DNA from: Agathobacter sp.
GTDB lineage: Bacteria; Bacillota; Clostridia; Lachnospirales; Lachnospiraceae
Direction: 5' to 3'
Length of the DNA: 64,000 nucleotides
Assembly: GCA_017409825.1 (NCBI GenBank)
Contig: JAFQRZ010000008.1
Coordinates: 1-64,000, forward strand
Each line of letters opens with the position of its first letter. Within the stretch, counting starts at the first letter, position 1. This document shows, in pieces, positions 1-64,000 of this stretch. The notes under the pieces are model-generated. The model had not been told where the DNA came from and made no database searches. It saw only the letters and a program-made list of their open reading frames with translations. The position numbers were made by a program, and so were the translations under genes.

Positions 1-372
1 GTGCGGAGTTTCGAGTATGCACATGTAATATCAACTATATAAAGATGCCGTACTTAGAGATGCTAGGAAAGGATGTACCAGTGTCTTTCCCACATCGGAG
101 CATACTTCGCAGATAGTAAAATGGTTGAAAGACATAAAACTCAAGCCGTAATTGTGTTTCAAGAAATATAAGCGTTTTCCCTAAAGGTTCGAAAATGCAT
201 CTACGATACAGAGGAAAATATCTTTCAAAGCATGAAGCCAAGGCGTCGGCAAATCGAAATTTTATTAAGACAAACTTTACGAATCGAAGTCTATAATGCT
301 TTTCATTTGCTTAATTTAGGCTTGTATGATATACTAATTGAAATATATTGGAATTGATTTGGAGGGATTTAC
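1..372. other. Intergenic DNA with no recognisable gene
   Basis: No reading frame here resembles a known protein and none has a convincing ribosome binding site; short open stretches on both strands are interrupted by stops. The only supported content is the promoter at its right end, upstream of the DtxR-type gene. It may hold the decayed end of something lying outside the window. Confidence 0.5.
308..335 (+). promoter_or_regulatory. Probable promoter of the DtxR-type regulator
   Basis: TTGCTT at 308-313 and TATACT at 330-335 with a 16-bp spacer, followed by the ribosome binding site GGAGGG at 361-366 and the ATG at 373. The spacer contains TTTAGGCTTG, which resembles one half of DtxR/MntR-family operators, so autoregulation is possible. 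No clear second half is present. Confidence 0.45.
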
Positions 373-753
373 ATGCATTATAATGAATCCGCAGAAAACT
401 ATTTAGAAACCATTCTCATGCTGAGCAAAAAACTTCCTGTCGTACGTGCAGTGGACATTGCCAATGAGTTAGGATATAAAAAATCAAGTGTTAGTATTGC
501 GATGAAGCATCTACGCGAAAATCAGCACATTACTGTAAGCGATTCTGGCTTTATTTCATTGACAGAAAGCGGTTTAGCTATTGCAGAGATGGTATTTGAG
601 CGCCATGAAATACTGACCAAAATTCTCACCGCTATTGGAGTTCCAGAAGAAATTGCCTCCGAAGACGCCTGCAAGATTGAACATGTGATTAGCAAAGAAA
701 GTTTTGAAGCGATTAAGAATTCGCTGGCAAGACACCAGAAAGAATATCTATAG
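373..753 (+). CDS. DtxR/MntR-family metal-dependent transcriptional regulator
   Basis: 126 residues with the family layout: an N-terminal winged helix (about 1-65, with the typical ENYLETILML opening) and a dimerisation/metal-binding segment (about 66-126). It lacks the C-terminal FeoA/SH3-like domain of long family members and so has MntR-like length. Putative metal ligands are Asn9, Glu12, His78, Cys100, Glu103 and His104. The Cys100 in a DACxxEH motif is the arrangement of iron-type DtxR/IdeR rather than the Glu of MntR, and Asn9 replaces the Asp of MntR. Expected role: metal-loaded repressor of iron or manganese uptake. It stands alone and converges with the next operon. The family is secure; the metal is an inference. 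Confidence 0.9.
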   Translation: MHYNESAENYLETILMLSKKLPVVRAVDIANELGYKKSSVSIAMKHLRENQHITVSDSGFISLTESGLAIAEMVFERHEILTKILTAIGVPEEIASEDACKIEHVISKESFEAIKNSLARHQKEYL

Positions 754-768
754 CACATAATTATATAT

Positions 769-823
769 AAAAGGACTATAATGGGATGCTTTATATCAAT
801 ACAGCAACCATTATAGTCCTTTT
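769..823. terminator. Bidirectional terminator with conserved 23-nt loop (copy 1)
   Basis: A 16-bp perfect stem (769-784 with 808-823) encloses a 23-nt loop at 785-807. A T run follows on the plus strand and a weaker one on the minus strand. It lies between the convergent DtxR-type gene and the EAL gene. The loop, read on the plus strand, closely matches the loops at 44380-44402 (minus) and 45785-45807 (plus), while the stems are unrelated. Confidence 0.85.
785..807 (+). repeat. Conserved loop repeat, copy 1
   Basis: Pattern GAnGCnTTAT, three variable bases, A, one variable base, TACAGCnA. It shares 16 of 23 invariant positions with copies 2 and 3. Five of the seven variable positions (6, 11, 12, 15, 22) are transitions; position 3 is T against A and position 13 differs in all three. 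Confidence 0.75.
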
Positions 824-840
824 TATATACTAATTTATTT

Positions 841-2511
841 CTATTTACAGAATGTTTCTATAAATTCTTCCTCTGGGCAAGGTCTTCCATAGAAGAATCC
901 CTGAATATAATCTGGTCCAAGAGCTCGAATGTAGTTTAACTCTTCTTCTGTCTCTACACCTTCTACACAGATTTTTAATCCCAAACTATGCACCAATTTA
1001 ATGATGCTTTCCATCAATGTCTTTTCAAAATCATTTTTTAATGCTTTAACCGTAAATCCACGATCCAGCTTTACGACATTTGGATTCATATCACTGATAT
1101 TCATCAAATTCGAATATCCTGTTCCAAAATCATCCAATGCAATCGTCACACCAAACTGACGTAGATTATTCCAAACCTTTTGAATCTGCATAGAATCATC
1201 CAGCTCGCCACTTTCGGTCAATTCAATCGTAATGCTCGACGGAGACATTCCATAATCCTTCATCATTTTGAAAAACTCCACGATAAATGGACTCTTTAAT
1301 ACCTGCACATAAGAAACATTGACATTTACACTAAAGTTAGGCAAAACCTCCTGTACTCGCTGGCAGAAGGTCATCGCTTTCTTTAATACCCATTTCCCAA
1401 CTGGAATAATCAAACCACTCTCTTCTAATAATGGAATAAATTCCATTGGAGAAATACGTTCTCCATTTGGCAAGGTATAACGTAGTAATGCCTCTGCTGC
1501 ATAAGGTTTTTCATCATTGCTATCCCTTACTATCGGCTGGAAGAACACTTCAAAGCCTTCATAATCAGACGAAATACTTTCTCGAATCGTGCTGATTACC
1601 AGACGACTTCTTAAAAAGTGCTCATAATCATCTTCTTCAAAGAAGTACACCTGATTCTTGCCGAGCTTCTTCGCCTGAGAAAGTGCAAACTGTGACAATT
1701 TAATCAATTCCTCAAATTCCATACCACTTAATTTCTTGCAAGAAAGCACACCGCCAGAAATGGTAAATACGGTCTGATAGCGATTCTTTTCAATAAATAC
1801 ATCTACATTATTACGCACACGATTATATAAATCTTTTCCATCGGCCTCGTCATCGGTCAAGTATGATATGATTAAAAACTCGTCTGCTGATACGTGATAA
1901 ACTTCTTCTCCGATATTCAGTGCGTCCGAAATACATTCTGCTACAGATTTTAAAATAAAGTTCCCATATTCATGTCCAAAACGCTCATTAATCGATTTAA
2001 AATCATCAATACCAAGATGTAGAATATACCCACTATTGGCAACACGGCTGAAGGTCGCAATGGTTTCTGCCACAGCTGAAACCTCTCGAAGTCCACTGAT
2101 ATTGTCTGCCTTCTGGTTTTTGCCGATTTCATTGACACATCCCATCATATACTTCGGCTTATCATTCTCATCTTTAATGACACGGCCACGACAGTTTATC
2201 CAGATTGGATTTCCATCCTTTCCCAACCAGCGATATTCAATGTTATGCTCGTCCTTTTCGCCAGAAACCATCTTTTCCAAATCGGCAACCAGCATATCCA
2301 CATCTTCTTCATAAACAAACTGTCTATGCATTTCTGTCACATCAGTAAAACGATTCGTTGGAATGGCAAATCGTTCCAATGCTTTTTCTGAAATATAATA
2401 CAAATCCTGTGTAATGTCATAGAAATACAGATAATCATCCATACATGGTGCAAATCCATCAATCACATGACAAAATTCTTCAAATTTATATTGTACCGCT
2501 TTATCTCTCAT
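841..2511 (-). CDS. PAS-GGDEF-EAL cyclic di-GMP phosphodiesterase
   Basis: 556 residues: a PAS-3-like sensor (about 20-130), a degenerate GGDEF domain (about 135-300; signature SADEF at 208-212, so diguanylate cyclase activity is unlikely) and an EAL domain (about 315-550). The EAL domain keeps the residues needed for hydrolysis: E340-A-L, N398-x-S400, E430 in ELTE, D460-D461 in DDFGTGYS, K481 and E517. It should cleave c-di-GMP to pGpG in the cytoplasm, with the PAS domain as input. No membrane segment. It is the last gene of a leftward unit after the GH2 gene (14-bp gap) and ddh, and is followed by the conserved-loop terminator. Confidence 0.9.
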   Translation of the reverse strand: MRDKAVQYKFEEFCHVIDGFAPCMDDYLYFYDITQDLYYISEKALERFAIPTNRFTDVTEMHRQFVYEEDVDMLVADLEKMVSGEKDEHNIEYRWLGKDGNPIWINCRGRVIKDENDKPKYMMGCVNEIGKNQKADNISGLREVSAVAETIATFSRVANSGYILHLGIDDFKSINERFGHEYGNFILKSVAECISDALNIGEEVYHVSADEFLIISYLTDDEADGKDLYNRVRNNVDVFIEKNRYQTVFTISGGVLSCKKLSGMEFEELIKLSQFALSQAKKLGKNQVYFFEEDDYEHFLRSRLVISTIRESISSDYEGFEVFFQPIVRDSNDEKPYAAEALLRYTLPNGERISPMEFIPLLEESGLIIPVGKWVLKKAMTFCQRVQEVLPNFSVNVNVSYVQVLKSPFIVEFFKMMKDYGMSPSSITIELTESGELDDSMQIQKVWNNLRQFGVTIALDDFGTGYSNLMNISDMNPNVVKLDRGFTVKALKNDFEKTLMESIIKLVHSLGLKICVEGVETEEELNYIRALGPDYIQGFFYGRPCPEEEFIETFCK

Positions 2512-2525
2512 AAAAACCCCTCTTT

Positions 2526-4175
2526 TTATGCTTCGCCATTTATCTCTTGGTAAATACGTGCAGCAAGTGCCTGCATCTTTTCTTTATTTACCTTACAAAC
2601 TTCACGGTCATAGGTGTACATACCATTTATTTCATCCTCTACATCACTAACCTGCGTATAGACACATCCACAAACGCCGCCTTTGATGCCAGGCACCACC
2701 ATAACATTGTACATATCTACGATACGGTCTGTCAGTTCTTCTACTGATTTACATGCACCATAACCATACGATTTCTCCGTATTAAACATATGTCCTTCTA
2801 CCGCATAGGAGAAACCACCACATTCTGACAAGAACATTGGACGTTCTTTTGCATGAAGTTCTTCTGCCCTAAAGTAAATATGCTCACTATCCAAATCGCT
2901 TTTCTTCTGCGCAAACCATCCCGATGTCGCATCATAAAATCTCGTACTGTCAATCGATTTCGCAATCTCATACATACGGTCACTTTCGAACTGTCCCCAG
3001 CCCTCGTTAAAAATCGTATAACCTATAATACATGGATGGTTATATAAATCATGAAGTGTATCCTTCATGTGCCATTCAAATACCTTCTTACATTCGGCAT
3101 CCTGATAACGACCCCTGCAGTCATTTCTCTTTTTAAAGCCAAACGTAGGAAGAACGGTATCTAAAATATAATTATATCCACCATTGTTTACCATATCTTG
3201 TAACACAAGCATACCCAAACGGTCACATTCATAGTAGAATTTTTCAGGTTCAATCTTAATATGCTTACGAAGCATATTAAAGCCAAGCTCTTTCATACGA
3301 AGAATATCCTTGGTAAATTCTTCTTCATCTTCTGGAAGACAAATTCCATCCTCATAGTATCCCTGATCCAAAAGACCATGCATAAAGATTGGTTTATCAT
3401 TTAAGCAGATACGGTTTACACCGTCTTTGTTTTTGATCTCTACCGTACGAAGTGCGAAGTATGATTCGATTTTGTCCTGTCCCGCTTCAATCTTTAGGTC
3501 ATACAAGTGTGGATTTTCTGTATCCCACAGAATTGGATTTGGAATCACAATTTTACCTGTATTTTCGATAAACATCTGCTCCACTACAATTTTACCAGCA
3601 TCCAAAACTGTCGCTTTAAAACCATCCACCTTGCCAACAACAGTAATCTCCAAATCTGTCATAGAAGGAGTCAGTTTCATTTCTTCTACATAAGCTTCTG
3701 GCACATTTTCCATCCAAACAGTCTGCCAAATACCACTGATTGGGGTATACCACATACCACCGCGTTTCTTACACTGCTTTCCGTAAGGGTATACACGAGA
3801 TAACATATCTACTACTTCTACACGCAGTTCATTTTCCATATCTTTTTTCACGGCATCTGTAATGTCAAACGAAAAATGTAAATATCCGCCTTCATGCTTG
3901 CCTACATGTACATCATTTACATAAACCTCTGCTACTTCATCCACCGCACCAAAATGCAAAATCAAACGCGGCTTTGTAAAATCCTTTGGAATCGTAAATT
4001 TCTTCTTATAGGTTAGCTTTTCTCCAACCAATCCTTGATATCCAGATAATTTACTCTGTGGTGCGAATGGAACCTGTATCGCTTGTCCATTCAGCTCCCA
4101 TACTCCATTTAAATTCACATAGCTTTCTCTTTTCAACTGCGGTCTTGGGTAAGACTGCCATTTTGCTTCGCTCAT
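2526..4175 (-). CDS. Glycoside hydrolase family 2 enzyme (beta-galactosidase/beta-glucuronidase type)
   Basis: About 549 residues. N-terminal jelly-roll sugar-binding domain (LNGVWELNG; then VYVNDVHVGKHEGGY), an immunoglobulin-like middle domain, and a TIM barrel with NEGWGQ and SECGG. The acid/base is the Glu of NEGWGQ (about residue 391) and the nucleophile the Glu of SECGG (about residue 451). No signal peptide, so it acts on imported or small glycosides in the cytoplasm. I place the start at the ATG at 4175, preceded by six G residues; an upstream in-frame ATG at 4187 has a poorly spaced site. It lies in one operon between ddh and the EAL gene. The exact substrate is not readable. Confidence 0.85.
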   Translation of the reverse strand: MSEAKWQSYPRPQLKRESYVNLNGVWELNGQAIQVPFAPQSKLSGYQGLVGEKLTYKKKFTIPKDFTKPRLILHFGAVDEVAEVYVNDVHVGKHEGGYLHFSFDITDAVKKDMENELRVEVVDMLSRVYPYGKQCKKRGGMWYTPISGIWQTVWMENVPEAYVEEMKLTPSMTDLEITVVGKVDGFKATVLDAGKIVVEQMFIENTGKIVIPNPILWDTENPHLYDLKIEAGQDKIESYFALRTVEIKNKDGVNRICLNDKPIFMHGLLDQGYYEDGICLPEDEEEFTKDILRMKELGFNMLRKHIKIEPEKFYYECDRLGMLVLQDMVNNGGYNYILDTVLPTFGFKKRNDCRGRYQDAECKKVFEWHMKDTLHDLYNHPCIIGYTIFNEGWGQFESDRMYEIAKSIDSTRFYDATSGWFAQKKSDLDSEHIYFRAEELHAKERPMFLSECGGFSYAVEGHMFNTEKSYGYGACKSVEELTDRIVDMYNVMVVPGIKGGVCGCVYTQVSDVEDEINGMYTYDREVCKVNKEKMQALAARIYQEINGEA

Positions 4176-4198
4176 AAATCCCCCCATTTATCCTTTGT

Positions 4199-5185
4199 CT
4201 ATAATAAGTGTGCTCTTAACTCCTCTGCACTAGCTGGACTTAAATATGCTGGTGCCACATCAAACACGGTCTTGCAGCCTTTCTGTCCTTCCTGATGCAT
4301 ACGATATGTTGCACGTGCATACGCCACAATAACAGACGCTGTAAATTCTGGGTTAGAATCTAATTTCAATCTATATTCGATGATATGACTATTTTCTTCA
4401 TTCCAACCAGTCTTTCCACTACGAATCACAAATCCACCGTGTGGAATTCCTGCATGATTTGTTGCAAGTTCTTCTTCTGAAATAAAGTTTACTGTTGTAT
4501 CATAATCCGCAAAATAATTTGGCATATTCTTAATTTCTGCCTCAATTTTCGCTTTATCTGCACCTTCTTTTGCTACAACATAGCATTCTCTGGTGTGTTT
4601 TTCTCTGGTAGAAAGCTCTGGATTTTCTCCACTACGCACTCTTTCTAATGCTGTTTCCACTGGAACTGTATATTGCTTTCCATTTGCAACACCTTCTACG
4701 CGACGAATGGCATCGGAATGTCCCTGACTTACGCCTCTTCCCCAAAATGTATAGTCTTTGCCACATGGCAATATCGCATTTGCGTACAAACGATTCAAGG
4801 AGAACATTCCTGGATCCCAGCCTACCGAAATCATCGCTACATGATTATTTGCTGTAGCTACTTCATCAACAGCGGCAAAATGTTCTGGAATCTTTGCATG
4901 CGTATCAAAACTATCTACTACATTAAAATACTTCGCGTATTCCTTTGTCTGTTTTGGAAGGTCGGTTGCACTACCGCCACACATAATTAAAACATCTATT
5001 TCATCCTTCATCTTAGGTGCGTCATCTACATGATATACATTTACATTTTCACTTAAAATCTGAACGGTTTCTGGCGCTCTTCTCGTAAATACCGCAACAA
5101 GCTCCATATCCGCGTTCTGCTTCAATGCACACTCAATGCCTTTTCCAAGATTGCCATAACCCATAATTCCTACTCTGATACTCAT
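4199..5185 (-). CDS. ddh: meso-Diaminopimelate D-dehydrogenase
   Basis: 328 residues. NADPH-dependent enzyme making meso-2,6-diaminopimelate directly from tetrahydrodipicolinate, for lysine and peptidoglycan. The N terminus is a Rossmann fold (VGIMGYGNLGKGIE); family-typical segments include VDSFDTHAKIPEHF, ISVGWDPGMFSL and FWGRGVSQGHSDAIRR. Length fits the family. The start is set at 5185, where AGGAGGT lies just upstream; the frame stays open further upstream but without a comparable site. It has its own promoter (5231-5259) and heads the unit with GH2 and the EAL protein. No lysine riboswitch is present in the short leader. Confidence 0.95.
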   Translation of the reverse strand: MSIRVGIMGYGNLGKGIECALKQNADMELVAVFTRRAPETVQILSENVNVYHVDDAPKMKDEIDVLIMCGGSATDLPKQTKEYAKYFNVVDSFDTHAKIPEHFAAVDEVATANNHVAMISVGWDPGMFSLNRLYANAILPCGKDYTFWGRGVSQGHSDAIRRVEGVANGKQYTVPVETALERVRSGENPELSTREKHTRECYVVAKEGADKAKIEAEIKNMPNYFADYDTTVNFISEEELATNHAGIPHGGFVIRSGKTGWNEENSHIIEYRLKLDSNPEFTASVIVAYARATYRMHQEGQKGCKTVFDVAPAYLSPASAEELRAHLL

Positions 5186-5230
5186 AAAATTACCTCCTGT
5201 ATCATTCTTTTGCGAAAATATCACAGATAA

Positions 5231-5259
5231 ATTATAGAACAGCAGGCTTTTCTTTTCAA
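5231..5259 (-). promoter_or_regulatory. SigmaA-type promoter of ddh
   Basis: On the minus strand TTGAAA (5254-5259), 17-bp spacer, TATAAT (5231-5236), lying between the terminator of the chemoreceptor gene and the ddh ribosome binding site. Confidence 0.8.
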
Positions 5260-5260
5260 G

Positions 5261-5291
5261 AAAAAAATAAGGGCGAGTCCATCTCGCCCTT
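5261..5291 (-). terminator. Terminator of the chemoreceptor gene
   Basis: A 9-bp stem (AAGGGCGAG pairing with CTCGCCCTT, 5269-5277 with 5283-5291) followed on the minus strand by TTATTTTTTT. Confidence 0.9.
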
Positions 5292-5302
5292 AAGAATTTT
5301 TA

Positions 5303-7360
5303 CTAAATCGTAAATTTTCCAATTTGATGTTTCAAATCTTCCGCCGTATTTGCAAGCTGTGAAGAATCATCACTTACGCTAGAACTGTTTTCGGTAACTG
5401 CGTTTGCAAGTTCCTGAACACTTAAAGCTGTCGCTTCAATTTCCTCCGCAGAAGCAGACTGTTCTTCTGTGATAGCCGCCATATTCGTAGCAACATCATT
5501 TGCTTCGTAAATCTGTGAAATCATATTCTGAATAATATCATTCGTACTTTCAATGCTCTGGAAGATATTATCAAACTGTTCCGATGCCACATCTACTAAT
5601 TCCGCACTTGAATTAATCTGTTCCATACTACGATGACTCTGCTCTACTGTTTCGTTAATTAAACCAGTAACCGAATCAATCAATACAGAAATTTCATTTG
5701 CTGCCGCTGCTGAGGTTTCTGCCAGTTTCTTGATTTCTGTCGCAACTACTGCAAAGCCTCTACCTGCATCACCCGCTCTTGCCGCTTCAATACTAGCATT
5801 CAGCGCGAGCAAGTTCGTTTCATCCGCGATATTTCGAATCGTGGTTGTGATTTCATTAATTTTAACCGCAGCAGTACCAACATCTGTAATCGCAACCTCA
5901 AGCGTTCCCATGCTGTCTTTTACTTCACCCATGGATACTGTAACAGAATTCATACTATCACGTCCACCTGCAGCTTCCTGCATCGTACCCTCAATATTTT
6001 CAATCGCCTGTCTTCCAGATTCATTCGTCTCTGCAACAACAGTCGCTAATTTCGTAGCACTATCTGCGATTACTTCAATCGAATCTACCAATTCTTCCAG
6101 ATTCTGTCTCATCTGGCTCATTGCTTCTGACTGACCAACTGCAGATTCATGAAGTTCACCAGAAATACGATTACTTCCTTTCGCCTGACTGTCAATGGTA
6201 TCGGATACATTCGAAATAGAACCCAAGGTCTCTCGCATTACTGCCAGGAATTCCTTCATACTGCGAGCCATAACCGTTACTTCATCATTGCCCTTTACGA
6301 CAACATCCGCCGTAAAATCACCACCCGTAACAGCAACAATGGTATCGGTAAGTTTATGTAATGGTTTTGTAATTCTACCAATCAAAACGATAAGAATGAT
6401 ACACATCAAAATCGTTACACCAGCACTAAATGCACCAAGTAACATCGTTAATGTAGTTAATTCTCCATACACACTATCTGCAGAAGTATAAGCAGCCAAG
6501 TACCAACTCGTTCCTTCAATCTGGTCGAATACGATAACATACTCTTCCCCATCTATCTCTAGATTCTGCAATCCTGTTTTGTATAAACTAACTAAGTTAG
6601 CTAACTTTTTATACACAGGATCCTTTTGTTCACTTGCAAGCTTGCCTACCCATGCTGGATTCAATTTATCTGCCAGGATCGTAGTGGTTCCTGCATCCAT
6701 AACAACGGCGCCACCATCTCCAACGATAGTATTTACAGAAACCGCCTTCGCAACATTCTCCAAAGCGATATCAACCGAAATCACCGCCTGTCTGCCACCA
6801 AAGTTTTCTAACAAACGTGTAACTGATACCACCTGTCCACCAGTAAACTCATCATAATATGGTTTCCCCATTTGGAAGCTTGTGTGCTTTAACCCTTCCT
6901 GATACCACTCAGACTCGCGTAAATCCTCTTCCGGTTCCCAGCCAGATGCATCAATCAATTCATTGTGCTCTGTCGCCAAATAGAAACCGTTTGGAAAATC
7001 TTCATATACATTATAATACAATGAGAAATATTCCAATGTCTCTGCATCCGACATCTGCATATCCTCAATCGTATTCGCTACTGTTTCAAAAATCTGCTGA
7101 TTCTTTATTACCCAGTTCTCAATGTCACCAGCCGTAACGGTAGTCTGCGCAAACAGTAAATCCTCTGTTTTCGCCACAATGCTATCACTTGCCGTATTAT
7201 AAGCAATCAAAGTCATAGCAATAAAAGAAACCACCATAAGCGGAATGATAAACAACATTAATTTCGCCTGAATGCCGAACTTCACCATCTTACCACCAGA
7301 TGCCTTCTTCGTTGCTTTCAAAGCCTGTTTTTCTTCTTTTGTTAATTTCTTTTTTTTCAT
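5303..7360 (-). CDS. Methyl-accepting chemotaxis protein with extracellular Cache domain
   Basis: 685 residues. Lys-rich cytoplasmic N terminus (1-30), TM1 (about 34-54), an extracellular ligand-binding region of Cache type (about 55-300; contains EWYQEGL and [18 protein letters not shown]), TM2 (about 303-328), HAMP (about 329-382) and a long methyl-accepting coiled coil. Its hairpin tip (about 513-540) contains [18 protein letters not shown], the CheA/CheW contact region. It therefore senses an outside small molecule and controls a chemotaxis kinase encoded elsewhere. Start at 7360 is chosen for the AGAGGAGAGGG site upstream; the frame is open 35 codons further but overlaps the promoter region (TATAAT at 7437-7442 on the minus strand). 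It is divergent from the amino acid transporter. Confidence 0.92.
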
Positions 7361-7577
7361 AGAGCCCTCTCCTCTTTTGAGTGTCGTACTCCTTATTTCC
7401 CCTTTAAGCGCATAATAAACCATACTATACGAAGTTATTATAACATATTCATTGTAAAAAACCACAACAAATTTTGGTTTTTTCTCAAAAATTCACTCAT
7501 TTTGCACAAATCTTTTTCCAAACTTTGTTTTTTATTGCTTTTTATAATAAGAAGTAGTATATTTATCCCATGCTTTT

Positions 7578-7617
7578 TGCATAAATATACATTCTATACA
7601 TAAATTTATGCATAAAT
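7578..7617. promoter_or_regulatory. ARG-box-like operator region before the amino acid transporter
   Basis: TGCATAAATATACA at 7578-7591 fits the ArgR/AhrC pattern TGnATwwwwATnCA. A second perfect 14-bp palindrome, ATTTATGCATAAAT, lies at 7604-7617, just before the ribosome binding site GGAGG (7627-7631). A TATAAT at 7543-7548 may be the -10 element, with no good -35. Arginine control is an inference from motif shape. Confidence 0.4.
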
Positions 7618-7638
7618 ACAATCAATGGAGGATATAAA

Positions 7639-8490
7639 ATGAAAAAGATTATGGCACTCGCTCTTGCACTTGTTATGGTGCTTGGCACATTAACCGCATG
7701 CGGTGGCGGAAACGCAGTTTCTGCAAAAGTTATCACTATCAACCTTACAGAAGAACAGTATGCATTCGGTGTTGACAAAAATCAGCCTGAATTACTCGAT
7801 GATGTAAACAATTTCATCAAAAAAATCAAAGAAGATGGCACATTTGATGAAATCTGTGACAAATACTTCGGCGAAGGTACACCAGAAGCTGTTGTTTCTG
7901 CAGAACTTGATGAATCAAAAGATCAGTTAGTAGTAGCTACCAATGCTGCTTTCGCTCCTTTTGAATACACCGAAGATGGTGGAAAAACATACCTTGGTGT
8001 AGACATGGAAATCGCTAACTTACTTGCAAAAGAACTTGGCAAAGAATTAGTTATCCAGGATATGGAATTCGAATCTGTTTGTACAGCCGTTCAGTTAGGC
8101 AAATGCGATATCGCTATGGCTGGTCTTACGATCAACGAAGACAGAAAAGAACTCGTAAACTTCTCTGATTCTTACTACAATGCTTCACAGCAGGTTATCG
8201 TACTTTCTGACAACACAGAATTCGATACTTGCAAAACTGCTGCTGATGTAGAAAAAATCTTAAATGGTAAAGACGAAAGCTACAAAGTTGGTGTTCAGAA
8301 AGGCACTACTGGTAACTGGTATGTAGCTGGAGATGAAGACTGGGGATTTGCAGGATTCCCCGTAAAATGTGTAGAAATGGCAAATGGTTCTTTAGCTGTA
8401 CAGGACTTATTGAATGGTGGACTTGATTGTGTTATCATTGACTCAGCACCAGCAGCTAAGATTGTAGAATCTTTCAACGCAATGAACTAA
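7639..8490 (+). CDS. Family-3 (polar amino acid) ABC transporter binding lipoprotein, apparently circularly permuted
   Basis: 283 residues. Lipoprotein signal peptide with LTAC, lipidated at Cys21. The periplasmic-binding fold is recognisable (VVATNAAFAPFEY, VDMEIANLLAKELGKE, DIAMAGLTINEDRKE, VGVQKGTTGNWY, VIIDSAPAAKIVE), but the order is unusual. Residues about 30-78 (LTEEQYAFGVDKNQPELLD through EDGTFDEICDKYFG) correspond to the segment that normally ends these proteins, and the protein stops right where that segment should follow. All parts of one domain set are present, so it is probably functional. It is first in the transporter operon; a hairpin at 8497-8520 separates it from the permease. 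Confidence 0.92.
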   Translation: MKKIMALALALVMVLGTLTACGGGNAVSAKVITINLTEEQYAFGVDKNQPELLDDVNNFIKKIKEDGTFDEICDKYFGEGTPEAVVSAELDESKDQLVVATNAAFAPFEYTEDGGKTYLGVDMEIANLLAKELGKELVIQDMEFESVCTAVQLGKCDIAMAGLTINEDRKELVNFSDSYYNASQQVIVLSDNTEFDTCKTAADVEKILNGKDESYKVGVQKGTTGNWYVAGDEDWGFAGFPVKCVEMANGSLAVQDLLNGGLDCVIIDSAPAAKIVESFNAMN

Positions 8491-8496
8491 TCACAA

Positions 8497-8520
8497 GGGG
8501 GCTAACAGCCCCCTATTTTA
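8497..8520 (+). terminator. Attenuating hairpin between binding protein and permease
   Basis: GGGGGCT (8497-8503) pairs with AGCCCCC (8507-8513), followed by TATTTTA. The permease ATG is 12 bp downstream and no new promoter is visible, so this probably lowers permease/ATPase expression relative to the binding protein. Confidence 0.65.
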
Positions 8521-8532
8521 TGGGAGAAAAAC

Positions 8533-9243
8533 ATGGGAAATTTTGATGTAAAAGTACAACGCTTTATCGATATTTTCATCGGAAAGCAAGCTTACCTTCA
8601 GGTTTTGGAAGGTTTGCAAAACACCTTAACCATTGCAATCACTGGTTTAATCCTCGGTATTATTATCGGTACTCTAATTGCAATCGTTCGAATTGTTCCA
8701 AAATACAAACTGTTACCACGTGTTTTAAATGGCATTTGTAATGTATATGTAGAAACCTTCCGAGGTACACCAATCGTTGTACAGCTTCTGATTTTCTACT
8801 ACGTACTCTTCCCTCTTATGGGCGTGCGTATGGCTGGTCTTGAAGTAGCGATGCTGGTATTCGGTTTAAACAGTGGTGCCTATATTTCGGAAATTATGCG
8901 AAGTGGTATTCTCTCCGTCGATGGTGGACAGATGGAAGCTGGTCGTGCAGTAGGGTTAAGCTTCGGTACTACGATGATTAAAATCGTTATCCCACAGGCA
9001 ATCAAAAATATTCTTCCTACCCTCGGGAATGAATTTATCGCCTTGATTAAAGAAACCTCGGTAGTAAGCTTCGTAGGTGCAACCGACCTTTATCTCGTAT
9101 TTAACCGTATCGGTTCTAGCAGCTATGAATTCATGGTTCCATACATCGTAATGGCATTTATTTATATCTTACTTGTCCTAATTATCAGTGCAGGTATCAA
9201 ACTTATGGAAAGGAGCTTGAGAAAGAGTGATAGACGTAATTAA
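8533..9243 (+). CDS. Polar amino acid ABC transporter permease (HisMQ/GlnP type)
   Basis: 236 residues with about five membrane helices. It carries the cytoplasmic coupling loop with the EAA motif of this family ([20 protein letters not shown], about residues 136-155) and the signature [14 protein letters not shown]. It forms the membrane channel, probably as a homodimer since only one permease gene is present. Start supported by GGGAGAAAA upstream. It overlaps the ATPase gene by 17 bp. Substrate specificity comes from the binding protein and is probably a polar or basic amino acid. Confidence 0.92.
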
Positions 9244-10057
9244 TTTAGAAAAACACTTTGGTGAGAAAAACGTATTAGACGGCATCTCCACCACCATTAA
9301 CAAGGGCGATATCGTATGTATTATCGGACCTTCCGGCTCTGGAAAAAGCACCTTCCTTCGTTGTTTAAACTGTATGGAAGACCCAACGGGCGGTCAGATT
9401 ATTTTCAATGGCGTAGATATTGCAGATTTTAGCGTAGATATCAATGTACATCGTAGAAAAATGGGCATGGTATTCCAACACTTCAATCTTTTTAACAATA
9501 AAACCGTAATCGAAAACATTATGCTTGCCCCCGTTCATATTCAAACACAGGAATTAAACAAAGCTAAACGCAAAAATATGTTTCTTCCAATTACCAATTT
9601 ATTGAGATCTAAGGATAAAAAAGAAGCTCCTGTAGCAATCACTACTACAAAGGCTCAGATAAAAGCTGATGCAAGAGAAAACGCGATGCAGCTTTTGCAG
9701 CGAATCGGCTTAGAAGAAAAAGCAGATGTTTACCCATCTACCCTTTCTGGTGGACAAAAACAACGTGTAGCCATCGTTCGTTCCCTCGCAATGAATCCCG
9801 ATGTGATTCTTTTTGACGAACCTACCAGTGCACTCGACCCAGAAATGGTTGGAGAAGTATTAGACCTGATGAAATCTCTCGCACAGGAAGGACTCACGAT
9901 GGTTATCGTAACTCACGAAATGGGCTTCGCAAAAGAAGTAGCCAACCGCATACTCTTCCTGGATGAAGGCAAAATTTTAGAAGAAGCCTCTCCCGAGGAA
10001 TTCTTCTCAAATCCAAAGACAGACAGAGCAAAAGACTTTCTTTCCAAAGTACTATAA
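9227..10057 (+). CDS. Amino acid ABC transporter ATPase with an extra basic insertion
   Basis: 276 residues, starting with GTG inside the end of the permease gene (AGGAG at 9211-9215). Walker [10 protein letters not shown] (34-42), Q-loop Gln84 in VFQHFNLF, signature LSGGQ (173-177), Walker B ILFDEP with catalytic Glu198, and the switch His in VTHE. GlnQ-type ATPases are usually near 240-250 residues. The surplus is a Lys-rich segment at about 110-145 between the Q-loop and the signature helix, in the helical subdomain that touches the permease. The rest is canonical. Confidence 0.92.
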
Positions 10058-10061
10058 AAAC

Positions 10062-10085
10062 AAAGACCGGCAAATGCCGGTCTTT
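10062..10085. terminator. Bidirectional terminator
   Basis: AAAGACCGGC (10062-10071) pairs with GCCGGTCTTT (10076-10085) around AAAT. It lies between the convergent ATPase and EAL genes, with an A run on the left that serves the leftward gene. Confidence 0.85.
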
Positions 10086-10090
10086 GCTAT

Positions 10091-11989
10091 TTATCTATGT
10101 TCTTCCATAAATGCAAGATACTTTTCTTCTGGTAATGGTTTCGAGAAATAATATCCCTGCAAATACTCTACGCCAAGCTCTGTCAGGTAATCTACCTGTT
10201 CCTTCGTTTCTACGCCTTCTGCAACGATATCTTTTCCCAGTTTCAAAATCATGTCTACCGAGGATTCCAGAATAATTCGTGCATCTTTTTCTGTCGCTGT
10301 CTCAAAGCATGGCCATATCAAGCTCTTATCCAATTTAATCATATCAAAGTTCGACTGAGCAATTTTTGCCAAATTCGAATACCCCGTACCAAAATCATCC
10401 ATCGAAAATTTGAAATGATGTTCTTTTAATCGATACATATTGTATTCCAGCATAGATGCCGCTTCTACCGAAGCCGTTTCTGTAATCTCTAGGTTAATAA
10501 ATTCTGGAGACACATTATATTCTTTTGCACATTCTGCCAAAAGTTCATTTAATCTGTCATCCATAAACTGAGCACCAGACAAATTTACCTCAACATAATG
10601 CACACCATAAGACCCCAATTTTTTCTCGCTGACGAACTGGCACACCTTACGGAAAACGATATTTCCCAGCTCGTGGATCATTCCATTCTCTTCCGCAATT
10701 GGAACAAAAATCTCAGGCGAAATATAGCCCATTGTTTCTGTATCTTTTAAACGAACCAACGCCTCCGAAGAAACAAAGGCCTTTTGACTGTTGGAATAAA
10801 TTGGCTGGTAATGCACTTCAAAGCCATCCTGATCAATTGCCTTCTGTACAAGTGCTTCAATACGTGCCAATTTATTCTTTTCTTCTAAAACCGTCTCGTC
10901 AATACGGAAAATCGTATCTGTAATCTCCATCTTGATTTTATCTACATAATCCAAAACCTTTACGATTTCGTCTACATTATCCGCATACTCCGGACATTTC
11001 AAAATACTCATAAAAAATTTCGCAGCTTCATGCTCGTTGTATTTCTCTTGCAGGAAAAGCTCTCTCTGCTCTTCCATGAAGCAAAAGTATTGCTTCTTAT
11101 CTTCAAACACAAGGCTCACCCAATCTCGCTTCGGATGGAAAACCAGTGCTGTGCCTGCGTATTTCTTCAGATATATGGCTGCATCTTCCACATATTCCAG
11201 CATCCCCTTATATCCTCTTGCATCCTTTATCATCTGCGAGTTTGCCATTGTCATACTGACAATATAAAATTCCTTCTTTCGTTCGACATATTCATTTATG
11301 ACCGTAAGAAAGGCCGCCTTATTTAAGGCATCTTCCACTTCCAAATCCGCATACTCTCTTGGATTTTCAAAAACCATAAATACATTTAACGCCATAATCG
11401 CAACACTCATTGATGTCAGCAACAACCATGGCACCAAAAGCTGAACTAAAGTGGTAAGAATAATAAATGCAAAAATAAATACAAACGTAGCCTTTTCCAT
11501 TCTAGTCATTCTTGCCCTGAATTTGTATACCAAAACCATATATGCAATGAAATAGCTCATAGCAACATAGGATATTCCCATTACCATAGTTCCTTGGGAA
11601 TATCTTATCATTCCATCGATATGATAACTTAGCTCTCCAAATATGATTACTGGAACCGTAAGAATCAAAGGAATGGAGCGAAAACCCAATTCTTTTAGTG
11701 TATATCGTCTCTGATTTCTTCCTTTAATGTCAATGAAAAGAAGAAAACTATGCAACACCCCTACCAACGATATAAAAAACAAACGATGTGACAATAAATT
11801 CCACTCTGCTGGCAATTTCTCATACAATGTCAGCAATGAAAACATCTCTAGTATAAAGTTTAATACCGCTACATATAAAAATCTCTGATACCATCGTGTC
11901 GATAGTGTTGGCAGTTTGCGAAGTCCTGAAAACCCTACGATTACACAAAGCATAACTGCAATTGATACCAGCTGAACCCCTAAAAACAT
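10091..11989 (-). CDS. Membrane-anchored EAL-domain c-di-GMP phosphodiesterase
   Basis: 632 residues. Residues 1-210 hold about six or seven hydrophobic helices forming an integral-membrane sensor; residues about 220-340 look like a degenerate GGDEF fold without a GGDEF signature; residues about 370-625 are an EAL domain with SEALVRL, NLSGAQF, EITETA, MDDFGTGYSNL, KLDKSL, AEGVETKEQ and LQGYYFSKPLP. The conserved catalytic positions are retained, so it probably degrades c-di-GMP at the membrane. An AGGAGG site precedes the ATG. It follows the aldo/keto reductase gene by 32 bp in the same direction and is probably cotranscribed. Confidence 0.9.
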   Translation of the reverse strand: MFLGVQLVSIAVMLCVIVGFSGLRKLPTLSTRWYQRFLYVAVLNFILEMFSLLTLYEKLPAEWNLLSHRLFFISLVGVLHSFLLFIDIKGRNQRRYTLKELGFRSIPLILTVPVIIFGELSYHIDGMIRYSQGTMVMGISYVAMSYFIAYMVLVYKFRARMTRMEKATFVFIFAFIILTTLVQLLVPWLLLTSMSVAIMALNVFMVFENPREYADLEVEDALNKAAFLTVINEYVERKKEFYIVSMTMANSQMIKDARGYKGMLEYVEDAAIYLKKYAGTALVFHPKRDWVSLVFEDKKQYFCFMEEQRELFLQEKYNEHEAAKFFMSILKCPEYADNVDEIVKVLDYVDKIKMEITDTIFRIDETVLEEKNKLARIEALVQKAIDQDGFEVHYQPIYSNSQKAFVSSEALVRLKDTETMGYISPEIFVPIAEENGMIHELGNIVFRKVCQFVSEKKLGSYGVHYVEVNLSGAQFMDDRLNELLAECAKEYNVSPEFINLEITETASVEAASMLEYNMYRLKEHHFKFSMDDFGTGYSNLAKIAQSNFDMIKLDKSLIWPCFETATEKDARIILESSVDMILKLGKDIVAEGVETKEQVDYLTELGVEYLQGYYFSKPLPEEKYLAFMEEHR

Positions 11990-12021
11990 TTTTATCCTCC
12001 TGTAAAATCCTACGAAAACTC

Positions 12022-13134
12022 CTACTCTAATGCATTAGCAACATCTTTTAATAACTTACGAATTTCCAAATGCTGTGGACAATGTCCCTCGCACAATCCA
12101 CATGCGATACAATCAGAAGCCTTCCCTCTCTCCTGTGACTTTCTCGCATACCTCTGTCTATCCGCTTTTTCACTTGTTCCCTGGAACTGTTTCAAGTGAT
12201 TGTAAATCTTAAAATATTCTGGAATCGCGATATTCTGCGGACAATCCTCCACACAATATGCACAGCCTGTACATGGAATCGCAATATCGTTATGAATCAT
12301 TTCTGCAGCCTTTTCCAAAATTGCAAGCTCTTCTTCATTGAGAGGCTGGAACTCTTTCATATAGCTGGTATTATCCGTCATTTGTTCTTCATTGCTCATA
12401 CCGGAAAGCACCATTACAACATGTTCCAAGCTTGCACAAAAACGTACCGCCCAGGAAGCTGGAGATGCATCTGGATTGTAGCCTTTCAAGAGGCTTTCTA
12501 CCGCTGGAGAAACTACTGCTAAGGCACCACCCTTAACCGGTTCCATAACCAAAACCTGCTTGCCATGCTTTACTGCAACTTCATAGCACTTGCGGGATTG
12601 TACATGCTCATCTTCCCAATCTAAGTAATTAATCTGTAGCTGTACATATTCTACCTCTGGATGTTCTGTTAAAATCTGCTCTAACACCTCAGCGCTATCA
12701 TGGAATGAAAATCCAACATGTTTTACTTTTCCTTCTGCCTTCTTCTGTGCCGCAAACTCAAATGCATGAAATGCCTGTGCTTTTGCATAGGACTCTTTTC
12801 CCAACGCATGAAGCAGGTAGATATCGATGTAATCTACCCCAAGTCTCTCCAACTGCTCATCGAAAAAGTTCTGCATATCCTCTGCCTTTTCAATCATAAA
12901 CAGAGATAATTTATCCGTAACGGTATACGCCTCTCTTGGATAACGCTTTGCTACCGCCTCACGAAAGGCAATCTCACTGTGTTTCCCATGATAAGGTGCC
13001 GCCGTATCAAAATATGTAAAGCCTTCTGCTATGAAGGCATCTGCCATTCCTTTCACACGTTCAATATCAATGGATGTCGCATCATTTTCATCGAGTTGTG
13101 GAAGTCTCATCAGACCAAATGCTAATTTTTTCAT
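12022..13134 (-). CDS. Aldo/keto reductase with C-terminal 4Fe-4S ferredoxin domain
   Basis: 370 residues. An aldo/keto reductase TIM barrel (about 1-270; FGLMRLPQLDE, FDTAAPYHGKHSE, DYIDIYLLHAL, KHVGFSFHDS) is followed by a ferredoxin-like region. This has two cysteine clusters, CTGCAYCVEDCP and CIACGLCEGHCP, able to hold two 4Fe-4S clusters. This architecture is common in anaerobic clostridia and suggests electron exchange with ferredoxin rather than only NAD(P)H. The catalytic Tyr is in PYHGKHSE. The natural substrate is unknown. A GGGGGAA site precedes the start. Confidence 0.92.
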   Translation of the reverse strand: MKKLAFGLMRLPQLDENDATSIDIERVKGMADAFIAEGFTYFDTAAPYHGKHSEIAFREAVAKRYPREAYTVTDKLSLFMIEKAEDMQNFFDEQLERLGVDYIDIYLLHALGKESYAKAQAFHAFEFAAQKKAEGKVKHVGFSFHDSAEVLEQILTEHPEVEYVQLQINYLDWEDEHVQSRKCYEVAVKHGKQVLVMEPVKGGALAVVSPAVESLLKGYNPDASPASWAVRFCASLEHVVMVLSGMSNEEQMTDNTSYMKEFQPLNEEELAILEKAAEMIHNDIAIPCTGCAYCVEDCPQNIAIPEYFKIYNHLKQFQGTSEKADRQRYARKSQERGKASDCIACGLCEGHCPQHLEIRKLLKDVANALE

Positions 13135-13252
13135 CGTATTCCCCCATTTTCACAATCCTATTATTAAGACTATTTTATCACAAACTATCTGCGTGGTCTA
13201 CAACAACACATTGTATAAAACCATTCTTTTACCACAAAATATCTATAACCAC

Positions 13253-13281
13253 AAAAAGCCGTCTGGTTTTACCCAGACGGC
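13253..13281 (-). terminator. Terminator of the YtrA-type ABC operon
   Basis: GCCGTCTGG (13258-13266) pairs with CCAGACGGC (13273-13281), with TTTTTGT following on the minus strand. Confidence 0.9.
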
Positions 13282-13295
13282 ATCTCAAACTCATT

Positions 13296-14828
13296 TTATT
13301 TCCAGCGAACACTTACCGATATCTCATAATCACCATTCGGACGACAAGGCTCCTCCAAGGTACTTTCATATTCCCCGTAATACAATAGTCCCGTCGCATT
13401 TATCGCTGCAACATAAAAATCACAAGCAAACTGAACTCTGCCTATTCCCTCATCATAATACTGAATATCGCCTGCAATCAATAAGGTTTCTCCATTCCAG
13501 TCAAAACAGATATCCCAACGGAACATATCATCATTTGTGGCGATTTGTTCTATCTTTGTGTTAATGCTCTCCATATTTACGGAAAAAGCCTTGTAATAGT
13601 GCCCATTTTCATCCTTTGGAAATACCATAAGGTTTTCTCCACATACGACCAGATAATCCTCATAGGACCAATGGGATATATATTCTTCACTAGCCCCAAG
13701 CTCGAACGTATCTACCAACGTCATGCTCTCACGGTCGATGATGGTTAAGTAATGCTTTTCCATATCCCAGGTAAATAACAGCAGATTTTCTCCACTTTCA
13801 TCCAGTTGCATTGACTCCCACTGGGTATTGACATCCAATGGATATATCATTTTCAGTTCATCCAGATTGATGGTACCATCCTTCTCATTATATGGAAAAT
13901 GGTAAATGCCATAGCCACCTGGAATCAAGCTTACGTCTACAACCGCTTCATTGGATGTATGTGGATCAAAGGTAAAGTAGCAGTCTCCATCGTCAAATGC
14001 AGAGAACATTCGAAAACTAAAACTGTCTGCACCAGCTACATTTGGAGCATCTGGAATTTCAATCTCGCCCGAACCCGAACCACCATGCACGTGACTATCT
14101 GCTGTTCCAATGACATTACCTTCCGCGTCCTTTGCCATTGCAAGTGTATACACTTCTGTGTCAAGCACTGGTATTTTGAAGAATTCATGAAAGGCTTCTA
14201 AATCAGCCAGATAAGCTTTCATCTTTTTCAGTTCTTCTTTATTTCCCCCAGTCTCCTCTAAATAGGAAATATCTTCTAACACTTCCCACTTCCACAAATA
14301 ACTATATCGATAATAGTCTGTCGTATTATTCTCCCAATCTTCTGGCAAATGTAAATTTAAGCCAAAAGTATAGTAATCCACATAGTCTTTTAGATATACC
14401 GTGATGCTATTTTCTGTTCCAGGCTCCGTTTGGTCATACAATTCCTTCATAGCGACATTTAATCCATAATACGCTTCATCATCACTATAATCATCTCTCA
14501 TTCCAACTGTCTCGATACAGTCGATGATAAAATCCATGGAACCCGAGGAATTATATCTATTCTCATTATAATCCCAAGCATAAAAACGATAGTCTGTCTC
14601 TTCCTTTGGGGTAGCTCCAATCACATACGTAGAATCCCAAAAAAGATTGGAACTATATTCGTTCTTCATTTCTACGGTAACACCATCCACTACGGCTTTA
14701 TCACCATAGAGAACCGTTTCCTTAAAATGCACCTGATCCTTTTCTTTTAAAATCTCATTCTGTGCATAACAGGCAGTTCCAGAAATAAATAAGATTAACG
14801 TTAATAATAGTACGAAGGATTTTTTCAT
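13296..14828 (-). CDS. Exported protein of unknown function, last gene of an ABC operon
   Basis: 510 residues. Hydrophobic signal peptide (FVLLLTLILFISGTACYAQ); the Cys is not in a good lipobox, so signal peptidase I cleavage near YA-QN is at least as likely as lipidation. The mature part is acidic and rich in Tyr, Trp and Asp. Repeated hydrophobic-turn segments in the second half (for example ENLLLFTWDMEKHYLTIID and EDYLVVCGENLMVFPKD) look like beta-propeller blades. I recognise no catalytic motif. Start at 14828 has GGAGGAGGA upstream and nearly abuts the ATPase stop, so the two are probably translationally coupled. It may be the extracellular partner of the ABC system. Confidence 0.85.
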   Translation of the reverse strand: MKKSFVLLLTLILFISGTACYAQNEILKEKDQVHFKETVLYGDKAVVDGVTVEMKNEYSSNLFWDSTYVIGATPKEETDYRFYAWDYNENRYNSSGSMDFIIDCIETVGMRDDYSDDEAYYGLNVAMKELYDQTEPGTENSITVYLKDYVDYYTFGLNLHLPEDWENNTTDYYRYSYLWKWEVLEDISYLEETGGNKEELKKMKAYLADLEAFHEFFKIPVLDTEVYTLAMAKDAEGNVIGTADSHVHGGSGSGEIEIPDAPNVAGADSFSFRMFSAFDDGDCYFTFDPHTSNEAVVDVSLIPGGYGIYHFPYNEKDGTINLDELKMIYPLDVNTQWESMQLDESGENLLLFTWDMEKHYLTIIDRESMTLVDTFELGASEEYISHWSYEDYLVVCGENLMVFPKDENGHYYKAFSVNMESINTKIEQIATNDDMFRWDICFDWNGETLLIAGDIQYYDEGIGRVQFACDFYVAAINATGLLYYGEYESTLEEPCRPNGDYEISVSVRWK

Positions 14829-14830
14829 AA

Positions 14831-15565
14831 TTATTCCTCCTCCCACTCCAATTCACTGATGGCACGACCAACACGGTCAGCCTTGTAGTTATAGGTTTTC
14901 TTGATATAAGACATCAGGTTATCGCCCTGCTCTTCAATTTCCAGCATTGAAATATTCGCCACGATTTCACCCTTGCGAATTAGAATCGCTCTTCCGATAA
15001 ATTCCGAAACTTCCTCTACCAAATGTGTCGAAAGAAGTACCGTTTCCGTTGGCTCTAAGATACCCAAAAGCACCTTGTAGAAATCCTCACGGTTAAAGAT
15101 ATCATTTCCAGCAAACGGCTCATCCATTAAAATGTAGTCCGCCCCCTGACACATCGCCATAATCACTTCAAACTGATTCTTCTGTCCCGTTGAAAAACTA
15201 CGAACTGGCTTATTCATCGGCAATTCAAAGAATTCCATCAAAATCTGAAACCGTTTCTCACGGAATTTTGGAAAATGCTCCTTGTAAAACTCTGCGTGGA
15301 GCTTCGGTGTCAAATTCGGTATAAACGAATGCTCACAGGTTGCAAATGAAATCGCAGCAATATTCTTTTCTGTGATTTTCTCTCCATTCAAAGTAATCTC
15401 ACCTTTGTATGACAAAAATCCCAAAATACATTTCATCAATGTTGTTTTTCCTGCACCATTTTCCCCGAACAAACCGATAATTTCGCCCTGTGGAATCGTA
15501 AGATTCACATCCTTTAGTGCTTGTGTTCTTCCATAGGATTTATTTACATTTTTGATTTCTAACAT
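14831..15565 (-). CDS. ABC transporter ATPase of a YtrA-controlled system
   Basis: 244 residues with Walker A GENGAGKTT, signature FSTGQ (Ser-Thr-Gly-Gln instead of LSGGQ), Walker B YILMDEP and switch His in STHLVEEV. A GAAGGAGGGG site precedes the ATG. The upstream neighbours encode two hydrophobic proteins that could be its membrane partners. Such GntR-linked systems often respond to cell-envelope antibiotics, by analogy with the Bacillus ytr operon; that role is an inference here. Confidence 0.9.
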   Translation of the reverse strand: MLEIKNVNKSYGRTQALKDVNLTIPQGEIIGLFGENGAGKTTLMKCILGFLSYKGEITLNGEKITEKNIAAISFATCEHSFIPNLTPKLHAEFYKEHFPKFREKRFQILMEFFELPMNKPVRSFSTGQKNQFEVIMAMCQGADYILMDEPFAGNDIFNREDFYKVLLGILEPTETVLLSTHLVEEVSEFIGRAILIRKGEIVANISMLEIEEQGDNLMSYIKKTYNYKADRVGRAISELEWEEE

Positions 15566-15580
15566 GTCTATCCCCTCCTT

Positions 15581-16057
15581 CTACAGTGGCAAGCACTGAC
15601 TTGGTGTACACAATAGGTAAATTGCGTAATAAATCATTTTCAACACCATCATCCATACGAATGTGATACAACAGCCTGCAATTGGCAAGGTCCAACAACG
15701 CTTGTGCAGCTCCCATTTGTCTGGCAAACGTCTCATCAGATACATCATTTTGCTTCCCTGGTAATGATAGAAATAGTGATATATGCTTACCAGCAAAGCT
15801 ATGAAACATACACCTTCCATAGATAAAAACACACCTTCCGTCAAAGAACCAAAGTCTTGTATTATCGCACCTTCTATCAGCACCAAGCCTGAAACTCTTC
15901 TCTCGTATAATTCACCTCTTGCTGATAGATACCGCAAAAGAAACATCATACTAGTAATCGTTGCTAATACATTGCCACCAATCAACCAGGCGATTTCCGT
16001 ACTTACATCAATTCCCGGAGGTGCGTATTTTTCTAACCATTTCGTCTTTTCTCTCAT
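15581..16057 (-). CDS. Small integral membrane protein of the ABC operon
   Basis: 158 residues with about four hydrophobic helices (IAWLIGGNVLATITSMMFLL; an amphipathic stretch near 60-75; VCFIALLVSIYHYFY; IAGCCITFVWMMVLKMIYYAIYLL). No named family is evident. The segment MMYLMRRLPDKWELHKRCW between helices is basic and resembles coupling regions of ABC-2 permeases of YtrC/D type. It overlaps the preceding membrane protein gene by 4 bp (ATGA). Probably a permease half. Confidence 0.8.
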   Translation of the reverse strand: MREKTKWLEKYAPPGIDVSTEIAWLIGGNVLATITSMMFLLRYLSARGELYERRVSGLVLIEGAIIQDFGSLTEGVFLSMEGVCFIALLVSIYHYFYHYQGSKMMYLMRRLPDKWELHKRCWTLPIAGCCITFVWMMVLKMIYYAIYLLCTPSQCLPL

Positions 16058-16719
16058 GCTTCATCCACCCCCATATTCAGCAATCGCCGTGTTCCCGTAA
16101 TCATAAGTGCAACCACAAGTGCAATTATCATTGGAGAAAACTCATATCCCACTTCTCTTGGGAAGAACAGTACCACGGCTACTACCCAAATTAAAATCTC
16201 AATAGCGAATTTTCCACAACGTTGTTGTTTGGTAACTTCTGCTGTAAAAAATCCCGTACCAACAATCACAAATCCAAGTATCCACCAGCCTGGGCCATCT
16301 TCCAATGGAAGTATGCTATGTAGGAATTTGTTTTGGTAAGCTGCCAAGAATAAACTCTGGTTATTCCATACCACACCTTCTGGCAAATTGTTGTGGTAAA
16401 CAAGTGTACTTACCAGAATTACTACAAGCTGCGTGCCCCACAACAGCACATACGCAAATGTGTTATACAATGCCTGCAGCCAAAAGATTCTCTTTTCTTT
16501 GATACGCAAACGTTGTAACGTATAACTTTGCGTACTTCCCAAATTCATACCTGGCAAAAGAATCACGATTGTAATCAAAACGTATGCGATTTTAAACGTC
16601 CACTCATATTCGCTACGAATAACAAATGCTTCCACTACCACCATAGCAGCTAATATAGCGAGCACCTTATAAATGCTGCTTCTTGTAATCATCTCAAAAA
16701 CGGAAATATATCGTTTCAT
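16054..16719 (-). CDS. Integral membrane protein of the ABC operon
   Basis: 221 residues with about six hydrophobic helices, Lys/Arg-rich cytoplasmic loop near TLQRLRIKEKRIFW. Not recognisable by named motifs; position and topology make it the probable second permease subunit with the adjacent 158-residue protein and the ATPase. It begins 1 bp after the regulator gene's stop, within one transcript. Confidence 0.82.
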   Translation of the reverse strand: MKRYISVFEMITRSSIYKVLAILAAMVVVEAFVIRSEYEWTFKIAYVLITIVILLPGMNLGSTQSYTLQRLRIKEKRIFWLQALYNTFAYVLLWGTQLVVILVSTLVYHNNLPEGVVWNNQSLFLAAYQNKFLHSILPLEDGPGWWILGFVIVGTGFFTAEVTKQQRCGKFAIEILIWVVAVVLFFPREVGYEFSPMIIALVVALMITGTRRLLNMGVDEA

Positions 16720-16720
16720 C

Positions 16721-17101
16721 TTACTCCCCTCCGTTCCAATATTTGTCGATTAGCCCATGCGCTTCTTCCTGTGAAACTCCCATAAGTTTCAGCTTTTCTA
16801 CGGCTTCCTTCGCATCCGCCTCTAAAAGCTCGGTGCGAATCTCATTCAGCTTCTCCTCTGTCACCACTACATAGCTCTTCGCACCTGTACGCGAGCTTAT
16901 CAAGCCCTCGTCCTCTAGCATCTTATATGCTTTCTGCACCGTATTCGGATTCACCCCAAGTAATGCGGAGAGAACTCGCCTTGACGGAAGCTCGTCTCCA
17001 TCACATATAATGCCAGCGATAATACCTCGCTTAATATATAAAAGGATTTGCAAATAAATCGGACTTCCGTCTGTCATCTGGAAATGTTCAAATGAAATCA
17101 T
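16721..17101 (-). CDS. GntR-family regulator, YtrA subfamily
   Basis: 126 residues: N-terminal winged helix (about 8-78; PIYLQILLYIKRGIIAG, LPSRRVLSALLGVNPNTVQKAYKMLEDEGL) and the short C-terminal helical tail of the YtrA subgroup instead of a large ligand domain. It is first in its operon and should repress it; two operators overlap the promoter. Start at 17101 is fixed by AAGGAGGGA upstream; the frame is open 13 codons further without a site. Confidence 0.92.
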   Translation of the reverse strand: MISFEHFQMTDGSPIYLQILLYIKRGIIAGIICDGDELPSRRVLSALLGVNPNTVQKAYKMLEDEGLISSRTGAKSYVVVTEEKLNEIRTELLEADAKEAVEKLKLMGVSQEEAHGLIDKYWNGGE

Positions 17102-17139
17102 GTGTGCTCCCTCCTTTTCTGCGTCATTTATATTTTGCA

Positions 17140-17163
17140 AACTGTATTATTGATGTAATACAC
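17140..17163. promoter_or_regulatory. YtrA-type operator, promoter-proximal
   Basis: AACTGTATTA (17140-17149), 6 bp, TAATACAC (17156-17163). A slightly imperfect copy of the operator at 17171-17196; it covers the -10 element. Confidence 0.65.
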
Positions 17164-17172
17164 TTCTTTCAA
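17144..17172 (-). promoter_or_regulatory. Promoter of the first YtrA-type ABC operon
   Basis: On the minus strand TTGAAA (17167-17172), 17-bp spacer, TAATAC (17144-17149). Both hexamers touch operator palindromes. Confidence 0.6.
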
Positions 17173-17196
17173 CTGTATTATCACATTAATACAGTT
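17171..17196. promoter_or_regulatory. YtrA-type operator, perfect palindrome
   Basis: AACTGTATTA (17171-17180), 6-bp spacer, TAATACAGTT (17187-17196): 10-bp perfect arms at the -35 of the gntR gene. The centre lies 31-32 bp, about three helical turns, from that of the second copy at 17140-17163. Confidence 0.75.
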
Positions 17197-17235
17197 GTTT
17201 GTCAAGATGAAATAATTTGAATGCATAAATACTAC

Positions 17236-17321
17236 GAAAAATGGAGTATGTCCCTATATAAAATCTGGACACGACGGGCCGCTAATGGTCCAATTTCATA
17301 TAGGGACATACTCCATTTTTC
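17236..17321 (-). terminator. Long-stem terminator with structured loop
   Basis: A perfect 24-bp stem (17236-17259 with 17298-17321) encloses 38 nt in which AAATcTGGAC can pair with GGTCCAATTT, extending the helix. T-rich sequence follows on the minus strand, so it ends the hemolysin III-like transcript. Its loop is not the conserved 23-nt loop found at three other sites. Confidence 0.8.
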
Positions 17322-17356
17322 CTATCTTTTCTATATATTTTACTTATTTCATCTTG

Positions 17357-18007
17357 TCATGCTACATAAATAAACATAAACATGAAATGGCAGAAGCTTC
17401 CACCCATAATAAAGAGATGGAAAATTTCATGCAGTCCAAAGTATTTATGAATTCTATCTAAGAATGGTACTTTCAGTGCATAAATCACACCACCCACAGT
17501 ATATATCAAGCCCCCAACCAAAAGCCAGATAAAAGCTCCTGTTGGAAGTGTTTCCAGCAGTGGTCGGAATACCAGCACGCACTCCCATCCCATTGCAATA
17601 TAAATCACGGATGAAAACCATTTCGGGCAAGTTACCCAAAAGAATTTAATCAGCATACCTATGATTGCAGTTCCCCAAACAAGAGCAAGTAGTGGATATC
17701 CCTGTGCTTTATCCAATACCAACATACACACTGGAGTGTACGAGCCTGCAATCAAAACAAAAATCATCATGTGATCAATTTTCTTAAATGCCTTCAATGC
17801 TTTTCCTGTTAGATTCACGGAATGATACAGGGTGCTGGCTCCATACAAAAGCACCATACTGCAAATAAATATCAACATCGCCACTACATGACGCATATCC
17901 TGCGAATTCGTCGCTTTCATCAGAAGCGGCACTGCTCCAAGCATCGCCAGCATCATCGCTATATAATGCGTAATCGCACTTCCTGGCTCACGAATCGTAA
18001 TCTTCAT
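17357..18007 (-). CDS. Hemolysin III / PAQR-family membrane protein
   Basis: 216 residues with seven predicted helices. Family motifs are present: STLYHS after helix 2, KIDHMMIF, and the C-terminal HEIFHLFIMGGSFCHF, whose His residues with the first His and Asp form the presumed metal site. Homologues are annotated hemolysin III or YqfA and link to membrane-lipid homeostasis. No hemolytic role should be assumed. A GGAGG site precedes the ATG. Monocistronic. Confidence 0.93.
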   Translation of the reverse strand: MKITIREPGSAITHYIAMMLAMLGAVPLLMKATNSQDMRHVVAMLIFICSMVLLYGASTLYHSVNLTGKALKAFKKIDHMMIFVLIAGSYTPVCMLVLDKAQGYPLLALVWGTAIIGMLIKFFWVTCPKWFSSVIYIAMGWECVLVFRPLLETLPTGAFIWLLVGGLIYTVGGVIYALKVPFLDRIHKYFGLHEIFHLFIMGGSFCHFMFMFIYVA

Positions 18008-18074
18008 ACTTCTATAACCTCCATCTATTTCTGCACCAAGTATTGTATGGTGAATATCTTTGAAATATTATGGT

Positions 18075-18106
18075 TTTCAAAAACTTTTGCACGTAGTTTC
18101 AAAAAC
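18075..18106. repeat. Direct repeat upstream of the hemolysin III-like gene
   Basis: TTTCAAAAAC occurs at 18075-18084 and 18097-18106, 22 bp apart (about two helical turns), in the upstream region of the leftward gene. It may be a regulator site, or two -35-like TTGAAA elements on the minus strand. Confidence 0.4.
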
Positions 18107-18223
18107 CACTTGTTGTAGTTATATAATATTCTCGTTTAATGAAGATGTCAAGTAGGTTAGATAAATTTAATAAAAAAAAGCTCCCCATTCGAAAACAGGA
18201 AGCCTTTCAGTCACCATATTCAC

Positions 18224-19063
18224 TTACATAAACAGCAACAAACTCGCTGCCATCACCATCATCCCTGCAATTAGGCCGTAAATCGATAGATGATGCTCCC
18301 CGTATTCACGTGCCGATGGAAGTAATTCATCCACGGAAATGAATACCATAATCCCTGCCACACCGGCGAAAATGATTCCGTACACCATATCACTCATGAT
18401 TGGAATCAAAACAAGCCATCCAATCAAAGCTCCAATCGGTTCTGCCAGCCCTGAGGTAAAGGAATATAAAAAGGCCTGTTTACGAGACCCTGTCGCTTGA
18501 TAAATCGGTACAGAAACAGCAATTCCTTCTGGAATATTATGAATTGCAATCGCTGCTACAATTGGAATCGCAATGCTCGGATCCTGAAATGCTGATACAA
18601 AGGTCGCCATCCCTTCTGGAAAGTTATGTATCGCAATCGCCAAAGCAGTAAATAATCCCGTTCGCATCAACTGCTCTCTCTGCTTCTTTGCCTTAAGTTC
18701 TTTCACACAAACTTCGCAGTCTCCACAGCCTTCACAATCCGCCAGAACATTCTTCGGCTCATGTGGATTTTCTGCCGATGGAATCAGTTTATCAATCAAC
18801 GCAATCAAAAACATTCCACCGAAGAAGGCGATAACCGTCCATACAGCTCCCATTTTTTCACCAAGCTCCGCTGTCAAAGCATCCTGTGCCTTCGTAAAGA
18901 TTTCAATCATTGAAACATATATCATAACGCCTGCCGAAAACCCAAGACTCACCGACAAAAACTTTTTATTCGTCTTCTTTGCAAAGAACGCAATCAAACT
19001 ACCAATCCCAGTGCTTAGTCCTGCAAGCAAAGTCAAACCAAACGCAAACATAATATTTCCCAT
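18224..19063 (-). CDS. ZIP-family divalent metal transporter with a four-cysteine loop
   Basis: 279 residues, eight helices in the ZIP layout. The metal-path motifs are HNFPEGMA in helix 4 and HNIPEGIAVSVP in helix 5, as in ZupT-type zinc/iron importers. The long loop after helix 3, usually His-rich in this family, here carries CEGCGDCEVC (Cys110, 113, 116, 119; CX2CX2CX2C), able to bind a metal or a cluster. The gene has its own promoter (19162-19189) with half-site repeats just downstream, so metal-responsive control is likely. Confidence 0.93.
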   Translation of the reverse strand: MGNIMFAFGLTLLAGLSTGIGSLIAFFAKKTNKKFLSVSLGFSAGVMIYVSMIEIFTKAQDALTAELGEKMGAVWTVIAFFGGMFLIALIDKLIPSAENPHEPKNVLADCEGCGDCEVCVKELKAKKQREQLMRTGLFTALAIAIHNFPEGMATFVSAFQDPSIAIPIVAAIAIHNIPEGIAVSVPIYQATGSRKQAFLYSFTSGLAEPIGALIGWLVLIPIMSDMVYGIIFAGVAGIMVFISVDELLPSAREYGEHHLSIYGLIAGMMVMAASLLLFM

Positions 19064-19136
19064 ATATGTGCACCATCCTTTCGTATATTGTATGAATTCT
19101 ATTCTAATGTGTGAGTAATATTAGTTTCATCCTCCA

Positions 19137-19163
19137 GTTAGCTTCAACTAACCATATTGTTAG
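19137..19163. promoter_or_regulatory. Operator-like array before the ZIP gene
   Basis: Three 5-bp half-sites in alternating orientation with exact 11-bp spacing: GTTAG (19137-19141), CTAAC (19148-19152), GTTAG (19159-19163). They begin at the -10 element and extend into the leader. The sequence resembles DtxR-family half-sites but does not match the element at 315-324. Confidence 0.6.
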
Positions 19164-19189
19164 TATATCATTTTGTGCGAGTATGTCAA
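19162..19189 (-). promoter_or_regulatory. Promoter of the ZIP transporter
   Basis: On the minus strand TTGACA (19184-19189), 16-bp spacer, TATACT (19162-19167). Confidence 0.8.
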
Positions 19190-19192
19190 TAT

Positions 19193-19224
19193 AAAAACAG
19201 CTCGGCAAAAGCCGAGCTGTTTTT
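19193..19224 (-). terminator. Terminator of the ferredoxin gene
   Basis: A perfect stem of about 14 bp (AAACAGCTCGGC with GCCGAGCTGTTT plus flanking A/T) around AAAA, with a T run on the minus strand; it overlaps the stop codon of the ferredoxin gene. Confidence 0.9.
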
Positions 19225-19411
19225 AACCAACCTGTTCTATTGCATCCACCGGACACCCATACGCTGCATTTGCAGCCTCGCCCTCATGCTCCACTGGAAC
19301 AGGAGCTTCCATCGCTACGGCTACACCAGTATCTGCCATGGTGAAGTAATCTGGACAAGTGCTCACGCATAATCCACATCCGATGCAATTTTCATTTACT
19401 ACATATTTCAT
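19223..19411 (-). CDS. Small ferredoxin
   Basis: 62 residues, acidic. Cys9, Cys12, Cys15 and Cys19 form CIGCGLCVSTCP, and Cys53 lies in YGCPVDAIEQ. This is the single 4Fe-4S ferredoxin pattern (three N-terminal cysteines plus the C-terminal CP), with Cys19 extra and possibly in a disulfide. It acts as a cytoplasmic low-potential electron carrier. AAAGGATG precedes the start. It stands alone between enolase and the ZIP gene. Confidence 0.93.
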   Translation of the reverse strand: MKYVVNENCIGCGLCVSTCPDYFTMADTGVAVAMEAPVPVEHEGEAANAAYGCPVDAIEQVG

Positions 19412-19508
19412 ACTGCTTGCATCCTTTCTTCTTTTTCATAGTATGCTCGCGATCCTTAAGTTTATTCTACCTTTTTCAAAGTTCCTTTTATAATTTTTAG
19501 CCATTTTA

Positions 19509-20834
<1,326 letters not shown>

Positions 20835-20894
20835 TTATTCTCCTAATATTTCACTTATTTCCTTTACTATTTCCATATATTAGGAATTTTATGC

Positions 20895-20923
20895 AAAAAA
20901 ATCCCTCGTCCGAAGACGAGGGA
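20895..20923 (-). terminator. Terminator of the AEC/lipoprotein operon
   Basis: TCCCTCGTC (20902-20910) and GACGAGGGA (20915-20923) around CGAA, with TTTTTTT following on the minus strand (read there, the loop is the stable TTCG tetraloop). Confidence 0.92.
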
Positions 20924-20929
20924 ATCACT

Positions 20930-21571
20930 CTATTCTAAAAGTTCTTTATCAATAATCTGGAAATTCGCTCTATGAATATAAAGTGCCTTTCCATCTACCA
21001 TAAGCTTTGTTGTCTTTGGCAAATCTTCACTTACTTCCCAGTACACATCATCCCCAGAATACGCACAGATTGGATCGCCCAACTGACTCTGGATTACTAC
21101 TACCGTTTCCTTGCCGAAGTAATTTTTATACTTATTTACCGTTTCTGCAACAATCGTCATATCACCAATCCCATTTGCATCACTGGAAATGTGAATGTCC
21201 GAAGTATCAAATTCCACATCCGGCTTTAACCCTTTTTCCACAAAAAGAACCGTACTGCCACAGCTTTCTATCTGTTTTCCATCAATCGTAATTGTAATTA
21301 CAGAAGACATCGTTTCTGTAATCGCCCAGCGGTCCCCGGAATAGGTATATTCGTCCACGATATTCGGAGACATTTTAATATTTTTGCCTTCCGCTGTCAT
21401 AAATAACTCACCTGAGTTGGAATAAAACTGACATTCATAAGTATTACCCTTGATACTTCCAGTCAACTCATTAAGTGAATTGCCAAATCCAGCCCAACCA
21501 CAGCCTGTGACAACCGCGCCAACAACTAACACCAGTGCCACTATTACAACTAACTTACCTCTCTTTTTCAT
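20930..21571 (-). CDS. Putative lipoprotein, DUF5052-like
   Basis: 213 residues. Signal peptide with VTGC, lipidated at Cys24. The mature part is beta-rich (YECQFYSNSGELFMTAEGKNIKM; SSVITITIDGKQIESCGSTVLFVEKGL; YFGKETVVVIQSQLGDPICAYSGD), and the overall pattern recalls the clostridial DUF5052 lipoproteins; I hold this name loosely. Function unknown. GGAGGT precedes the ATG at 21571. It ends an operon with the AEC transporter and the tocopherol-cyclase-like protein. Confidence 0.82.
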   Translation of the reverse strand: MKKRGKLVVIVALVLVVGAVVTGCGWAGFGNSLNELTGSIKGNTYECQFYSNSGELFMTAEGKNIKMSPNIVDEYTYSGDRWAITETMSSVITITIDGKQIESCGSTVLFVEKGLKPDVEFDTSDIHISSDANGIGDMTIVAETVNKYKNYFGKETVVVIQSQLGDPICAYSGDDVYWEVSEDLPKTTKLMVDGKALYIHRANFQIIDKELLE

Positions 21572-21600
21572 TCTATGTACCTCCAAAAAAGATATCTAAA

Positions 21601-22506
21601 TTATAACATAATTACCAAAATTGTCACCATGAACACGATACTGCAAAGAATCGAAATCGAATTGAGTGCAGCAGAAAGACCTGCATCTCCTCCCATTTCT
21701 TCCGTAAACGCTGGAACTGCGGAACCAATCGGACTAAACGCCAATACCATAAGTGCCGTGCGTGCTTCCAATTCCAATGGCAGATTGTAAAATACGATTG
21801 CTAACACCAATGCTACACCATAACGAGCCATCAAAATCTTTGCGATAGTTCCAATCTGACTCTTATCACCAGATAGCTTGAATCCAACGCCTAACATCAG
21901 CATCGCAATAAATGCATTTGCACCACCTACGATTTCTGCCAACTGGATGACTGGAGAAGGAAGTGTAATCCCCAGCATTCCAAGAATCATCATGGTAATA
22001 CAAGTCAAAAAAGCCACCGACTTCGACAATGCCTTAAACACACGTTTCAACGAAAACTTTCCCGTCCCCTTAATGCTCGATGCTACACCAAATGCTCCAC
22101 CCAAACATACAAAAGCATTTCCTGCGTCGAACAAACTGGTCGTAATAACCCCTACTGGCCCCAAGAAACTCTGTACAAATGGAATCGTAAAATTACCAAT
22201 ATTATAACCTGGGAGGTTTAGCACACCAAATGCCTTTTCTTCTTTGCTTTTTCCAATATTTATCAGGTATCCCAAAATCATATACAAAATACCAGCACCT
22301 AATGCCATCAGTGTAAAGGATAGCATAGATGGGTCTAACTGCTTTCCAGAGAAATTGGAAATAAAAGCCGCTGGCAATGTAATTTTCAATGTGATTTTCG
22401 ATAATACCGCGAAATCCCCTTCTTTAAAGAAATTCACTTTACGCAAGATATATCCCGCCAAAATAATTGCAATAAAACACCCTGCACGGGTCAAAACGTC
22501 TAACAT
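21601..22506 (-). CDS. AEC-family (auxin efflux carrier-like) transporter
   Basis: 301 residues with about ten hydrophobic helices in two halves. Typical AEC features: an N-terminal RAGCFIAIILAGYILRKVNFF with ITLKITLPAAF, and the second-half LPSPVIQLAEIVGGANAFIAMLMLG segment. Bacterial members export or import organic anions such as malate; the substrate here is unknown. The start is placed at 22506, where GGAG lies 6 bp upstream and the ATG overlaps the stop of the upstream gene (7-bp overlap), so translation is coupled. Confidence 0.88.
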   Translation of the reverse strand: MLDVLTRAGCFIAIILAGYILRKVNFFKEGDFAVLSKITLKITLPAAFISNFSGKQLDPSMLSFTLMALGAGILYMILGYLINIGKSKEEKAFGVLNLPGYNIGNFTIPFVQSFLGPVGVITTSLFDAGNAFVCLGGAFGVASSIKGTGKFSLKRVFKALSKSVAFLTCITMMILGMLGITLPSPVIQLAEIVGGANAFIAMLMLGVGFKLSGDKSQIGTIAKILMARYGVALVLAIVFYNLPLELEARTALMVLAFSPIGSAVPAFTEEMGGDAGLSAALNSISILCSIVFMVTILVIML

Positions 22507-23279
22507 AGTTTTCTCCATTCGTATTCATATTCAAACGATGCCTTGTCCGTTTCAAATGCAAACTGCGTCACACCATTTTTTCGAAACCGATAAAAGGCTT
22601 TGCATACCAGATTTTCATGAATCGTGCGCACCATCGCACCATTTTGAGGTGCCTGGAGTGGATGCGCATGTTGTTCTAGCAATCGTGCCTCTAGTTCCAT
22701 ATTTCCTTGTCGGATTAGAAGCATATTATCCTTTTTCAACACAGCTCTCGCCCCCAAGTACGTGGCAAATCGGTATTCTCTTCCTTTCCAAAGCACTATC
22801 CCTATTATACCCGTAATATGCGTTCCTGCCAAGGGAATATCTGCAACGGACAGCATAATACTGCCCGCTGCTTCCCCTTTATCATCTAGGATAAAGCTCT
22901 GTGTCCATGCATATTCTTTCGGAAAAGAACGTCCCCTATCTCCTTCCCAATAACCCAATGCCTTATCAAATACATACGCTTTCTCATTGATGCGAATCAA
23001 ACCATCTACTTGATGCATCATGCTATATACACTATGCCGACATTCCATAAATGGAGCAAAAGCAAATGGTCCCATGATGTCATATTTTATGGGCTTCAAA
23101 TTCGTAAGCTTTATCTTTCCTTTCACCTGAGTATTAGAAATGTCACTTGCCGCATCTTCTGTAATCACCTGTACCGAATACGTCTTGTTTCCATTTGTCT
23201 CATGCACTGCCGGAATAATTGCTAAGGTTTGGTTCTTGGATTGGCATTTGAAATACCAGCCGGAAAAATAGTTATACAT
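22500..23279 (-). CDS. Tocopherol cyclase-like family protein
   Basis: 259 residues. Matches the pattern of bacterial tocopherol cyclase-like proteins: FSGWYFKCQSKNQTLAIIPAVH at the start, MECRHSVYSMMHQVDGLI, YWEGDRGRSFPKEYAWTQ, a central SIMLSVADIPLAG and C-terminal GAMVRTIHENLVCKAFY. No signal peptide; a beta-rich lipocalin-like barrel is expected. Gut Firmicutes make no tocopherol, so the substrate is probably another hydrophobic molecule. Start at 23279 is preceded by GAGGTGA. First gene of an operon with an AEC transporter and a lipoprotein. Confidence 0.85.
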   Translation of the reverse strand: MYNYFSGWYFKCQSKNQTLAIIPAVHETNGNKTYSVQVITEDAASDISNTQVKGKIKLTNLKPIKYDIMGPFAFAPFMECRHSVYSMMHQVDGLIRINEKAYVFDKALGYWEGDRGRSFPKEYAWTQSFILDDKGEAAGSIMLSVADIPLAGTHITGIIGIVLWKGREYRFATYLGARAVLKKDNMLLIRQGNMELEARLLEQHAHPLQAPQNGAMVRTIHENLVCKAFYRFRKNGVTQFAFETDKASFEYEYEWRKLC

Positions 23280-23335
23280 AAATATCACCTCAAAAATAAT
23301 ATTTATTTTTCCAAATTGCAGGCTTATTATGTAAT

Positions 23336-23360
23336 AAAAAAGCAGGTAAACCTGCTTTTT
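23336..23360 (-). terminator. Terminator of the ABC-2 exporter operon
   Basis: AAAAAGCAGG (about 23337-23346) pairs with CCTGCTTTTT (23351-23360) around TAAA; T run on the minus strand. Confidence 0.88.
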
Positions 23361-23386
23361 ACATTTTAAAAATCTTATTGAGTTTT

Positions 23387-24163
23387 TTAAAACAATTCTA
23401 ACGTTCCTTCTTTTATCGCTACTCTCTCTGCATACTTCACAAGCCCTGCCGCTAAAAGTATATACGCAATTCCTACTAATATCTCACTGACCAACAGACC
23501 TAATACTGCATTCCACTCCATTCCATTTACAACTCCTCTTGCCGCCTGAATACTTCTCGTCAAAGGCAAAACATAGGAAATCACTCGCACTGCTTCTGGC
23601 AACTGTGTGATAGGAAAATTCGAACCTGTAAAAATCAAAAGTACATACTCCATAAGATTTAATATTAGATGCATTTGGTGTGACATAAGCCCCAATACCG
23701 ATAACACGAGTCCAAATCCCGTTGCCGCAAACATAGCAACTGTAAAGCATAACAGCATACTTCCCCACGAAATATTGCTCCATGATATACCAAACACAAG
23801 ACATCCAATCGCAAATCCTGCAAAAGTAGTTCCCATACTTACCAATCCAGAAAAGAATCCTTTTTGCAATACAATTTCCAGCTTCGATGTTTTCCCTGCC
23901 ATGATAGAACGGATTCTTCCATACGCTCGTTCTGCACGAAAACTACTCCCCAATGAAAACACACAAATGTTGGTACAAAGCAGGAAGGCATTTCCGATGA
24001 CCCAATCGGTCAAATCTGTTGTTCCATAGGCATAACCAGCCAACACACAATGAAACATTAATGTCAAGAATGGATATGCTGTTTCCAACAATAAAAATTC
24101 TTCCAGATTAAATGCAGCTCTCTGTCCTTTAAAATTCAACCATGCCATACGTAAAAAATGCAT
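23387..24163 (-). CDS. ABC-2 type exporter permease, second subunit
   Basis: 258 residues with six predicted helices and the ABC-2 layout (a cytoplasmic RAERAYGRIRSIMAGKTSKLEIVLQK loop, then paired helices and a re-entrant segment around FTGSNFPITQLPEAVRVISYVLPLTRSIQAARG, a typical ABC-2 signature region). It starts 1 bp after its partner permease gene. With the 263-residue permease and ATPase it forms a drug- or lipid-type exporter; the cargo is unknown. Confidence 0.88.
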   Translation of the reverse strand: MHFLRMAWLNFKGQRAAFNLEEFLLLETAYPFLTLMFHCVLAGYAYGTTDLTDWVIGNAFLLCTNICVFSLGSSFRAERAYGRIRSIMAGKTSKLEIVLQKGFFSGLVSMGTTFAGFAIGCLVFGISWSNISWGSMLLCFTVAMFAATGFGLVLSVLGLMSHQMHLILNLMEYVLLIFTGSNFPITQLPEAVRVISYVLPLTRSIQAARGVVNGMEWNAVLGLLVSEILVGIAYILLAAGLVKYAERVAIKEGTLELF

Positions 24164-24164
24164 A

Positions 24165-24956
24165 CTAGCTCACCTCCAATGTTGCACGGATTCGGATTCT
24201 TTTATCCATCCAATGATACAAACCAATGGTAAATAAAACCATCAGCAGCAACTCTATCACCAAAATCCCAGTGCACTCCACATATACGCTCTTGTCTACC
24301 TGCCCTACACTCATGCGCAACAATCTTGCGGCCCAGGTTGGTGCCAAGAGATTCGAAATCGCCTGTGCCCATTCTGGTAATACTTCAACTGGAAATGTAA
24401 AACCACAGATAAACACCAACGGAATCTCAATCAGGTTCATGTATAGTTCTGTCTTACGTGACAGCATCATAATATAGGCAAAGCATAGCGACACCACCAC
24501 GAAACATACAATCATCAAAACCATAGACACCAGAAAATATCCTATATTTACAATATAAAGCCACTGTCCTGAAATCACTCCCGCAGTCACGTAGGAAAGA
24601 ACAAAGGTAAGTAGCGACATAATCGTGTTTCCGAATACTTTTCCGAAAACAATCAGACCGAATCCACCAGGTGCCACATAAATTAAAGGCAACGTGCCAG
24701 ACCACCGCTCGCGGTTAATATCTCCAACCGAAGAAAAACAGATGCAGCCCCAAATTCCCATCAGACCAGCCCCTAATACTACATGATTAAGAAATGCATC
24801 TGGTCCCTTTGTTAGAAACATCTCATACAAAAATATCGTATTCACAATCGGATTGCAAATAAGGCAAAACCGAAACATGGGGCGAGCAAAGGATTGTTTC
24901 ATCTGCAATGTCATCGTAGATACAATAATCTGCCAATATATCATCCATTTTTTCAT
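24165..24956 (-). CDS. ABC-2 type exporter permease, first subunit
   Basis: 263 residues, six helices, with the ABC-2 signature region GFTFPVEVLPEWAQAISNLLAPTWAARLLR. N-terminal cytoplasmic helix followed by the DINRERWSGTLPLIYVAP loop that contacts the ATPase. It starts 1 bp after the ATPase stop codon. The two permeases are similar in layout and probably form a heterodimer. Confidence 0.88.
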   Translation of the reverse strand: MKKWMIYWQIIVSTMTLQMKQSFARPMFRFCLICNPIVNTIFLYEMFLTKGPDAFLNHVVLGAGLMGIWGCICFSSVGDINRERWSGTLPLIYVAPGGFGLIVFGKVFGNTIMSLLTFVLSYVTAGVISGQWLYIVNIGYFLVSMVLMIVCFVVVSLCFAYIMMLSRKTELYMNLIEIPLVFICGFTFPVEVLPEWAQAISNLLAPTWAARLLRMSVGQVDKSVYVECTGILVIELLLMVLFTIGLYHWMDKRIRIRATLEVS

Positions 24957-24957
24957 C

Positions 24958-25740
24958 TTACACGCCCTCTTTCTTTACTAATGCTAAGAACACCTGCTCC
25001 AATGTGCTATCCATTCCCTTTTCACCATAAGATTTCTTTAAATTCTCAGGCGTATCCATCGCAATCATTTTTCCTTTATTGATTATCGCAATGCGGTCAC
25101 AAAGCTCATCTGCTTCCTGCATATAATGTGTCGTTAGTAGAACCGTTCTTCCCTCCTCCTTTAATTTACGGATGATATCGCGAAGCATATTCGCACCAAT
25201 TGGATCTAAGCCGACAGTCGGTTCATCCATAAACACAATCTTGGGATTATTGATAAGACCTCTTGCAATCTGTAATCTTTGTATCATCCCTTTCGAGTAT
25301 GTTTCTACTAATCGGTCTGCAGCATCTTCTAGCTCCACCAATTTTAACAATTCTTCTGTTCGTTTCTTTGCCTCTTTTCCTTTGATTTTGTACAAGCCAG
25401 CAAAATACAATAGGTTATCTCTTGCAGATAATCTGCGGTATACTCCCATCTCACCACCGAACACGAAGTTTATCTCCCCACGGATTTTATCTGCTTCTTT
25501 ATATGTATCAAATCCCAACACCTTGCACACTCCAGCCGTCGGAGCCAGTAAAGTAATCAACATTTTTATCGTCGTGGTTTTTCCAGCTCCATTTTCGCCA
25601 AGCAATCCAAAGATTTCTCCTCTGTTTACGCAAAAATTGATTCCATCTACTGCTGTAAGTGTTTTCTTTTTCCGAAGAAACCAACCTTTCGTCGTGATAT
25701 AGTCTCGCTTTACATCTTTTACTTCAATTACTGTATCCAT
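24958..25740 (-). CDS. ABC exporter ATPase (daunorubicin/NatA type)
   Basis: 260 residues. Walker A GENGAGKTT, signature YSKGM, Walker B IVFMDEP and switch His in TTHYMQEADEL. The Q-loop position reads VFGGEMGVYRRL, with Gly in place of Gln, a variation seen in NatA/DrrA-type ATPases. The C-terminal EQVFLALVKKEG is the usual ending of this class. First gene of the three-gene operon; its promoter at 25799-25827 overlaps a palindrome. Confidence 0.93.
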   Translation of the reverse strand: MDTVIEVKDVKRDYITTKGWFLRKKKTLTAVDGINFCVNRGEIFGLLGENGAGKTTTIKMLITLLAPTAGVCKVLGFDTYKEADKIRGEINFVFGGEMGVYRRLSARDNLLYFAGLYKIKGKEAKKRTEELLKLVELEDAADRLVETYSKGMIQRLQIARGLINNPKIVFMDEPTVGLDPIGANMLRDIIRKLKEEGRTVLLTTHYMQEADELCDRIAIINKGKMIAMDTPENLKKSYGEKGMDSTLEQVFLALVKKEGV

Positions 25741-25782
25741 ACGCTCTCCTTATTACCTTGTTCATCATTCTATATATATCTA

Positions 25783-25800
25783 ATTCGATATACATCGAAT
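25783..25800. promoter_or_regulatory. Probable ArsR operator before the ABC-2 exporter
   Basis: ATTCGAT (25783-25789), 4-bp spacer, ATCGAAT (25794-25800). It overlaps the downstream edge of the -10 of the exporter operon. The upstream ArsR-family gene is the obvious candidate regulator. Confidence 0.65.
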
Positions 25801-25827
25801 ATTAACAAAAAAGTCACCTTACGTCAA
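25799..25827 (-). promoter_or_regulatory. Promoter of the ABC-2 exporter operon
   Basis: On the minus strand TTGACG (25822-25827), 17-bp spacer, TAATAT (25799-25804). Confidence 0.75.
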
Positions 25828-25828
25828 G

Positions 25829-25859
25829 AAAAAAATCCGCCACACTTTCGTGTGACGGA
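25829..25859 (-). terminator. Terminator of the ArsR-family gene
   Basis: TCCGCCACAC pairs with GTGTGACGGA (one mismatch) around TTTC; TTTTTTTC follows on the minus strand. Confidence 0.88.
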
Positions 25860-25866
25860 CTTCGCT

Positions 25867-26868
25867 TTATAAGAATGTCTGCTCTAAAGTTTCTATGCAA
25901 TTTTTCATACAATGAATATTGATACTATAATACTTCGTGTTTCCAGCGGGTTCTTCGTGCACTAAACCGCTTTTCTTCAAATGACTCATGTGATGCGAAA
26001 CGGTAGATGGTGCCAACTTCATCTGTTCTGCTATCTCGATACCATTCATGCTTTTTCGCTCTTTTAATAGTTTCAAAATCTGGTATCTCGTCTTATCCGA
26101 CAGCATTTTAAGCGCATCCGCAATCATTTGATTATCCTGTTGCCCCAATCGAATTGCATCAAAGATTATAATCTGTTTCTTTTCAAACCAACGACAACAT
26201 CTAATTGGCATAAAAATAGAAGGAATGAAATAAAAACTCTCATACGGCCCTCTATTGTGAAAACTTTTTCCCATAAGACTTTCGGAATACTCTAAACCAT
26301 TTGATTTCAGTAATTCCTCCTGCATTTTCACTTTCCACTCCTGAATCTCTCTCGAGTAAGCATCCAAATATCTTTCTGCTGCTTCGGTACGAAGCTCCAA
26401 AACCAGCTTTTCCAAACTATCTATCAGCCAGTCAGACTTTTGAAACAAGGTCTGAATTACAAAATAACTTTGAAACGACTCTCTATTATTTTGATATAGT
26501 ACAATCTGCCCCTGCTCAGATTTCATTGCATTTTCTATTTCAGCACATGGTATTTGCAACAACGTAGTTAAAAATTCTTCTTTTGACAGACCTTTGATAT
26601 AGGAGAAATAAGACTCAATGGTAAAATTCTCCAGGTCAAAAGTAAGTAAAAACTCCAACCATTCTATGCTATACTCTTTCTGCATATTTTCAAAAAACTC
26701 AAATAACAGTGGGTATCGCTCCCGTTTCTCCTCCACAAATGCTTGAGAATATACTTCACGAATTTTGGAATTCACATCAAACGAAGCCAATAATTCTAGT
26801 GCAGCTAACAAGTATTCTATTTCTTTCTCATACCAAAAGTATGTATTTCCGCTTAATTTTTCCTGCAT
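25867..26868 (-). CDS. ArsR-family regulator with a long N-terminal domain
   Basis: 333 residues. The C-terminal part (about 247-325) is an ArsR-type winged helix: ALKMLSDKTRYQILKLL, then IEIAEQMKLAPSTVSHHMSHLKKSGLV and the wing EPAGNTKYYSI. The first 240 residues form a mainly helical domain of unknown fold, probably ligand sensing, ending in FYFIPSIFMPIRCCRWFEKKQIIIFDA. No ArsR cysteine metal site is seen. It probably controls the downstream ABC-2 exporter, whose promoter holds a palindrome. It is divergent from the bile salt hydrolase gene, with only 75 bp between the start codons. Confidence 0.9.
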   Translation of the reverse strand: MQEKLSGNTYFWYEKEIEYLLAALELLASFDVNSKIREVYSQAFVEEKRERYPLLFEFFENMQKEYSIEWLEFLLTFDLENFTIESYFSYIKGLSKEEFLTTLLQIPCAEIENAMKSEQGQIVLYQNNRESFQSYFVIQTLFQKSDWLIDSLEKLVLELRTEAAERYLDAYSREIQEWKVKMQEELLKSNGLEYSESLMGKSFHNRGPYESFYFIPSIFMPIRCCRWFEKKQIIIFDAIRLGQQDNQMIADALKMLSDKTRYQILKLLKERKSMNGIEIAEQMKLAPSTVSHHMSHLKKSGLVHEEPAGNTKYYSINIHCMKNCIETLEQTFL

Positions 26869-26892
26869 ATTTAAACCTCACTAAGTGCTCAT

Positions 26893-26921
26893 ATTATAGC
26901 CTATTTGAGGAATAATATCAA
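26893..26921 (-). promoter_or_regulatory. Promoter of the ArsR-family gene
   Basis: On the minus strand TTGATA (26916-26921), 17-bp spacer, TATAAT (26893-26898). An inverted repeat ATATTAT/ATAATAT (26891-26897 and 26912-26918) spans it. The rightward bile salt hydrolase promoter is not obvious in the same 75 bp. Confidence 0.75.
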
Positions 26922-26943
26922 TCATAGAAGAAAGGAGTCTCTT

Positions 26944-27918
26944 ATGTGTACCGCAATTTCACTTACTACCCAGGACCACTATTTCGGTCGTAATCTGGAT
27001 TTGGAATATTCTTACATTGAAATGATTACCATCACACCACGAAATTATCCATTCCCATTTCGTCAGAAAGAAACCATAGCACAACACTATGCGATGATAG
27101 GGACTGCCTTTGTGCAGGATAACTATCCGCTTTATTATGATGCCACAAACGAGAAAGGGCTTAGTATGGCGGGACTGAATTTCCCAGACAATGCTTATTA
27201 TTTTCCAAGCGAACATAGCAAGGATAACATCACACCGTATGAATTTATTCCGTGGATTTTGGGGCAATGTGCGACTGTAGCTGAGACGCGTGAACTTTTG
27301 GAAAATCTCAATCTACTAAAGGAATCTTTTAGCAAAGAGCTCCCACTCTCTCCCCTCCACTGGATGATTGCTGATAAAAAAGAATCGATTGTCGTGGAAT
27401 CTGTAGAAGATGGTTTGCGTATCTATGATAACCCCGTCGGTGTACTCACCAATAATCCTCCTTTTGAAATGCAGCTTTTCCATTTGAACAACTACATGAA
27501 TTTGTCCAATGATCCACCCAAAAATCATTTCTCAAAAGAGCTAGACCTGCGAAAATACAGCAATGGCATGGGTGCTATGGGGCTTCCTGGGGATTGGTCT
27601 TCACAATCCCGATTTGTACGTGCTTCTTTCGCAAAAATGAATTCGAAATCCGAGGATTTAGAGAAGGAAAGTGTCAACCAGTTTTTTCATCTATTAGGTT
27701 CTGTAGAATTTCCAAGAGGATGTGTGGAAATGAAAAAGGATATCTATGAAATCACCGTGTATTCTAGCTGCTGCAATACAGACAAAGGTATTTATTATTA
27801 TAAGACCTACGAGAACTTCTGTATTACAGCAGTGGATATACACAAGGAAAATCTAGATAGTGCTGAGCTTATCTGCTATCCAATGAGAAAAGAACCCCAG
27901 ATTACTTGGCAAAATTAA
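26944..27918 (+). CDS. bsh: Choloylglycine hydrolase family enzyme (bile salt hydrolase)
   Basis: 324 residues. Ntn-hydrolase: after removal of Met1 the nucleophile is Cys2 (MCTAISL). Matching active-site residues are Arg16 and Asp19 in GRNLDLEY, Asn79 in GLSMAGLNFP, the Asn of LTNNPPFE, and the Arg of SQSRFVR. GLNFP and GLPGDWSSQSRFV are closer to bile salt hydrolases than to penicillin V acylases. It cleaves the amide bond of glycine- or taurine-conjugated bile salts; there is no signal peptide, so it acts in the cytoplasm. Start at 26944 is dictated by Cys2 and the AAAGGAG site. Its stop overlaps the convergent flavodiiron gene. Confidence 0.9.
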   Translation: MCTAISLTTQDHYFGRNLDLEYSYIEMITITPRNYPFPFRQKETIAQHYAMIGTAFVQDNYPLYYDATNEKGLSMAGLNFPDNAYYFPSEHSKDNITPYEFIPWILGQCATVAETRELLENLNLLKESFSKELPLSPLHWMIADKKESIVVESVEDGLRIYDNPVGVLTNNPPFEMQLFHLNNYMNLSNDPPKNHFSKELDLRKYSNGMGAMGLPGDWSSQSRFVRASFAKMNSKSEDLEKESVNQFFHLLGSVEFPRGCVEMKKDIYEITVYSSCCNTDKGIYYYKTYENFCITAVDIHKENLDSAELICYPMRKEPQITWQN

Positions 27919-29135
27919 ACCATCTCATCCGCCAAGGTATTCAGTTCTTCCATATTGCATTCGCTCATCACCGAATAAATGGTAATCATCGGTTCTACGA
28001 ACGTTATCGACTTCATTTGTTCTAAGATTTCACGTATCGTTCGTCCTGCCGATGGCGACCAGGTTCCATTTTCAACAATCGCAACCTTACGTTTCTGATA
28101 TCCCTTGCTTTGTAAACGATACAAGAAATCTTTCATCTGCGGAAACACACCACCTTCGTAGCTGGAAGCCACTAAAATCATGCGGTCATATCGAAAAGCA
28201 TCTTCGATAATCTCTGACATATCATCGCGTGCCATATCACGCAATACGATTTCCGAAAACCCATTTTCTACCAGACGTGCTGCCACATATTCTGCTGCAC
28301 GCTTTGAATTTCCATGAAAGGAACCAAATGCAATCAATACCCCACTTGTTTCCGGTTCATAACGACTCCATGTATCATATAAATTCAAATACTCTTCCAA
28401 TGGCTGTGACAATATCGGCCCATGGGCAGGGCAAATCATTTGAAGCTTTAGCTCCTTTACTTTAGATAACAATGCCTGAACCGCAATCCCATATTTTCCC
28501 ACAATATTAAAGTAATAGCGTCTTGCCTCACAAGCCCAGTCATCTTCTCCCGCTACCTCCAATGCTCCAAACTTTCCAAAAGCATCTGCAGAAAACAAAA
28601 CTCGTTCTGTGCTTTCATAGGTCACCATCACCTCTGGCCAATGCACCATTGCAGCCATATAGAAATGCAAGGTATGCTCCCCTAGACAAAGCATATCTTT
28701 TTCTTTTACTACCAATTTCTGAAAATGCTCTAAATTACCAGAATACGTCTGCATTCCACAGCTTGTTCTACACTTACTTAACCCACTCTCCTGAGACAAA
28801 AACTGGGAGAGGAAAAGAAATGTCTTTTGATTTCCCACTAACGTCATTTCTGGATAAAGTTCCATCAAATGAAGAATTCCGCCTGTATGGTCAGGCTCTA
28901 AATGCTGAATCACCAGATAGTCTACTGCTCTACCACCCAATTCACGATTTAGATTTTCCAGCCATTCCTTCTCCATTCGCTCATCTGCAGTATCAATCAC
29001 TGCTACCTTTTCATCCAAAATCACATAGGAATTGTACGATACTCCATCTGGAACCACGTACTGACTTTCAAATAAATCTAACGTCGTATCATCCACGCCA
29101 ATATACTTCATCTTTTCTGAAATCTCAACTCTCAT
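27915..29135 (-). CDS. FprA-type flavodiiron protein
   Basis: 406 residues. N-terminal metallo-beta-lactamase fold with the di-iron ligands of HLEPDHTG, the His of AAMVHWPE, the Asp of LFSADAFG and the His of CPAHGPI, then a flavodoxin domain (about 255-400; LIAFGSFHGNSKRAAEYVA, SSYEGGVFPQM). These enzymes reduce O2 to water and/or NO to N2O and protect strict anaerobes. There is no C-terminal rubredoxin, so electrons come from a separate partner. AAGGAG precedes the start. The 3' end overlaps the bile salt hydrolase gene by 4 bp. Confidence 0.94.
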   Translation of the reverse strand: MRVEISEKMKYIGVDDTTLDLFESQYVVPDGVSYNSYVILDEKVAVIDTADERMEKEWLENLNRELGGRAVDYLVIQHLEPDHTGGILHLMELYPEMTLVGNQKTFLFLSQFLSQESGLSKCRTSCGMQTYSGNLEHFQKLVVKEKDMLCLGEHTLHFYMAAMVHWPEVMVTYESTERVLFSADAFGKFGALEVAGEDDWACEARRYYFNIVGKYGIAVQALLSKVKELKLQMICPAHGPILSQPLEEYLNLYDTWSRYEPETSGVLIAFGSFHGNSKRAAEYVAARLVENGFSEIVLRDMARDDMSEIIEDAFRYDRMILVASSYEGGVFPQMKDFLYRLQSKGYQKRKVAIVENGTWSPSAGRTIREILEQMKSITFVEPMITIYSVMSECNMEELNTLADEMV

Positions 29136-29227
29136 ATATCATGCTCCTTAATAAAAAATCTATTTTATAATAGCATGCACCAAACTTCTTTTCTCTATGT
29201 AAATCTTGGAAATTTACAAAATAATAA

Positions 29228-29279
29228 GAGCCATAGCAACTGCCTAGGACACTGTGATATGCCTATTTTGCTATGGCTC
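29228..29279 (-). terminator. Hairpin terminator after the TrpXYZ-type operon
   Basis: GAGCCATAGCAA (29228-29239) pairs with TTGCTATGGCTC (29268-29279) around a 28-nt loop containing CACTGTG. A T-rich but interrupted tract (TTATTATTTT) follows on the minus strand. Confidence 0.75.
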
Positions 29280-29291
29280 ATATAGTACGCT

Positions 29292-30089
29292 TTAGTTTGC
29301 TAGCATCATGCGGTCGTTTGCGAATTCTCCACCGCTTACCTGCTCGAATTTCGCAAGCAGGTCTGATACATGTAAGTTTTTCTTTTCTTCACCCGATACG
29401 TCATAAATAATCGTACCGTTGTGCATCATAATCAAACGATTGCCATATTTGATGGCATCCTTCATATTGTGAGTTACCATCAAAGTTGTAAGGTTGTGTT
29501 CCTCTACGACTCTCTGGGTAATCTCTAAAACCTTTTTGGCAGTTTTCGGATCAAGTGCCGCTGTATGTTCATCCAAAAGGAGAAGCTGTGGCTTCTTGAT
29601 GGTCGCCATAAGGAGCGTGAGTGCCTGACGCTGTCCACCAGACAAGAGTCCTACCTTTGAATCCAAGCGGTCTTCCAATCCTAAATCTAAGTGCTTCAGC
29701 AGTTCTACGAACTGCTCTCTCTCTTTATTGCTGATTCCCCACACAAAGCTTCTTGTTTTCCCACGACGAAGTGCCATTGCAAGATTTTCTTCAATCCACA
29801 TATCTCCTGCAGTACCACGAAGTGGATCCTGGAATACACGACCAATATATTTCGCACGTTTGTATTCTGGGAATTTGGTAACATCGGTTCCATCAATCGT
29901 AATTTTACCTTTTTCTACCTCGAATACACCTGCTACGGCATTTAACATGGTAGATTTTCCAGCTCCATTACCACCGATAATCGTTACGAAGTCACCTTCG
30001 TTTAATTTCAAATTCACATCCATGAGTGCATCTTTCTGCACAGGAGTTCCAATGTTAAATGATTTGTATACGTGACTAATTTCTAACAT
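29292..30089 (-). CDS. TrpXYZ-type ABC transporter ATPase
   Basis: 265 residues. Walker A GGNGAGKST, Q-loop in VFQDPLRGTAGDM, signature LSGGQRQALT, Walker B LLLLDEHTAALDP (His after the catalytic Glu in place of Pro, as is common in this subfamily) and switch His in VTHNMKDA. It overlaps the permease gene as TAATG, so translation is coupled. Together with the permease and the lipoprotein it makes an importer of the type annotated as TrpXYZ (putative tryptophan/tyrosine). Confidence 0.92.
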   Translation of the reverse strand: MLEISHVYKSFNIGTPVQKDALMDVNLKLNEGDFVTIIGGNGAGKSTMLNAVAGVFEVEKGKITIDGTDVTKFPEYKRAKYIGRVFQDPLRGTAGDMWIEENLAMALRRGKTRSFVWGISNKEREQFVELLKHLDLGLEDRLDSKVGLLSGGQRQALTLLMATIKKPQLLLLDEHTAALDPKTAKKVLEITQRVVEEHNLTTLMVTHNMKDAIKYGNRLIMMHNGTIIYDVSGEEKKNLHVSDLLAKFEQVSGGEFANDRMMLAN

Positions 30090-31015
30090 TATTTGCCCTC
30101 CTTTGCGAATTTCGAAAGGAATCTATCCTTCATATCTGGTGCAACAAGAGCAATGATTACGATAATTGCTGTAATCAGCTTCATATCATCCGCTGTAATC
30201 TTAACGATAAAGTTCGAATTCATACTGATTCGAAGCACGATTGCGATAATAATACGATATACCACCGAACCGATGATAACACCTGCCAGACGATGGAAAT
30301 ACGTACGTTTGCTGAAAAGCACTTCACCAATCATAATGGATGCCAAACCAATTACAATCGTACCAACACCCATATTGATGTCTGCATAGCCCTGATACTG
30401 TGCAAGCATACCACCGGACATCGCTACCAAGCCATTCCCTACAATCAAACCAAGCATGATGTATACTTTGGTATTTCCGCCCATAGCTTTTACCATGTCT
30501 GGATTGTTACCAGTTGCACGAAGAGCACAACCGATTTCTGTACCAAAGAAACAGTATACTAAAATAATTAAAATCACGACAAATACCAAACCTACGATAA
30601 GTCCAACCCATTTGGAAGGGATTCCCAAATCCTTTAACTGGGAGAAAATCGTAGTCTGATTCAATAAGCCAAAGTTCGCTTTTCCCATAATTCTTAAGTT
30701 TACAGTATATAATGCAAACTGTGTCAAAATACCAGCCAACAAGTCTGGAATGCGAAGCTTTGTATGTAACAAGCCTGTCACAAGTCCTGCCATCATTCCA
30801 CCAAAGGTAGCAAGCAATATCGCTACGATTGGCTGAACGCCTGCTGCAACATAAACCGCAGAAATCGCTCCACCAAGGGTTAAGCTTCCGTCAACGGTCA
30901 AGTCAGCATAATTTAATACACGATAGGTCAGATACAAACCGAGGCCCATGATTCCCCAGATAACGCCGAGGGTGGCACCACTTTGTATGTTCCACAACCA
31001 ACTAACAATTTCCAT
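30089..31015 (-). CDS. TrpXYZ-type ABC transporter permease
   Basis: 308 residues with about eight to nine hydrophobic helices of the branched-chain/ribose permease fold (BPD_transp_2): LTYRVLNYADLTVDGSLTLGGAISA, FFGTEIGCALRATGNNPDMVKAMGGNT as the ATPase-contact loop, and AMSGGMLAQYQGYADINMGVGTIVIGLASIMIGE. Single permease gene, so probably a homodimer in the complex. Confidence 0.92.
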   Translation of the reverse strand: MEIVSWLWNIQSGATLGVIWGIMGLGLYLTYRVLNYADLTVDGSLTLGGAISAVYVAAGVQPIVAILLATFGGMMAGLVTGLLHTKLRIPDLLAGILTQFALYTVNLRIMGKANFGLLNQTTIFSQLKDLGIPSKWVGLIVGLVFVVILIILVYCFFGTEIGCALRATGNNPDMVKAMGGNTKVYIMLGLIVGNGLVAMSGGMLAQYQGYADINMGVGTIVIGLASIMIGEVLFSKRTYFHRLAGVIIGSVVYRIIIAIVLRISMNSNFIVKITADDMKLITAIIVIIALVAPDMKDRFLSKFAKEGK

Positions 31016-31039
31016 AATAATTCGTTTCCTCTAAAATAA

Positions 31040-32014
31040 TTAGTACTTAATCGCTGCTTTATCTAAGATTTCCTGTGGAATTTCTACTCCAACACTCTTA
31101 GCAAAGGTTTCGTTGATTACAAGTGCGAACTCCTTCTGTGTTTCTACTGCGATATCAGAAGCTTTTTCACCTTTTAGGATACGAACTGCCTGAGCTGCTG
31201 TCTGTTTTCCAAGTTCATAGTAATCGATTGCATAAGTAGCGATACCACCTTCTTTAATCATCGCTTCTACTGCACAGAATACAGGAAGTTTGTGATTTAC
31301 TGCAGTCTGGTTTACAGTAGCCATCGCACTAGCAAAACCATTGTCAGATGGAATATATACTGCATCTGCCTTGTCTGCTACAGATTCGATAACCTGCTGG
31401 TAATCATTGGATGATGAAGCGGTCTGAATTGTAACACTAAATCCGATTTTTTCTGCTGCTGCTTTTGCTTCATCTGCCTGAATCTTAGAGTTTGGTTCGC
31501 TTGATGTATAAAGGATTGCCAAATTCTTTGCATCTGGAAGAATATCTCTGATAATCTGAATCTGATCTGCGATTACTGGCATATCAAGTGTACCTGTTAC
31601 ATTTTTGCCAGGTCTTTCATTGCTTTCTACGATTCCATTGCTTACCGCATCTGTAACCGATGTGAACAATACTGGAACGTCAGTATCCTGGAATACGTTT
31701 ACTGCAGACTGAGCTGCTGGTGTTGCATTTGCAAGAACTAATTTTACGCCGTTATCTCTGAACAATTCGCAAATCTGCTGCGCATTGGTTGGTTCTCCAT
31801 TTGCATTCTGGAAGTTGATTTTGATGTTTTCACCATCTACATAACCAGCTTCTTTTAATCCATCGATAAATCCCTGAGTCGCCTGATCCAAAGACTCATG
31901 CTGGGTAATCTGGCAGATACCGATATTAATTACCTGAGAATCTGCTCCGCCACAAGCTACAAGTGACATCATGGCCATAAGTGCAGCCATAACAAGTGCT
32001 AATTTCTTTTTCAT
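31040..32014 (-). CDS. TrpX-type ABC transporter substrate-binding lipoprotein
   Basis: 324 residues. Signal peptide with SLVAC (lipid anchor at Cys21). The fold is the type I periplasmic-binding family used by TrpX/YtlA-like importers (VINIGICQITQHESLDQATQGFIDGLKEAGYVDGENI, VPVLFTSVTDAVSNGIV, AVYIPSDNGFASAM, GGIATYAIDYYELGKQTAAQAVRIL). In relatives the ligand is often an aromatic amino acid and expression is T-box controlled. No T-box fits in the short leader here; instead a 28-bp palindrome lies before the gene. Confidence 0.9.
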   Translation of the reverse strand: MKKKLALVMAALMAMMSLVACGGADSQVINIGICQITQHESLDQATQGFIDGLKEAGYVDGENIKINFQNANGEPTNAQQICELFRDNGVKLVLANATPAAQSAVNVFQDTDVPVLFTSVTDAVSNGIVESNERPGKNVTGTLDMPVIADQIQIIRDILPDAKNLAILYTSSEPNSKIQADEAKAAAEKIGFSVTIQTASSSNDYQQVIESVADKADAVYIPSDNGFASAMATVNQTAVNHKLPVFCAVEAMIKEGGIATYAIDYYELGKQTAAQAVRILKGEKASDIAVETQKEFALVINETFAKSVGVEIPQEILDKAAIKY

Positions 32015-32048
32015 TTTTCTTACTCCTTAAATCTTTTTTCTCCGTTCT

Positions 32049-32076
32049 GATGTATAATTATGCATAATTATACATC
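32049..32076. promoter_or_regulatory. 28-bp perfect palindrome in the leader of the TrpXYZ-type operon
   Basis: Two arms of 14 bp (GATGTATAATTATG and its exact complement, meeting at TGCA, 32061-32064). It contains two overlapping sites fitting the ArgR box pattern TGnATwwwwATnCA (32051-32064 and 32061-32074). It lies just downstream of the expected transcription start, so it can be a repressor site or an RNA hairpin. Confidence 0.6.
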
Positions 32077-32090
32077 CAACAATAGACAAA

Positions 32091-32119
32091 ATTTTACTCC
32101 TAAAACCCCTAAAAGTCAA
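32091..32119 (-). promoter_or_regulatory. Promoter of the TrpXYZ-type operon
   Basis: On the minus strand TTGACT (32114-32119), 17-bp spacer, TAAAAT (32091-32096). Confidence 0.7.
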
Positions 32120-32130
32120 TGTATACAAAG

Positions 32131-32155
32131 AAAAACCATGACTTTTTTGTCATGG
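32131..32155 (-). terminator. Terminator of the RsmH paralogue gene
   Basis: CCATGAC (32136-32142) pairs with GTCATGG (32149-32155); TTTTTC follows on the minus strand. Confidence 0.82.
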
Positions 32156-32179
32156 CTTTTCATTCTAATATCTTTATCC

Positions 32180-33247
32180 TTATGATTTTATTGCCCAGCG
32201 CATCTTCGTACATTTCGCACGTCCGTTTCGGATACATTCCTCCTGCGAAGGACGAATGACATCCTTACATACTTCGCGGTATATTCCCAGCTTTTCCAAT
32301 TCTTTAAAAGAACGTTTCACCAATCGATCCTCGCCAGAATGGAAGGTCAAAATCGCTACTCTTCCATTTGGTGCAAGCACCTCTGGTAATTTATCCAAGA
32401 ATGCATATAAAACTTCAAACTCACTGTTTACATCAATACGAAGTGCCTGGAAAGAACGCTGACAGGATTTCTTCACTGCTTCTTTGCGATTCTTCTCTGC
32501 AAATTCTTTTTCGGGAATCGTACTTAATGCTTCTTCAATCACCTCTTTGAAATGAGTCGTCGTCTCGATTGCTTTTCCTTTTTTGCGCCAATTCATTACC
32601 ACACGTGCAATCTCTTCTGCATAAGGCTCATCCGCATTTTCATACAGCATCCCTATAAGTTCCTCGTAGCTTACCTGTGCCAATCTATCCGCTGCACTGT
32701 CCCCTTTCTCTGGATTCATACGCAAATCCAAAGGGCCATCTACCTTGTAAGAAAAACCTCGGTCTGGATTGTCAATCTGCATAGACGATACCCCAAGGTC
32801 AGCGAGAATAAAATCAAATTTCTTTCCCGTATCTTTTACCACCTGGTCAATATCCGCGAAATTCTGCAAGTGAACCGTCAGAATTTCTTCTCCAAAGCCC
32901 TGATTTGCCAAACGCTCCTTGGTTTTCGCTGATTCAATTGGGTCCACATCCAATGCATAAATATGTCCGTTTCCTTCTAATTTTTCCAGCATCGCCTTCG
33001 TGTGTCCACCATATCCTAATGTCGCATCTAATCCAGTCATCCCTGGCTGAATCTGTAGAAAATCTAAGATTTCCTGCACCATAATGGAAATATGCATCCC
33101 TGCTGGTGTGCTTCCCTTCTGAATTACCTTTGCGATGGTGTCTGCATATTTTTCCGGATTATGCTCTTTATACTTTTCCTTATAACTCTTCGGATGTGTA
33201 CCCGAATAACGCACACGTCTTTTGTGAACTTTTTCTTGATTTTCCAT
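32180..33247 (-). CDS. RsmH-family SAM-dependent 16S rRNA methyltransferase (orphan paralogue)
   Basis: 355 residues. RsmH modifies C1402 of 16S rRNA at N4. The catalytic domain is clear: GLDATLGYGGHTKAMLEKL (SAM site), YALDVDPIE, FDFILADLGVSSMQIDNPDRGFSY, LDLRMNP, SFQALRIDVNSE and AILTFHSGEDRLVKRSFK. It differs in having a basic N-terminal extension of about 40-50 residues (HKRRVRYSGTHPKSYKEKYKEHNPEKY), and the usual HxPV start of the domain is altered to GSTPAGMHISIM. It also lies outside the mra/fts division cluster where rsmH normally sits. It is probably a second copy with a related but distinct role. Confidence 0.85.
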   Translation of the reverse strand: MENQEKVHKRRVRYSGTHPKSYKEKYKEHNPEKYADTIAKVIQKGSTPAGMHISIMVQEILDFLQIQPGMTGLDATLGYGGHTKAMLEKLEGNGHIYALDVDPIESAKTKERLANQGFGEEILTVHLQNFADIDQVVKDTGKKFDFILADLGVSSMQIDNPDRGFSYKVDGPLDLRMNPEKGDSAADRLAQVSYEELIGMLYENADEPYAEEIARVVMNWRKKGKAIETTTHFKEVIEEALSTIPEKEFAEKNRKEAVKKSCQRSFQALRIDVNSEFEVLYAFLDKLPEVLAPNGRVAILTFHSGEDRLVKRSFKELEKLGIYREVCKDVIRPSQEECIRNGRAKCTKMRWAIKS

Positions 33248-33264
33248 AAATCCCCCACATCTAT

Positions 33265-34914
33265 TTATAATAATTCTTCTGCACGTTTTAATGCATCATC
33301 AATGTGTGCACAGAAGTTTTCTTCTCCCACTAACTTATCAAAGCCAGCCTTTTTCATCACGTGCATTGGCTGCTCATTTACATGAGATAAAATAAGTGTG
33401 ACTCCCTTCTTCTGACATTTCTCATAAAACTGTTCCAAGAAATGCATCGCTGTCGCATCCAATGCATTTACACTTCTCATACGAAGAATCAATGCATTGT
33501 ATTTTTCTTTTAATTTGATATTTAATATCTTATCTGCAGCACCGAAAAACAGAGGTCCACTGATTTCATAGATGGTTGCATTCATTGGCACAACTTTCAA
33601 ATCGATGCTATCTGGATCGTTTTCATCATCTACATATCTCCAGCCTTCTACACCCGTCTCTTCACTCATACGTTTCATGAAAAGCATTGCTGCAAGGACG
33701 ATACCTACCCCAATCGCAACTACTAAGTCAAACATAACGGTTAAAACAAAGGTTGTTACGAGGACAATGATGTCACTCTTTGGAGCCGTTTTGCACAAAT
33801 GTACGAATTCTCTCCACTCAGACATATTGTAAGCAACCATGAAAAGAATTGCTGCAATCGTTGGCATAGGAATCATGCCCGCATAAGGCATCAATACCAC
33901 TAAAATAAGCAATAATGTAATCGCATGAACCATACCCGCAATCGGTGTTCTACCACCATTTTTGACATTTGCTGCAGTTCTGGCAATCGCACCTGTCGCT
34001 GGAATACCACCAAACAATGCAGAACCTACGTTACCAATTCCCTGTGCAACAAGCTCCATATTGGAACGATGCTTACTATTAACCATACTATCAGCAACAA
34101 CACAAGAAAGCAATGACTCAATTCCTGCCAAAATAGCAATCGTAAAGGCATCTGGGAGTACATTTCTTACGATATCAAATGAAATTGCCGGCATCTGGAA
34201 TTTCGGCAATTCTGATGTAATCGTATACAATTCTCCGATTGTCTTTACGTTCATATTCAGACCAGAAACCATAATAATCCCGATGATTACTGCTACGAGA
34301 GAGCCTGGTATTTTTTTCAATGCCCCTGGTAATTTTGGACAAAGCCACAAAACCATTGACGATACGAGACCAACCACAACTGCCGACCAGTTCACCGTAT
34401 CTATATGTCGAATCACTTCTTCTACCTTTTCCATTGTCTCGATTGCATTTACACTTGGGTCTGTCGTCAATCCTAAGTAAGACTTCACCTGTCCTACCAC
34501 AATTGTCACTGCAATACCTGCAGTAAAACCGGTGGTAATGGTATATGGGATAAACTTAATCAGGCTTCCCATCTTGAAAAGACCCATAAGAATCAAAATG
34601 ATACCAGCCATAATCGTTGCAACGACCAAGCCTTCCATACCATTTCGTGCCACAATTCCAGCTACGATGGTAGCAAAAGCTGCTGTAGGTCCAGCAATCT
34701 GTACCCTGCTACCACCAAAGAAGGAAATCAAAAATCCTGCTACAATCGCGGTATAGATACCCTTTTCTGGTGTCACACCTGATGCTAATGCTAAGGCAAT
34801 TGACAATGGCAATGCGATAATTGCCACGATAATACCAGCTATCACATCCTTGATAAACTGTTCTTTACTATATGTCTTCATAACCGAAAACAACTTTGGT
34901 TTCAATTTTTCCAT
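33265..34914 (-). CDS. SulP-family anion transporter with STAS domain
   Basis: 549 residues. Membrane part of about 12-14 helices with SulP features (DVIAGIIVAIIALPLSIALALASGVTPEKGIYTAIVAGF, GPTAAFATIV, and FGGIPATGAIARTAANVKNGGRTPIAG) and a C-terminal STAS domain (about 435-549) ending in LILSHVNEQPMHVMKKAGF. Substrate may be sulfate, bicarbonate or a dicarboxylate; sequence alone does not decide. The ATG at 34914 is the first that fits the family; upstream in-frame codons run into the hairpin at 34945-34978. The gene precedes rsmH in the same direction (17-bp gap), so they may be cotranscribed. Confidence 0.93.
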   Translation of the reverse strand: MEKLKPKLFSVMKTYSKEQFIKDVIAGIIVAIIALPLSIALALASGVTPEKGIYTAIVAGFLISFFGGSRVQIAGPTAAFATIVAGIVARNGMEGLVVATIMAGIILILMGLFKMGSLIKFIPYTITTGFTAGIAVTIVVGQVKSYLGLTTDPSVNAIETMEKVEEVIRHIDTVNWSAVVVGLVSSMVLWLCPKLPGALKKIPGSLVAVIIGIIMVSGLNMNVKTIGELYTITSELPKFQMPAISFDIVRNVLPDAFTIAILAGIESLLSCVVADSMVNSKHRSNMELVAQGIGNVGSALFGGIPATGAIARTAANVKNGGRTPIAGMVHAITLLLILVVLMPYAGMIPMPTIAAILFMVAYNMSEWREFVHLCKTAPKSDIIVLVTTFVLTVMFDLVVAIGVGIVLAAMLFMKRMSEETGVEGWRYVDDENDPDSIDLKVVPMNATIYEISGPLFFGAADKILNIKLKEKYNALILRMRSVNALDATAMHFLEQFYEKCQKKGVTLILSHVNEQPMHVMKKAGFDKLVGEENFCAHIDDALKRAEELL

Positions 34915-34944
34915 CTTCCCTTTTTTCACTCCTCGAAATGTAAA

Positions 34945-34978
34945 AAACTCGTGCAATGGTTAAAATTTGCACGAGTTT
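34945..34978 (-). terminator. Hairpin-T6 element just before the SulP gene
   Basis: AAACTCGTGCAA pairs perfectly with TTGCACGAGTTT around 10 nt, and TTTTTTAC follows on the minus strand. It ends about 30 bp before the SulP start codon and overlaps the start region of the promoter at 34980-35008. It can stop read-through from the amidase gene or act as an attenuator. Confidence 0.75.
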
Positions 34979-34979
34979 A

Positions 34980-35008
34980 ATCATATTCTTTTCTTATTCA
35001 TTTTTCAA
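34980..35008 (-). promoter_or_regulatory. Possible promoter of the SulP gene
   Basis: On the minus strand TTGAAA (35003-35008), 17-bp spacer, TATGAT (34980-34985). The transcript would begin inside the hairpin at 34945-34978. Confidence 0.55.
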
Positions 35009-35009
35009 T

Positions 35010-35054
35010 GACGAATCCTACAAAATTAAACTCAATTTTGTTTTAAGATTCGTC
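35010..35054 (-). repeat. Two-tier inverted repeat after the amidase gene
   Basis: Outer arms GACGAATC/GATTCGTC (35010-35017, 35047-35054) and inner arms CAAAATT/AATTTTG (35021-35027, 35034-35040). No T run follows on the minus strand, so it may stabilise the 3' end rather than terminate. Confidence 0.6.
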
Positions 35055-35055
35055 T

Positions 35056-36189
35056 TTATGCATTGAATTTCTGTTTCTTCCACCAGTACAGAGCAATTCC
35101 ACCGCCACCCAAAATAATGAGTGCTGCAACAACTAAAATTCCACCCCAAGGAAATTCCTTTGGCTCTCCAGAAACATCAATCGCATCTGATTCTGTATCT
35201 TCTTCCGTAGGTTCTTCTACTTTCTCGGTTTCTTCTGGAATCATCTCGGATTCTATTTCCTCTGGAACCTGTGTCTCTAACTCTGACTCTGTTTCTATTT
35301 CAGTTTCTACTTCTTCCGTTGATTGTGATTCTGATTCCGGCTCTGGTGTTGGTTTGGTCTCTGGTTCTGGTGAAGGCTTCGTCTGTGTCTCTGGTACCTG
35401 CTGAATATTTGGAAGTTCGCCAGCTACACAGCCTTCTTTTAATGTTAATCCATAATAATCCACGATTCCCTGCGCATCTTTAAGCGCCAATGCTTTTAAG
35501 CCCTCTTCTGTAGAAAGTACCAAAGCTACATCCGAAGGATTCGACAAGAATGCATGCTCGATAATCATCGCTGGCATGTGTACTTTTTTCGAATAACGAA
35601 GCACACGATAATAATCCGCGATAGAACCATCCTCATAATAATACTCTTCTGGTCTGGTATCTGCAGCCGAACCTTTCTGGAAAATTCCATTGTTTTTCAA
35701 ACCTAATTCTGCCAATCGGTTTACGATGCACTGTCCCAACTCCTGAGATACTTTTCCTGCTTCTGGAGAAAAGTTATTATTCTGTACATAGACAATTGCA
35801 CCATTTGGAGTACTCGTCGTAAATGAATTCAAATGTAATGCAATAAACACATCGGCATCCACACTGTCAGCATAAGCTACTCTGGCCTCGTTACAACGTT
35901 TCGAGCCTTCTGAAACACCAATGGTATTTGGGAATGCACATGCCGAACCTTCTCGTGTCATATACACTTTTACATTTTCATATTTATTTAATTCTTCTCT
36001 TAAATACAACCCAATTTTGAGCACCGCCTGCTGCTCAATAACTCCGCCGCCTGCTGCTCCACCATGTGTCGCATCATGACCTGGGTCAAGAACGATTACC
36101 AATTCATCTTCATCTGCATAAGCAGTACTTACTCCTACACTTGATGCCAACATAAGTACCGCCATAAGCAACATTAAAAATCTTTTCAT
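35056..36189 (-). CDS. Secreted N-acetylmuramoyl-L-alanine amidase with C-terminal membrane anchor
   Basis: 377 residues. Signal peptide (about 1-25, STAYA), then an Amidase_3 domain (about 30-245). Zinc ligands are His38 in LDPGHD, Glu52 and His119 in ALHLNS; catalytic Glu211 is in IIEHAFLSN. It cleaves the bond between MurNAc and the stem peptide. A long Pro/Glu/Thr/Ser stalk follows (about 262-340, strongly acidic), then one C-terminal helix (WGGILVVAALIILGGGGIALYWW) with a KKQK tail. The enzyme is therefore tethered to the outer face of the membrane by its C terminus; there is no LPXTG sorting motif. It lies 37 bp after rlmD and is probably cotranscribed. Confidence 0.93.
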   Translation of the reverse strand: MKRFLMLLMAVLMLASSVGVSTAYADEDELVIVLDPGHDATHGGAAGGGVIEQQAVLKIGLYLREELNKYENVKVYMTREGSACAFPNTIGVSEGSKRCNEARVAYADSVDADVFIALHLNSFTTSTPNGAIVYVQNNNFSPEAGKVSQELGQCIVNRLAELGLKNNGIFQKGSAADTRPEEYYYEDGSIADYYRVLRYSKKVHMPAMIIEHAFLSNPSDVALVLSTEEGLKALALKDAQGIVDYYGLTLKEGCVAGELPNIQQVPETQTKPSPEPETKPTPEPESESQSTEEVETEIETESELETQVPEEIESEMIPEETEKVEEPTEEDTESDAIDVSGEPKEFPWGGILVVAALIILGGGGIALYWWKKQKFNA

Positions 36190-36226
36190 CTTTTTGTTCC
36201 TCTTTATTTCTCTTTCTTCGTATCAA

Positions 36227-37624
36227 TTACTTCTCTTTCACACGAGACAGTAATGCAACTGTCTCCACATGTACCGTATTCGGGAACATGTCTACACAGC
36301 AAATCTTCTTTACTTCATAACCCCTTGCAAGGAAAATTTCCAAATCTCTTGCAAGAGAGGTTGGCTTACAGGAAATATAAATCATATTTTCTACGCCGTA
36401 GTTGATAATTTTCTCAATTGCCTTTGGATGAATTCCGTCACGTGGCGGATCAAGTACAATATAATCTGGCTTCTCTTCGATGGTATCTAATACCTTAAGC
36501 ACGTCACCAGCGAGGAATTTGCAGTTTTCCAAACCATTCAAGGCTGCATTTTCCTTTGCCGCTTCTACTGCTTCTTCGATAATCTCTACGCCTACGACCT
36601 CTTTTGCAACTGGTGCTAGCATCTGTGCGATGGTTCCTGTCCCACTGTAAAGGTCATACACAATCTTTTCGCGAAGTAAGTCCGCATTATCCGAAAGAAT
36701 AAATTCTCTCGCCGTTTCATAAAGCACTTCTGCTCCAAGCGAATTGGTCTGGAAGAAGGAAAATGGAGAAATCTTGAACTTCAAGCCTAATAATTCTTCA
36801 TAGAAATAATCCTGTCCAAACAGAATTTCTGTGCCATCATTTCGAACCACATCTGCTACACTATCATTCTTGGTACGAAGTACCCCTTTTAATTCACCTT
36901 TTAATGATAACGCACACAACACATCCTTCCACTGATTCAGAAGCTCTGCATCATTTTTCATCTGTGTCGTAGTAACCAAGTCAACTAGAATCTCTTGTGT
37001 CTTTACTGCTTTTCTCACCAGCAAATGGCGAAGATATCCCACATGCGTCAGTCTATGGAAGAAAGAAATCTCTTTATCGCCAAAGAATTCTACTGTTGCT
37101 TTCAAAATCGCACGGAAATCCTCGTCCACAATCTGACACTCAGTAACCGTCAATATATCATAAAAGCTGCCACGTTTGTGCTGTCCTAATGCAAGTGGTC
37201 CACCTTTATAGGCATCCCCAAAAGAGAACTCCATCTTATTACGGTACTCAGACTGTACCGGACTTCCCTTTATCCCTAACCACTCATATTCGCAAGCCTC
37301 ACCGATGGCTTCCTCCATCATGCCACGCACCTGCGTTTCCTTAATTTTTAACTGCTCATCATAAGGAAGGCTCAAATAGGTACAGCCTCCACACTCTCCG
37401 AAATGTGGGCAGGATGCCTCTACTTCTAACGGAGACATCTCGATTGTCTCTAACAATCTTCCCTCTGCCTTGCCTTTTCTAACTTTATTCACTAAGAAAG
37501 AAACCTTCTGTCCTGGAATAGTGTTTTTCACTACAACGCGGTCTCCCTCTTCTGTTATTGCCATTCCTTTATTCGGAAATACCACATGGTCAATACGACC
37601 TTCTGCGATTTGTCCTTTTTTCAT
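36227..37624 (-). CDS. rlmD: 23S rRNA (uracil-C5)-methyltransferase, RlmD/RlmCD family
   Basis: About 465 residues. N-terminal TRAM-like RNA-binding domain, a 4Fe-4S motif (CPHFGECGGCTYLSLPYDEQLKIKE), and a SAM methyltransferase domain with YDLYSGTGTIAQMLA, VLDPPRDGIHP, YISCKPTSLARDL (catalytic Cys) and the C-terminal DMFPNTVHVETVALLSR. Modifies U1939 and/or U747 of 23S rRNA. The promoter at 37673-37701 places the transcription start near 37666, so the ATG at 37624 (MKKGQIAEG, the family's usual beginning) is preferred over an in-frame ATG at 37669. Confidence 0.92.
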   Translation of the reverse strand: MKKGQIAEGRIDHVVFPNKGMAITEEGDRVVVKNTIPGQKVSFLVNKVRKGKAEGRLLETIEMSPLEVEASCPHFGECGGCTYLSLPYDEQLKIKETQVRGMMEEAIGEACEYEWLGIKGSPVQSEYRNKMEFSFGDAYKGGPLALGQHKRGSFYDILTVTECQIVDEDFRAILKATVEFFGDKEISFFHRLTHVGYLRHLLVRKAVKTQEILVDLVTTTQMKNDAELLNQWKDVLCALSLKGELKGVLRTKNDSVADVVRNDGTEILFGQDYFYEELLGLKFKISPFSFFQTNSLGAEVLYETAREFILSDNADLLREKIVYDLYSGTGTIAQMLAPVAKEVVGVEIIEEAVEAAKENAALNGLENCKFLAGDVLKVLDTIEEKPDYIVLDPPRDGIHPKAIEKIINYGVENMIYISCKPTSLARDLEIFLARGYEVKKICCVDMFPNTVHVETVALLSRVKEK

Positions 37625-37672
37625 AAAACACACTGCCTTTCTAACATAACAGTCATTATCGTTTCCCATGGT

Positions 37673-37701
37673 ATTATAAAGTATGATTTATGCATTTTCA
37701 A
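37673..37701 (-). promoter_or_regulatory. Promoter of rlmD
   Basis: On the minus strand TTGAAA (37696-37701), 17-bp spacer, TATAAT (37673-37678). Confidence 0.8.
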
Positions 37702-37712
37702 GTAAAACCAAA

Positions 37713-37740
37713 AACGGAACCATAATAAACTGGTTCCGTT
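37713..37740 (-). terminator. Terminator of the DUF1287 gene
   Basis: AACGGAACCA pairs with TGGTTCCGTT; TTTTGGTTTT follows on the minus strand. Confidence 0.85.
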
Positions 37741-37753
37741 TCCCTCAACTTAT

Positions 37754-38470
37754 TCAATTGATTCGAAAATGCCCGATAATATCATTTCTTCCTTCTAAAA
37801 TATCCTGCTCGTATCCCACCTGCGTCGGACTACCATGATGAATCACAAATGGAATTCCCTTTGCATTGCGTCGGTCCGACACAATCCCGATATGATTTTT
37901 GAAAACTACCACATCTCCGCCCTGCCACTCTTCAAACTTAGAAACATCTGTGGTCAAAGGAATCGCCGTATGCTGAAAATATACATATAGATTTTTCACC
38001 CTTCGGAAATCGATGTTTTTATCTGGAATATCGATATCATAATCCTCTCGATGTGCCTGAATATCTGCACTCACCAGTTCCATCAAATCATATCCTGCAT
38101 GCAAAAAGCCTTGTGCCACCACATCTGTGCATACTCCATACTCATCATCTGGATATCCACCTGCATAATATACACTTTTATACTTTGGCTCATTATCGAT
38201 ATAATCTCTTACTCCAAACAAAATATCAGACTGATCATCAATCCCATCTCCATCCTTGTCCACCTGACTCTTATATGTAGTAATTCCAAAGTGCGAATTA
38301 TAATAATACGGATGGGAAATCACATTCAGCTTGTACAAAAAGCCAACAAGAACCACAATGCCTAATAATACAAAGGCAAGTACGCGTCTTCTTATCTGAC
38401 GCTTACGTTCTTCTTTTTTCTTTTCTAATCTTCTTCTCATCTCTGGAGTTAGTTCATAATTTCTGCTCAT
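37754..38470 (-). CDS. DUF1287 protein (NlpC/P60-like amidase fold), membrane anchored
   Basis: 238 residues. Highly basic cytoplasmic N terminus (MRRRLEKKKEERKRQIRRR), one membrane helix (about 30-47), then an extracellular domain. DUF1287 features: VDKDGDGIDDQSDILFGVRDYI, GVCTDVVAQGF with the presumed catalytic Cys, GGDVVVFKNHIGIVSD and PFVIHHG with the presumed His residues, and GHFRI at the end. The fold suggests a peptidoglycan or peptide amidase; the substrate is unproven. The start at 38470 follows AAGAGA, and the upstream extension lacks homology. Confidence 0.87.
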   Translation of the reverse strand: MSRNYELTPEMRRRLEKKKEERKRQIRRRVLAFVLLGIVVLVGFLYKLNVISHPYYYNSHFGITTYKSQVDKDGDGIDDQSDILFGVRDYIDNEPKYKSVYYAGGYPDDEYGVCTDVVAQGFLHAGYDLMELVSADIQAHREDYDIDIPDKNIDFRRVKNLYVYFQHTAIPLTTDVSKFEEWQGGDVVVFKNHIGIVSDRRNAKGIPFVIHHGSPTQVGYEQDILEGRNDIIGHFRIN

Positions 38471-38504
38471 AACCAAATCTCTTCTTTCCTCAAATTCGTA
38501 AACA

Positions 38505-38533
38505 AAAAGCACAGGCATGTTTCACCTGTGCTT
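38505..38533 (-). terminator. Terminator of the small acidic membrane protein gene
   Basis: AAGCACAGG (38508-38516) pairs with CCTGTGCTT (38525-38533); TTTTTGTTT follows on the minus strand. Confidence 0.85.
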
Positions 38534-38596
38534 TCATCCTAACAAAAACAATTATAAATTTCTCTAGAGAAAAATTTAAGAATTATGAAGATTTTA

Positions 38597-38854
38597 TTAA
38601 TCTGCAAAGATTTCGTGTTCTACACTATCATCTAAAACGATTTCGTCATCTTCAAAAAAGTCTTCATCAAATTCATCATCAAAATCATCTAAATCTTCTA
38701 AACAATTAGGTGCAAAGAAGCGATAAATTGCGTATGCTGCAGCAGCAACAACAACGATAACACCAATCACGATTAAAATCACAACGATTGGATTCATCTT
38801 CTTTTCTTCTTTCAGAAGCTTTTTCAATTTCATTTCTTCGATAAAGTTTTTCAT
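38597..38854 (-). CDS. Small membrane protein with strongly acidic tail
   Basis: 85 residues. Basic amphipathic N terminus (MKNFIEEMKLKKLLKEEKK), one membrane helix (about 20-43; IVVILIVIGVIVVVAAAAYAIYRFF), then a tail that is mostly Asp, Glu and Phe (LEDLDDFDDEFDEDFF). AAAGGAGTGGGG upstream supports the start at 38854. The promoter region contains TATAAT on the minus strand. Not recognised; similar small acidic membrane proteins are common in Lachnospiraceae. It stands between pcrA and the DUF1287 gene and ends with its own terminator, so it is a real, separately expressed gene. Confidence 0.82.
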   Translation of the reverse strand: MKNFIEEMKLKKLLKEEKKMNPIVVILIVIGVIVVVAAAAYAIYRFFAPNCLEDLDDFDDEFDEDFFEDDEIVLDDSVEHEIFAD

Positions 38855-38943
38855 ATTTCCCCACTCCTTTAACACATTTTATTGTTATAATTATACCATA
38901 AGATTTCCCTTTTTCCTATAAAAAAATACTTATTTTATCATTT

Positions 38944-41262
38944 TTATATTTTTTTCAATTTCGCAAAGGATGCAAACATTTTCTTGGTTCCAGCCTTATC
39001 GAAGTCGACCGTAACTTCATAGTCTCTGCCGCCCTCTACCACTGCCATTACCTCGCCATCACCAAATTTGATATGACGTACTCGATCTCCAACTCCATAA
39101 TCTAGTGCAGCCTTAGCTGTATTGGCAGATGCAAAAGAACGCTGATTACTTACCGGTGTATACGTCGGTGCCTTGGTCTTTGCTGCACCAAAGGTCGAAC
39201 CCTTGTAGCTCTGATCATACGATGACTGTCCGTAACTACTATAAGAAGTTGCAGAAGCTCGAAAGGCCTTCTTCGCACGCTGGTATTCGTTGTCCTGCAC
39301 CGGTTCGTCTGCAGCCTTTGGCTCATAAATCTCACCACCCAGTAAATGTCGTGGAATCTCCTTAACAAAACGCGACACACGATTAAATTGTGTCTCCCCA
39401 CGCACCATACGAGTTCTAGCCGCGGTAATCGTCAGATGCTCTTTCGCACGTGTAATTCCTACATAAGCCAAACGGCGTTCTTCCTCCAATTCATTCGTCG
39501 CATCATCACTAGTGATGGACATATAGCTTGGGAACAAACCATCTTCCATACCTGCCAGATAGACATTCGGGAATTCCAGACCTTTCGCACTATGCAGAGT
39601 CATCAAAACTACATAATCACTATTTTCATCTAAGCTGTCAATATCGGCAACCAAAGCAACTTCTTCTAAGAAACCACTTAAGGTAGGATTTTCCTCGCCT
39701 TCCTCATAAGAAGATATTTTGGAAATCAATTCGTCAATATTCTCAATTCGTGCCTGAGCCTCTTCCGTTCCTTCCGCTTCTAATTCTTCTACATAGCCGG
39801 TAGTCTCAATAATATCCAAAATCAACTGGGTCAATGTATATCCATTATCCAGTTTCGCTCGCATCGACTGAATGAACATAACAAATGGCCGAATCTTATC
39901 TGCCGCTTTGCCAAGTCCTGGAATATCAGATGCCTGTCGCAGTGCTGTATAAAATGGAATTTCATTATCAAAGGCATAGTTGCTTACTTTCGTAATCGAA
40001 GTCGCACCGATTCCTCGCTTCGGTACATTGATAATACGTTTCACCGCTAGGTCATCGCGTCCATTGTCAATCGTCTTCAAATACGCCAGAATATCTTTTA
40101 CTTCTTTTCTGGAATAGAAATTTACCCCACCAACAATCTTGTACGGAATATTCGAAACGATACATCTTTCTTCGAAAAGACGCGACTGGGCATTTGTACG
40201 ATACAAAATTGCACAATCCTTATAGGTATATTCTCCTCTTCGCACCTTGCCAGCGATATCTCGCACCACAAAATCTGCTTCCTCATAACCGCTTTCTAAC
40301 TGTTCAAAGGCAATCTTATCTCCACATCCATTATCCGTCCAAAGTGCTTTATCTTTTCGTCCAACGTTATTGGCAATAACACTATTGGCTGCATCTAAGA
40401 TATTCTGTGTCGAACGATAATTCTGCTCCAGTTTAATCACTGTCGCATCTGGGAAATGCTTTTCAAAGTTCAAGATATTATAAATGTTTGCCCCACGGAA
40501 TTTGTAAATAGACTGGTCGTCATCCCCTACCACACACAAATTCTTGTATTTAGAAGCTAAGAGTCGAATTAGTTCAAACTGCGCTGTATTCGTATCCTGG
40601 TACTCGTCCACCATGATGTATTTGAATCGTTCCTGATAAGAAGCAAGAACCTCCTTATCCAATTTAAATAATTCTACCGTCTTAAATAGCAAATCATCGA
40701 AATCTAACGCATTATTCTGCTTTAGTTCTCTTTGATATTCCATATAAACCTGTGCCTGTATGCGTTTGGTATAATCACCTGCTGCTCTAGTCGCAAATTC
40801 AATCGGATCGACCAATTCATCCTTTGCAGAAGAAATCACATTTAAAAATGTCTTTTCCTTATGTATCTTGGTATCAATCTGCAAACGCTTACAGATATCC
40901 TTCATCAGTGTCTTCTGGTCATCTGCATCATAGATTGTAAAATTCGTATCATATCCCAAACGATCAATGTAACGACGCAAAATACGTACACAGGTAGAGT
41001 GGAAGGTCGCTACCCAGATACTCTCTGAGCCGTAGCCCACCATATCATCAATACGCTCACGCATCTCTCCTGCTGCCTTGTTTGTAAAAGTAATCGCCAT
41101 GATGTTGTATGGATTCACACCACGTTCCTCGATTAAATAGGCTACTCTATGGGTCAGTACACGGGTCTTGCCCGAACCTGCCCCTGCCAAAATCAAAACA
41201 GGACCATCTGTGGTAAATACACCTTTTTGCTGTTCTTCATTCAATGTATCATAAATGCTCAT
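38944..41262 (-). CDS. pcrA: ATP-dependent DNA helicase PcrA (UvrD family)
   Basis: 772 residues. SF1A helicase with motif I AGAGSGKTR (about 26-34), motif Ia AITFTNKAAGEMRERI, motif II MVDEYQDTN, motif III VVGDDDQSIYKFRGAN, motif IV LEQNYRST, motif V VVLMTLHSAKGLEFPNV and motif VI EEERRLAYVGITRAKEHL. The C-terminal Tudor-like region (DRVRHIKFGDGEVMAVV to the end) is the RNA polymerase-binding element of PcrA. It works in repair and removal of RecA and stalled complexes. Start at 41262 has AAAAGGAA upstream. A SOS-box-like sequence lies between promoter and start. Confidence 0.96.
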   Translation of the reverse strand: MSIYDTLNEEQQKGVFTTDGPVLILAGAGSGKTRVLTHRVAYLIEERGVNPYNIMAITFTNKAAGEMRERIDDMVGYGSESIWVATFHSTCVRILRRYIDRLGYDTNFTIYDADDQKTLMKDICKRLQIDTKIHKEKTFLNVISSAKDELVDPIEFATRAAGDYTKRIQAQVYMEYQRELKQNNALDFDDLLFKTVELFKLDKEVLASYQERFKYIMVDEYQDTNTAQFELIRLLASKYKNLCVVGDDDQSIYKFRGANIYNILNFEKHFPDATVIKLEQNYRSTQNILDAANSVIANNVGRKDKALWTDNGCGDKIAFEQLESGYEEADFVVRDIAGKVRRGEYTYKDCAILYRTNAQSRLFEERCIVSNIPYKIVGGVNFYSRKEVKDILAYLKTIDNGRDDLAVKRIINVPKRGIGATSITKVSNYAFDNEIPFYTALRQASDIPGLGKAADKIRPFVMFIQSMRAKLDNGYTLTQLILDIIETTGYVEELEAEGTEEAQARIENIDELISKISSYEEGEENPTLSGFLEEVALVADIDSLDENSDYVVLMTLHSAKGLEFPNVYLAGMEDGLFPSYMSITSDDATNELEEERRLAYVGITRAKEHLTITAARTRMVRGETQFNRVSRFVKEIPRHLLGGEIYEPKAADEPVQDNEYQRAKKAFRASATSYSSYGQSSYDQSYKGSTFGAAKTKAPTYTPVSNQRSFASANTAKAALDYGVGDRVRHIKFGDGEVMAVVEGGRDYEVTVDFDKAGTKKMFASFAKLKKI

Positions 41263-41290
41263 ATTTTCATTCCTTTTCCGTGCGAACAAT

Positions 41291-41304
41291 CGCACATACG
41301 TTTG
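41291..41304. promoter_or_regulatory. LexA/SOS-box-like site before pcrA
   Basis: On the minus strand CAAACGTATGTGCG matches the Gram-positive pattern CGAACrnryGTTyG at 12 of 14 positions. It sits between the -10 element and the ribosome binding site of pcrA. A 6-bp hairpin (41280-41295) overlaps it. Confidence 0.4.
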
Positions 41305-41309
41305 GTATC

Positions 41310-41337
41310 ATTATACACCACGAAGGCAGAATGTAAA
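41310..41337 (-). promoter_or_regulatory. Promoter of pcrA within the end of the LacZ-like gene
   Basis: On the minus strand TTTACA (41332-41337), 16-bp spacer, TATAAT (41310-41315). The -35 lies inside the 3' end of the upstream coding region. Confidence 0.65.
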
Positions 41338-43644
41338 TACCCTTTTCTTAGAAACATCTGTCGAAGCTACACGAACGGCCGTGCAATTCACCTTCGGAAG
41401 CTCTTCCAAGTACTGTGCGTTTTCTATTTCAAATGGTGTATATGGCAATGCACAAAATGATAACTCATCACCAAAGAAACGCATGCCATACCCTTCTTGA
41501 TTCGTTATTTCCGCAAAACGCACACCACATTTATTGCCACATTCTCGTGGGACAGCGTTTCTTTCCATATTATCGTACACTCTATTTTCATAAATACCTA
41601 GTTTGCCACCTTCCATTTTGCCCACATAGGTATCCTTAGGTCCTAAACCATACCAACGCAGCCTATCATACTCTGCATTCAGTTTAAATAGAATATTAAA
41701 TTCTGGCAATTTTTCCAGTTCTTCCACGTTTTCGCAGCGTATGGTAGTTTCAATCGTTCCATCGCCAAACACATGGTAGCAAATCTGGCAGATGCCGGCC
41801 TGCGTCATCGGAATAGGATAGCTATACGTCAGTCTCGCACTATTTTCCAGTACTTCGACCCTTGGGGAAGCATTCGTTTTCTTCACTGCCACATTCCCGA
41901 AATTTAAAAGTGGACTGCTCTTTAACAGTTCTTTTCCACCATACATATAGGAAACCAAGCCTTCCGTCTCGTTTTCGAACAGTGCTCTAAAGTGATTTCC
42001 TTTTGCCACTATCAAATCACAACCTTGTATGATTTCCACTGGTTCTGCACACACATAAGGCAATGCTTCTTTTTTATAAATCTGCTGTCCAAATGCCACT
42101 TCCTGTCCACGTTTGCCCCACGCATTATCTTCTTTTAAGCAAAACGAAACCGTAATTGTAAATTCTGGAGCCTCGCCTCCGCTTACAACACTTGCAATTT
42201 TCAAGTTGTCCATAATATCAAAAAATTGCTGCGGAATATCAAAGCTTTTCTGCTCCATAGGTGCAACCGAAATATTCATTGCAAATTTCGCAATCGCCTG
42301 TCCGTCCTTCTGTAAAAGGACCATCGACTCATAAACATCTGTATTGAGGAACAAATTCTTATTCCACACCAAAAATGTTTTTTCTTCAAATGCTACCGAT
42401 ATATTCTGATACTTGTATTTTAGTTGCTGAAGCTTCGTTTTGCTCGCTTCATCTGACCAATCCATCCATGCAGAGTCATCACACTGTCCGTCTTCCTTTA
42501 TCACATAAAGACCGTATTCATCACACAACTCATTCAAATACGAATCCTCCATATAACGCCCCGGCCGCACCGTATTGATATTATTCTGTTTCATAGCCCA
42601 AATATCCTGTAGCATTTCTTCTCGTCGCAACACACGACGCTGACCTGAGCAAAGGCCTTTCCAATAAACACCTTTAAAAGCAACCGGCTTTCCATTGATA
42701 GTCATCCCATCCTCCTGCATATCAAATCTACAAAAGCCTACATACCGGCTGGTTACCTCTGTCAAATCTCCGTTCTCGTCTCTCACTTCCATCTGCAGCA
42801 TATAGAGATTCGGTTCTTCTGCACTCCATAGCTTTGGAGCAACTATCGTTCCTGCAATTCCAGACTGAATTTCATCCGAATCTGCTTCCCCTTCCTCAAT
42901 TACCATTACACCAGCGAGCACTTCCTGCATGGCATCATCGAAAAGCCGCACTTCGATTTCACCCTTTCCACAGGTCTTTGTAAGTATTGTCAGACTGCCT
43001 TCGGAAAAATCCTCCGAAACCTCTGGTATCACCTGCAAATCCCAGATATGTGTTCTTGGAACTACATACAAATACACACTTCGAAAAATCCCCAAAAAGT
43101 GACTTCTTTCCTGTTTCTCCATCACGGTACTAGACGTCCATTTCCATACACGAACCGCCAGCTTATTCTCTCCCTCCTTCAAATATGGAGTCAGTTCAAA
43201 CTCTGCTGGTGCAAAGGGATCTTCACTATATCCGACATACTGTCCATTCAACCAAACTGCAAAGCCACATTCCACTCCCTGAAAGGAAATACAGACACGT
43301 TCTCCACGCATATTTACTGGCAAAGTAAAGTATTTCACATAGCTTGCCACTGGATTATTTTCCTCCGAAATCTCACCAAAGCAATAACGCCCCAATTCGA
43401 TCGCAGCAGGTACACGAATATCCTCCCAGCCTTTACAGCTATACTCTGCTTTCTCAAATCCTACTACTGCCAAATCCATATTTTTCACATAATCATATTT
43501 CCACAAACCATCTAAGCTCATGCGAAAAGAATTCTGCTCCGCTTCAAACCAATTTGGTATACATACATGGTCAGAATGTGCTGGCAAGCGATTCTCCTGA
43601 ATCACATTTGGATTTTTCAAAAATGCATAATCAAAATTTCTCAT
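41311..43644 (-). CDS. LacZ-like GH2 protein lacking most of the catalytic barrel (probable pseudoenzyme)
   Basis: 777 residues against about 1000-1050 for LacZ. Order: jelly-roll domain (about 40-195; LDGLWKYDYVKN, VWLNGQYVGYSEDPFAPAEFEL, FLGIFRSVYLY), Ig-like domain (about 200-305), start of the barrel (about 312-385; MTINGKPVAFKGVYW, MLQDIWAMKQNNINTVRPGRYM, CDEYGLYVIKEDG), then directly the post-barrel Ig domain (from about 407, KYKYQNISVAF) and the beta-sandwich domain with RWYGLGPKDTYVGK. About 200 residues carrying the acid/base and nucleophile Glu are absent, and the substrate His residues (the RHEHH and SHYP positions of LacZ) are replaced. The frame is intact throughout. It probably binds rather than cleaves galactosides, or is a decaying gene. 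Confidence 0.85.
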   Translation of the reverse strand: MRNFDYAFLKNPNVIQENRLPAHSDHVCIPNWFEAEQNSFRMSLDGLWKYDYVKNMDLAVVGFEKAEYSCKGWEDIRVPAAIELGRYCFGEISEENNPVASYVKYFTLPVNMRGERVCISFQGVECGFAVWLNGQYVGYSEDPFAPAEFELTPYLKEGENKLAVRVWKWTSSTVMEKQERSHFLGIFRSVYLYVVPRTHIWDLQVIPEVSEDFSEGSLTILTKTCGKGEIEVRLFDDAMQEVLAGVMVIEEGEADSDEIQSGIAGTIVAPKLWSAEEPNLYMLQMEVRDENGDLTEVTSRYVGFCRFDMQEDGMTINGKPVAFKGVYWKGLCSGQRRVLRREEMLQDIWAMKQNNINTVRPGRYMEDSYLNELCDEYGLYVIKEDGQCDDSAWMDWSDEASKTKLQQLKYKYQNISVAFEEKTFLVWNKNLFLNTDVYESMVLLQKDGQAIAKFAMNISVAPMEQKSFDIPQQFFDIMDNLKIASVVSGGEAPEFTITVSFCLKEDNAWGKRGQEVAFGQQIYKKEALPYVCAEPVEIIQGCDLIVAKGNHFRALFENETEGLVSYMYGGKELLKSSPLLNFGNVAVKKTNASPRVEVLENSARLTYSYPIPMTQAGICQICYHVFGDGTIETTIRCENVEELEKLPEFNILFKLNAEYDRLRWYGLGPKDTYVGKMEGGKLGIYENRVYDNMERNAVPRECGNKCGVRFAEITNQEGYGMRFFGDELSFCALPYTPFEIENAQYLEELPKVNCTAVRVASTDVSKKRVFTFCLRGV

Positions 43645-43666
43645 GAAAATACCTCACTCTTTTTTC

Positions 43667-43695
43667 TTGTCATCTAGTTTCAAATACTATATAAT
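43667..43695 (+). promoter_or_regulatory. Promoter of the DUF1836 gene
   Basis: TTGTCA (43667-43672), 17-bp spacer, TATAAT (43690-43695). Confidence 0.75.
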
Positions 43696-43747
43696 ACAAA
43701 TATATTTTTGTTTTATCAAAGCTAAAAAACGCAAGAGGTGATTTAAA

Positions 43748-44356
43748 ATGAACAACACATCAAATTCCGATATGAAAAAAGCCATCCTCAGTCTACTTGA
43801 TAAATTGAATGGCATCGATTATATCAATCCCGAATCTATTCCAAACATTGATTTATACATGGATCAGATTACAAGCTTTATGGATGACCAGTTAGAAATG
43901 TCCAAGCGTCGTGAAGACGACAAATTGTTAACCAAAACTATGATTAACAATTATACCAAAAATGACCTTCTTCCTCCACCTGTAAAGAAAAAATATTCCA
44001 AAGAACATTTGCTCTGCTTAATTTTCATTTACTATTTGAAAAATATTTTGAGCATTAGTGATATTCACAACGTATTAAATCCAATTACCGACAAATATTT
44101 CGGTAATAAAGAAGGCTTCAACATGGAAGATATCTATAAAGAAATCTTCGATATGGAAAAAGAAGAGTCTACCAAGGTATTAAAAGAGTTTACCAAGAAA
44201 TACCAGATTGCTCGAGGAACCTTCAAGGATTATCCCGAAGAAGACCAGGAGCTGTTACAGACCTTCAGTTTCATTTGCTTACTCAGCTTTGATATTTATA
44301 TCAAAAAACAAATGATTGAAAAAATGATAGATGACGTATTAGGTACTGAATCATAA
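43748..44356 (+). CDS. DUF1836 protein
   Basis: 202 residues. The central part (about 33-140) is the DUF1836 domain: IPNIDLYMDQITSFMDDQL, LLTKTMINNYTKNDLLPPPVKKKYSKEHLLCLIFIYYLKNILSISDIHNVL. The TMINNYTK segment and following helices suggest a MerR-like winged helix, so a DNA-binding role is plausible but unproven. AGAGGTGA precedes the ATG. Monocistronic and convergent with the TrpR-like gene; the conserved-loop terminator copy 2 lies between. Confidence 0.9.
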   Translation: MNNTSNSDMKKAILSLLDKLNGIDYINPESIPNIDLYMDQITSFMDDQLEMSKRREDDKLLTKTMINNYTKNDLLPPPVKKKYSKEHLLCLIFIYYLKNILSISDIHNVLNPITDKYFGNKEGFNMEDIYKEIFDMEKEESTKVLKEFTKKYQIARGTFKDYPEEDQELLQTFSFICLLSFDIYIKKQMIEKMIDDVLGTES

Positions 44357-44360
44357 AAGC

Positions 44361-44421
44361 ATCCCCACATATAAAATTATCGCTGTATTCGCATAAGGCT
44401 TCTAATTTTATATGTGGGGAT
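44361..44421. terminator. Bidirectional terminator with conserved 23-nt loop (copy 2)
   Basis: A perfect 19-bp stem (44361-44379 with 44403-44421) encloses the 23-nt loop at 44380-44402. T-rich sequence follows on both strands. It separates the convergent DUF1836 and TrpR-like genes. The conserved loop reads on the minus strand. Confidence 0.88.
44380..44402 (-). repeat. Conserved loop repeat, copy 2
   Basis: On the minus strand GAAGCCTTAT, then GCGAA, then TACAGCGA. It differs from copy 3 at only two of 23 positions and from copy 1 at six. Confidence 0.8.
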
Positions 44422-44448
44422 CTATTTTATACTTACTTAATACTTCTA

Positions 44449-44754
44449 TCATTTATCTTGTAGGTCCGTAGGACAAATTCTCTTTAATACCATATCCAGG
44501 CCTTCGTTCCCATAATTTAGCGAACGATTAACACGACTAATCGTTGCAGTAGAAGCCCCAGTTTCTTTTGCAATATCTAGATATGTCCGCTCTTCACGAA
44601 GCATTTTCGCTACTTCTACACGCTGTGCAATTGCTGACAATTCTTTAATTGTACACACGTCTTCAAAGAATTTGTAGCACTCCTCCTTATTCTCCAACGA
44701 CAATACCGCATCAAAAAAACGATTTACCGTTGCAGAATGTAACCCCTTTTCCAT
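44449..44754 (-). CDS. TrpR-like transcriptional regulator (YerC/YecD family)
   Basis: 101 residues. TrpR/YerC fold: FFEDVCTIKELSAIAQRVEVAKMLREERTYLDIAKETGASTATISRVNRSL, with the helix-turn-helix in YLDIAKETGASTATISRV. YerC-family members in Firmicutes are TrpR-like, with an unclear effector. A GAAGAGGAAGAGG run precedes the ATG at 44754. Its promoter (44787-44815) is back to back with that of the CPBP protease gene, so it could regulate both. Confidence 0.9.
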   Translation of the reverse strand: MEKGLHSATVNRFFDAVLSLENKEECYKFFEDVCTIKELSAIAQRVEVAKMLREERTYLDIAKETGASTATISRVNRSLNYGNEGLDMVLKRICPTDLQDK

Positions 44755-44786
44755 ACCTCTTCCTCTTCTTTCTTTCAAGTAGATAC

Positions 44787-44815
44787 ATTTTAGCACATTA
44801 AAGTGTTATAGTAAA
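44787..44815 (-). promoter_or_regulatory. Promoter of the TrpR-like gene
   Basis: On the minus strand TTTACT (44810-44815), 17-bp spacer, TAAAAT (44787-44792). Confidence 0.6.
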
Positions 44816-44823
44816 CAAGTTTC

Positions 44824-44851
44824 TTGAATTCACGTCCTAGTATGATATAAT
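44824..44851 (+). promoter_or_regulatory. Promoter of the CPBP protease gene
   Basis: TTGAAT (44824-44829), 16-bp spacer, TATAAT (44846-44851). Confidence 0.75.
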
Positions 44852-44885
44852 ATAAGCACGATTTTTATTTTACAGGGGAATATTT

Positions 44886-45722
44886 ATGAAAAAAATAAAG
44901 ACACTTCTTTTTTCATCCGTACCTTTTTTCCTTGCAATCGGAATTCAATTTATAGCGGTATACTATCTTTTATTTATCGCTTCTGTTTTCCTATTTGGTA
45001 TTGCACCAGCGATTCAGGGGAAGGTGTACAATGAGCAGGACTTACTCGTTCTCGCCTCAGATATGAATTTCAACACGATTGCAAGCATTATCTTCTCGGT
45101 AGCTTGCATTACTGTTTTCGCTATTTGGTATTACAAAAGCTGTGGCGGCAATTTCAAAATTAATCTCAAAAAAGACTTTCATCCTTATGAAATCCTTGGG
45201 CTTATCCTTTTAGTGCCAGGTTCTCAGTTTATGAGCAGCATTGTTACCAGTATGATTTCTCTGGTATTCCCAAGCTGGCTGGAATACTACATGGAGCTTA
45301 TTGAAAGTGCAGGTCTCTCTGGTGAAGTGCCGCTGCTTATGATGATTTACTCGGTTTGTCTGGCACCAATTGGCGAAGAACTCATTTTCCGAGGCGTAAC
45401 CTACCGCATTGCTCGAAGAGTATTTCCATTTTGGATTGCAAATATCATTCAAGCACTCCTCTTTGGAATTTTCCACATGAATCCACTTCAGGGCTGTTAT
45501 ACCTTTATCCTTGGACTTTTCATGGGATATATATGTGAAAAAGGCGGCTCACTCTATCATGCGATTTTCTTCCATTTCTTATTTAATTTGTGGGGAACTA
45601 CCGCATCACAATGGCTGACACTCACAAGTCCTGCAATCCAAGGACTCATGATTGTTGTTGGAACCATAGTCGGGCTTAGCAGCGGATTTTATTTTTTCCA
45701 CAAGGGAAATAGAGCAAAGTAA
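44886..45722 (+). CDS. CPBP-family intramembrane metalloprotease
   Basis: 278 residues, about eight membrane helices. CPBP (Abi) motifs: motif 1 EELIFRG with Glu164, Glu165 and Arg169, motif 2 FGIFHMN with His197, motif 3 HAIFFHFLFN (His near 229 and 233). These make a Rce1-like intramembrane glutamate protease site. In Firmicutes such proteins process peptides or confer self-immunity to bacteriocins; no bacteriocin gene is visible here. GGGGAA precedes the start. Flanked by conserved-loop terminators on both sides of the divergent gene pair. Confidence 0.92.
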   Translation: MKKIKTLLFSSVPFFLAIGIQFIAVYYLLFIASVFLFGIAPAIQGKVYNEQDLLVLASDMNFNTIASIIFSVACITVFAIWYYKSCGGNFKINLKKDFHPYEILGLILLVPGSQFMSSIVTSMISLVFPSWLEYYMELIESAGLSGEVPLLMMIYSVCLAPIGEELIFRGVTYRIARRVFPFWIANIIQALLFGIFHMNPLQGCYTFILGLFMGYICEKGGSLYHAIFFHFLFNLWGTTASQWLTLTSPAIQGLMIVVGTIVGLSSGFYFFHKGNRAK

Positions 45723-45759
45723 CTATATAATGCAGTTTTAAGTTGCACCCAAAAACAAG

Positions 45760-45832
45760 AAAACTCCCTCTCCATATAAGTTTAGAAGCCTTATGCTAGT
45801 ACAGCGATAAACTTATATGGAGAGGGAGTTTT
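45760..45832. terminator. Bidirectional terminator with conserved 23-nt loop (copy 3)
   Basis: A perfect 25-bp stem (45760-45784 with 45808-45832) encloses the 23-nt loop at 45785-45807. It lies between the convergent CPBP and DUF368 genes. Confidence 0.9.
45785..45807 (+). repeat. Conserved loop repeat, copy 3
   Basis: GAAGCCTTAT, then GCTAG, then TACAGCGA on the plus strand; inverted relative to copy 2, 1.4 kb away. Confidence 0.8.
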
Positions 45833-45865
45833 CGTAGTATTTAGACAATCCTTAAAAAGTGCCTT

Positions 45866-46750
45866 TTATAGTTCTTCTGTCTTTTTACCGAACCAATAAG
45901 TAAACCATGTTCCTACTGCAAGAAGAACAATACCTACGATAATTGTTACTGCATTGATATTATTATGACCCATTTTGATTACAATTGCAATTGGAGACGC
46001 CACAATAAGACCGATAATTCCACAATATGTTATTGATGGGAATTTCTCAAACAACCATTCAATTAATTTTGCTACTGCAAAAATACCTACGATAAAACCA
46101 ACACCAAATGGAGCAAGGATTCCCACATAGTAGAAAATCTGAGCCCAGTCAAAGGCAAACACTGCAGAAATAAAGCCACTGATGGAAGACATAATGCCTT
46201 CATAAAAGCCTAAAATCATAAGTACTAATGAACCACTTACCCCCGGTACTACCATTGTTGCCGCAGATACTACTCCAACCAAGAAAATAGTAAGCATAAA
46301 TCCAACATTCAAGTCAAAATTTGCAAAAGATGTCTGTGTTTCATTCATAGCTGCCATACCAACTGCAAGTGCAAAGAAAAATGCAAAGGCAATGAGATGT
46401 GGAGCTGAAATACTCTTCCCTTCTTTGTGAAGGCTTTCTTTTGCAGGTTTCACAATGGCTGGTACACCACCCAAAATCAAACCGATAAAACAGAAGCTAG
46501 TTGGGAATGGATATACTTCCAGGCACCATGGAATGATAAAAGAGAATACTGCAACACCAAGCACCATTCCAATTCCAAGTGGTAATAATGTAATAATAGA
46601 TTTTTTAATATCCTTAAACAAATTATTTACTACACCAATGATTTTTTCATATACCCCCATGGAAACCATCATTGTTCCACCACTTACACCTGGGATGATA
46701 TTCGCTACACCGATTAACATACCTTTAATAATGTCAAATAAAAAATTCAT
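45866..46750 (-). CDS. DUF368 membrane protein (PopT-like undecaprenyl phosphate translocase)
   Basis: 294 residues with about eight to nine helices. DUF368 hallmarks: IIKGMLIGVANIIPGVSGGTMMVSMGVYE at the N terminus and the repeat-related VVSAATMVVPGVSGSLVLMILGFYEGIM in the middle. The two PGVSG loops mark an internal duplication. Proteins of this family (PopT) were shown in other bacteria to flip undecaprenyl phosphate back for cell-wall synthesis. AGGAGGA lies inside the end of hisC, which it overlaps by 17 bp, so it is translated from the hisC message. Confidence 0.9.
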   Translation of the reverse strand: MNFLFDIIKGMLIGVANIIPGVSGGTMMVSMGVYEKIIGVVNNLFKDIKKSIITLLPLGIGMVLGVAVFSFIIPWCLEVYPFPTSFCFIGLILGGVPAIVKPAKESLHKEGKSISAPHLIAFAFFFALAVGMAAMNETQTSFANFDLNVGFMLTIFLVGVVSAATMVVPGVSGSLVLMILGFYEGIMSSISGFISAVFAFDWAQIFYYVGILAPFGVGFIVGIFAVAKLIEWLFEKFPSITYCGIIGLIVASPIAIVIKMGHNNINAVTIIVGIVLLAVGTWFTYWFGKKTEEL

Positions 46751-47795
46751 CTTTAATCCTCCTAATTAACTCCTTCATCTCTTCTTCGGTTCCAATGGAA
46801 ATACGCAGATAATTATCGATTCGCTCTGGCTTTTTAAAATATCTTACATAAATATCTGCCTCGCGAAGTGCCTGATAAAGTTCTACTGCTGGTATATCCT
46901 TATGTGTTACAAAAACAAAATTACTCTTAGAATCCCCAAACTCAAAACCTAATTTCTTCAGCTCTGCCTTGGTCCATTCTCTTGTCGCAATAATTTTATT
47001 ACGCGTCATTTCAAAATATTCTTTGTCCTGAATCGCTGCAACTCCAAGCTCAATCGTCAGCGCATCCATCGTATAGGAATTAAAAGAATACTTCACATCA
47101 TTCAGATATTTGATAACCTTCTCATTGCTAATTGCAAATCCGATTCGCGAACCTGCCATCGAACGAGACTTAGAAAAGGTCTGCACCACAATTACATTGT
47201 CGTACTTTTGAATCAGCGGCAATGCACTTTCACCACCAAAATCAATATATGCTTCATCCACGACAACTATCACATCCGGATTATTGCGAATGATATCCTC
47301 TACCGCCTCCAAAGCCAACAATTCTCCGGTTGGCGCATTTGGATTTGGGAAAATAATACCGCCATTTTCTTTTGTGTAATCTTCTGGACGAATGCACAAA
47401 TTCTCATCCAATGAAATTTTCTCGTAAGGAATACGAAGCATATCTGCCCAAACATCGTAAAACGAATATGTGATATCAGGAAAAAGAATCGGCTCTTTTC
47501 CATTGTAGAATGTCATAAAAATCATAGCAAGCACATCATCGGAACCAACGCCAACAAAGACTTCTTCTTTCTTCACACCATAATAATCTGCAATCGCCTG
47601 CACCAGTTTTCCTACGGTTGGATCTGGATATTTGCGCAAACGATCCACTTGAAATTCCTCCAGCACTTTCTGCCCCCCCGGAGCAGGTGGATATGGATTT
47701 TCGTTCGTATTTAATTTAATCATCTTCTCCTTCTGTGGCTGTTCACCAGGCACATAAGGAACAACTTTTCGTACGTTGTTTTCCCACTTTTTCAT
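46734..47795 (-). CDS. hisC: Histidinol-phosphate aminotransferase
   Basis: 353 residues. PLP-dependent fold type I aminotransferase of the HisC family: IKLNTNENPYPPAP, VFVGVGSDDVLAMI, FPNPNAPTG, VVVDEAYIDFGG, and the PLP Lys in TFSKSRSMAGSRIGF, with C-terminal NYLRISIGTEEE. It converts imidazole acetol-phosphate with Glu into histidinol phosphate, though related enzymes act on aromatic amino acids. Start at 47795 follows TTTGGAGG; the upstream extension overlaps a terminator. Not in a his operon; cotranscribed with the DUF368 gene. Confidence 0.9.
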   Translation of the reverse strand: MKKWENNVRKVVPYVPGEQPQKEKMIKLNTNENPYPPAPGGQKVLEEFQVDRLRKYPDPTVGKLVQAIADYYGVKKEEVFVGVGSDDVLAMIFMTFYNGKEPILFPDITYSFYDVWADMLRIPYEKISLDENLCIRPEDYTKENGGIIFPNPNAPTGELLALEAVEDIIRNNPDVIVVVDEAYIDFGGESALPLIQKYDNVIVVQTFSKSRSMAGSRIGFAISNEKVIKYLNDVKYSFNSYTMDALTIELGVAAIQDKEYFEMTRNKIIATREWTKAELKKLGFEFGDSKSNFVFVTHKDIPAVELYQALREADIYVRYFKKPERIDNYLRISIGTEEEMKELIRRIKDEFFI

Positions 47796-47826
47796 ACAAC
47801 GCCTCCAAAACAAATTTTTCCTATTA

Positions 47827-47863
47827 TAAAAAGACATTCTACCCCAAAAGAGATAGAATGTCT
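47827..47863 (-). terminator. Terminator of the second YtrA-type ABC operon
   Basis: AGACATTCTA (47832-47841) pairs with TAGAATGTCT (47854-47863); TTTTTATAAT follows on the minus strand. Confidence 0.88.
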
Positions 47864-47890
47864 AGATTATCTTAGCTAAGATTTGGAAAA

Positions 47891-48514
47891 TTAATATTCT
47901 TTTTTCTCAAAGATTGTAGAAGTAATTAGCCATGAGATGAAATATAGGAGCGTTGCCCCTCCCAGCAGAAGGAATACCAACTGCTTCGCATCTATTATAA
48001 TTTGAAAATCACTTCCCAAATCCATAAAAACCTTGATGAAAGAAAGTGCGATTGCCATAACAAGAATATTTACAAAACGCCCCTTTTCTGTTCCCAATAA
48101 GAAAATGAGTGGAAGCACAATCGACGGTGCCACCATACCAATTGCCAGTGGCAATGTCATAATCAGGGCGAAATCCGTAAGCACAAAACTACCATCCATA
48201 CTCATTTTAATCGCCTGCACCATACCAGTCGCAGCACATGCCAAAAGTACCATCATGAAACCAAATATATATTTTTCTGTCACATACGTACGTTTTTTCA
48301 TTGGAAGAGCCGAAAGCAGTTTCAAGAAATTTTCTTTTTCATCATACGAGTACATCGTTATTGGCATCATTCCCATCAATATCGCTGGATAATAGGTCAT
48401 AAATACCGCATCCTGATTGCTAAATCCTGCTAGCACGCAAAACAAGACTACCACCAAGAACACGCGCAAATAGCTTTGCATCTGATAAAAATCTTTTATG
48501 AGTAATCCCTTCAT
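47891..48514 (-). CDS. ABC-2 transporter permease (YtrA-linked)
   Basis: 207 residues with six predicted helices, resembling the ABC-2 membrane 5 group: MKGLLIKDFYQMQSYLRVFLV at the start, a central MYSYDEKENFLKLLSALPMKKRTYVTEKYIFG cytoplasmic loop. It starts 1 bp after the ATPase stop. Partner of the 280-residue ATPase. Confidence 0.88.
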   Translation of the reverse strand: MKGLLIKDFYQMQSYLRVFLVVVLFCVLAGFSNQDAVFMTYYPAILMGMMPITMYSYDEKENFLKLLSALPMKKRTYVTEKYIFGFMMVLLACAATGMVQAIKMSMDGSFVLTDFALIMTLPLAIGMVAPSIVLPLIFLLGTEKGRFVNILVMAIALSFIKVFMDLGSDFQIIIDAKQLVFLLLGGATLLYFISWLITSTIFEKKEY

Positions 48515-48515
48515 A

Positions 48516-49358
48516 CTATCGCTCCCCCTTCACCATAAAAATAAATAACTGTTCCAAATCGACTGGTGAAATTTCAACCTCACTTGGAATCTCGCTTCTA
48601 TGAACAATTGCTTCCACACCATAAGGAGAAATCTTTTTCCCAATAACTGCATCCTTGGAAATCGCACCCAAGATTTCTTCACTACAACGAATAATGGCAT
48701 ACTGCTCTTTCAATGCGTCTTTTTCTTCACAAAGCATTAATTTTCCCTCGTGAAGAAATGCAATATAATCACAGATTTTCTCCAAATCACTAACAATATG
48801 GGAGGAAATCAGTACTGCATGGTTTTCATCTCTGGTAAACTCCGAAAAAACATCCAATACCTCGTCACGAATCACAGGATCTAACCCACTGGTTGCTTCG
48901 TCTAAAATCAGAAGCTTCGCATGGTGTGATAAAGCGACTGCGATTGCCAGCTTCATCTTCATCCCTTTCGAGAATTCCTTAAACTTTTTATCTCTTGGCA
49001 ATTTCAACTGCGTCAAATACTGTTCAAATACCGGTGCATCCCAGTTTTTATAGATATTCTGCATTACCTTACCTACTTGTTTTGCAGTCAAACATTCTGA
49101 AAAACCGACTTCATCCAATACGACTCCGATATCTTCCTTTGTCAGCTCGAAGTTTTCCCTGTTATCTTTTCCAAGGATCGTAATCGTTCCACCATCTCTT
49201 TTTATTGCATTCAACATCAGCTTAATCGTCGTACTCTTTCCTGCTCCATTTTCTCCAACAAGTCCCATAATACAACCACTTGGCAATGTCAGGTTGATGT
49301 TTTTCAACTCAAATTCTTTATAAGATTTACACAAATCACGAATTTCTACTGCATTCAT
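48516..49358 (-). CDS. ABC transporter ATPase (YtrB-like)
   Basis: 280 residues. Walker A GENGAGKST, the YtrB-type VVLDEVGFSECLTAKQV region in place of a usual Q-loop, signature FSKGMKMKL, Walker B LLILDEATSGLDP, switch His in SSHIVSDLEK, and a C-terminal extension of about 70 residues ending in VDLEQLFIFMVKGER. It overlaps the regulator gene by 4 bp (ATGA). Cargo unknown; family precedents concern envelope stress. Confidence 0.92.
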   Translation of the reverse strand: MNAVEIRDLCKSYKEFELKNINLTLPSGCIMGLVGENGAGKSTTIKLMLNAIKRDGGTITILGKDNRENFELTKEDIGVVLDEVGFSECLTAKQVGKVMQNIYKNWDAPVFEQYLTQLKLPRDKKFKEFSKGMKMKLAIAVALSHHAKLLILDEATSGLDPVIRDEVLDVFSEFTRDENHAVLISSHIVSDLEKICDYIAFLHEGKLMLCEEKDALKEQYAIIRCSEEILGAISKDAVIGKKISPYGVEAIVHRSEIPSEVEISPVDLEQLFIFMVKGER

Positions 49359-49732
49359 ACGTCATCCTCCATCATATAATCAAACATATCAATAATGTCT
49401 TTCTTGCTAAGATTACAAGAAATCGCAAGCTGACCGATTTCCTCCATGTAGTGCTCAATCTTCTTTAGATTTTCTTCTCGCAATAGTTCTACATTCTTCG
49501 GTGCTACGAAACACCCCTTCGCAGCAATCGTATAAATAAAGCCATCCTTTTCCAGCTCATCATACGCACGCCTTGTCGTAATCACACTAATGCGCAAATC
49601 CTTCGCCAGATTTCGAATGGAAGGAAGCGCCTCATCCTCTTTTAAGGTTCCGCTCAAAATCTGATTCTTAATCTGAGCATATATCTGCTCGTAAATCGGT
49701 GCATTACTTTTGTTATCTATGAATATATTCAT
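49355..49732 (-). CDS. GntR-family regulator, YtrA subfamily
   Basis: 125 residues: winged helix (PIYEQIYAQIKNQILSGTLKEDEALPSIRNLAKDLRISVITTRRAYDELEKDGFIYTIAAKGCFVA) plus a short helical tail. It heads its ABC operon and presumably binds the operator at 49752-49774, repressing its own transcript. GAGGTGAA precedes the ATG. Confidence 0.93.
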   Translation of the reverse strand: MNIFIDNKSNAPIYEQIYAQIKNQILSGTLKEDEALPSIRNLAKDLRISVITTRRAYDELEKDGFIYTIAAKGCFVAPKNVELLREENLKKIEHYMEEIGQLAISCNLSKKDIIDMFDYMMEDDV

Positions 49733-49751
49733 ATTTCACCTCTTGTTTCAT

Positions 49752-49774
49752 CTGTATATGCACAGTATATACAG
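49752..49774. promoter_or_regulatory. YtrA-type operator of the second ABC operon
   Basis: CTGTATAT (49752-49759), 7-bp spacer, ATATACAG (49767-49774), overlapping the -10 element. A second 8-bp palindrome CTGTACAG lies in the promoter spacer. Confidence 0.72.
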
Positions 49775-49792
49775 TCTGTACAGATATGTCAA
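49764..49792 (-). promoter_or_regulatory. Promoter of the second YtrA-type ABC operon
   Basis: On the minus strand TTGACA (49787-49792), 17-bp spacer, TATACT (49764-49769); a near-consensus sigmaA promoter that needs repression. Confidence 0.85.
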
Positions 49793-49795
49793 TAG

Positions 49796-49826
49796 AAAAA
49801 ACCTCACGAGCTTTCACCCGTGAGGT
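49796..49826 (-). terminator. Terminator of the DUF5808-type membrane protein gene
   Basis: ACCTCACG (49801-49808) pairs with CGTGAGGT (49819-49826); TTTTTTC follows on the minus strand. Confidence 0.88.
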
Positions 49827-49832
49827 CACTTT

Positions 49833-51200
49833 CTATTTTTCTAATTTTTCAATTATTTTCTGCGTTTGTGCATCATCAATACCGCTAATATAATAGGTTT
49901 CCTCTTCTGTTATAATCTTAATAAATAAATCATTTTGTGGATTATAGAAGGCTTCAAACATTCCTTCGCGGTAAATTTCAAAGGTCCCACTACAAATATC
50001 ATCCATACCATTTCCTGCAACTTTAGTCACCTCTGGCATTTCCGTAATAACCTTATAGCTTTCAATCTCCTCTAGCGGAATTTCATACTCGACACTTAGA
50101 TGCGTGCACACAATCGTATCATCTACCACTTCCGTCTTCATCGGTGTAAAATCAAGCATAATCATCCAAATGCTTGTAACTGGAATGATAAGCAAGCATA
50201 AAAATGCAACGATATACATTCCTTTACCAACACCTGTTGCCATATTCATAGCTGTTCCTGTACCCATACGATTTTCCACCATTACGTGAGTATCCTTTGG
50301 ATTATAGTACATCATACCATAATACCAATGACTATCATCTGTAGCCGAATCTACCACGGTACGTTTTGACTCATATTTGCGATTCAGTTCATTGATCTTC
50401 TTTACTAGTTTTAATGCAATAAGCATAACTACTATGCCATACGCAACACATCCCCAGATGATGATTGCCATCGCCTGATGTCTAAAATACATTCCAACTA
50501 AAACAAACCAAATAAACCCTGTATTTATCCATGCACAAGTCAGCCAGAAATTTTTCCAAATTTGCTTTTTCGCTCTGGCAAAATTCATATTCGTATCACT
50601 GTCATCACAAATGACAGCCATCTTCTGTTTATCCGTCAGCACAGCGAATCCATAAAACATCCATGTACATGCGGCAAATGTAATCATACAAATACGAATT
50701 GCCACAAAGCCCTCATCTGGAAACAGCACATAAGAAACAACAACAGGAACCACACTAAGCAGTAATGTTGGAAAAAATGTAAGGAATTTGACTTTTCTAG
50801 GTATAGACGCAATCTTTAAGTCCGTATAAGATATCTCGCTTGCCTGTTCCCAGCCTCGCTCTCTTTTCAACTCCTGTACCTGTGCATTTGCTTTGGCATA
50901 CAAAACCATCGGATAGAAGCATATCACTAAAATCCATATCATCCAAATCGTAAATTCAATGGATATATACGGAATAAACAACGCCACAAAGGGAATAATT
51001 CCTAATATAATAAAATCCCTTTTTAATCTCTTGCGATACTCCATATCAATCGCATCTATCGCTGGATCATTTTTCAGCTCTTTGCTCAATGTCGCACCAA
51101 AACAATATCCGTTTTTGTTTCTCATATTACGAAACATAAAATACATCAAAAATATAATTGGGTAGCAACCTACCATAAAAATAATAGATAATACACTCAT
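49833..51200 (-). CDS. Multi-pass membrane protein with C-terminal PH-like domain (DUF5808/DUF1648-like)
   Basis: 455 residues. About eight helices; the segment NKNGYCFGATLSKELKNDPAIDAIDMEYRKRLKRDFIILGIIP near the N terminus is the pattern of DUF5808-type proteins, with a long helix-rich centre and MYYNPKDTHVMVENRMGTGTAMNMA, a motif also seen in DUF1648 proteins. The last ~100 residues (VVDDTIVCTHLSVEYEIPLEEIESYKVI onwards) look like a bacterial PH domain. The upstream 121-residue GntR regulator (20-bp gap) is cotranscribed. Function unknown; relatives are often linked to envelope-stress regulators. Confidence 0.82.
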   Translation of the reverse strand: MSVLSIIFMVGCYPIIFLMYFMFRNMRNKNGYCFGATLSKELKNDPAIDAIDMEYRKRLKRDFIILGIIPFVALFIPYISIEFTIWMIWILVICFYPMVLYAKANAQVQELKRERGWEQASEISYTDLKIASIPRKVKFLTFFPTLLLSVVPVVVSYVLFPDEGFVAIRICMITFAACTWMFYGFAVLTDKQKMAVICDDSDTNMNFARAKKQIWKNFWLTCAWINTGFIWFVLVGMYFRHQAMAIIIWGCVAYGIVVMLIALKLVKKINELNRKYESKRTVVDSATDDSHWYYGMMYYNPKDTHVMVENRMGTGTAMNMATGVGKGMYIVAFLCLLIIPVTSIWMIMLDFTPMKTEVVDDTIVCTHLSVEYEIPLEEIESYKVITEMPEVTKVAGNGMDDICSGTFEIYREGMFEAFYNPQNDLFIKIITEEETYYISGIDDAQTQKIIEKLEK

Positions 51201-51220
51201 AACACTTCCTCCTCACCTAG

Positions 51221-51583
51221 CTATTCATAAAACTTACCACAAATTTTACAAAAGTCTTCTTTGGTAATTCCTCTAATCTTTGCTTCTGAAATCACACGCT
51301 GCAGTGCTTCTCGCGACTCCTCGGACAATTCTGGCGAAAAATTCAACTGTTCTCGTACTTTCGCACCATTTCTCCTATCCGTGTAAATATAGCCTTCCTG
51401 CTTTAACAACTGATACGCCTTATTTACCGTCATGGAGTTGACCCCCATTTCCTCTGCTAAGCCACGTACCGTTGGCAGTTGCTCTCCTGGTTGTAATCTC
51501 CCATCCGAAATTCCCAAAACAATCTGATTTCTTATCTGAAGATAAATTGGAATATCGGAATATTCGTTGATTGCGATAATCAT
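51221..51583 (-). CDS. GntR-family regulator, YtrA subfamily
   Basis: 120 residues: winged helix (PIYLQIRNQIVLGISDGRLQPGEQLPTVRGLAEEMGVNSMTVNKAYQLLKQEGYIYTDRRNGAKV) plus a short tail (EALQRVISEAKIRGITKEDFCKICGKFY). Start at 51583 follows AGAGAGGTGG. It heads a two-gene unit with the membrane protein at 49833-51200 and probably controls it through the palindrome at 51598-51622. Confidence 0.92.
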   Translation of the reverse strand: MIIAINEYSDIPIYLQIRNQIVLGISDGRLQPGEQLPTVRGLAEEMGVNSMTVNKAYQLLKQEGYIYTDRRNGAKVREQLNFSPELSEESREALQRVISEAKIRGITKEDFCKICGKFYE

Positions 51584-51597
51584 ATAGACCACCTCTC

Positions 51598-51622
51598 TTT
51601 GTATTATTTATTATAATACAAA
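51598..51622. promoter_or_regulatory. YtrA-type operator of the third module
   Basis: TTTGTATTAT (51598-51607), 5-bp spacer, ATAATACAAA (51613-51622): 10-bp perfect arms. It overlaps the -10 element and reaches the ribosome binding site region. Confidence 0.75.
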
Positions 51623-51638
51623 CCGCACAAAATTGCAA
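51610..51638 (-). promoter_or_regulatory. Promoter of the third YtrA-type module
   Basis: On the minus strand TTGCAA (51633-51638), 17-bp spacer, TATAAT (51610-51615). Confidence 0.8.
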
Positions 51639-51648
51639 TACGCGTATC

Positions 51649-51681
51649 AAAAAAAGGTGCAGGAATTCTCCAACACCTTTT
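51649..51681 (-). terminator. Terminator of the alanine symporter gene
   Basis: AAAAGGTG (51652-51659) pairs with CACCTTTT (51674-51681), with an inner GGA/TCC; a T run follows on the minus strand. Confidence 0.8.
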
Positions 51682-51693
51682 CTCATCTTTCTA

Positions 51694-53229
51694 TTATTTT
51701 GCTTTATTGTCCCAATACTCACAGTCATCTCTGCCAATCACTTCCGAAGTAAATGGGGTTCCATCGCCTTTCTTGAAATGCTCCGTAGCTCTAAAAACAT
51801 ATTTCGCACCTACGTAAACAATCGGCACATTAAAAAATACAATAAGGATATTTCCCAAATCCGAAAATGCCCAAAGATTTCCGAGCTCAAGCCCTGCAAT
51901 ATTACAAAGAATACCAAAGGTAGCAACTGCAATCGCTACGATACGTACGCCATTGATAAATCCTTTGCTCTGTTTGATCCGATTCGCTGCAATCTCCGAA
52001 AAACTAATCATTCCAAGCAAACAGGTATATGCAAACAAACAGAAACACAAAGTAATCACAAATGTCACAATCGCATTAAATGCAGTTCCCGGTGTAAGTG
52101 TCGCAAGTGACTCATTGAATTTCGGAAGCTTATCCATCGCCGCCCAAGCAACTGCATTTTCACCAGTCCAGCAGTGCGCCATAACTACCACAAAACCAGA
52201 CAAGGTACAGATGACTATCGTATCTAAAAATACTCCAATAGAAGCCAAAATTCCCTGCTCACAAGGGTGTTTTGCATCTGCAGAAGCCGCAGACATGGTA
52301 ATAGTACCCTGCCCCGCTTCATTGGACATAAGACCACGTTTTACGCCTTGGGCTAAAACTGTACCAAATGCTCCTCCAAAGAATGCTTCTGGTTGAAACG
52401 CTCCTCCAAAGACTGCTCCGAAGAAATATGGAATCTGCCCCAAATTCAAAAGAATCAATACTAGCACTGTCGCAATATATAAAACAGCCATGACTGGCAC
52501 GATTCGGTCTGTCCATTTACTTACTTTTTTGATTCCACCAAAGGCAATTATCGCAGTAACTGCAATAATCAGCCCTCCGACAATATAATAAAATATGGAA
52601 TCACTAGCAATACTGCTGCCTGTCACAATTTCTGCCATCGTCCCAATGGAAGAAACCACATTAAAGCCCTGTGCAGGCAAACAACAAAGTGCATATAAAA
52701 TATATAAAACAGATAAGCATACGCCTACCCACACCTTATTCCCGAGAAGCTTTCTTCCATAAAACGGAAGCCCTCCAACGAATTCATCGCCCTTTTTCTC
52801 TTTAAAAATCTGTGCGAGAACCGCTTCCATATATGCCACAGCCATTCCAAAGAATGCAGAAATCCACATCCAAAAGAGCGCTCCAGGACCACCAACTGCG
52901 ATAGCCCCCGTAACACCAAGAATATTTCCTGGACCAACACGCATTGCAGAACTCAACAAAAAGGCTGCCAATGGAGAAATTCCCGTCTCCACGGTTCGTT
53001 TCTCCGTCATTATCCCAATTCCCTTTTTGAAATGAGTCACCTGCATGAACCCCAGTTTAAAACTAAAGAAGATTCCTGAACCGACTAACAAAATAATCGC
53101 AAAGGAGAAATTCCCTAATATTGGAATATTCGCATACCACTCTAAATTGGTTGGAAAATCCCAAAGAAAATCGGATAATGGTCCGATAAAAGAAAATATG
53201 CTGTTAATGGATTCAAAAACTGATTGCAT
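51694..53229 (-). CDS. Sodium:alanine symporter (AGCS family)
   Basis: 511 residues with about eleven helices. AGCS hallmarks: SSAMRVGPGNILGVTGAIAVGGPGALFWMWISAFFGMA, FVGGLPFYG, RGLMSNEAGQGTITMSAASADAKHPCEQGILASIGVFLDT. Imports alanine, glycine or D-alanine with Na+. It is last in a leftward run of closely spaced genes (17-bp gap to the hydrolase gene), closed by a terminator at 51649-51681. Confidence 0.94.
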   Translation of the reverse strand: MQSVFESINSIFSFIGPLSDFLWDFPTNLEWYANIPILGNFSFAIILLVGSGIFFSFKLGFMQVTHFKKGIGIMTEKRTVETGISPLAAFLLSSAMRVGPGNILGVTGAIAVGGPGALFWMWISAFFGMAVAYMEAVLAQIFKEKKGDEFVGGLPFYGRKLLGNKVWVGVCLSVLYILYALCCLPAQGFNVVSSIGTMAEIVTGSSIASDSIFYYIVGGLIIAVTAIIAFGGIKKVSKWTDRIVPVMAVLYIATVLVLILLNLGQIPYFFGAVFGGAFQPEAFFGGAFGTVLAQGVKRGLMSNEAGQGTITMSAASADAKHPCEQGILASIGVFLDTIVICTLSGFVVVMAHCWTGENAVAWAAMDKLPKFNESLATLTPGTAFNAIVTFVITLCFCLFAYTCLLGMISFSEIAANRIKQSKGFINGVRIVAIAVATFGILCNIAGLELGNLWAFSDLGNILIVFFNVPIVYVGAKYVFRATEHFKKGDGTPFTSEVIGRDDCEYWDNKAK

Positions 53230-53246
53230 ATCTATAACCCCTTTTT

Positions 53247-54188
53247 CTATGTATCAATTCTCACATTCATCCATGCAAGTAAATCTTCAAAAACGACTTC
53301 TTTGTCTGTTTCATTCAAAATCTCATGGCGATCATCCGTATATAATTTATAGGTAAGGTCGTAAATCCCCGCTGATTTGTACATATCATATACTTCTTTT
53401 ACGCCCTTTCCAAGTCCACCGACTGGGTCCTGTGCCCCTGACACAATAAATAATGGAAGTTTCTTTGGAAGCTTTTCTGCATTTTCTAATCTACAACTGA
53501 AATTCACAGCTTCAAACAATCCCTTATATCCATTTACCGTAAACATATAGCTACATCTAGGCTCATTATAGTAAGCCTTTACAATTTCTACATCCTTCGT
53601 CAGCCAGCTGTCCTCTGGTTTTTCACCAGTCATATCAAAGCCCTCATAATCTGCACCAAATGCAAGACTCTGCACCAGTTTACTACGATACTTTGAACCT
53701 CTTAATTTTGTAACAACCGCTGTTATCTTCAATGCCAAATTCGTCATATTATATGGGATAAATCCTGTTCCCATGATAATGGCACCACGAAGTTTCTCTC
53801 CATGCACGGTCAGATACTTACGAAGCATAAAAGACCCCATACTATGGCCCATCATAAAATATGGTACCTCTGGATTATCTTCCTGAACCAGGGTGCGTAA
53901 TTTATGCATATCAGCAACCAGCACATCACTCGGAGAACCTTCACAGAAATATCCCCAATCATCCTGCGTAGCGACAGACTGTCCATGTCCAATATGGTCG
54001 TGACCAACCACCATATAACCCTTACCAGTCAAAAATTCCGCAAACGGAATATAGCGTTCGATAAACTCTACCATACCGTGTGTAATCTGTAAGATAGCCT
54101 TATATTCTCCAGAATCTGGAGTCCATTTCACTGCATGAACGGCTGTCTTTCCGTCATTTGATAAAAATGTAAAATTGCTCGTAACCAT
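53247..54188 (-). CDS. Alpha/beta hydrolase (monoacylglycerol lipase-like)
   Basis: 313 residues, Hydrolase_4 type. Oxyanion and turn: ILQITHGMVEFIERYIPFAEFLTGKGYMVVGHDHIGHGQS; nucleophile Ser in GHSMGSF; acid Asp in SGAQDPVGG; His in YTDDRHEILNE. Serine esterase or lysophospholipase in the cytoplasm; exact substrate not known. AGGAGG precedes the ATG. Confidence 0.9.
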   Translation of the reverse strand: MVTSNFTFLSNDGKTAVHAVKWTPDSGEYKAILQITHGMVEFIERYIPFAEFLTGKGYMVVGHDHIGHGQSVATQDDWGYFCEGSPSDVLVADMHKLRTLVQEDNPEVPYFMMGHSMGSFMLRKYLTVHGEKLRGAIIMGTGFIPYNMTNLALKITAVVTKLRGSKYRSKLVQSLAFGADYEGFDMTGEKPEDSWLTKDVEIVKAYYNEPRCSYMFTVNGYKGLFEAVNFSCRLENAEKLPKKLPLFIVSGAQDPVGGLGKGVKEVYDMYKSAGIYDLTYKLYTDDRHEILNETDKEVVFEDLLAWMNVRIDT

Positions 54189-54206
54189 AGTATTCCTCCT
54201 ATGTCC

Positions 54207-55130
54207 TTATTGTAGCTGCTCCTCTGCTGTATCTAACAAATGAAGCAAGTCACTTTCCATTTCTGCCAACGCCTGCTTCTGTCCCTGTATATCTTCCTGA
54301 ATATCACATAGCTGGATTTTATTGCGCTCGGCACATTTCGCAATTTCTTCATCCAGATTACGCATTTTCACAACCTGATCTCGTATCGATATCAAATCTT
54401 CCGAAAAATCACGCATGCTGGATGCTTCCACAAACTTCTGTGTTTCCTGACATTTTTTAAAAAGCTTCGCAGTTCCAACATTGTTTTCCTTCATCAATGC
54501 AATCAAATGAGTAATCGTTTCCTCAAGTTCTGCAATTTTCTCATGTGAAGCTATCACTTCTTCCTTCATAGCAGCCGCTGCTTTCTCATACATAGTCGCC
54601 GTCTGACGAATCTCTTCTGCCGCTAACACAAAGCTTCTACCGCCTTCGCCAAGTCTCCCAGCTTCAATCGCTGCATTTAGGGCAAGGACTCCCATACGTT
54701 TTCCATACTCTGTCATATCCTCCAACTGCTGCTCATAAGACTGACAATTCTGCTTCAACGCATTTGGCACCTCACTCAAATACTTTGCTGGCGAAGTAAA
54801 ATGCTTATTTTCTTCTACTAATGCAGTCACAGATTGTAGATGCTCCCCTACTTCCATCTTTAACTGTCCATATTCCTCAACCGCTCCAATCAAATCTTTG
54901 GAAAACTCATCTATATTATGAATCGCCTTGGATTCTTCCTCAATATTCAACATCGCATGTGTCGTCAACTGATTCGTATTCGTCATCACCTGACAAATAT
55001 CGTTATACACTCTTTTTCTACCGTCTTCCACCTGCGATACGCTGGTTTCAAACACCACTCTTTCTTGATAAATGCGGTCAAAAATTTCTTTTATCTGTTC
55101 ATCTTTTCTATTCTTTTTACTGCCAAACAT
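54207..55130 (-). CDS. Soluble methyl-accepting chemotaxis-like signalling protein
   Basis: 307 residues, mostly coiled coil, no membrane helix. The middle (MGVLALNAAIEAGRLGEGGRSFVLAAEEIRQTA) is the signalling hairpin tip of chemoreceptors, with Leu-Gly-Glu-Gly instead of the usual ARAGExGRGF. There is no recognisable sensor domain; the first 100 residues are helical. It could form a cytoplasmic receptor or a scaffold for CheA/CheW. It lies in the recJ gene run, 55 bp after recJ. Confidence 0.85.
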   Translation of the reverse strand: MFGSKKNRKDEQIKEIFDRIYQERVVFETSVSQVEDGRKRVYNDICQVMTNTNQLTTHAMLNIEEESKAIHNIDEFSKDLIGAVEEYGQLKMEVGEHLQSVTALVEENKHFTSPAKYLSEVPNALKQNCQSYEQQLEDMTEYGKRMGVLALNAAIEAGRLGEGGRSFVLAAEEIRQTATMYEKAAAAMKEEVIASHEKIAELEETITHLIALMKENNVGTAKLFKKCQETQKFVEASSMRDFSEDLISIRDQVVKMRNLDEEIAKCAERNKIQLCDIQEDIQGQKQALAEMESDLLHLLDTAEEQLQ

Positions 55131-55185
55131 ATATAAGCCTCCAATATAGTACTATTTTACAATGGCATTCCTTTTTTCGCAAGTT

Positions 55186-56946
55186 TTACTGATAATATTG
55201 TATCTCAAACTGCAATTCATCTTCCCCTCGAAAATTGTTAATTTTAGGAAAATACACAAGCGACAAAGTAATATCATTTTCTTTTCCTGCAAAAGCGGCG
55301 TCTGACTGCACCTTTCCAAATTTGCATTCGATATAATTGCAAAATGCATCTATATCTCCAAAATATATACCAGACACTGTTTTGCCGTAAGATGTAACCA
55401 GAGACAGTTTCAAAACATTTCGATTTTTCCCCATCAACCACATCCGTTTTATGCGTATATTCTTATCCGCAAAAACAGGCTTCGTATTATCCTTTCCAAA
55501 TGGGGCCAGAACAGAAAACTCCCGCACCAAATCCATCGTCACATAATCCATCGGCATCGGTACATCAATACGCACTTTCTGCTTTTTATCTGTTTCACTA
55601 AGACTAGATAGCGCATTGATTCTCTGGCGAAAAATCGCTACATTTTCTTCTGGGAGAGAAAGTCCTGCAGCCATAGGATGTCCACCAAATTTGGTAAACA
55701 ATTCCTGACATTTACACAACTCCTCATACATAGAGTATTCCTCCGTCGAACGACCGGAACCCTTTACACCATCCTCACTCTTTGTAAGCACAAATACTGG
55801 CTTATAGTATTTCTCACGAATACGCCCTGCGATAATTCCAGCGATACTTTCATGTACCTCTGGCAAATATATAACCAGCACATCATCCTTTTCACAGTCG
55901 TTTTCCTCACAAAAACGAATCGCCGCTTCCACGCCTTCTTTCGTCATTTCCTTACGTTCTTCATTAAGTACCACCAGTTCATTTGCTATCTGCATAGCAT
56001 GTACTGGGTTTGTCTGAAAAAACAATTCCAAAGCACGTCTCGCCGTATCCAATCGTCCACTGGCATTGATGCAAGGTCCTAACACAAAGCCAAAATGAAA
56101 TGCATCTATCTGAGCCGCCTCTAATCCGCACTGAGCAATCAAAGCTTTCATCCCAACGTTCTGCGTCTTGCGAATCCGTTTCAAACCTTCCTTCACCAAA
56201 ATACGGTTTTCCCCTGTCAAAGACATAATATCCCCAATCGTTGCAAAAGCGACATTTTCTAAAAGCACTTCTGCTTCTTCCACTGGAACCCCCAAATACT
56301 CATATAACAGGCAAACCACCTTCCATGCCACAGCAGCACCACAAAGCTGCTTGTAAGGATATTCACACGCCTGCTGATGTGGATTCACGATAGCATCTGC
56401 CTGACTCTGCTTATACACACGCACGCCATCGACATCTGCAAACGGAATTTCATGATGATCCGTTACCAGTACTGTCATACCCAACTCTTTTGCATAGGAA
56501 ATCTCGTCAATCGCTGCAATTCCATTATCACAGGTCAAAATCGTATCAATTCCATCTTCCTTCGCTTTCTCTATCAGTTTCAGATTCAGACCATAGCCAT
56601 CATGGATACGGTCTGGTATCTGAATGGATGCATTTGCCCCACAGCGGTCCAAAGCAGTTTTTAGTACATACGTCGCCATTACACCATCAATATCATAGTC
56701 CCCTATAATACGAATCGCTTTTTTCTTGCGAATCTTTTCCGCCAGAATTGTAACCAAACGTTCCCCGTCCTTCAAAAGATGTGGATCATGTAAATCATTT
56801 ACATCTCCTTGCAAGAATATGCGTATATCTTCCGCTTCTATCACTTCACGATTGCGGATAATTCGCGCCGTCACCTGGTCGATTTGAAATTTTTCTCCAA
56901 TGGCTTTAAAATCTGCCTTTTTATTGATAAGTAACCACTGCTGCAT
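55186..56946 (-). CDS. recJ: Single-stranded-DNA-specific exonuclease RecJ
   Basis: 586 residues. DHH phosphoesterase core with DYDIDG (Asp83, Asp85, Asp87), TCDNGIAA (Asp140), and DHH at 163-165, the DHHA1 part with GSGRSTEE and FGGHPMAAGLS, and a C-terminal OB-like domain. It degrades single-stranded DNA 5' to 3' with Mn2+ in recombination, mismatch and base-excision repair. Length fits the short clostridial RecJ class. It is 16 bp after the peptidoglycan-binding gene. Confidence 0.95.
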   Translation of the reverse strand: MQQWLLINKKADFKAIGEKFQIDQVTARIIRNREVIEAEDIRIFLQGDVNDLHDPHLLKDGERLVTILAEKIRKKKAIRIIGDYDIDGVMATYVLKTALDRCGANASIQIPDRIHDGYGLNLKLIEKAKEDGIDTILTCDNGIAAIDEISYAKELGMTVLVTDHHEIPFADVDGVRVYKQSQADAIVNPHQQACEYPYKQLCGAAVAWKVVCLLYEYLGVPVEEAEVLLENVAFATIGDIMSLTGENRILVKEGLKRIRKTQNVGMKALIAQCGLEAAQIDAFHFGFVLGPCINASGRLDTARRALELFFQTNPVHAMQIANELVVLNEERKEMTKEGVEAAIRFCEENDCEKDDVLVIYLPEVHESIAGIIAGRIREKYYKPVFVLTKSEDGVKGSGRSTEEYSMYEELCKCQELFTKFGGHPMAAGLSLPEENVAIFRQRINALSSLSETDKKQKVRIDVPMPMDYVTMDLVREFSVLAPFGKDNTKPVFADKNIRIKRMWLMGKNRNVLKLSLVTSYGKTVSGIYFGDIDAFCNYIECKFGKVQSDAAFAGKENDITLSLVYFPKINNFRGEDELQFEIQYYQ

Positions 56947-56962
56947 CTTTTCTTTTCCTTTG

Positions 56963-58261
56963 CTACATTAGCTCTGCGATACGTGTTACCGCTACATAAA
57001 TCGCAGAAATCTCATACCAAGTATTATAATCCACAACCCCTGTTACTGGCAAGCCAAATACCGACTGGAACACTTCCACTGCTTCCCTTGTAGATGGTCC
57101 ATATACACCATCTGCCTGAATCGTAGGAATCGCAGGATAGCTCTTGGAAATTCTTGCCAACTGCTGTTGCATCTGTCTTACCTTATCTCCAGTTGCACCT
57201 AAGCCAAGGTTATATCCCGGCCACGAAGCTGGAATCCCTGAAATTCCTTCCGCCACATTAATATACATATTGCTGCCGTAAAAATACCGCAAAATCTCAA
57301 TCGCAGAATATCCCTGGTCTCCTAAATATTTGCTGCCCCACTGAGTCATCCAATTCGGACAGGATACTTTATTTCCATCGCAATACTGTGTCAATATCGG
57401 CTGCGTAATACCTGGTCTGGACAAATAATTTTCAAACTGCTCATCCACGATACGCGAAATACTCTGATAGTAATTTCGCCCTGGGATAAACTTATGATCA
57501 TACGCTGTAGAGGATGTGATAGTGAAATTATACCCTTTTCCCCTGTACCATTCCGTGTACACACGATTCAAAGTAAAAGACATAATCGCTAAAACATTCG
57601 CACGAATAGTCGCATCTGGCCAGGTGGCATAAATTTCGCTGGATGCTACATTCTTGATATAATCACGATATCGCACATAATAGTCTCTCGCTCCTGCATC
57701 CCCCGGTGGTCCATCATGCACCACTACATACTCAGGAATAACCACACGGCTTAGTACGATTTCACCCGATTCATTTACCGTTTTCACCTCTTCTTCTGGA
57801 ATTTTCGGTGGATAATCCCCATATAATGTGTGAGGACCAATAACGATATTGTTTTCCGCTGGGCGCGGAGCATCATTGGCTTCTAGCTGAATCGGCTGCT
57901 CCGACAATTGCCCCGACATGAGCTCAATTCCGGAAACCTCGATTTCACGAAAGCCCTCCGCCTGCACGATAACCGAGTACTCTGCATACGGCTGTCTATC
58001 CTGTGGCTGCATCGAATATTCCAGTGGTGGCGTTCGCAAGGTAATCGGTTCTATCACACCGGAGCTGTCCGAATTCAACTCCTCAATCACATCCTGCGGA
58101 CCACCTGTATAAGTAACCGTGACTCTCGCATTCGTTACCGGGGCACCATCTGCCTGATTATACAAACGTATGCGAAGCTGACCTTCGTCTACATTGTCCT
58201 GCATCACTTGTAAATCCGGACGCATACCTCTATCCTTTGTAGCTGTTCTGGAAACAAACAT
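56963..58261 (-). CDS. Peptidoglycan-binding protein with SpoIID-like and Ig-like domains
   Basis: 432 residues. N-terminal beta domain (about 25-130; LRIRLYNQADGAPVTNARVTVTYTG, a carboxypeptidase-regulatory/transthyretin-like pattern), a middle domain (about 190-345; YYVRYRDYIKNVASSEIYATWPDATIRANVLAIMSFTLNRVYTEWYR, TQYCDGNKVSCPNWMTQWGSK) resembling the SpoIID/LytB region, and a C-terminal peptidoglycan_binding_1 domain (about 350-425; LGLGATGDKVRQMQQQLARIS, GVYGPSTREAVEVFQSVFGLPVTGVVDYNTW). No signal peptide is visible at the start, which is puzzling for a wall-binding protein. AAGGTG precedes the ATG. First gene of the leftward run with recJ. Confidence 0.85.
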   Translation of the reverse strand: MFVSRTATKDRGMRPDLQVMQDNVDEGQLRIRLYNQADGAPVTNARVTVTYTGGPQDVIEELNSDSSGVIEPITLRTPPLEYSMQPQDRQPYAEYSVIVQAEGFREIEVSGIELMSGQLSEQPIQLEANDAPRPAENNIVIGPHTLYGDYPPKIPEEEVKTVNESGEIVLSRVVIPEYVVVHDGPPGDAGARDYYVRYRDYIKNVASSEIYATWPDATIRANVLAIMSFTLNRVYTEWYRGKGYNFTITSSTAYDHKFIPGRNYYQSISRIVDEQFENYLSRPGITQPILTQYCDGNKVSCPNWMTQWGSKYLGDQGYSAIEILRYFYGSNMYINVAEGISGIPASWPGYNLGLGATGDKVRQMQQQLARISKSYPAIPTIQADGVYGPSTREAVEVFQSVFGLPVTGVVDYNTWYEISAIYVAVTRIAELM

Positions 58262-58290
58262 AAGAACACCTTAAAAATTGTCTTTTTCCT

Positions 58291-58320
58291 ATTCTATGCC
58301 CTTCGTTTACATTTGTGCAA
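58291..58320 (-). promoter_or_regulatory. Probable promoter of the leftward recJ run
   Basis: On the minus strand TTGCAC (58315-58320), 18-bp spacer, TAGAAT (58291-58296). It overlaps the rightward promoter at 58306-58334. Confidence 0.5.
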
Positions 58321-58334
58321 AATTGTTATATAAT
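58306..58334 (+). promoter_or_regulatory. Promoter of the tandem membrane protein genes
   Basis: TTTACA (58306-58311), 17-bp spacer, TATAAT (58329-58334). Confidence 0.75.
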
Positions 58335-58370
58335 TATTTAGTTATGAAAGATAAAGAAAGGAGTAGCAAA

Positions 58371-59603
58371 ATGTTCCGAAACAAATCCAAATTAAAAAGC
58401 ATTTTACAATTTGTTTTTGTATTCTTACTCGTGTGCTTTGCACTTTTTGTCACCTATTACGGACAGGAAGTTCGACGCTATAACACTACTATTCTGGCAT
58501 TCAACTATTCCTATGGCTTTATTTCCCGTGGACTTTTGGGAACACTCTACTTAGGCTTGGATGCACTTATTCCGAAGGACATTCTAAATTATGTAGATAC
58601 TGCCAATATCACCTTTATCGCAACCAATGTGATTATGGGAATTTTCTTTTTCCTGGTCCTCTATATCCTTTTTAAGACAAGTGAGAAATACTTAAATGGT
58701 GCACAAAACATTATTCTCTTTTTCGCAGTATTTTTTGTACCAATGTACTATTCCTTGCGAAACATGGGACGTCCCGATATCTATATGTTATTCTTGACCT
58801 TCTTGGGACTTATCCTTATTATCTGGGGCAAAATGGAGTGGCTGATTATTCCTTTTTCCATTCTAAACGTGATGATTCATCAGGGCTATGTATTTATGTT
58901 TTACAACATCTTTATGTATCCATTGATTTATAAAATTTTCCAGACAACTGGAAAACAACGCAAAAAATACATTGCCATTTTAGGCACTAGCTTTTTGTCC
59001 GTATCTGTATTGTTTTTATACTTTAACTTCTTTAGTCATATCAGCGGACAGGAAACATATAATGCCATTTACGCGATGGCAGCTCAGTTAGGAAATGGCG
59101 GTGAAGTTTATGAAACACTGCTCACCCACGAAATTCTGGGCATCGACCCTTGGGACCAGGAATGGCCTCAGCACATCTATAACTTTATTGAACTACCAAT
59201 TTATTGCCTACTCATGTCTCCATTTATCGTTCTTGGAGTACGTTTGTTTAAAAATATCATCCTGGCAGCAGAAACCAAAACAGACAAAATCAAATATGCT
59301 CTGTTCCCACTTTGTTCGGCAACGATCCTTCCATGTTACATCCTGAAAATTGATTTTGGACGCTGGATTTTTGCTGGGCTTGCATACTTTGCACTAGTTA
59401 TTTTGGTGCTATATGCATTACACGATGAAATTGTAACGGAACAGATTGAAAAACTGATTGCAGATGTACAGGCAAAATATTCTTACGCCCCACTGCTCTT
59501 GGTTTACGCAGCGACCACCATTCCATTGCATGATATTCACATCAATGAAATCATGCGTTCGATTTCCGAATGGCTGGATTCCTATTTACATATTATTGCA
59601 TAA
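58371..59603 (+). CDS. Multi-pass membrane protein of unknown function (paralogue 1)
   Basis: 410 residues with about ten helices. Start at 58371 follows AAAGGAG; the upstream in-frame extension overlaps the promoter. A segment near residue 40, YNTTILAFNYSYGFISRGLLGTLYLG, recurs in the next gene. Other conserved pieces are the RNMGRPDIYMLFLTFLGLILIIW and DFGRWIFAGLAYFALVILVLYALHDE blocks, resembling glycan-associated membrane proteins such as GT-C-like enzymes or oligosaccharide polymerases, but I recognise no catalytic motif. Function unknown. Confidence 0.85.
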   Translation: MFRNKSKLKSILQFVFVFLLVCFALFVTYYGQEVRRYNTTILAFNYSYGFISRGLLGTLYLGLDALIPKDILNYVDTANITFIATNVIMGIFFFLVLYILFKTSEKYLNGAQNIILFFAVFFVPMYYSLRNMGRPDIYMLFLTFLGLILIIWGKMEWLIIPFSILNVMIHQGYVFMFYNIFMYPLIYKIFQTTGKQRKKYIAILGTSFLSVSVLFLYFNFFSHISGQETYNAIYAMAAQLGNGGEVYETLLTHEILGIDPWDQEWPQHIYNFIELPIYCLLMSPFIVLGVRLFKNIILAAETKTDKIKYALFPLCSATILPCYILKIDFGRWIFAGLAYFALVILVLYALHDEIVTEQIEKLIADVQAKYSYAPLLLVYAATTIPLHDIHINEIMRSISEWLDSYLHIIA

Positions 59604-59615
59604 GGAGAAACGGCT

Positions 59616-60863
59616 ATGTCAGATTCTTGTACCAAGAAAAACCTCATAAGCTTCTTGCCCGCCTTAGCCGCTTTTGCACTCGTGTGTTTTATCCGGCATT
59701 TCAAATTTACCATGTCCACCTATAACACCACGTTGCTGGCGCTAAGCTATGAGTATGGATTTCTTCCACGCGGGCTCATCGGTACGCTGTTCCATTGGGT
59801 CACAGAAACATTTGACCACATCGAATGGAACTACATGGGAGCCTTCAATTTCAGTGGAGCCTTCACACTTTTGTATTTTATTCTGCTCTTTGTATTCTAT
59901 AAGGTATGCTTAAACCACTGCACGGAAGAATCCAAACGCAATTTGAAACACTTACTGGTGTTTTTATCGATTTTTGCCTTTCCAATGTATACCACCAGCG
60001 TGAACTTCGGATGCCTAGATTTGTATTTGGGAATTATTTTGCTCCTTTGCTTAATCCTTCTCGTCTGGAATAAAGCAGAATGGCTGATTGTTCCGCTTGG
60101 CATCATCGGCATGTGCATCAACCATGATTTTATTTTTACCCATGCCATGTTGATTGGAGTTTTGCTGATTTACAAATTGCTGAACCAACAGGGAAATAAA
60201 CGAATCAAATATGCGCTCATTTTACTGTTCTTTTTGATTGCAAGCCTTTCGCTGTTTTCACACTTCGAAAATTACACATACGAAAGCTCAACCGAAATTG
60301 CAAATGAAATCAAGGTTTCTGCCAAGGCTTTATCTGAAAGTGGCAATTCCTATGGCAAAACATATTTAGATGAAGAAATTCTAGGAAATGATTTGAGTCT
60401 TAGTGCAAGCAGATTGGATCAAAATGAAGATAATTTACAGGACTTACCTGTATTCCTTGTCCTCTTTTCTCCTTACCTCGTTGCAATGTTTTATTTATTC
60501 CTGCGCCTATCTGGTGACAGTGACACAACAAAAGCAAAACGGATCTCCTATCTGATTGTATTATTGGGAAGTGTATGTATCCTGCCTATGCTTTTTAACG
60601 ATGTATATTATGGCAGATACATGTTCCAGCTTGTTTTCTACTATATCGCATGCTTTATCACATTCATTAGTTTGGGAGATAATAGAGTATCGAATTGTTT
60701 TGACCTTATGAAAACAGATATGAAGAAGCTGACACCGATGACCTTCGTTTGGTTCCTATATCCGTTTCTGCTGACACCATTTCGTGCGGTTGCGATTTCT
60801 TCATCTATTCACGATTTGGCAGAAGTTATTTTTACAGAATTGACATATTTCATTCAACCATAA
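59616..60863 (+). CDS. Multi-pass membrane protein of unknown function (paralogue 2)
   Basis: 415 residues with about ten helices; AAGGAG precedes the ATG 12 bp after the previous stop. YNTTLLALSYEYGFLPRGLIGTLFHW matches the paralogue, as do NFGCLDLYLGIILLLCLILLVW and MFNDVYYGRYMFQLVFYYIACFI. Shared signature: YNTTxLAxxYxYGFxxRGLxGTL. The two proteins probably arose by tandem duplication and act together or in succession. No enzyme motif recognised. Confidence 0.85.
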   Translation: MSDSCTKKNLISFLPALAAFALVCFIRHFKFTMSTYNTTLLALSYEYGFLPRGLIGTLFHWVTETFDHIEWNYMGAFNFSGAFTLLYFILLFVFYKVCLNHCTEESKRNLKHLLVFLSIFAFPMYTTSVNFGCLDLYLGIILLLCLILLVWNKAEWLIVPLGIIGMCINHDFIFTHAMLIGVLLIYKLLNQQGNKRIKYALILLFFLIASLSLFSHFENYTYESSTEIANEIKVSAKALSESGNSYGKTYLDEEILGNDLSLSASRLDQNEDNLQDLPVFLVLFSPYLVAMFYLFLRLSGDSDTTKAKRISYLIVLLGSVCILPMLFNDVYYGRYMFQLVFYYIACFITFISLGDNRVSNCFDLMKTDMKKLTPMTFVWFLYPFLLTPFRAVAISSSIHDLAEVIFTELTYFIQP

Positions 60864-60930
60864 AACATTACACATTTTAAATACTATTTGATATAATAAT
60901 GAGAGAAGAAAACAAAAGGGGAATTTACAC

Positions 60931-61437
60931 ATGCACACATTTCAACCATATCCAATCGAGTTACTAGAAATGAATCCATTTACTAAAATTGGAAAAGAAT
61001 GGGCGCTCGTTACTGCTGGTAGCAAAACCAAATGCAACACCATGACCGTAAGCTGGGGTGGTGTAGGCGTTATCTGGAACAAAAATGTCGTTTATATCTT
61101 TGTTCGCGATTCTCGCTATACCAAAGAATTTATGGATCAGGGCGACTTTTTCTCACTCTCATTCTTTGATGAGAAATACCGTCCAGCCTTAAGCTACTGT
61201 GGTGCACACTCTGGACGCGATGAAGACAAATTTGAAAAAGCAGGGCTCACCCCTGCCTTCCGACACAGCATTCCATATCCAGATGAAGCCAATCTCGTAC
61301 TCCTCTGCCGCAAGATGGCAGCCGTACCGATGGGTGAGGAAGTATTGCTTGACAAATCCATTATGAGCAACTTCTACAAGGATAACGATATGCATACGAT
61401 GTATGTTGGAGAAATTATAGAAACGATGGCTCGATAA
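60931..61437 (+). CDS. Flavin reductase-like FMN-binding protein
   Basis: 168 residues with the FMN-binding split-barrel fold: EWALVTAGSKTKCNTMTVSWGGVGVIWNK at the start, a middle FFSLSFFDEKYRPALSYCGAHSGRDEDKFEKAGLTPA, and the C-terminal MHTMYVGEIIE. Related anaerobe proteins are small NAD(P)H:FMN oxidoreductases or flavoredoxins that pass electrons. AAGGGGAA precedes the start. Separate promoter region (TATAAT near 60890). Confidence 0.9.
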   Translation: MHTFQPYPIELLEMNPFTKIGKEWALVTAGSKTKCNTMTVSWGGVGVIWNKNVVYIFVRDSRYTKEFMDQGDFFSLSFFDEKYRPALSYCGAHSGRDEDKFEKAGLTPAFRHSIPYPDEANLVLLCRKMAAVPMGEEVLLDKSIMSNFYKDNDMHTMYVGEIIETMAR

Positions 61438-61449
61438 TTACGAAAAAAC

Positions 61450-61517
61450 AAAAATCCTGTGTGAAAGAATGGCTCCACGTTTCACTTAACGTCGGCTTTT
61501 CTTTCCACAGGATTTTT
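61450..61517. terminator. Bidirectional hairpin terminator
   Basis: Arms AAAAATCCTGTG and CACAGGATTTTT (61450-61462 with 61506-61517, one bulge), then a structured interior with ACGT/ACGT. It separates the convergent flavin reductase and ilvN genes. Its loop is not the conserved 23-nt type. Confidence 0.82.
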
Positions 61518-61529
61518 TTGTAATTATCT

Positions 61530-62033
61530 CTATCGAGAACGTGTCGAAATTGCTTCGATTGCTACGGCGCCACCACGTACTACATTGATACGTTTGAAAC
61601 GACTCTTAAGCAATGCGATAAGTTCATTGTTTTTACGTTCTTTTAATTTACACTCTAAAAGAACACTATCTGCACCGATATCCACCACGTCTACGGTAAA
61701 TACCTGCGCAATCTGGAACAACTCTGCTCTCTCTTCTGGAGTAATGTTCAATACCTTTACATAAAGGATTTCCTTCATGTGGGTAGGTGTATCGGTTAAA
61801 TCCATCACCTTGATTACTTCTACCATACGGTTAAGCTGCTTTTTAATCTGCTCAAACGTAATATCATCACTTTTTACACCAATCGTCATACGGGAAACAG
61901 TTTCATCTTCTGTCGTACCTACCGTTAAGGAGTGAAGGTTATAGGATTTTCCTGCGAAAAGCCCTGATACCTTTGCCAGTACGCCGACTTCATTTTCTAC
62001 ATATAATGCAATCCATCTATTTTTCATACTCAT
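61530..62033 (-). CDS. ilvN: Acetolactate synthase small (regulatory) subunit
   Basis: 167 residues. N-terminal ACT domain (about 5-80; WIALYVENEVGVLAKVSGLFAGKSYNLHSLTVGTTEDETVSRMTIGV) that binds valine for feedback inhibition, and the C-terminal activation domain (TPEERAELFQIAQVFTVDVVDIGADSVLLE). Enhances and regulates IlvB. GGAGGAATT precedes the start. It lies 11 bp after ilvB. Confidence 0.95.
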   Translation of the reverse strand: MSMKNRWIALYVENEVGVLAKVSGLFAGKSYNLHSLTVGTTEDETVSRMTIGVKSDDITFEQIKKQLNRMVEVIKVMDLTDTPTHMKEILYVKVLNITPEERAELFQIAQVFTVDVVDIGADSVLLECKLKERKNNELIALLKSRFKRINVVRGGAVAIEAISTRSR

Positions 62034-62044
62034 GGCAATTCCTC

Positions 62045-63766
62045 CTATTTCAAAATCATTTCGCTCATTGGGTTTCCACCCTTAACCATTGGAAGTACGA
62101 GTTCATCAGTCGAAATCATAAATTCAATAATGGTTGGAGCATCTGTATGTTTCTTTGCTTCTTCAAAAGCAGCATCGATATCTTCTACCTTTTCTACACG
62201 GATACCGTGTGCACCATAGCTTTCTGCTAATTTTACGAAATCAGGTGTATAAGGTGGACAAGCTGGATTTGGTCCCTTACAGTCGCTTGGACAGCCAGGA
62301 CGACGTCTCAAACAAGTTGCAATGTAACGTTTTCCATAGAAAAGCTGCTGCATCTGGCGAACCATACCAAGATAATAGTTATTTAAAACACAAACCGTTA
62401 CATTGGCTCCCTGTGTCACAGCAGTCGCCATTTCCTGAATATTCATCTGCATACCACCGTCACCAGAGATACATACAACATCCTTGTCGCGGTTCGCAAT
62501 CTTCGCACCGATGGCTGCTGGGAATCCAAAGCCCATGGTTCCTAAACCACCCGAAGTAATGAGCTGATTTTGTGCACCAAGCTCTAAATACTGAGTCGCC
62601 CACATCTGATGCTGACCTACGTCAGTTACATAGATTCCTTCTGGGAAATGCTTGTTGATATGTTCCATAATCATCTGTGGAGAAAGGCCCTTGTCACGAC
62701 GCATTTCAAGTGGATTTTCTTCTTCCCAAGCCTTGATTTCTTCTAACCAAGCTTTGTGTTTCTTAGGTTCTGCCCATTCTACTAATTTTTCGAGGGCAAG
62801 CTTCGCATCTGCTACGATAGGTACATCTACGACTACATTTCGCGAAATAGACGCGGTATCGATGTCAATATGGACAATCTGTGCCTTTGGTGCAAATTCG
62901 TTCAAATCGCCGGTAATACGGTCATTAAAACGTGTACCAATGGAGAAAAGCAAATCACATTCACTAACTGCTTTATTGGCTGCATATTTTCCATGCATAC
63001 CGCTGTTACCTACATAAAGCTCATGATTGGTAGGAATCGCGCCCTTACCCATAATGGTAGAAACAACTGGAATATTCATCTTTTCTGCAAAAGCCAAAAG
63101 CTCTGCATTCGCTCTCGCAAGATTTACACCACCCCCAACAAGAATGAGTGGCTTCTTCGCAGTTTTAATCAGTTTATACCCTTTTTTGAGCTGTCCTACG
63201 TGTACACTGTTACATGGCTTATAGCCACGAATATCTACATGTGAAGGGTATGTAGCTGGACCAGTAGCAGTCTGAATATCCTTTGGAATATCGATAAGTA
63301 CTGGACCTGGCTTGCCAGAATTTGCAATCTGGAATGCCATTTTGATAATCTTACCCAAATCTTCACGTCTACGAACCGTTACACCATACTTGGTAATGCT
63401 ACGAGTCATACCTACGATATCAACCTCCTGGAACGCATCATTTCCGATAAGGCTAAGTGGCACCTGACCTGTAAAGCATACGAGTGGAATGTTGTCATAA
63501 TGTGCATCCGCAAGACCTGTCATAATATTTGTCGCACCAGGACCACTGGTTACGAGACAAACCCCTACTTTACCTGTAGATTTCGCATAACCTTCTGCCT
63601 CATGAATCAAGCCCTGTTCATGACGTGGCAAAATCAAATTAATAGCATCTGTTTTATATAATTCATCAAATAAGTCTGTAACGGTACCACCTGGATAACC
63701 AAAGATGGTATCTACGCCCTCTTCCATCAAGGCTTTTACGAACAGTTTTCTTCCTGTAATATCCAT
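62045..63766 (-). CDS. ilvB: Acetolactate synthase large (catalytic) subunit
   Basis: 573 residues. Three TPP-enzyme domains: PYR domain with DTIFGYPGGTVTDLFDELY and the catalytic Glu in LPRHEQGLIHEAEGYAKST, a middle FAD-binding domain, and the PP domain with ISGDGGMQMNIQEMATAVTQGANVTVCVLNNYYLGMVRQMQQLFYGKRY. It condenses two pyruvate molecules (or pyruvate and 2-oxobutyrate) in branched-chain amino acid synthesis. An insertion with several Cys residues (ATCLRRRPGCPSDCKGPNPACPPYTPDF, about 490-515) in the mobile C-terminal loop is unusual. First gene of ilvBN. Confidence 0.94.
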   Translation of the reverse strand: MDITGRKLFVKALMEEGVDTIFGYPGGTVTDLFDELYKTDAINLILPRHEQGLIHEAEGYAKSTGKVGVCLVTSGPGATNIMTGLADAHYDNIPLVCFTGQVPLSLIGNDAFQEVDIVGMTRSITKYGVTVRRREDLGKIIKMAFQIANSGKPGPVLIDIPKDIQTATGPATYPSHVDIRGYKPCNSVHVGQLKKGYKLIKTAKKPLILVGGGVNLARANAELLAFAEKMNIPVVSTIMGKGAIPTNHELYVGNSGMHGKYAANKAVSECDLLFSIGTRFNDRITGDLNEFAPKAQIVHIDIDTASISRNVVVDVPIVADAKLALEKLVEWAEPKKHKAWLEEIKAWEEENPLEMRRDKGLSPQMIMEHINKHFPEGIYVTDVGQHQMWATQYLELGAQNQLITSGGLGTMGFGFPAAIGAKIANRDKDVVCISGDGGMQMNIQEMATAVTQGANVTVCVLNNYYLGMVRQMQQLFYGKRYIATCLRRRPGCPSDCKGPNPACPPYTPDFVKLAESYGAHGIRVEKVEDIDAAFEEAKKHTDAPTIIEFMISTDELVLPMVKGGNPMSEMILK

Positions 63767-63798
63767 ATTTTTTACCTCAATCCAAATTTCTAGGGGAA

Positions 63799-64000
63799 TT
63801 ACTTCACTTTCTCATATTTGTAGAAGTAAAATTCCAAATCAAAATAGGTCTGCTCTTCGCTGTCTGCCGTAATCTTCCATTCTGGCTTCTCGTCCAGATT
63901 TGGGAAATATGCATCCGCATCATAAGCATAATTAATCTTGGTAATATGAGCGACGTTGCAGTCATCTACGAGAGCCTTATAAATCTGCTCACCGCCAATG
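63799..64000 (-). CDS. folA: Dihydrofolate reductase, C-terminal part (gene continues beyond the window)
   Basis: The reading frame enters from the right edge and ends in TAA at 63799-63801, about 66 residues. It starts within IGGEQIYKALVDDCNVAHITKINYAYDADAYFPNL and ends in EEQTYFDLEFYFYKYEKVK. The GGEQIY NADPH-site motif, the AYFPNLD segment and the aromatic C-terminal strand are those of DHFR. The enzyme reduces dihydrofolate for thymidylate and purine synthesis. The start codon lies outside the window, so it can only be called as a partial gene. It is followed by ilvB on the same strand at about 32 bp. Confidence 0.88.
   Translation of the reverse strand, partial: IGGEQIYKALVDDCNVAHITKINYAYDADAYFPNLDEKPEWKITADSEEQTYFDLEFYFYKYEKVK

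What the first reader, a model, noticed from the sequence alone, without database searches (positions are those of the whole stretch)
45760..45832. Family of bidirectional hairpins with variable stems but a conserved 23-nt loop
Three hairpins (769-823, 44361-44421, 45760-45832) have perfect stems of 16, 19 and 25 bp with unrelated sequence, yet each encloses a loop of exactly 23 nt. Sixteen of 23 loop positions are identical in all three (GAnGC, TTAT, then a variable stretch ending in TACAGCnA), and copies 2 and 3 differ at two positions only. Normal terminators keep no loop sequence. This looks like a constrained element: a recognition site for a protein or small RNA, a nuclease or recombinase target, or the trace of a mechanism that rebuilds stems around a fixed loop. 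I know of no described family with this shape.
Basis: seen in the sequence. Interest (0 to 1): 0.85.

Follow-up and report, generated by a model that had tools for sequence, protein, structure and literature searches.

The report
Fixed-head, free-stem genomic hairpins
The three hairpins belong to a large group of DNA repeats in gut bacteria, matched by no RNA family in the library searched, in which the tip of the hairpin is conserved while its long stem changes yet stays almost perfectly paired, which makes them a natural test case for how bacteria create and repair palindromes.

Summary
The 23-nt loop recurs 42 times in this genome (39 without one duplicated region) and 21 times in a sister species, and was not found in 60 other genomes of the genus. 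Stems vary but stay paired (99.4% of cells). The 'loop' is a small structured head. Elements of the same architecture carry other heads: at orthologous sites (murA, carB, a beta-glucuronidase gene) the sister has a ~100-nt three-way-junction head. A model of that head matches 71 of 299 Lachnospiraceae genomes; between genomes heads are 63% identical and stems 48% (random 43%), yet stems pair. No Rfam family matches. In 50 of 60 copies the head is antisense to the gene just beside it, and outer arms often repeat that gene's 3' end. Between the sisters, stem pairs differ on both sides (48) far more often than on one (5). Best reading: a dispersed, non-autonomous hairpin element with a recognised head, its stem kept perfect by template switching and used as a 3'-end hairpin. 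Its mobility machinery and function are unknown.

The parts
45759..45833 (+). hairpin copy 3: arms 45759-45784 and 45808-45833 (26 bp), head 45785-45807
   Evidence: RNA fold -45.9 (+) and -43.7 (-) kcal/mol, z -12.3 and -9.2; R1 match E 4.7e-14
44361..44421 (-). hairpin copy 2: arms 44361-44379 and 44403-44421 (19 bp), head 44380-44402 read on the - strand
   Evidence: R1 match E 5.1e-15; the G007 orthologue L148 has a different stem
769..823 (+). hairpin copy 1 (short stem class): arms 769-784 and 808-823 (16 bp), head 785-807
   Evidence: R1 match E 2.1e-11
45834..45845 (+). conserved box beside the stem, GTAGTATTTAGA (reverse complement TCTAAATACTAC)
   Evidence: CTAAATACTACGAA has 29 hits in the genome with at most 1 mismatch against 8 for the reversed control; the script found a perfect stem of at least 14 bp starting at 28 of the 29, and the 29th (L226) has one starting a few bases further in
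45704..45742 (+). outer arm of copy 3, left
   Evidence: pairs imperfectly with 45851-45889 (score 29, p 0.005 against cross-pairs)
45851..45889 (+). outer arm of copy 3, right; runs into the 3' coding end of the gene 45866-46750
44322..44345 (+). outer arm of copy 2, inside the 3' coding end of the gene 43748-44356
   Evidence: pairs with 44434-44454; score 25, p 0.015, just under the 99th percentile used for the counts
44434..44454 (+). outer arm of copy 2, inverted counterpart of the gene's 3' end
43748..44356 (+). adjacent gene of copy 2 (4 nt between stop codon and stem)
45866..46750 (-). adjacent gene of copy 3 (32 nt between stop codon and stem)
841..2511 (-). adjacent gene of copy 1
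17233..17324 (+). related hairpin with a shortened form of the ~100-nt head (CTGGACACGACGGGCCGCTAATGGTCCA); L195 of G007, with similar flanks, has the full head
   Evidence: model R2 does not report it

Best explanation
These are copies of a dispersed, non-autonomous hairpin element. Each copy has a conserved structured head at the tip, a 15-30 bp stem that must pair but whose sequence is loosely constrained, conserved boxes at the stem base, and in many copies an outer pair of arms. Shown: the family, the heads, the covariation, the gene-3'-end location, different heads at orthologous sites, near-identical copies at different loci. Inferred: the head folds on one strand (the one antisense to the gene beside it) and is what a still unknown protein or RNA recognises; stems stay perfect because replication switches template inside the hairpin and rewrites one arm from the other, leaving the unpaired head untouched, and the same fold-back copying, running past the stem, writes an inverted copy of the gene's 3' end on the far side; copies persist because they serve as 3'-end hairpins (terminator or RNA-end protection) of the gene they follow.
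For: Copies: 42 in G000 and 21 in G007, 0 in 60 other genomes of the genus at E 0.01 with the stricter filters. Covariation: 13 of 14 stem pairs change on both sides; 99.4% of 874 cells paired against 71.9% in shuffles. Sister-species stems: 48 double against 5 single changes in 16 orthologous pairs, 45 against 4 without one bulged pair; 24 of those 45 cannot pass through a G.U step. Outer arms: 37 of 48 long-class copies exceed the 99th percentile of cross-pairs, 0 of 12 short-class; in 27 of the 37 the gene-side arm lies at least 10 nt inside a convergent gene. aspS (named) shows the copied arm in G000 and G007 and an ordinary terminator without it in G011. Different heads at the same site. 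Near-identical copies: two sets of three with different left flanks and common left boundaries. Wide head: 71 of 299 genomes; 72 of 77 elements pair their arms better than any cross-genome pairing. Strand: the large head folds lower on the + strand in 28 of 28, by RNA and DNA parameters; 75 of 75 distinct aligned family heads have a GNRA tetraloop there, in five varieties. Location: the right-hand gene is convergent in 50 of 60.
Against: No target-site duplication was seen; set A copies end at contig ends, so full insertion boundaries are unseen, and two of the three set B copies share their right flank. No partner enzyme: no Y1 transposase in G000 or G007. Strand evidence is mixed for the 23-nt head: + lower in 41 and - in 19 of 60 by RNA, + in 22 and - in 34 by DNA parameters, and its tetraloop is mostly GNYA, not GNRA. 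Stems are not free within a genome: arm identity averages 0.71 in G101, 0.75 in G132, 0.88 in G136, 0.94 in G287. In one search no outer arm beats the largest cross-pair score (96), which I put down to copies with overlapping flanks. Only 13 of 94 gene-side differences are mirrored in the far arm, so those arms mostly drift. In sets A and B, and in G132, outer arms are shared between loci, not copied from the local gene. The consensus terminator scan does not report these hairpins, its loop limit being 8 nt. In other genera the convergent bias is weaker, 20 of 28. No expression data.
Confidence: 0.55

Rival explanations
1. A regulatory RNA family without mobility: the head is a protein- or ligand-binding RNA module in antisense or 3'-UTR transcripts, and stems covary by ordinary selection for pairing.
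For: The large head has a GNRA loop and strong covariation, and the + strand folds better. Tandem G.A pairs in its internal loop are my reading of the alignment.
Against: Orthologous stems show 48 double against 5 single changes; near-identical copies at different loci; the left-hand gene transcribes the + strand in only 15 of 28 family loci; the adjacent genes sampled have mixed functions.
Confidence: 0.25
2. Ordinary intrinsic terminators whose loop is conserved by recent common descent only.
For: Position just after stop codons and a T-rich tract on the gene strand; at several sites the sister lacks the element and has a plain hairpin terminator.
Against: The large head is conserved across genera while stems are near random (0.63 against 0.48; random 0.43), and it is folded and covarying.
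Confidence: 0.12
3. A single-stranded-DNA hairpin substrate moved by an HUH-type transposase, as REP by TnpA-REP.
For: Strand-asymmetric folded head; many intergenic palindromic copies; GTAG beside the stem.
Against: PF01797 not found in G000 or G007, while the same search rang in 5 of 14 control genomes; GTAG lies 3', not 5', of the hairpin on the + strand.
Confidence: 0.06
4. Chance resemblance of unrelated hairpins.
For: None found.
Confidence: 0.01

Closest known systems
REP elements and TnpA-REP (RAYT)
   Same: dispersed short intergenic palindromes with a strand-specific folded form; thought to be non-autonomous
   Different: REP have a 5' GTAG, conserved stem positions and a Y1-type transposase partner (PMC8266576, listing and passages); here the stem is loosely constrained, the head is fixed, and no Y1 transposase was found
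Bacterial MITEs (RUP, BOX, SPRITE, QMITE2)
   Same: small repeated elements with inverted arms whose transcripts form stem-loops; SPRITE are terminator-like (PMC10969869, passages)
   Different: MITE terminal repeats are shared between copies and usually flanked by direct repeats (partly recalled); here arms differ between copies and no duplication was seen
Template-switch hairpins
   Same: multi-base compensatory changes with the loop retained (PMC8794818, abstract and Discussion)
   Different: described there for rRNA and microRNA genes, not as a dispersed bacterial element with an inherited head
Intrinsic terminators
   Same: hairpin just after a stop codon with a T-rich tract
   Different: heads of 23 or ~100 nt, the larger conserved across genera; stems of about 25 bp

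Membership tests
REP/RAYT | Y1 transposase gene in the genome | tested here: not met
   no PF01797 match in G000 or G007; matches in G027 and in 5 of 14 control genomes; G007 is a 71% complete draft
REP/RAYT | GTAG directly 5' of the hairpin | tested here: not met
   on the + strand AGTAA precedes the stem and GTAGTA follows it in the long class
MITE | many short non-coding copies | tested here: met
MITE | terminal inverted repeats shared by copies | tested here: inconclusive
   in G000 and G007 arms differ between copies; in sets A and B and within some other genomes they are shared or similar
MITE | target-site duplication | tested here: inconclusive
   none seen by eye in set B; set A right ends missing
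Rfam RNA families | match to a curated covariance model | tested here: not met
   window at gathering scores: 0. Permissive searches (20 of 29 family loci in the last) gave at the elements only hits below gathering score, chiefly to long-hairpin models; FMN, TwoAYGGAY, SAM and tRNA hits above it lie elsewhere in those loci
Intrinsic terminator | hairpin then T tract after a gene | tested here: inconclusive
   position met; long class, mean 3.5 T in the first 6 nt on the gene strand against 2.3 on the other; consensus scan negative by its loop limit
Template-switch hairpin | double changes keeping the pair exceed single ones | tested here: met
   48 against 5, with 14 broken cells of which 12 come from one bulged pair, and 36 unaligned bases
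Integron attC | IntI integrase and paired R/L boxes (recalled) | not tested
   not searched

The most novel reading that the evidence does not exclude
A new class of mobile element in Lachnospiraceae that spreads by fold-back copying: a structured head is transferred to a gene's 3' end and the stem and outer arms are written locally by self-templated synthesis, so that each copy has its own stem made from its own surroundings.
Probability: 0.2. Interest if true: 0.95.

Novelty: new variant of a known kind. Interest (0 to 1): 0.78.

Why it matters
Dispersed bacterial palindromes are usually described by their stem sequence. Here the stem keeps near-perfect pairing with little sequence kept between genera, over many copies, so the family gives a large natural data set on how perfect hairpins are made and repaired in bacteria, and points to an unknown factor that reads the head. 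It may affect 3' ends of housekeeping genes such as aspS, murA and rplT in gut bacteria.

Tried and rejected
Rfam: see the membership table. Skipping-rope and drum RNA motifs, recalled from memory, were considered: nothing of the kind appeared in those Rfam searches, and none of the 15 papers listed in a search with 'skipping-rope' holds that term. Viral contigs: the loop pattern hit one contig, with no matching stem in the sequence printed, and two large-head patterns hit none. Plasmids and phages, one wide head each: no match. The four genome-contig hits outside the G007 MAG (L047, L050, L055, L058) have stems of 0 or 1 bp and are taken as chance. The idea that the loop derives from a TCGCTGTA terminator arm seen in G011 was dropped: such palindromes occur in 3 of 40 genomes and look unrelated elsewhere. 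HUH transposase: not found. G.U against A.C asymmetry as strand evidence was too weak to rely on for the 23-nt class.

Counting notes: L144 (three copies identical to L145) was dropped, leaving 60 copies; the truncated L022 repeat was dropped; 47 of 49 copies then known went into A2 and model R1 (two with a bulge left out); 28 of 29 unique large heads went into A4-A6 (one near-identical row left out). In one search the second arm of the 23-nt hairpins was built as the exact complement of the first. One search read the tetraloop one position off and printed a wrong GNRA count; one search scanned for the first fit anywhere and put 3 rows at an odd register; one search reads the expected place, give or take 2 nt, and is the one cited. 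In one search twelve of fourteen 'broken' cells come from one bulged pair; omits that pair. One search covers 28 of 29 loci (L243 left out). The orthologous pairs were assigned by me from shared flanks and genes.

Literature: no description of this element appeared in the listings of searches; only open-licence full texts are held. From PMC2267715 I saw passages only. Weinberg et al. 2017 (recalled) is not held. A first family search failed on my wrong coordinates and was repeated with other coordinates and one different protein set; one protein of four there had no match.

Full report
Observation. The three hairpins are real, at the stated places, with perfect stems of 16, 19 and 26 bp and loops of exactly 23 nt. 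The loop pattern is well above chance in the window. In the whole genome (G000, 2.80 Mb, 36 contigs; the window is in contig 35) 35 places match with at most one mismatch against none for the reversed pattern; a looser pattern gave 45 against 22. A covariance model of the loop plus 14 bp of stem (R1) finds 42 copies in G000 and 21 in G007, and none in 60 other genomes of the genus at E of 0.01 or less, with the stricter filters used above 40 genomes. A scan of 84,980 species genomes found, apart from that MAG, four places without a stem; records of the window's own genome may be left out of that scan.

Stem and head. In 46 distinct sequences 99.4% of stem and head cells are standard pairs (shuffles 71.9%), 14 of 19 pairs change on both sides, and 217 cells carry double changes (shuffles 57). 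The loop is itself folded: G4C5/G20C21 and T8A9Y10/R15T16A17 around a GNNA tetraloop; Y10-R15 is T-A in 24, C-G in 20, T.G in 4 and C.A in 1 of 49.

Location. In 40 of 48 long-class and 10 of 12 short-class copies the gene to the right, in loop orientation, is convergent; the median distance from its stop codon to the stem is 16.5 nt (range -4 to 434) and 3 nt (-3 to 651). Adjacent genes named above a curated cut-off: murA, aspS, rplT, a SecF domain, prfC and a class II aldolase; best matches below the cut-off, some of the proteins being cut by the locus ends: carB, purC, a GPH symporter, a beta-glucuronidase, TldD/PmbA and glnA.

Outer arms. Outside the perfect stem, 37 of 48 long-class copies have a second inverted repeat above the 99th percentile of 3,502 cross-pairs, and 0 of 12 short-class copies do; none exceeds the largest cross-pair score, which I put down to copies with overlapping flanks. 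In 27 of the 37 the gene-side arm lies at least 10 nt inside a convergent gene. Of the window copies, copy 3 passes the threshold (p 0.005) and copy 2 narrowly fails (p 0.015). For aspS, G000 and G007 have the hairpin and the inverted copy of the gene end, while G011 has a plain terminator and no copy. In 13 orthologous pairs the gene-side arm differs at 94 and the far arm at 226 of 751 columns, with 13 mirrored differences, so the far arm looks like a copy that then drifts.

Other heads. At carB, murA and the beta-glucuronidase gene G007 has, between the same boxes, a hairpin with a ~100-nt structured head; at one site it has only a tetraloop; at others it has ordinary terminators. The box CTAAATACTACGAA occurs 29 times in G000 with at most one mismatch, against 8 for the reversed control; at 28 the script found a perfect stem beginning there, with a 23-nt head, a ~100-nt head, 5-11 nt, 38 nt or a 495-nt interior, and the 29th (L226, the same place as L196) has its stem a few bases further in. 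The window holds a shortened version at 17233-17324; L195 of G007, with similar flanks, has the full head. Two sets of three near-identical elements with different left flanks and common left boundaries argue for recent movement; in set B two of the three share their right flank, and set A ends at contig ends, its right arm not being found in the assembly.

The wide head. Twenty-eight such heads gave model R2. It matches 71 of 299 Lachnospiraceae genomes at E of 0.001 or less, several reaching the limit of 13 scored candidates. Over 69 loci 84 matches were aligned; 94.6% of cells pair and 26 of 30 pairs change on both sides (that alignment is fitted to the model and so leans towards the structure). 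Of 77 distinct elements with enough flank, 72 pair their flanking arms better than any cross-genome pairing, with a median of 24 matched bases. Between genomes (300 sampled pairs) heads are 63% identical and stem arms 48%, random 25-mers 43%. Within a genome stems are closer: 0.71 in G101, 0.75 in G132, 0.88 in G136, 0.94 in G287, against heads of 0.88, 0.87, 0.92 and 0.95. So stems are free on the scale of genera and loose to nearly fixed within a genome. Heads occur in inverted pairs 166-315 bp apart in 11 of 11 loci fetched from G132 and 3 of 13 from G101.

Which strand. For the large head the strand antisense to the adjacent gene folds lower in 28 of 28, by RNA (-46.8 against -40.5) and by DNA parameters (-29.5 against -25.1). 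On that strand 75 of 75 distinct aligned heads have a GNRA tetraloop at the expected place: GAAA 31, GAGA 22, GCAA 9, GGGA 8, GGAA 5. The 23-nt head gives mixed results. The left-hand gene transcribes that strand in 15 of 28 family loci, so whether RNA or single-stranded DNA is the working form is open.

Mechanism. In 16 orthologous hairpins shared by G000 and G007, 48 stem pairs differ on both sides and 5 on one; of the 45 that remain when a bulged pair is left out, 24 cannot pass through a G.U step, 19 can, and 2 involve a G.T pair, while the gene-side flank is 81-96% identical. This excess fits template switching within the hairpin, which leaves the loop unchanged (PMC8794818, abstract and Discussion). 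That the same process made the outer arms is inference. No partner enzyme was found; a Y1 transposase is absent by search, other enzyme families were not searched.

Limits. Draft genomes; G007 is 71% complete; no expression data; E-values of the models are rough; families outside Lachnospiraceae were not searched with R2.

Noticed in passing
window 29224-29283: Another hairpin with 28 nt between arms (ATAAGAGCCATAGCAA / TTGCTATGGCTCATAT); by eye its loop resembles neither head.
   Followed up: no
L215 around 1501 (G000 contig 8, 119936-119949): Box motif followed by a 34-bp stem GAAAAGGGGCTGTTGCAAA.. with a 495-nt interior, looking like an IS-derived MITE in the same kind of site; the G007 SecDF site (L170) has GAAGGGGCTGTCGCAAA there.
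   Followed up: partly
L022 (G000 contig 15, about 113001): A truncated hairpin whose 5' arm equals the G007 orthologue's is followed by a complete hairpin with a different stem.
   Followed up: no
L284-L294, L266, L271, L273: Wide heads come in inverted pairs 166-315 bp apart, each with its own stem; in G132 the outer arms look shared between loci.
   Followed up: partly
L144 and L145: About 9-10 kb, with three short-class hairpins each, looks repeated at the end of contig 31 and inside contig 34; only the hairpins and their near flanks were compared.
   Followed up: no
L107, L109-L113 (G029): Palindromes TCGCTGTA..TACAGCGA at or near contig ends, six places, perhaps ends of an unrelated repeat.
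   Followed up: no
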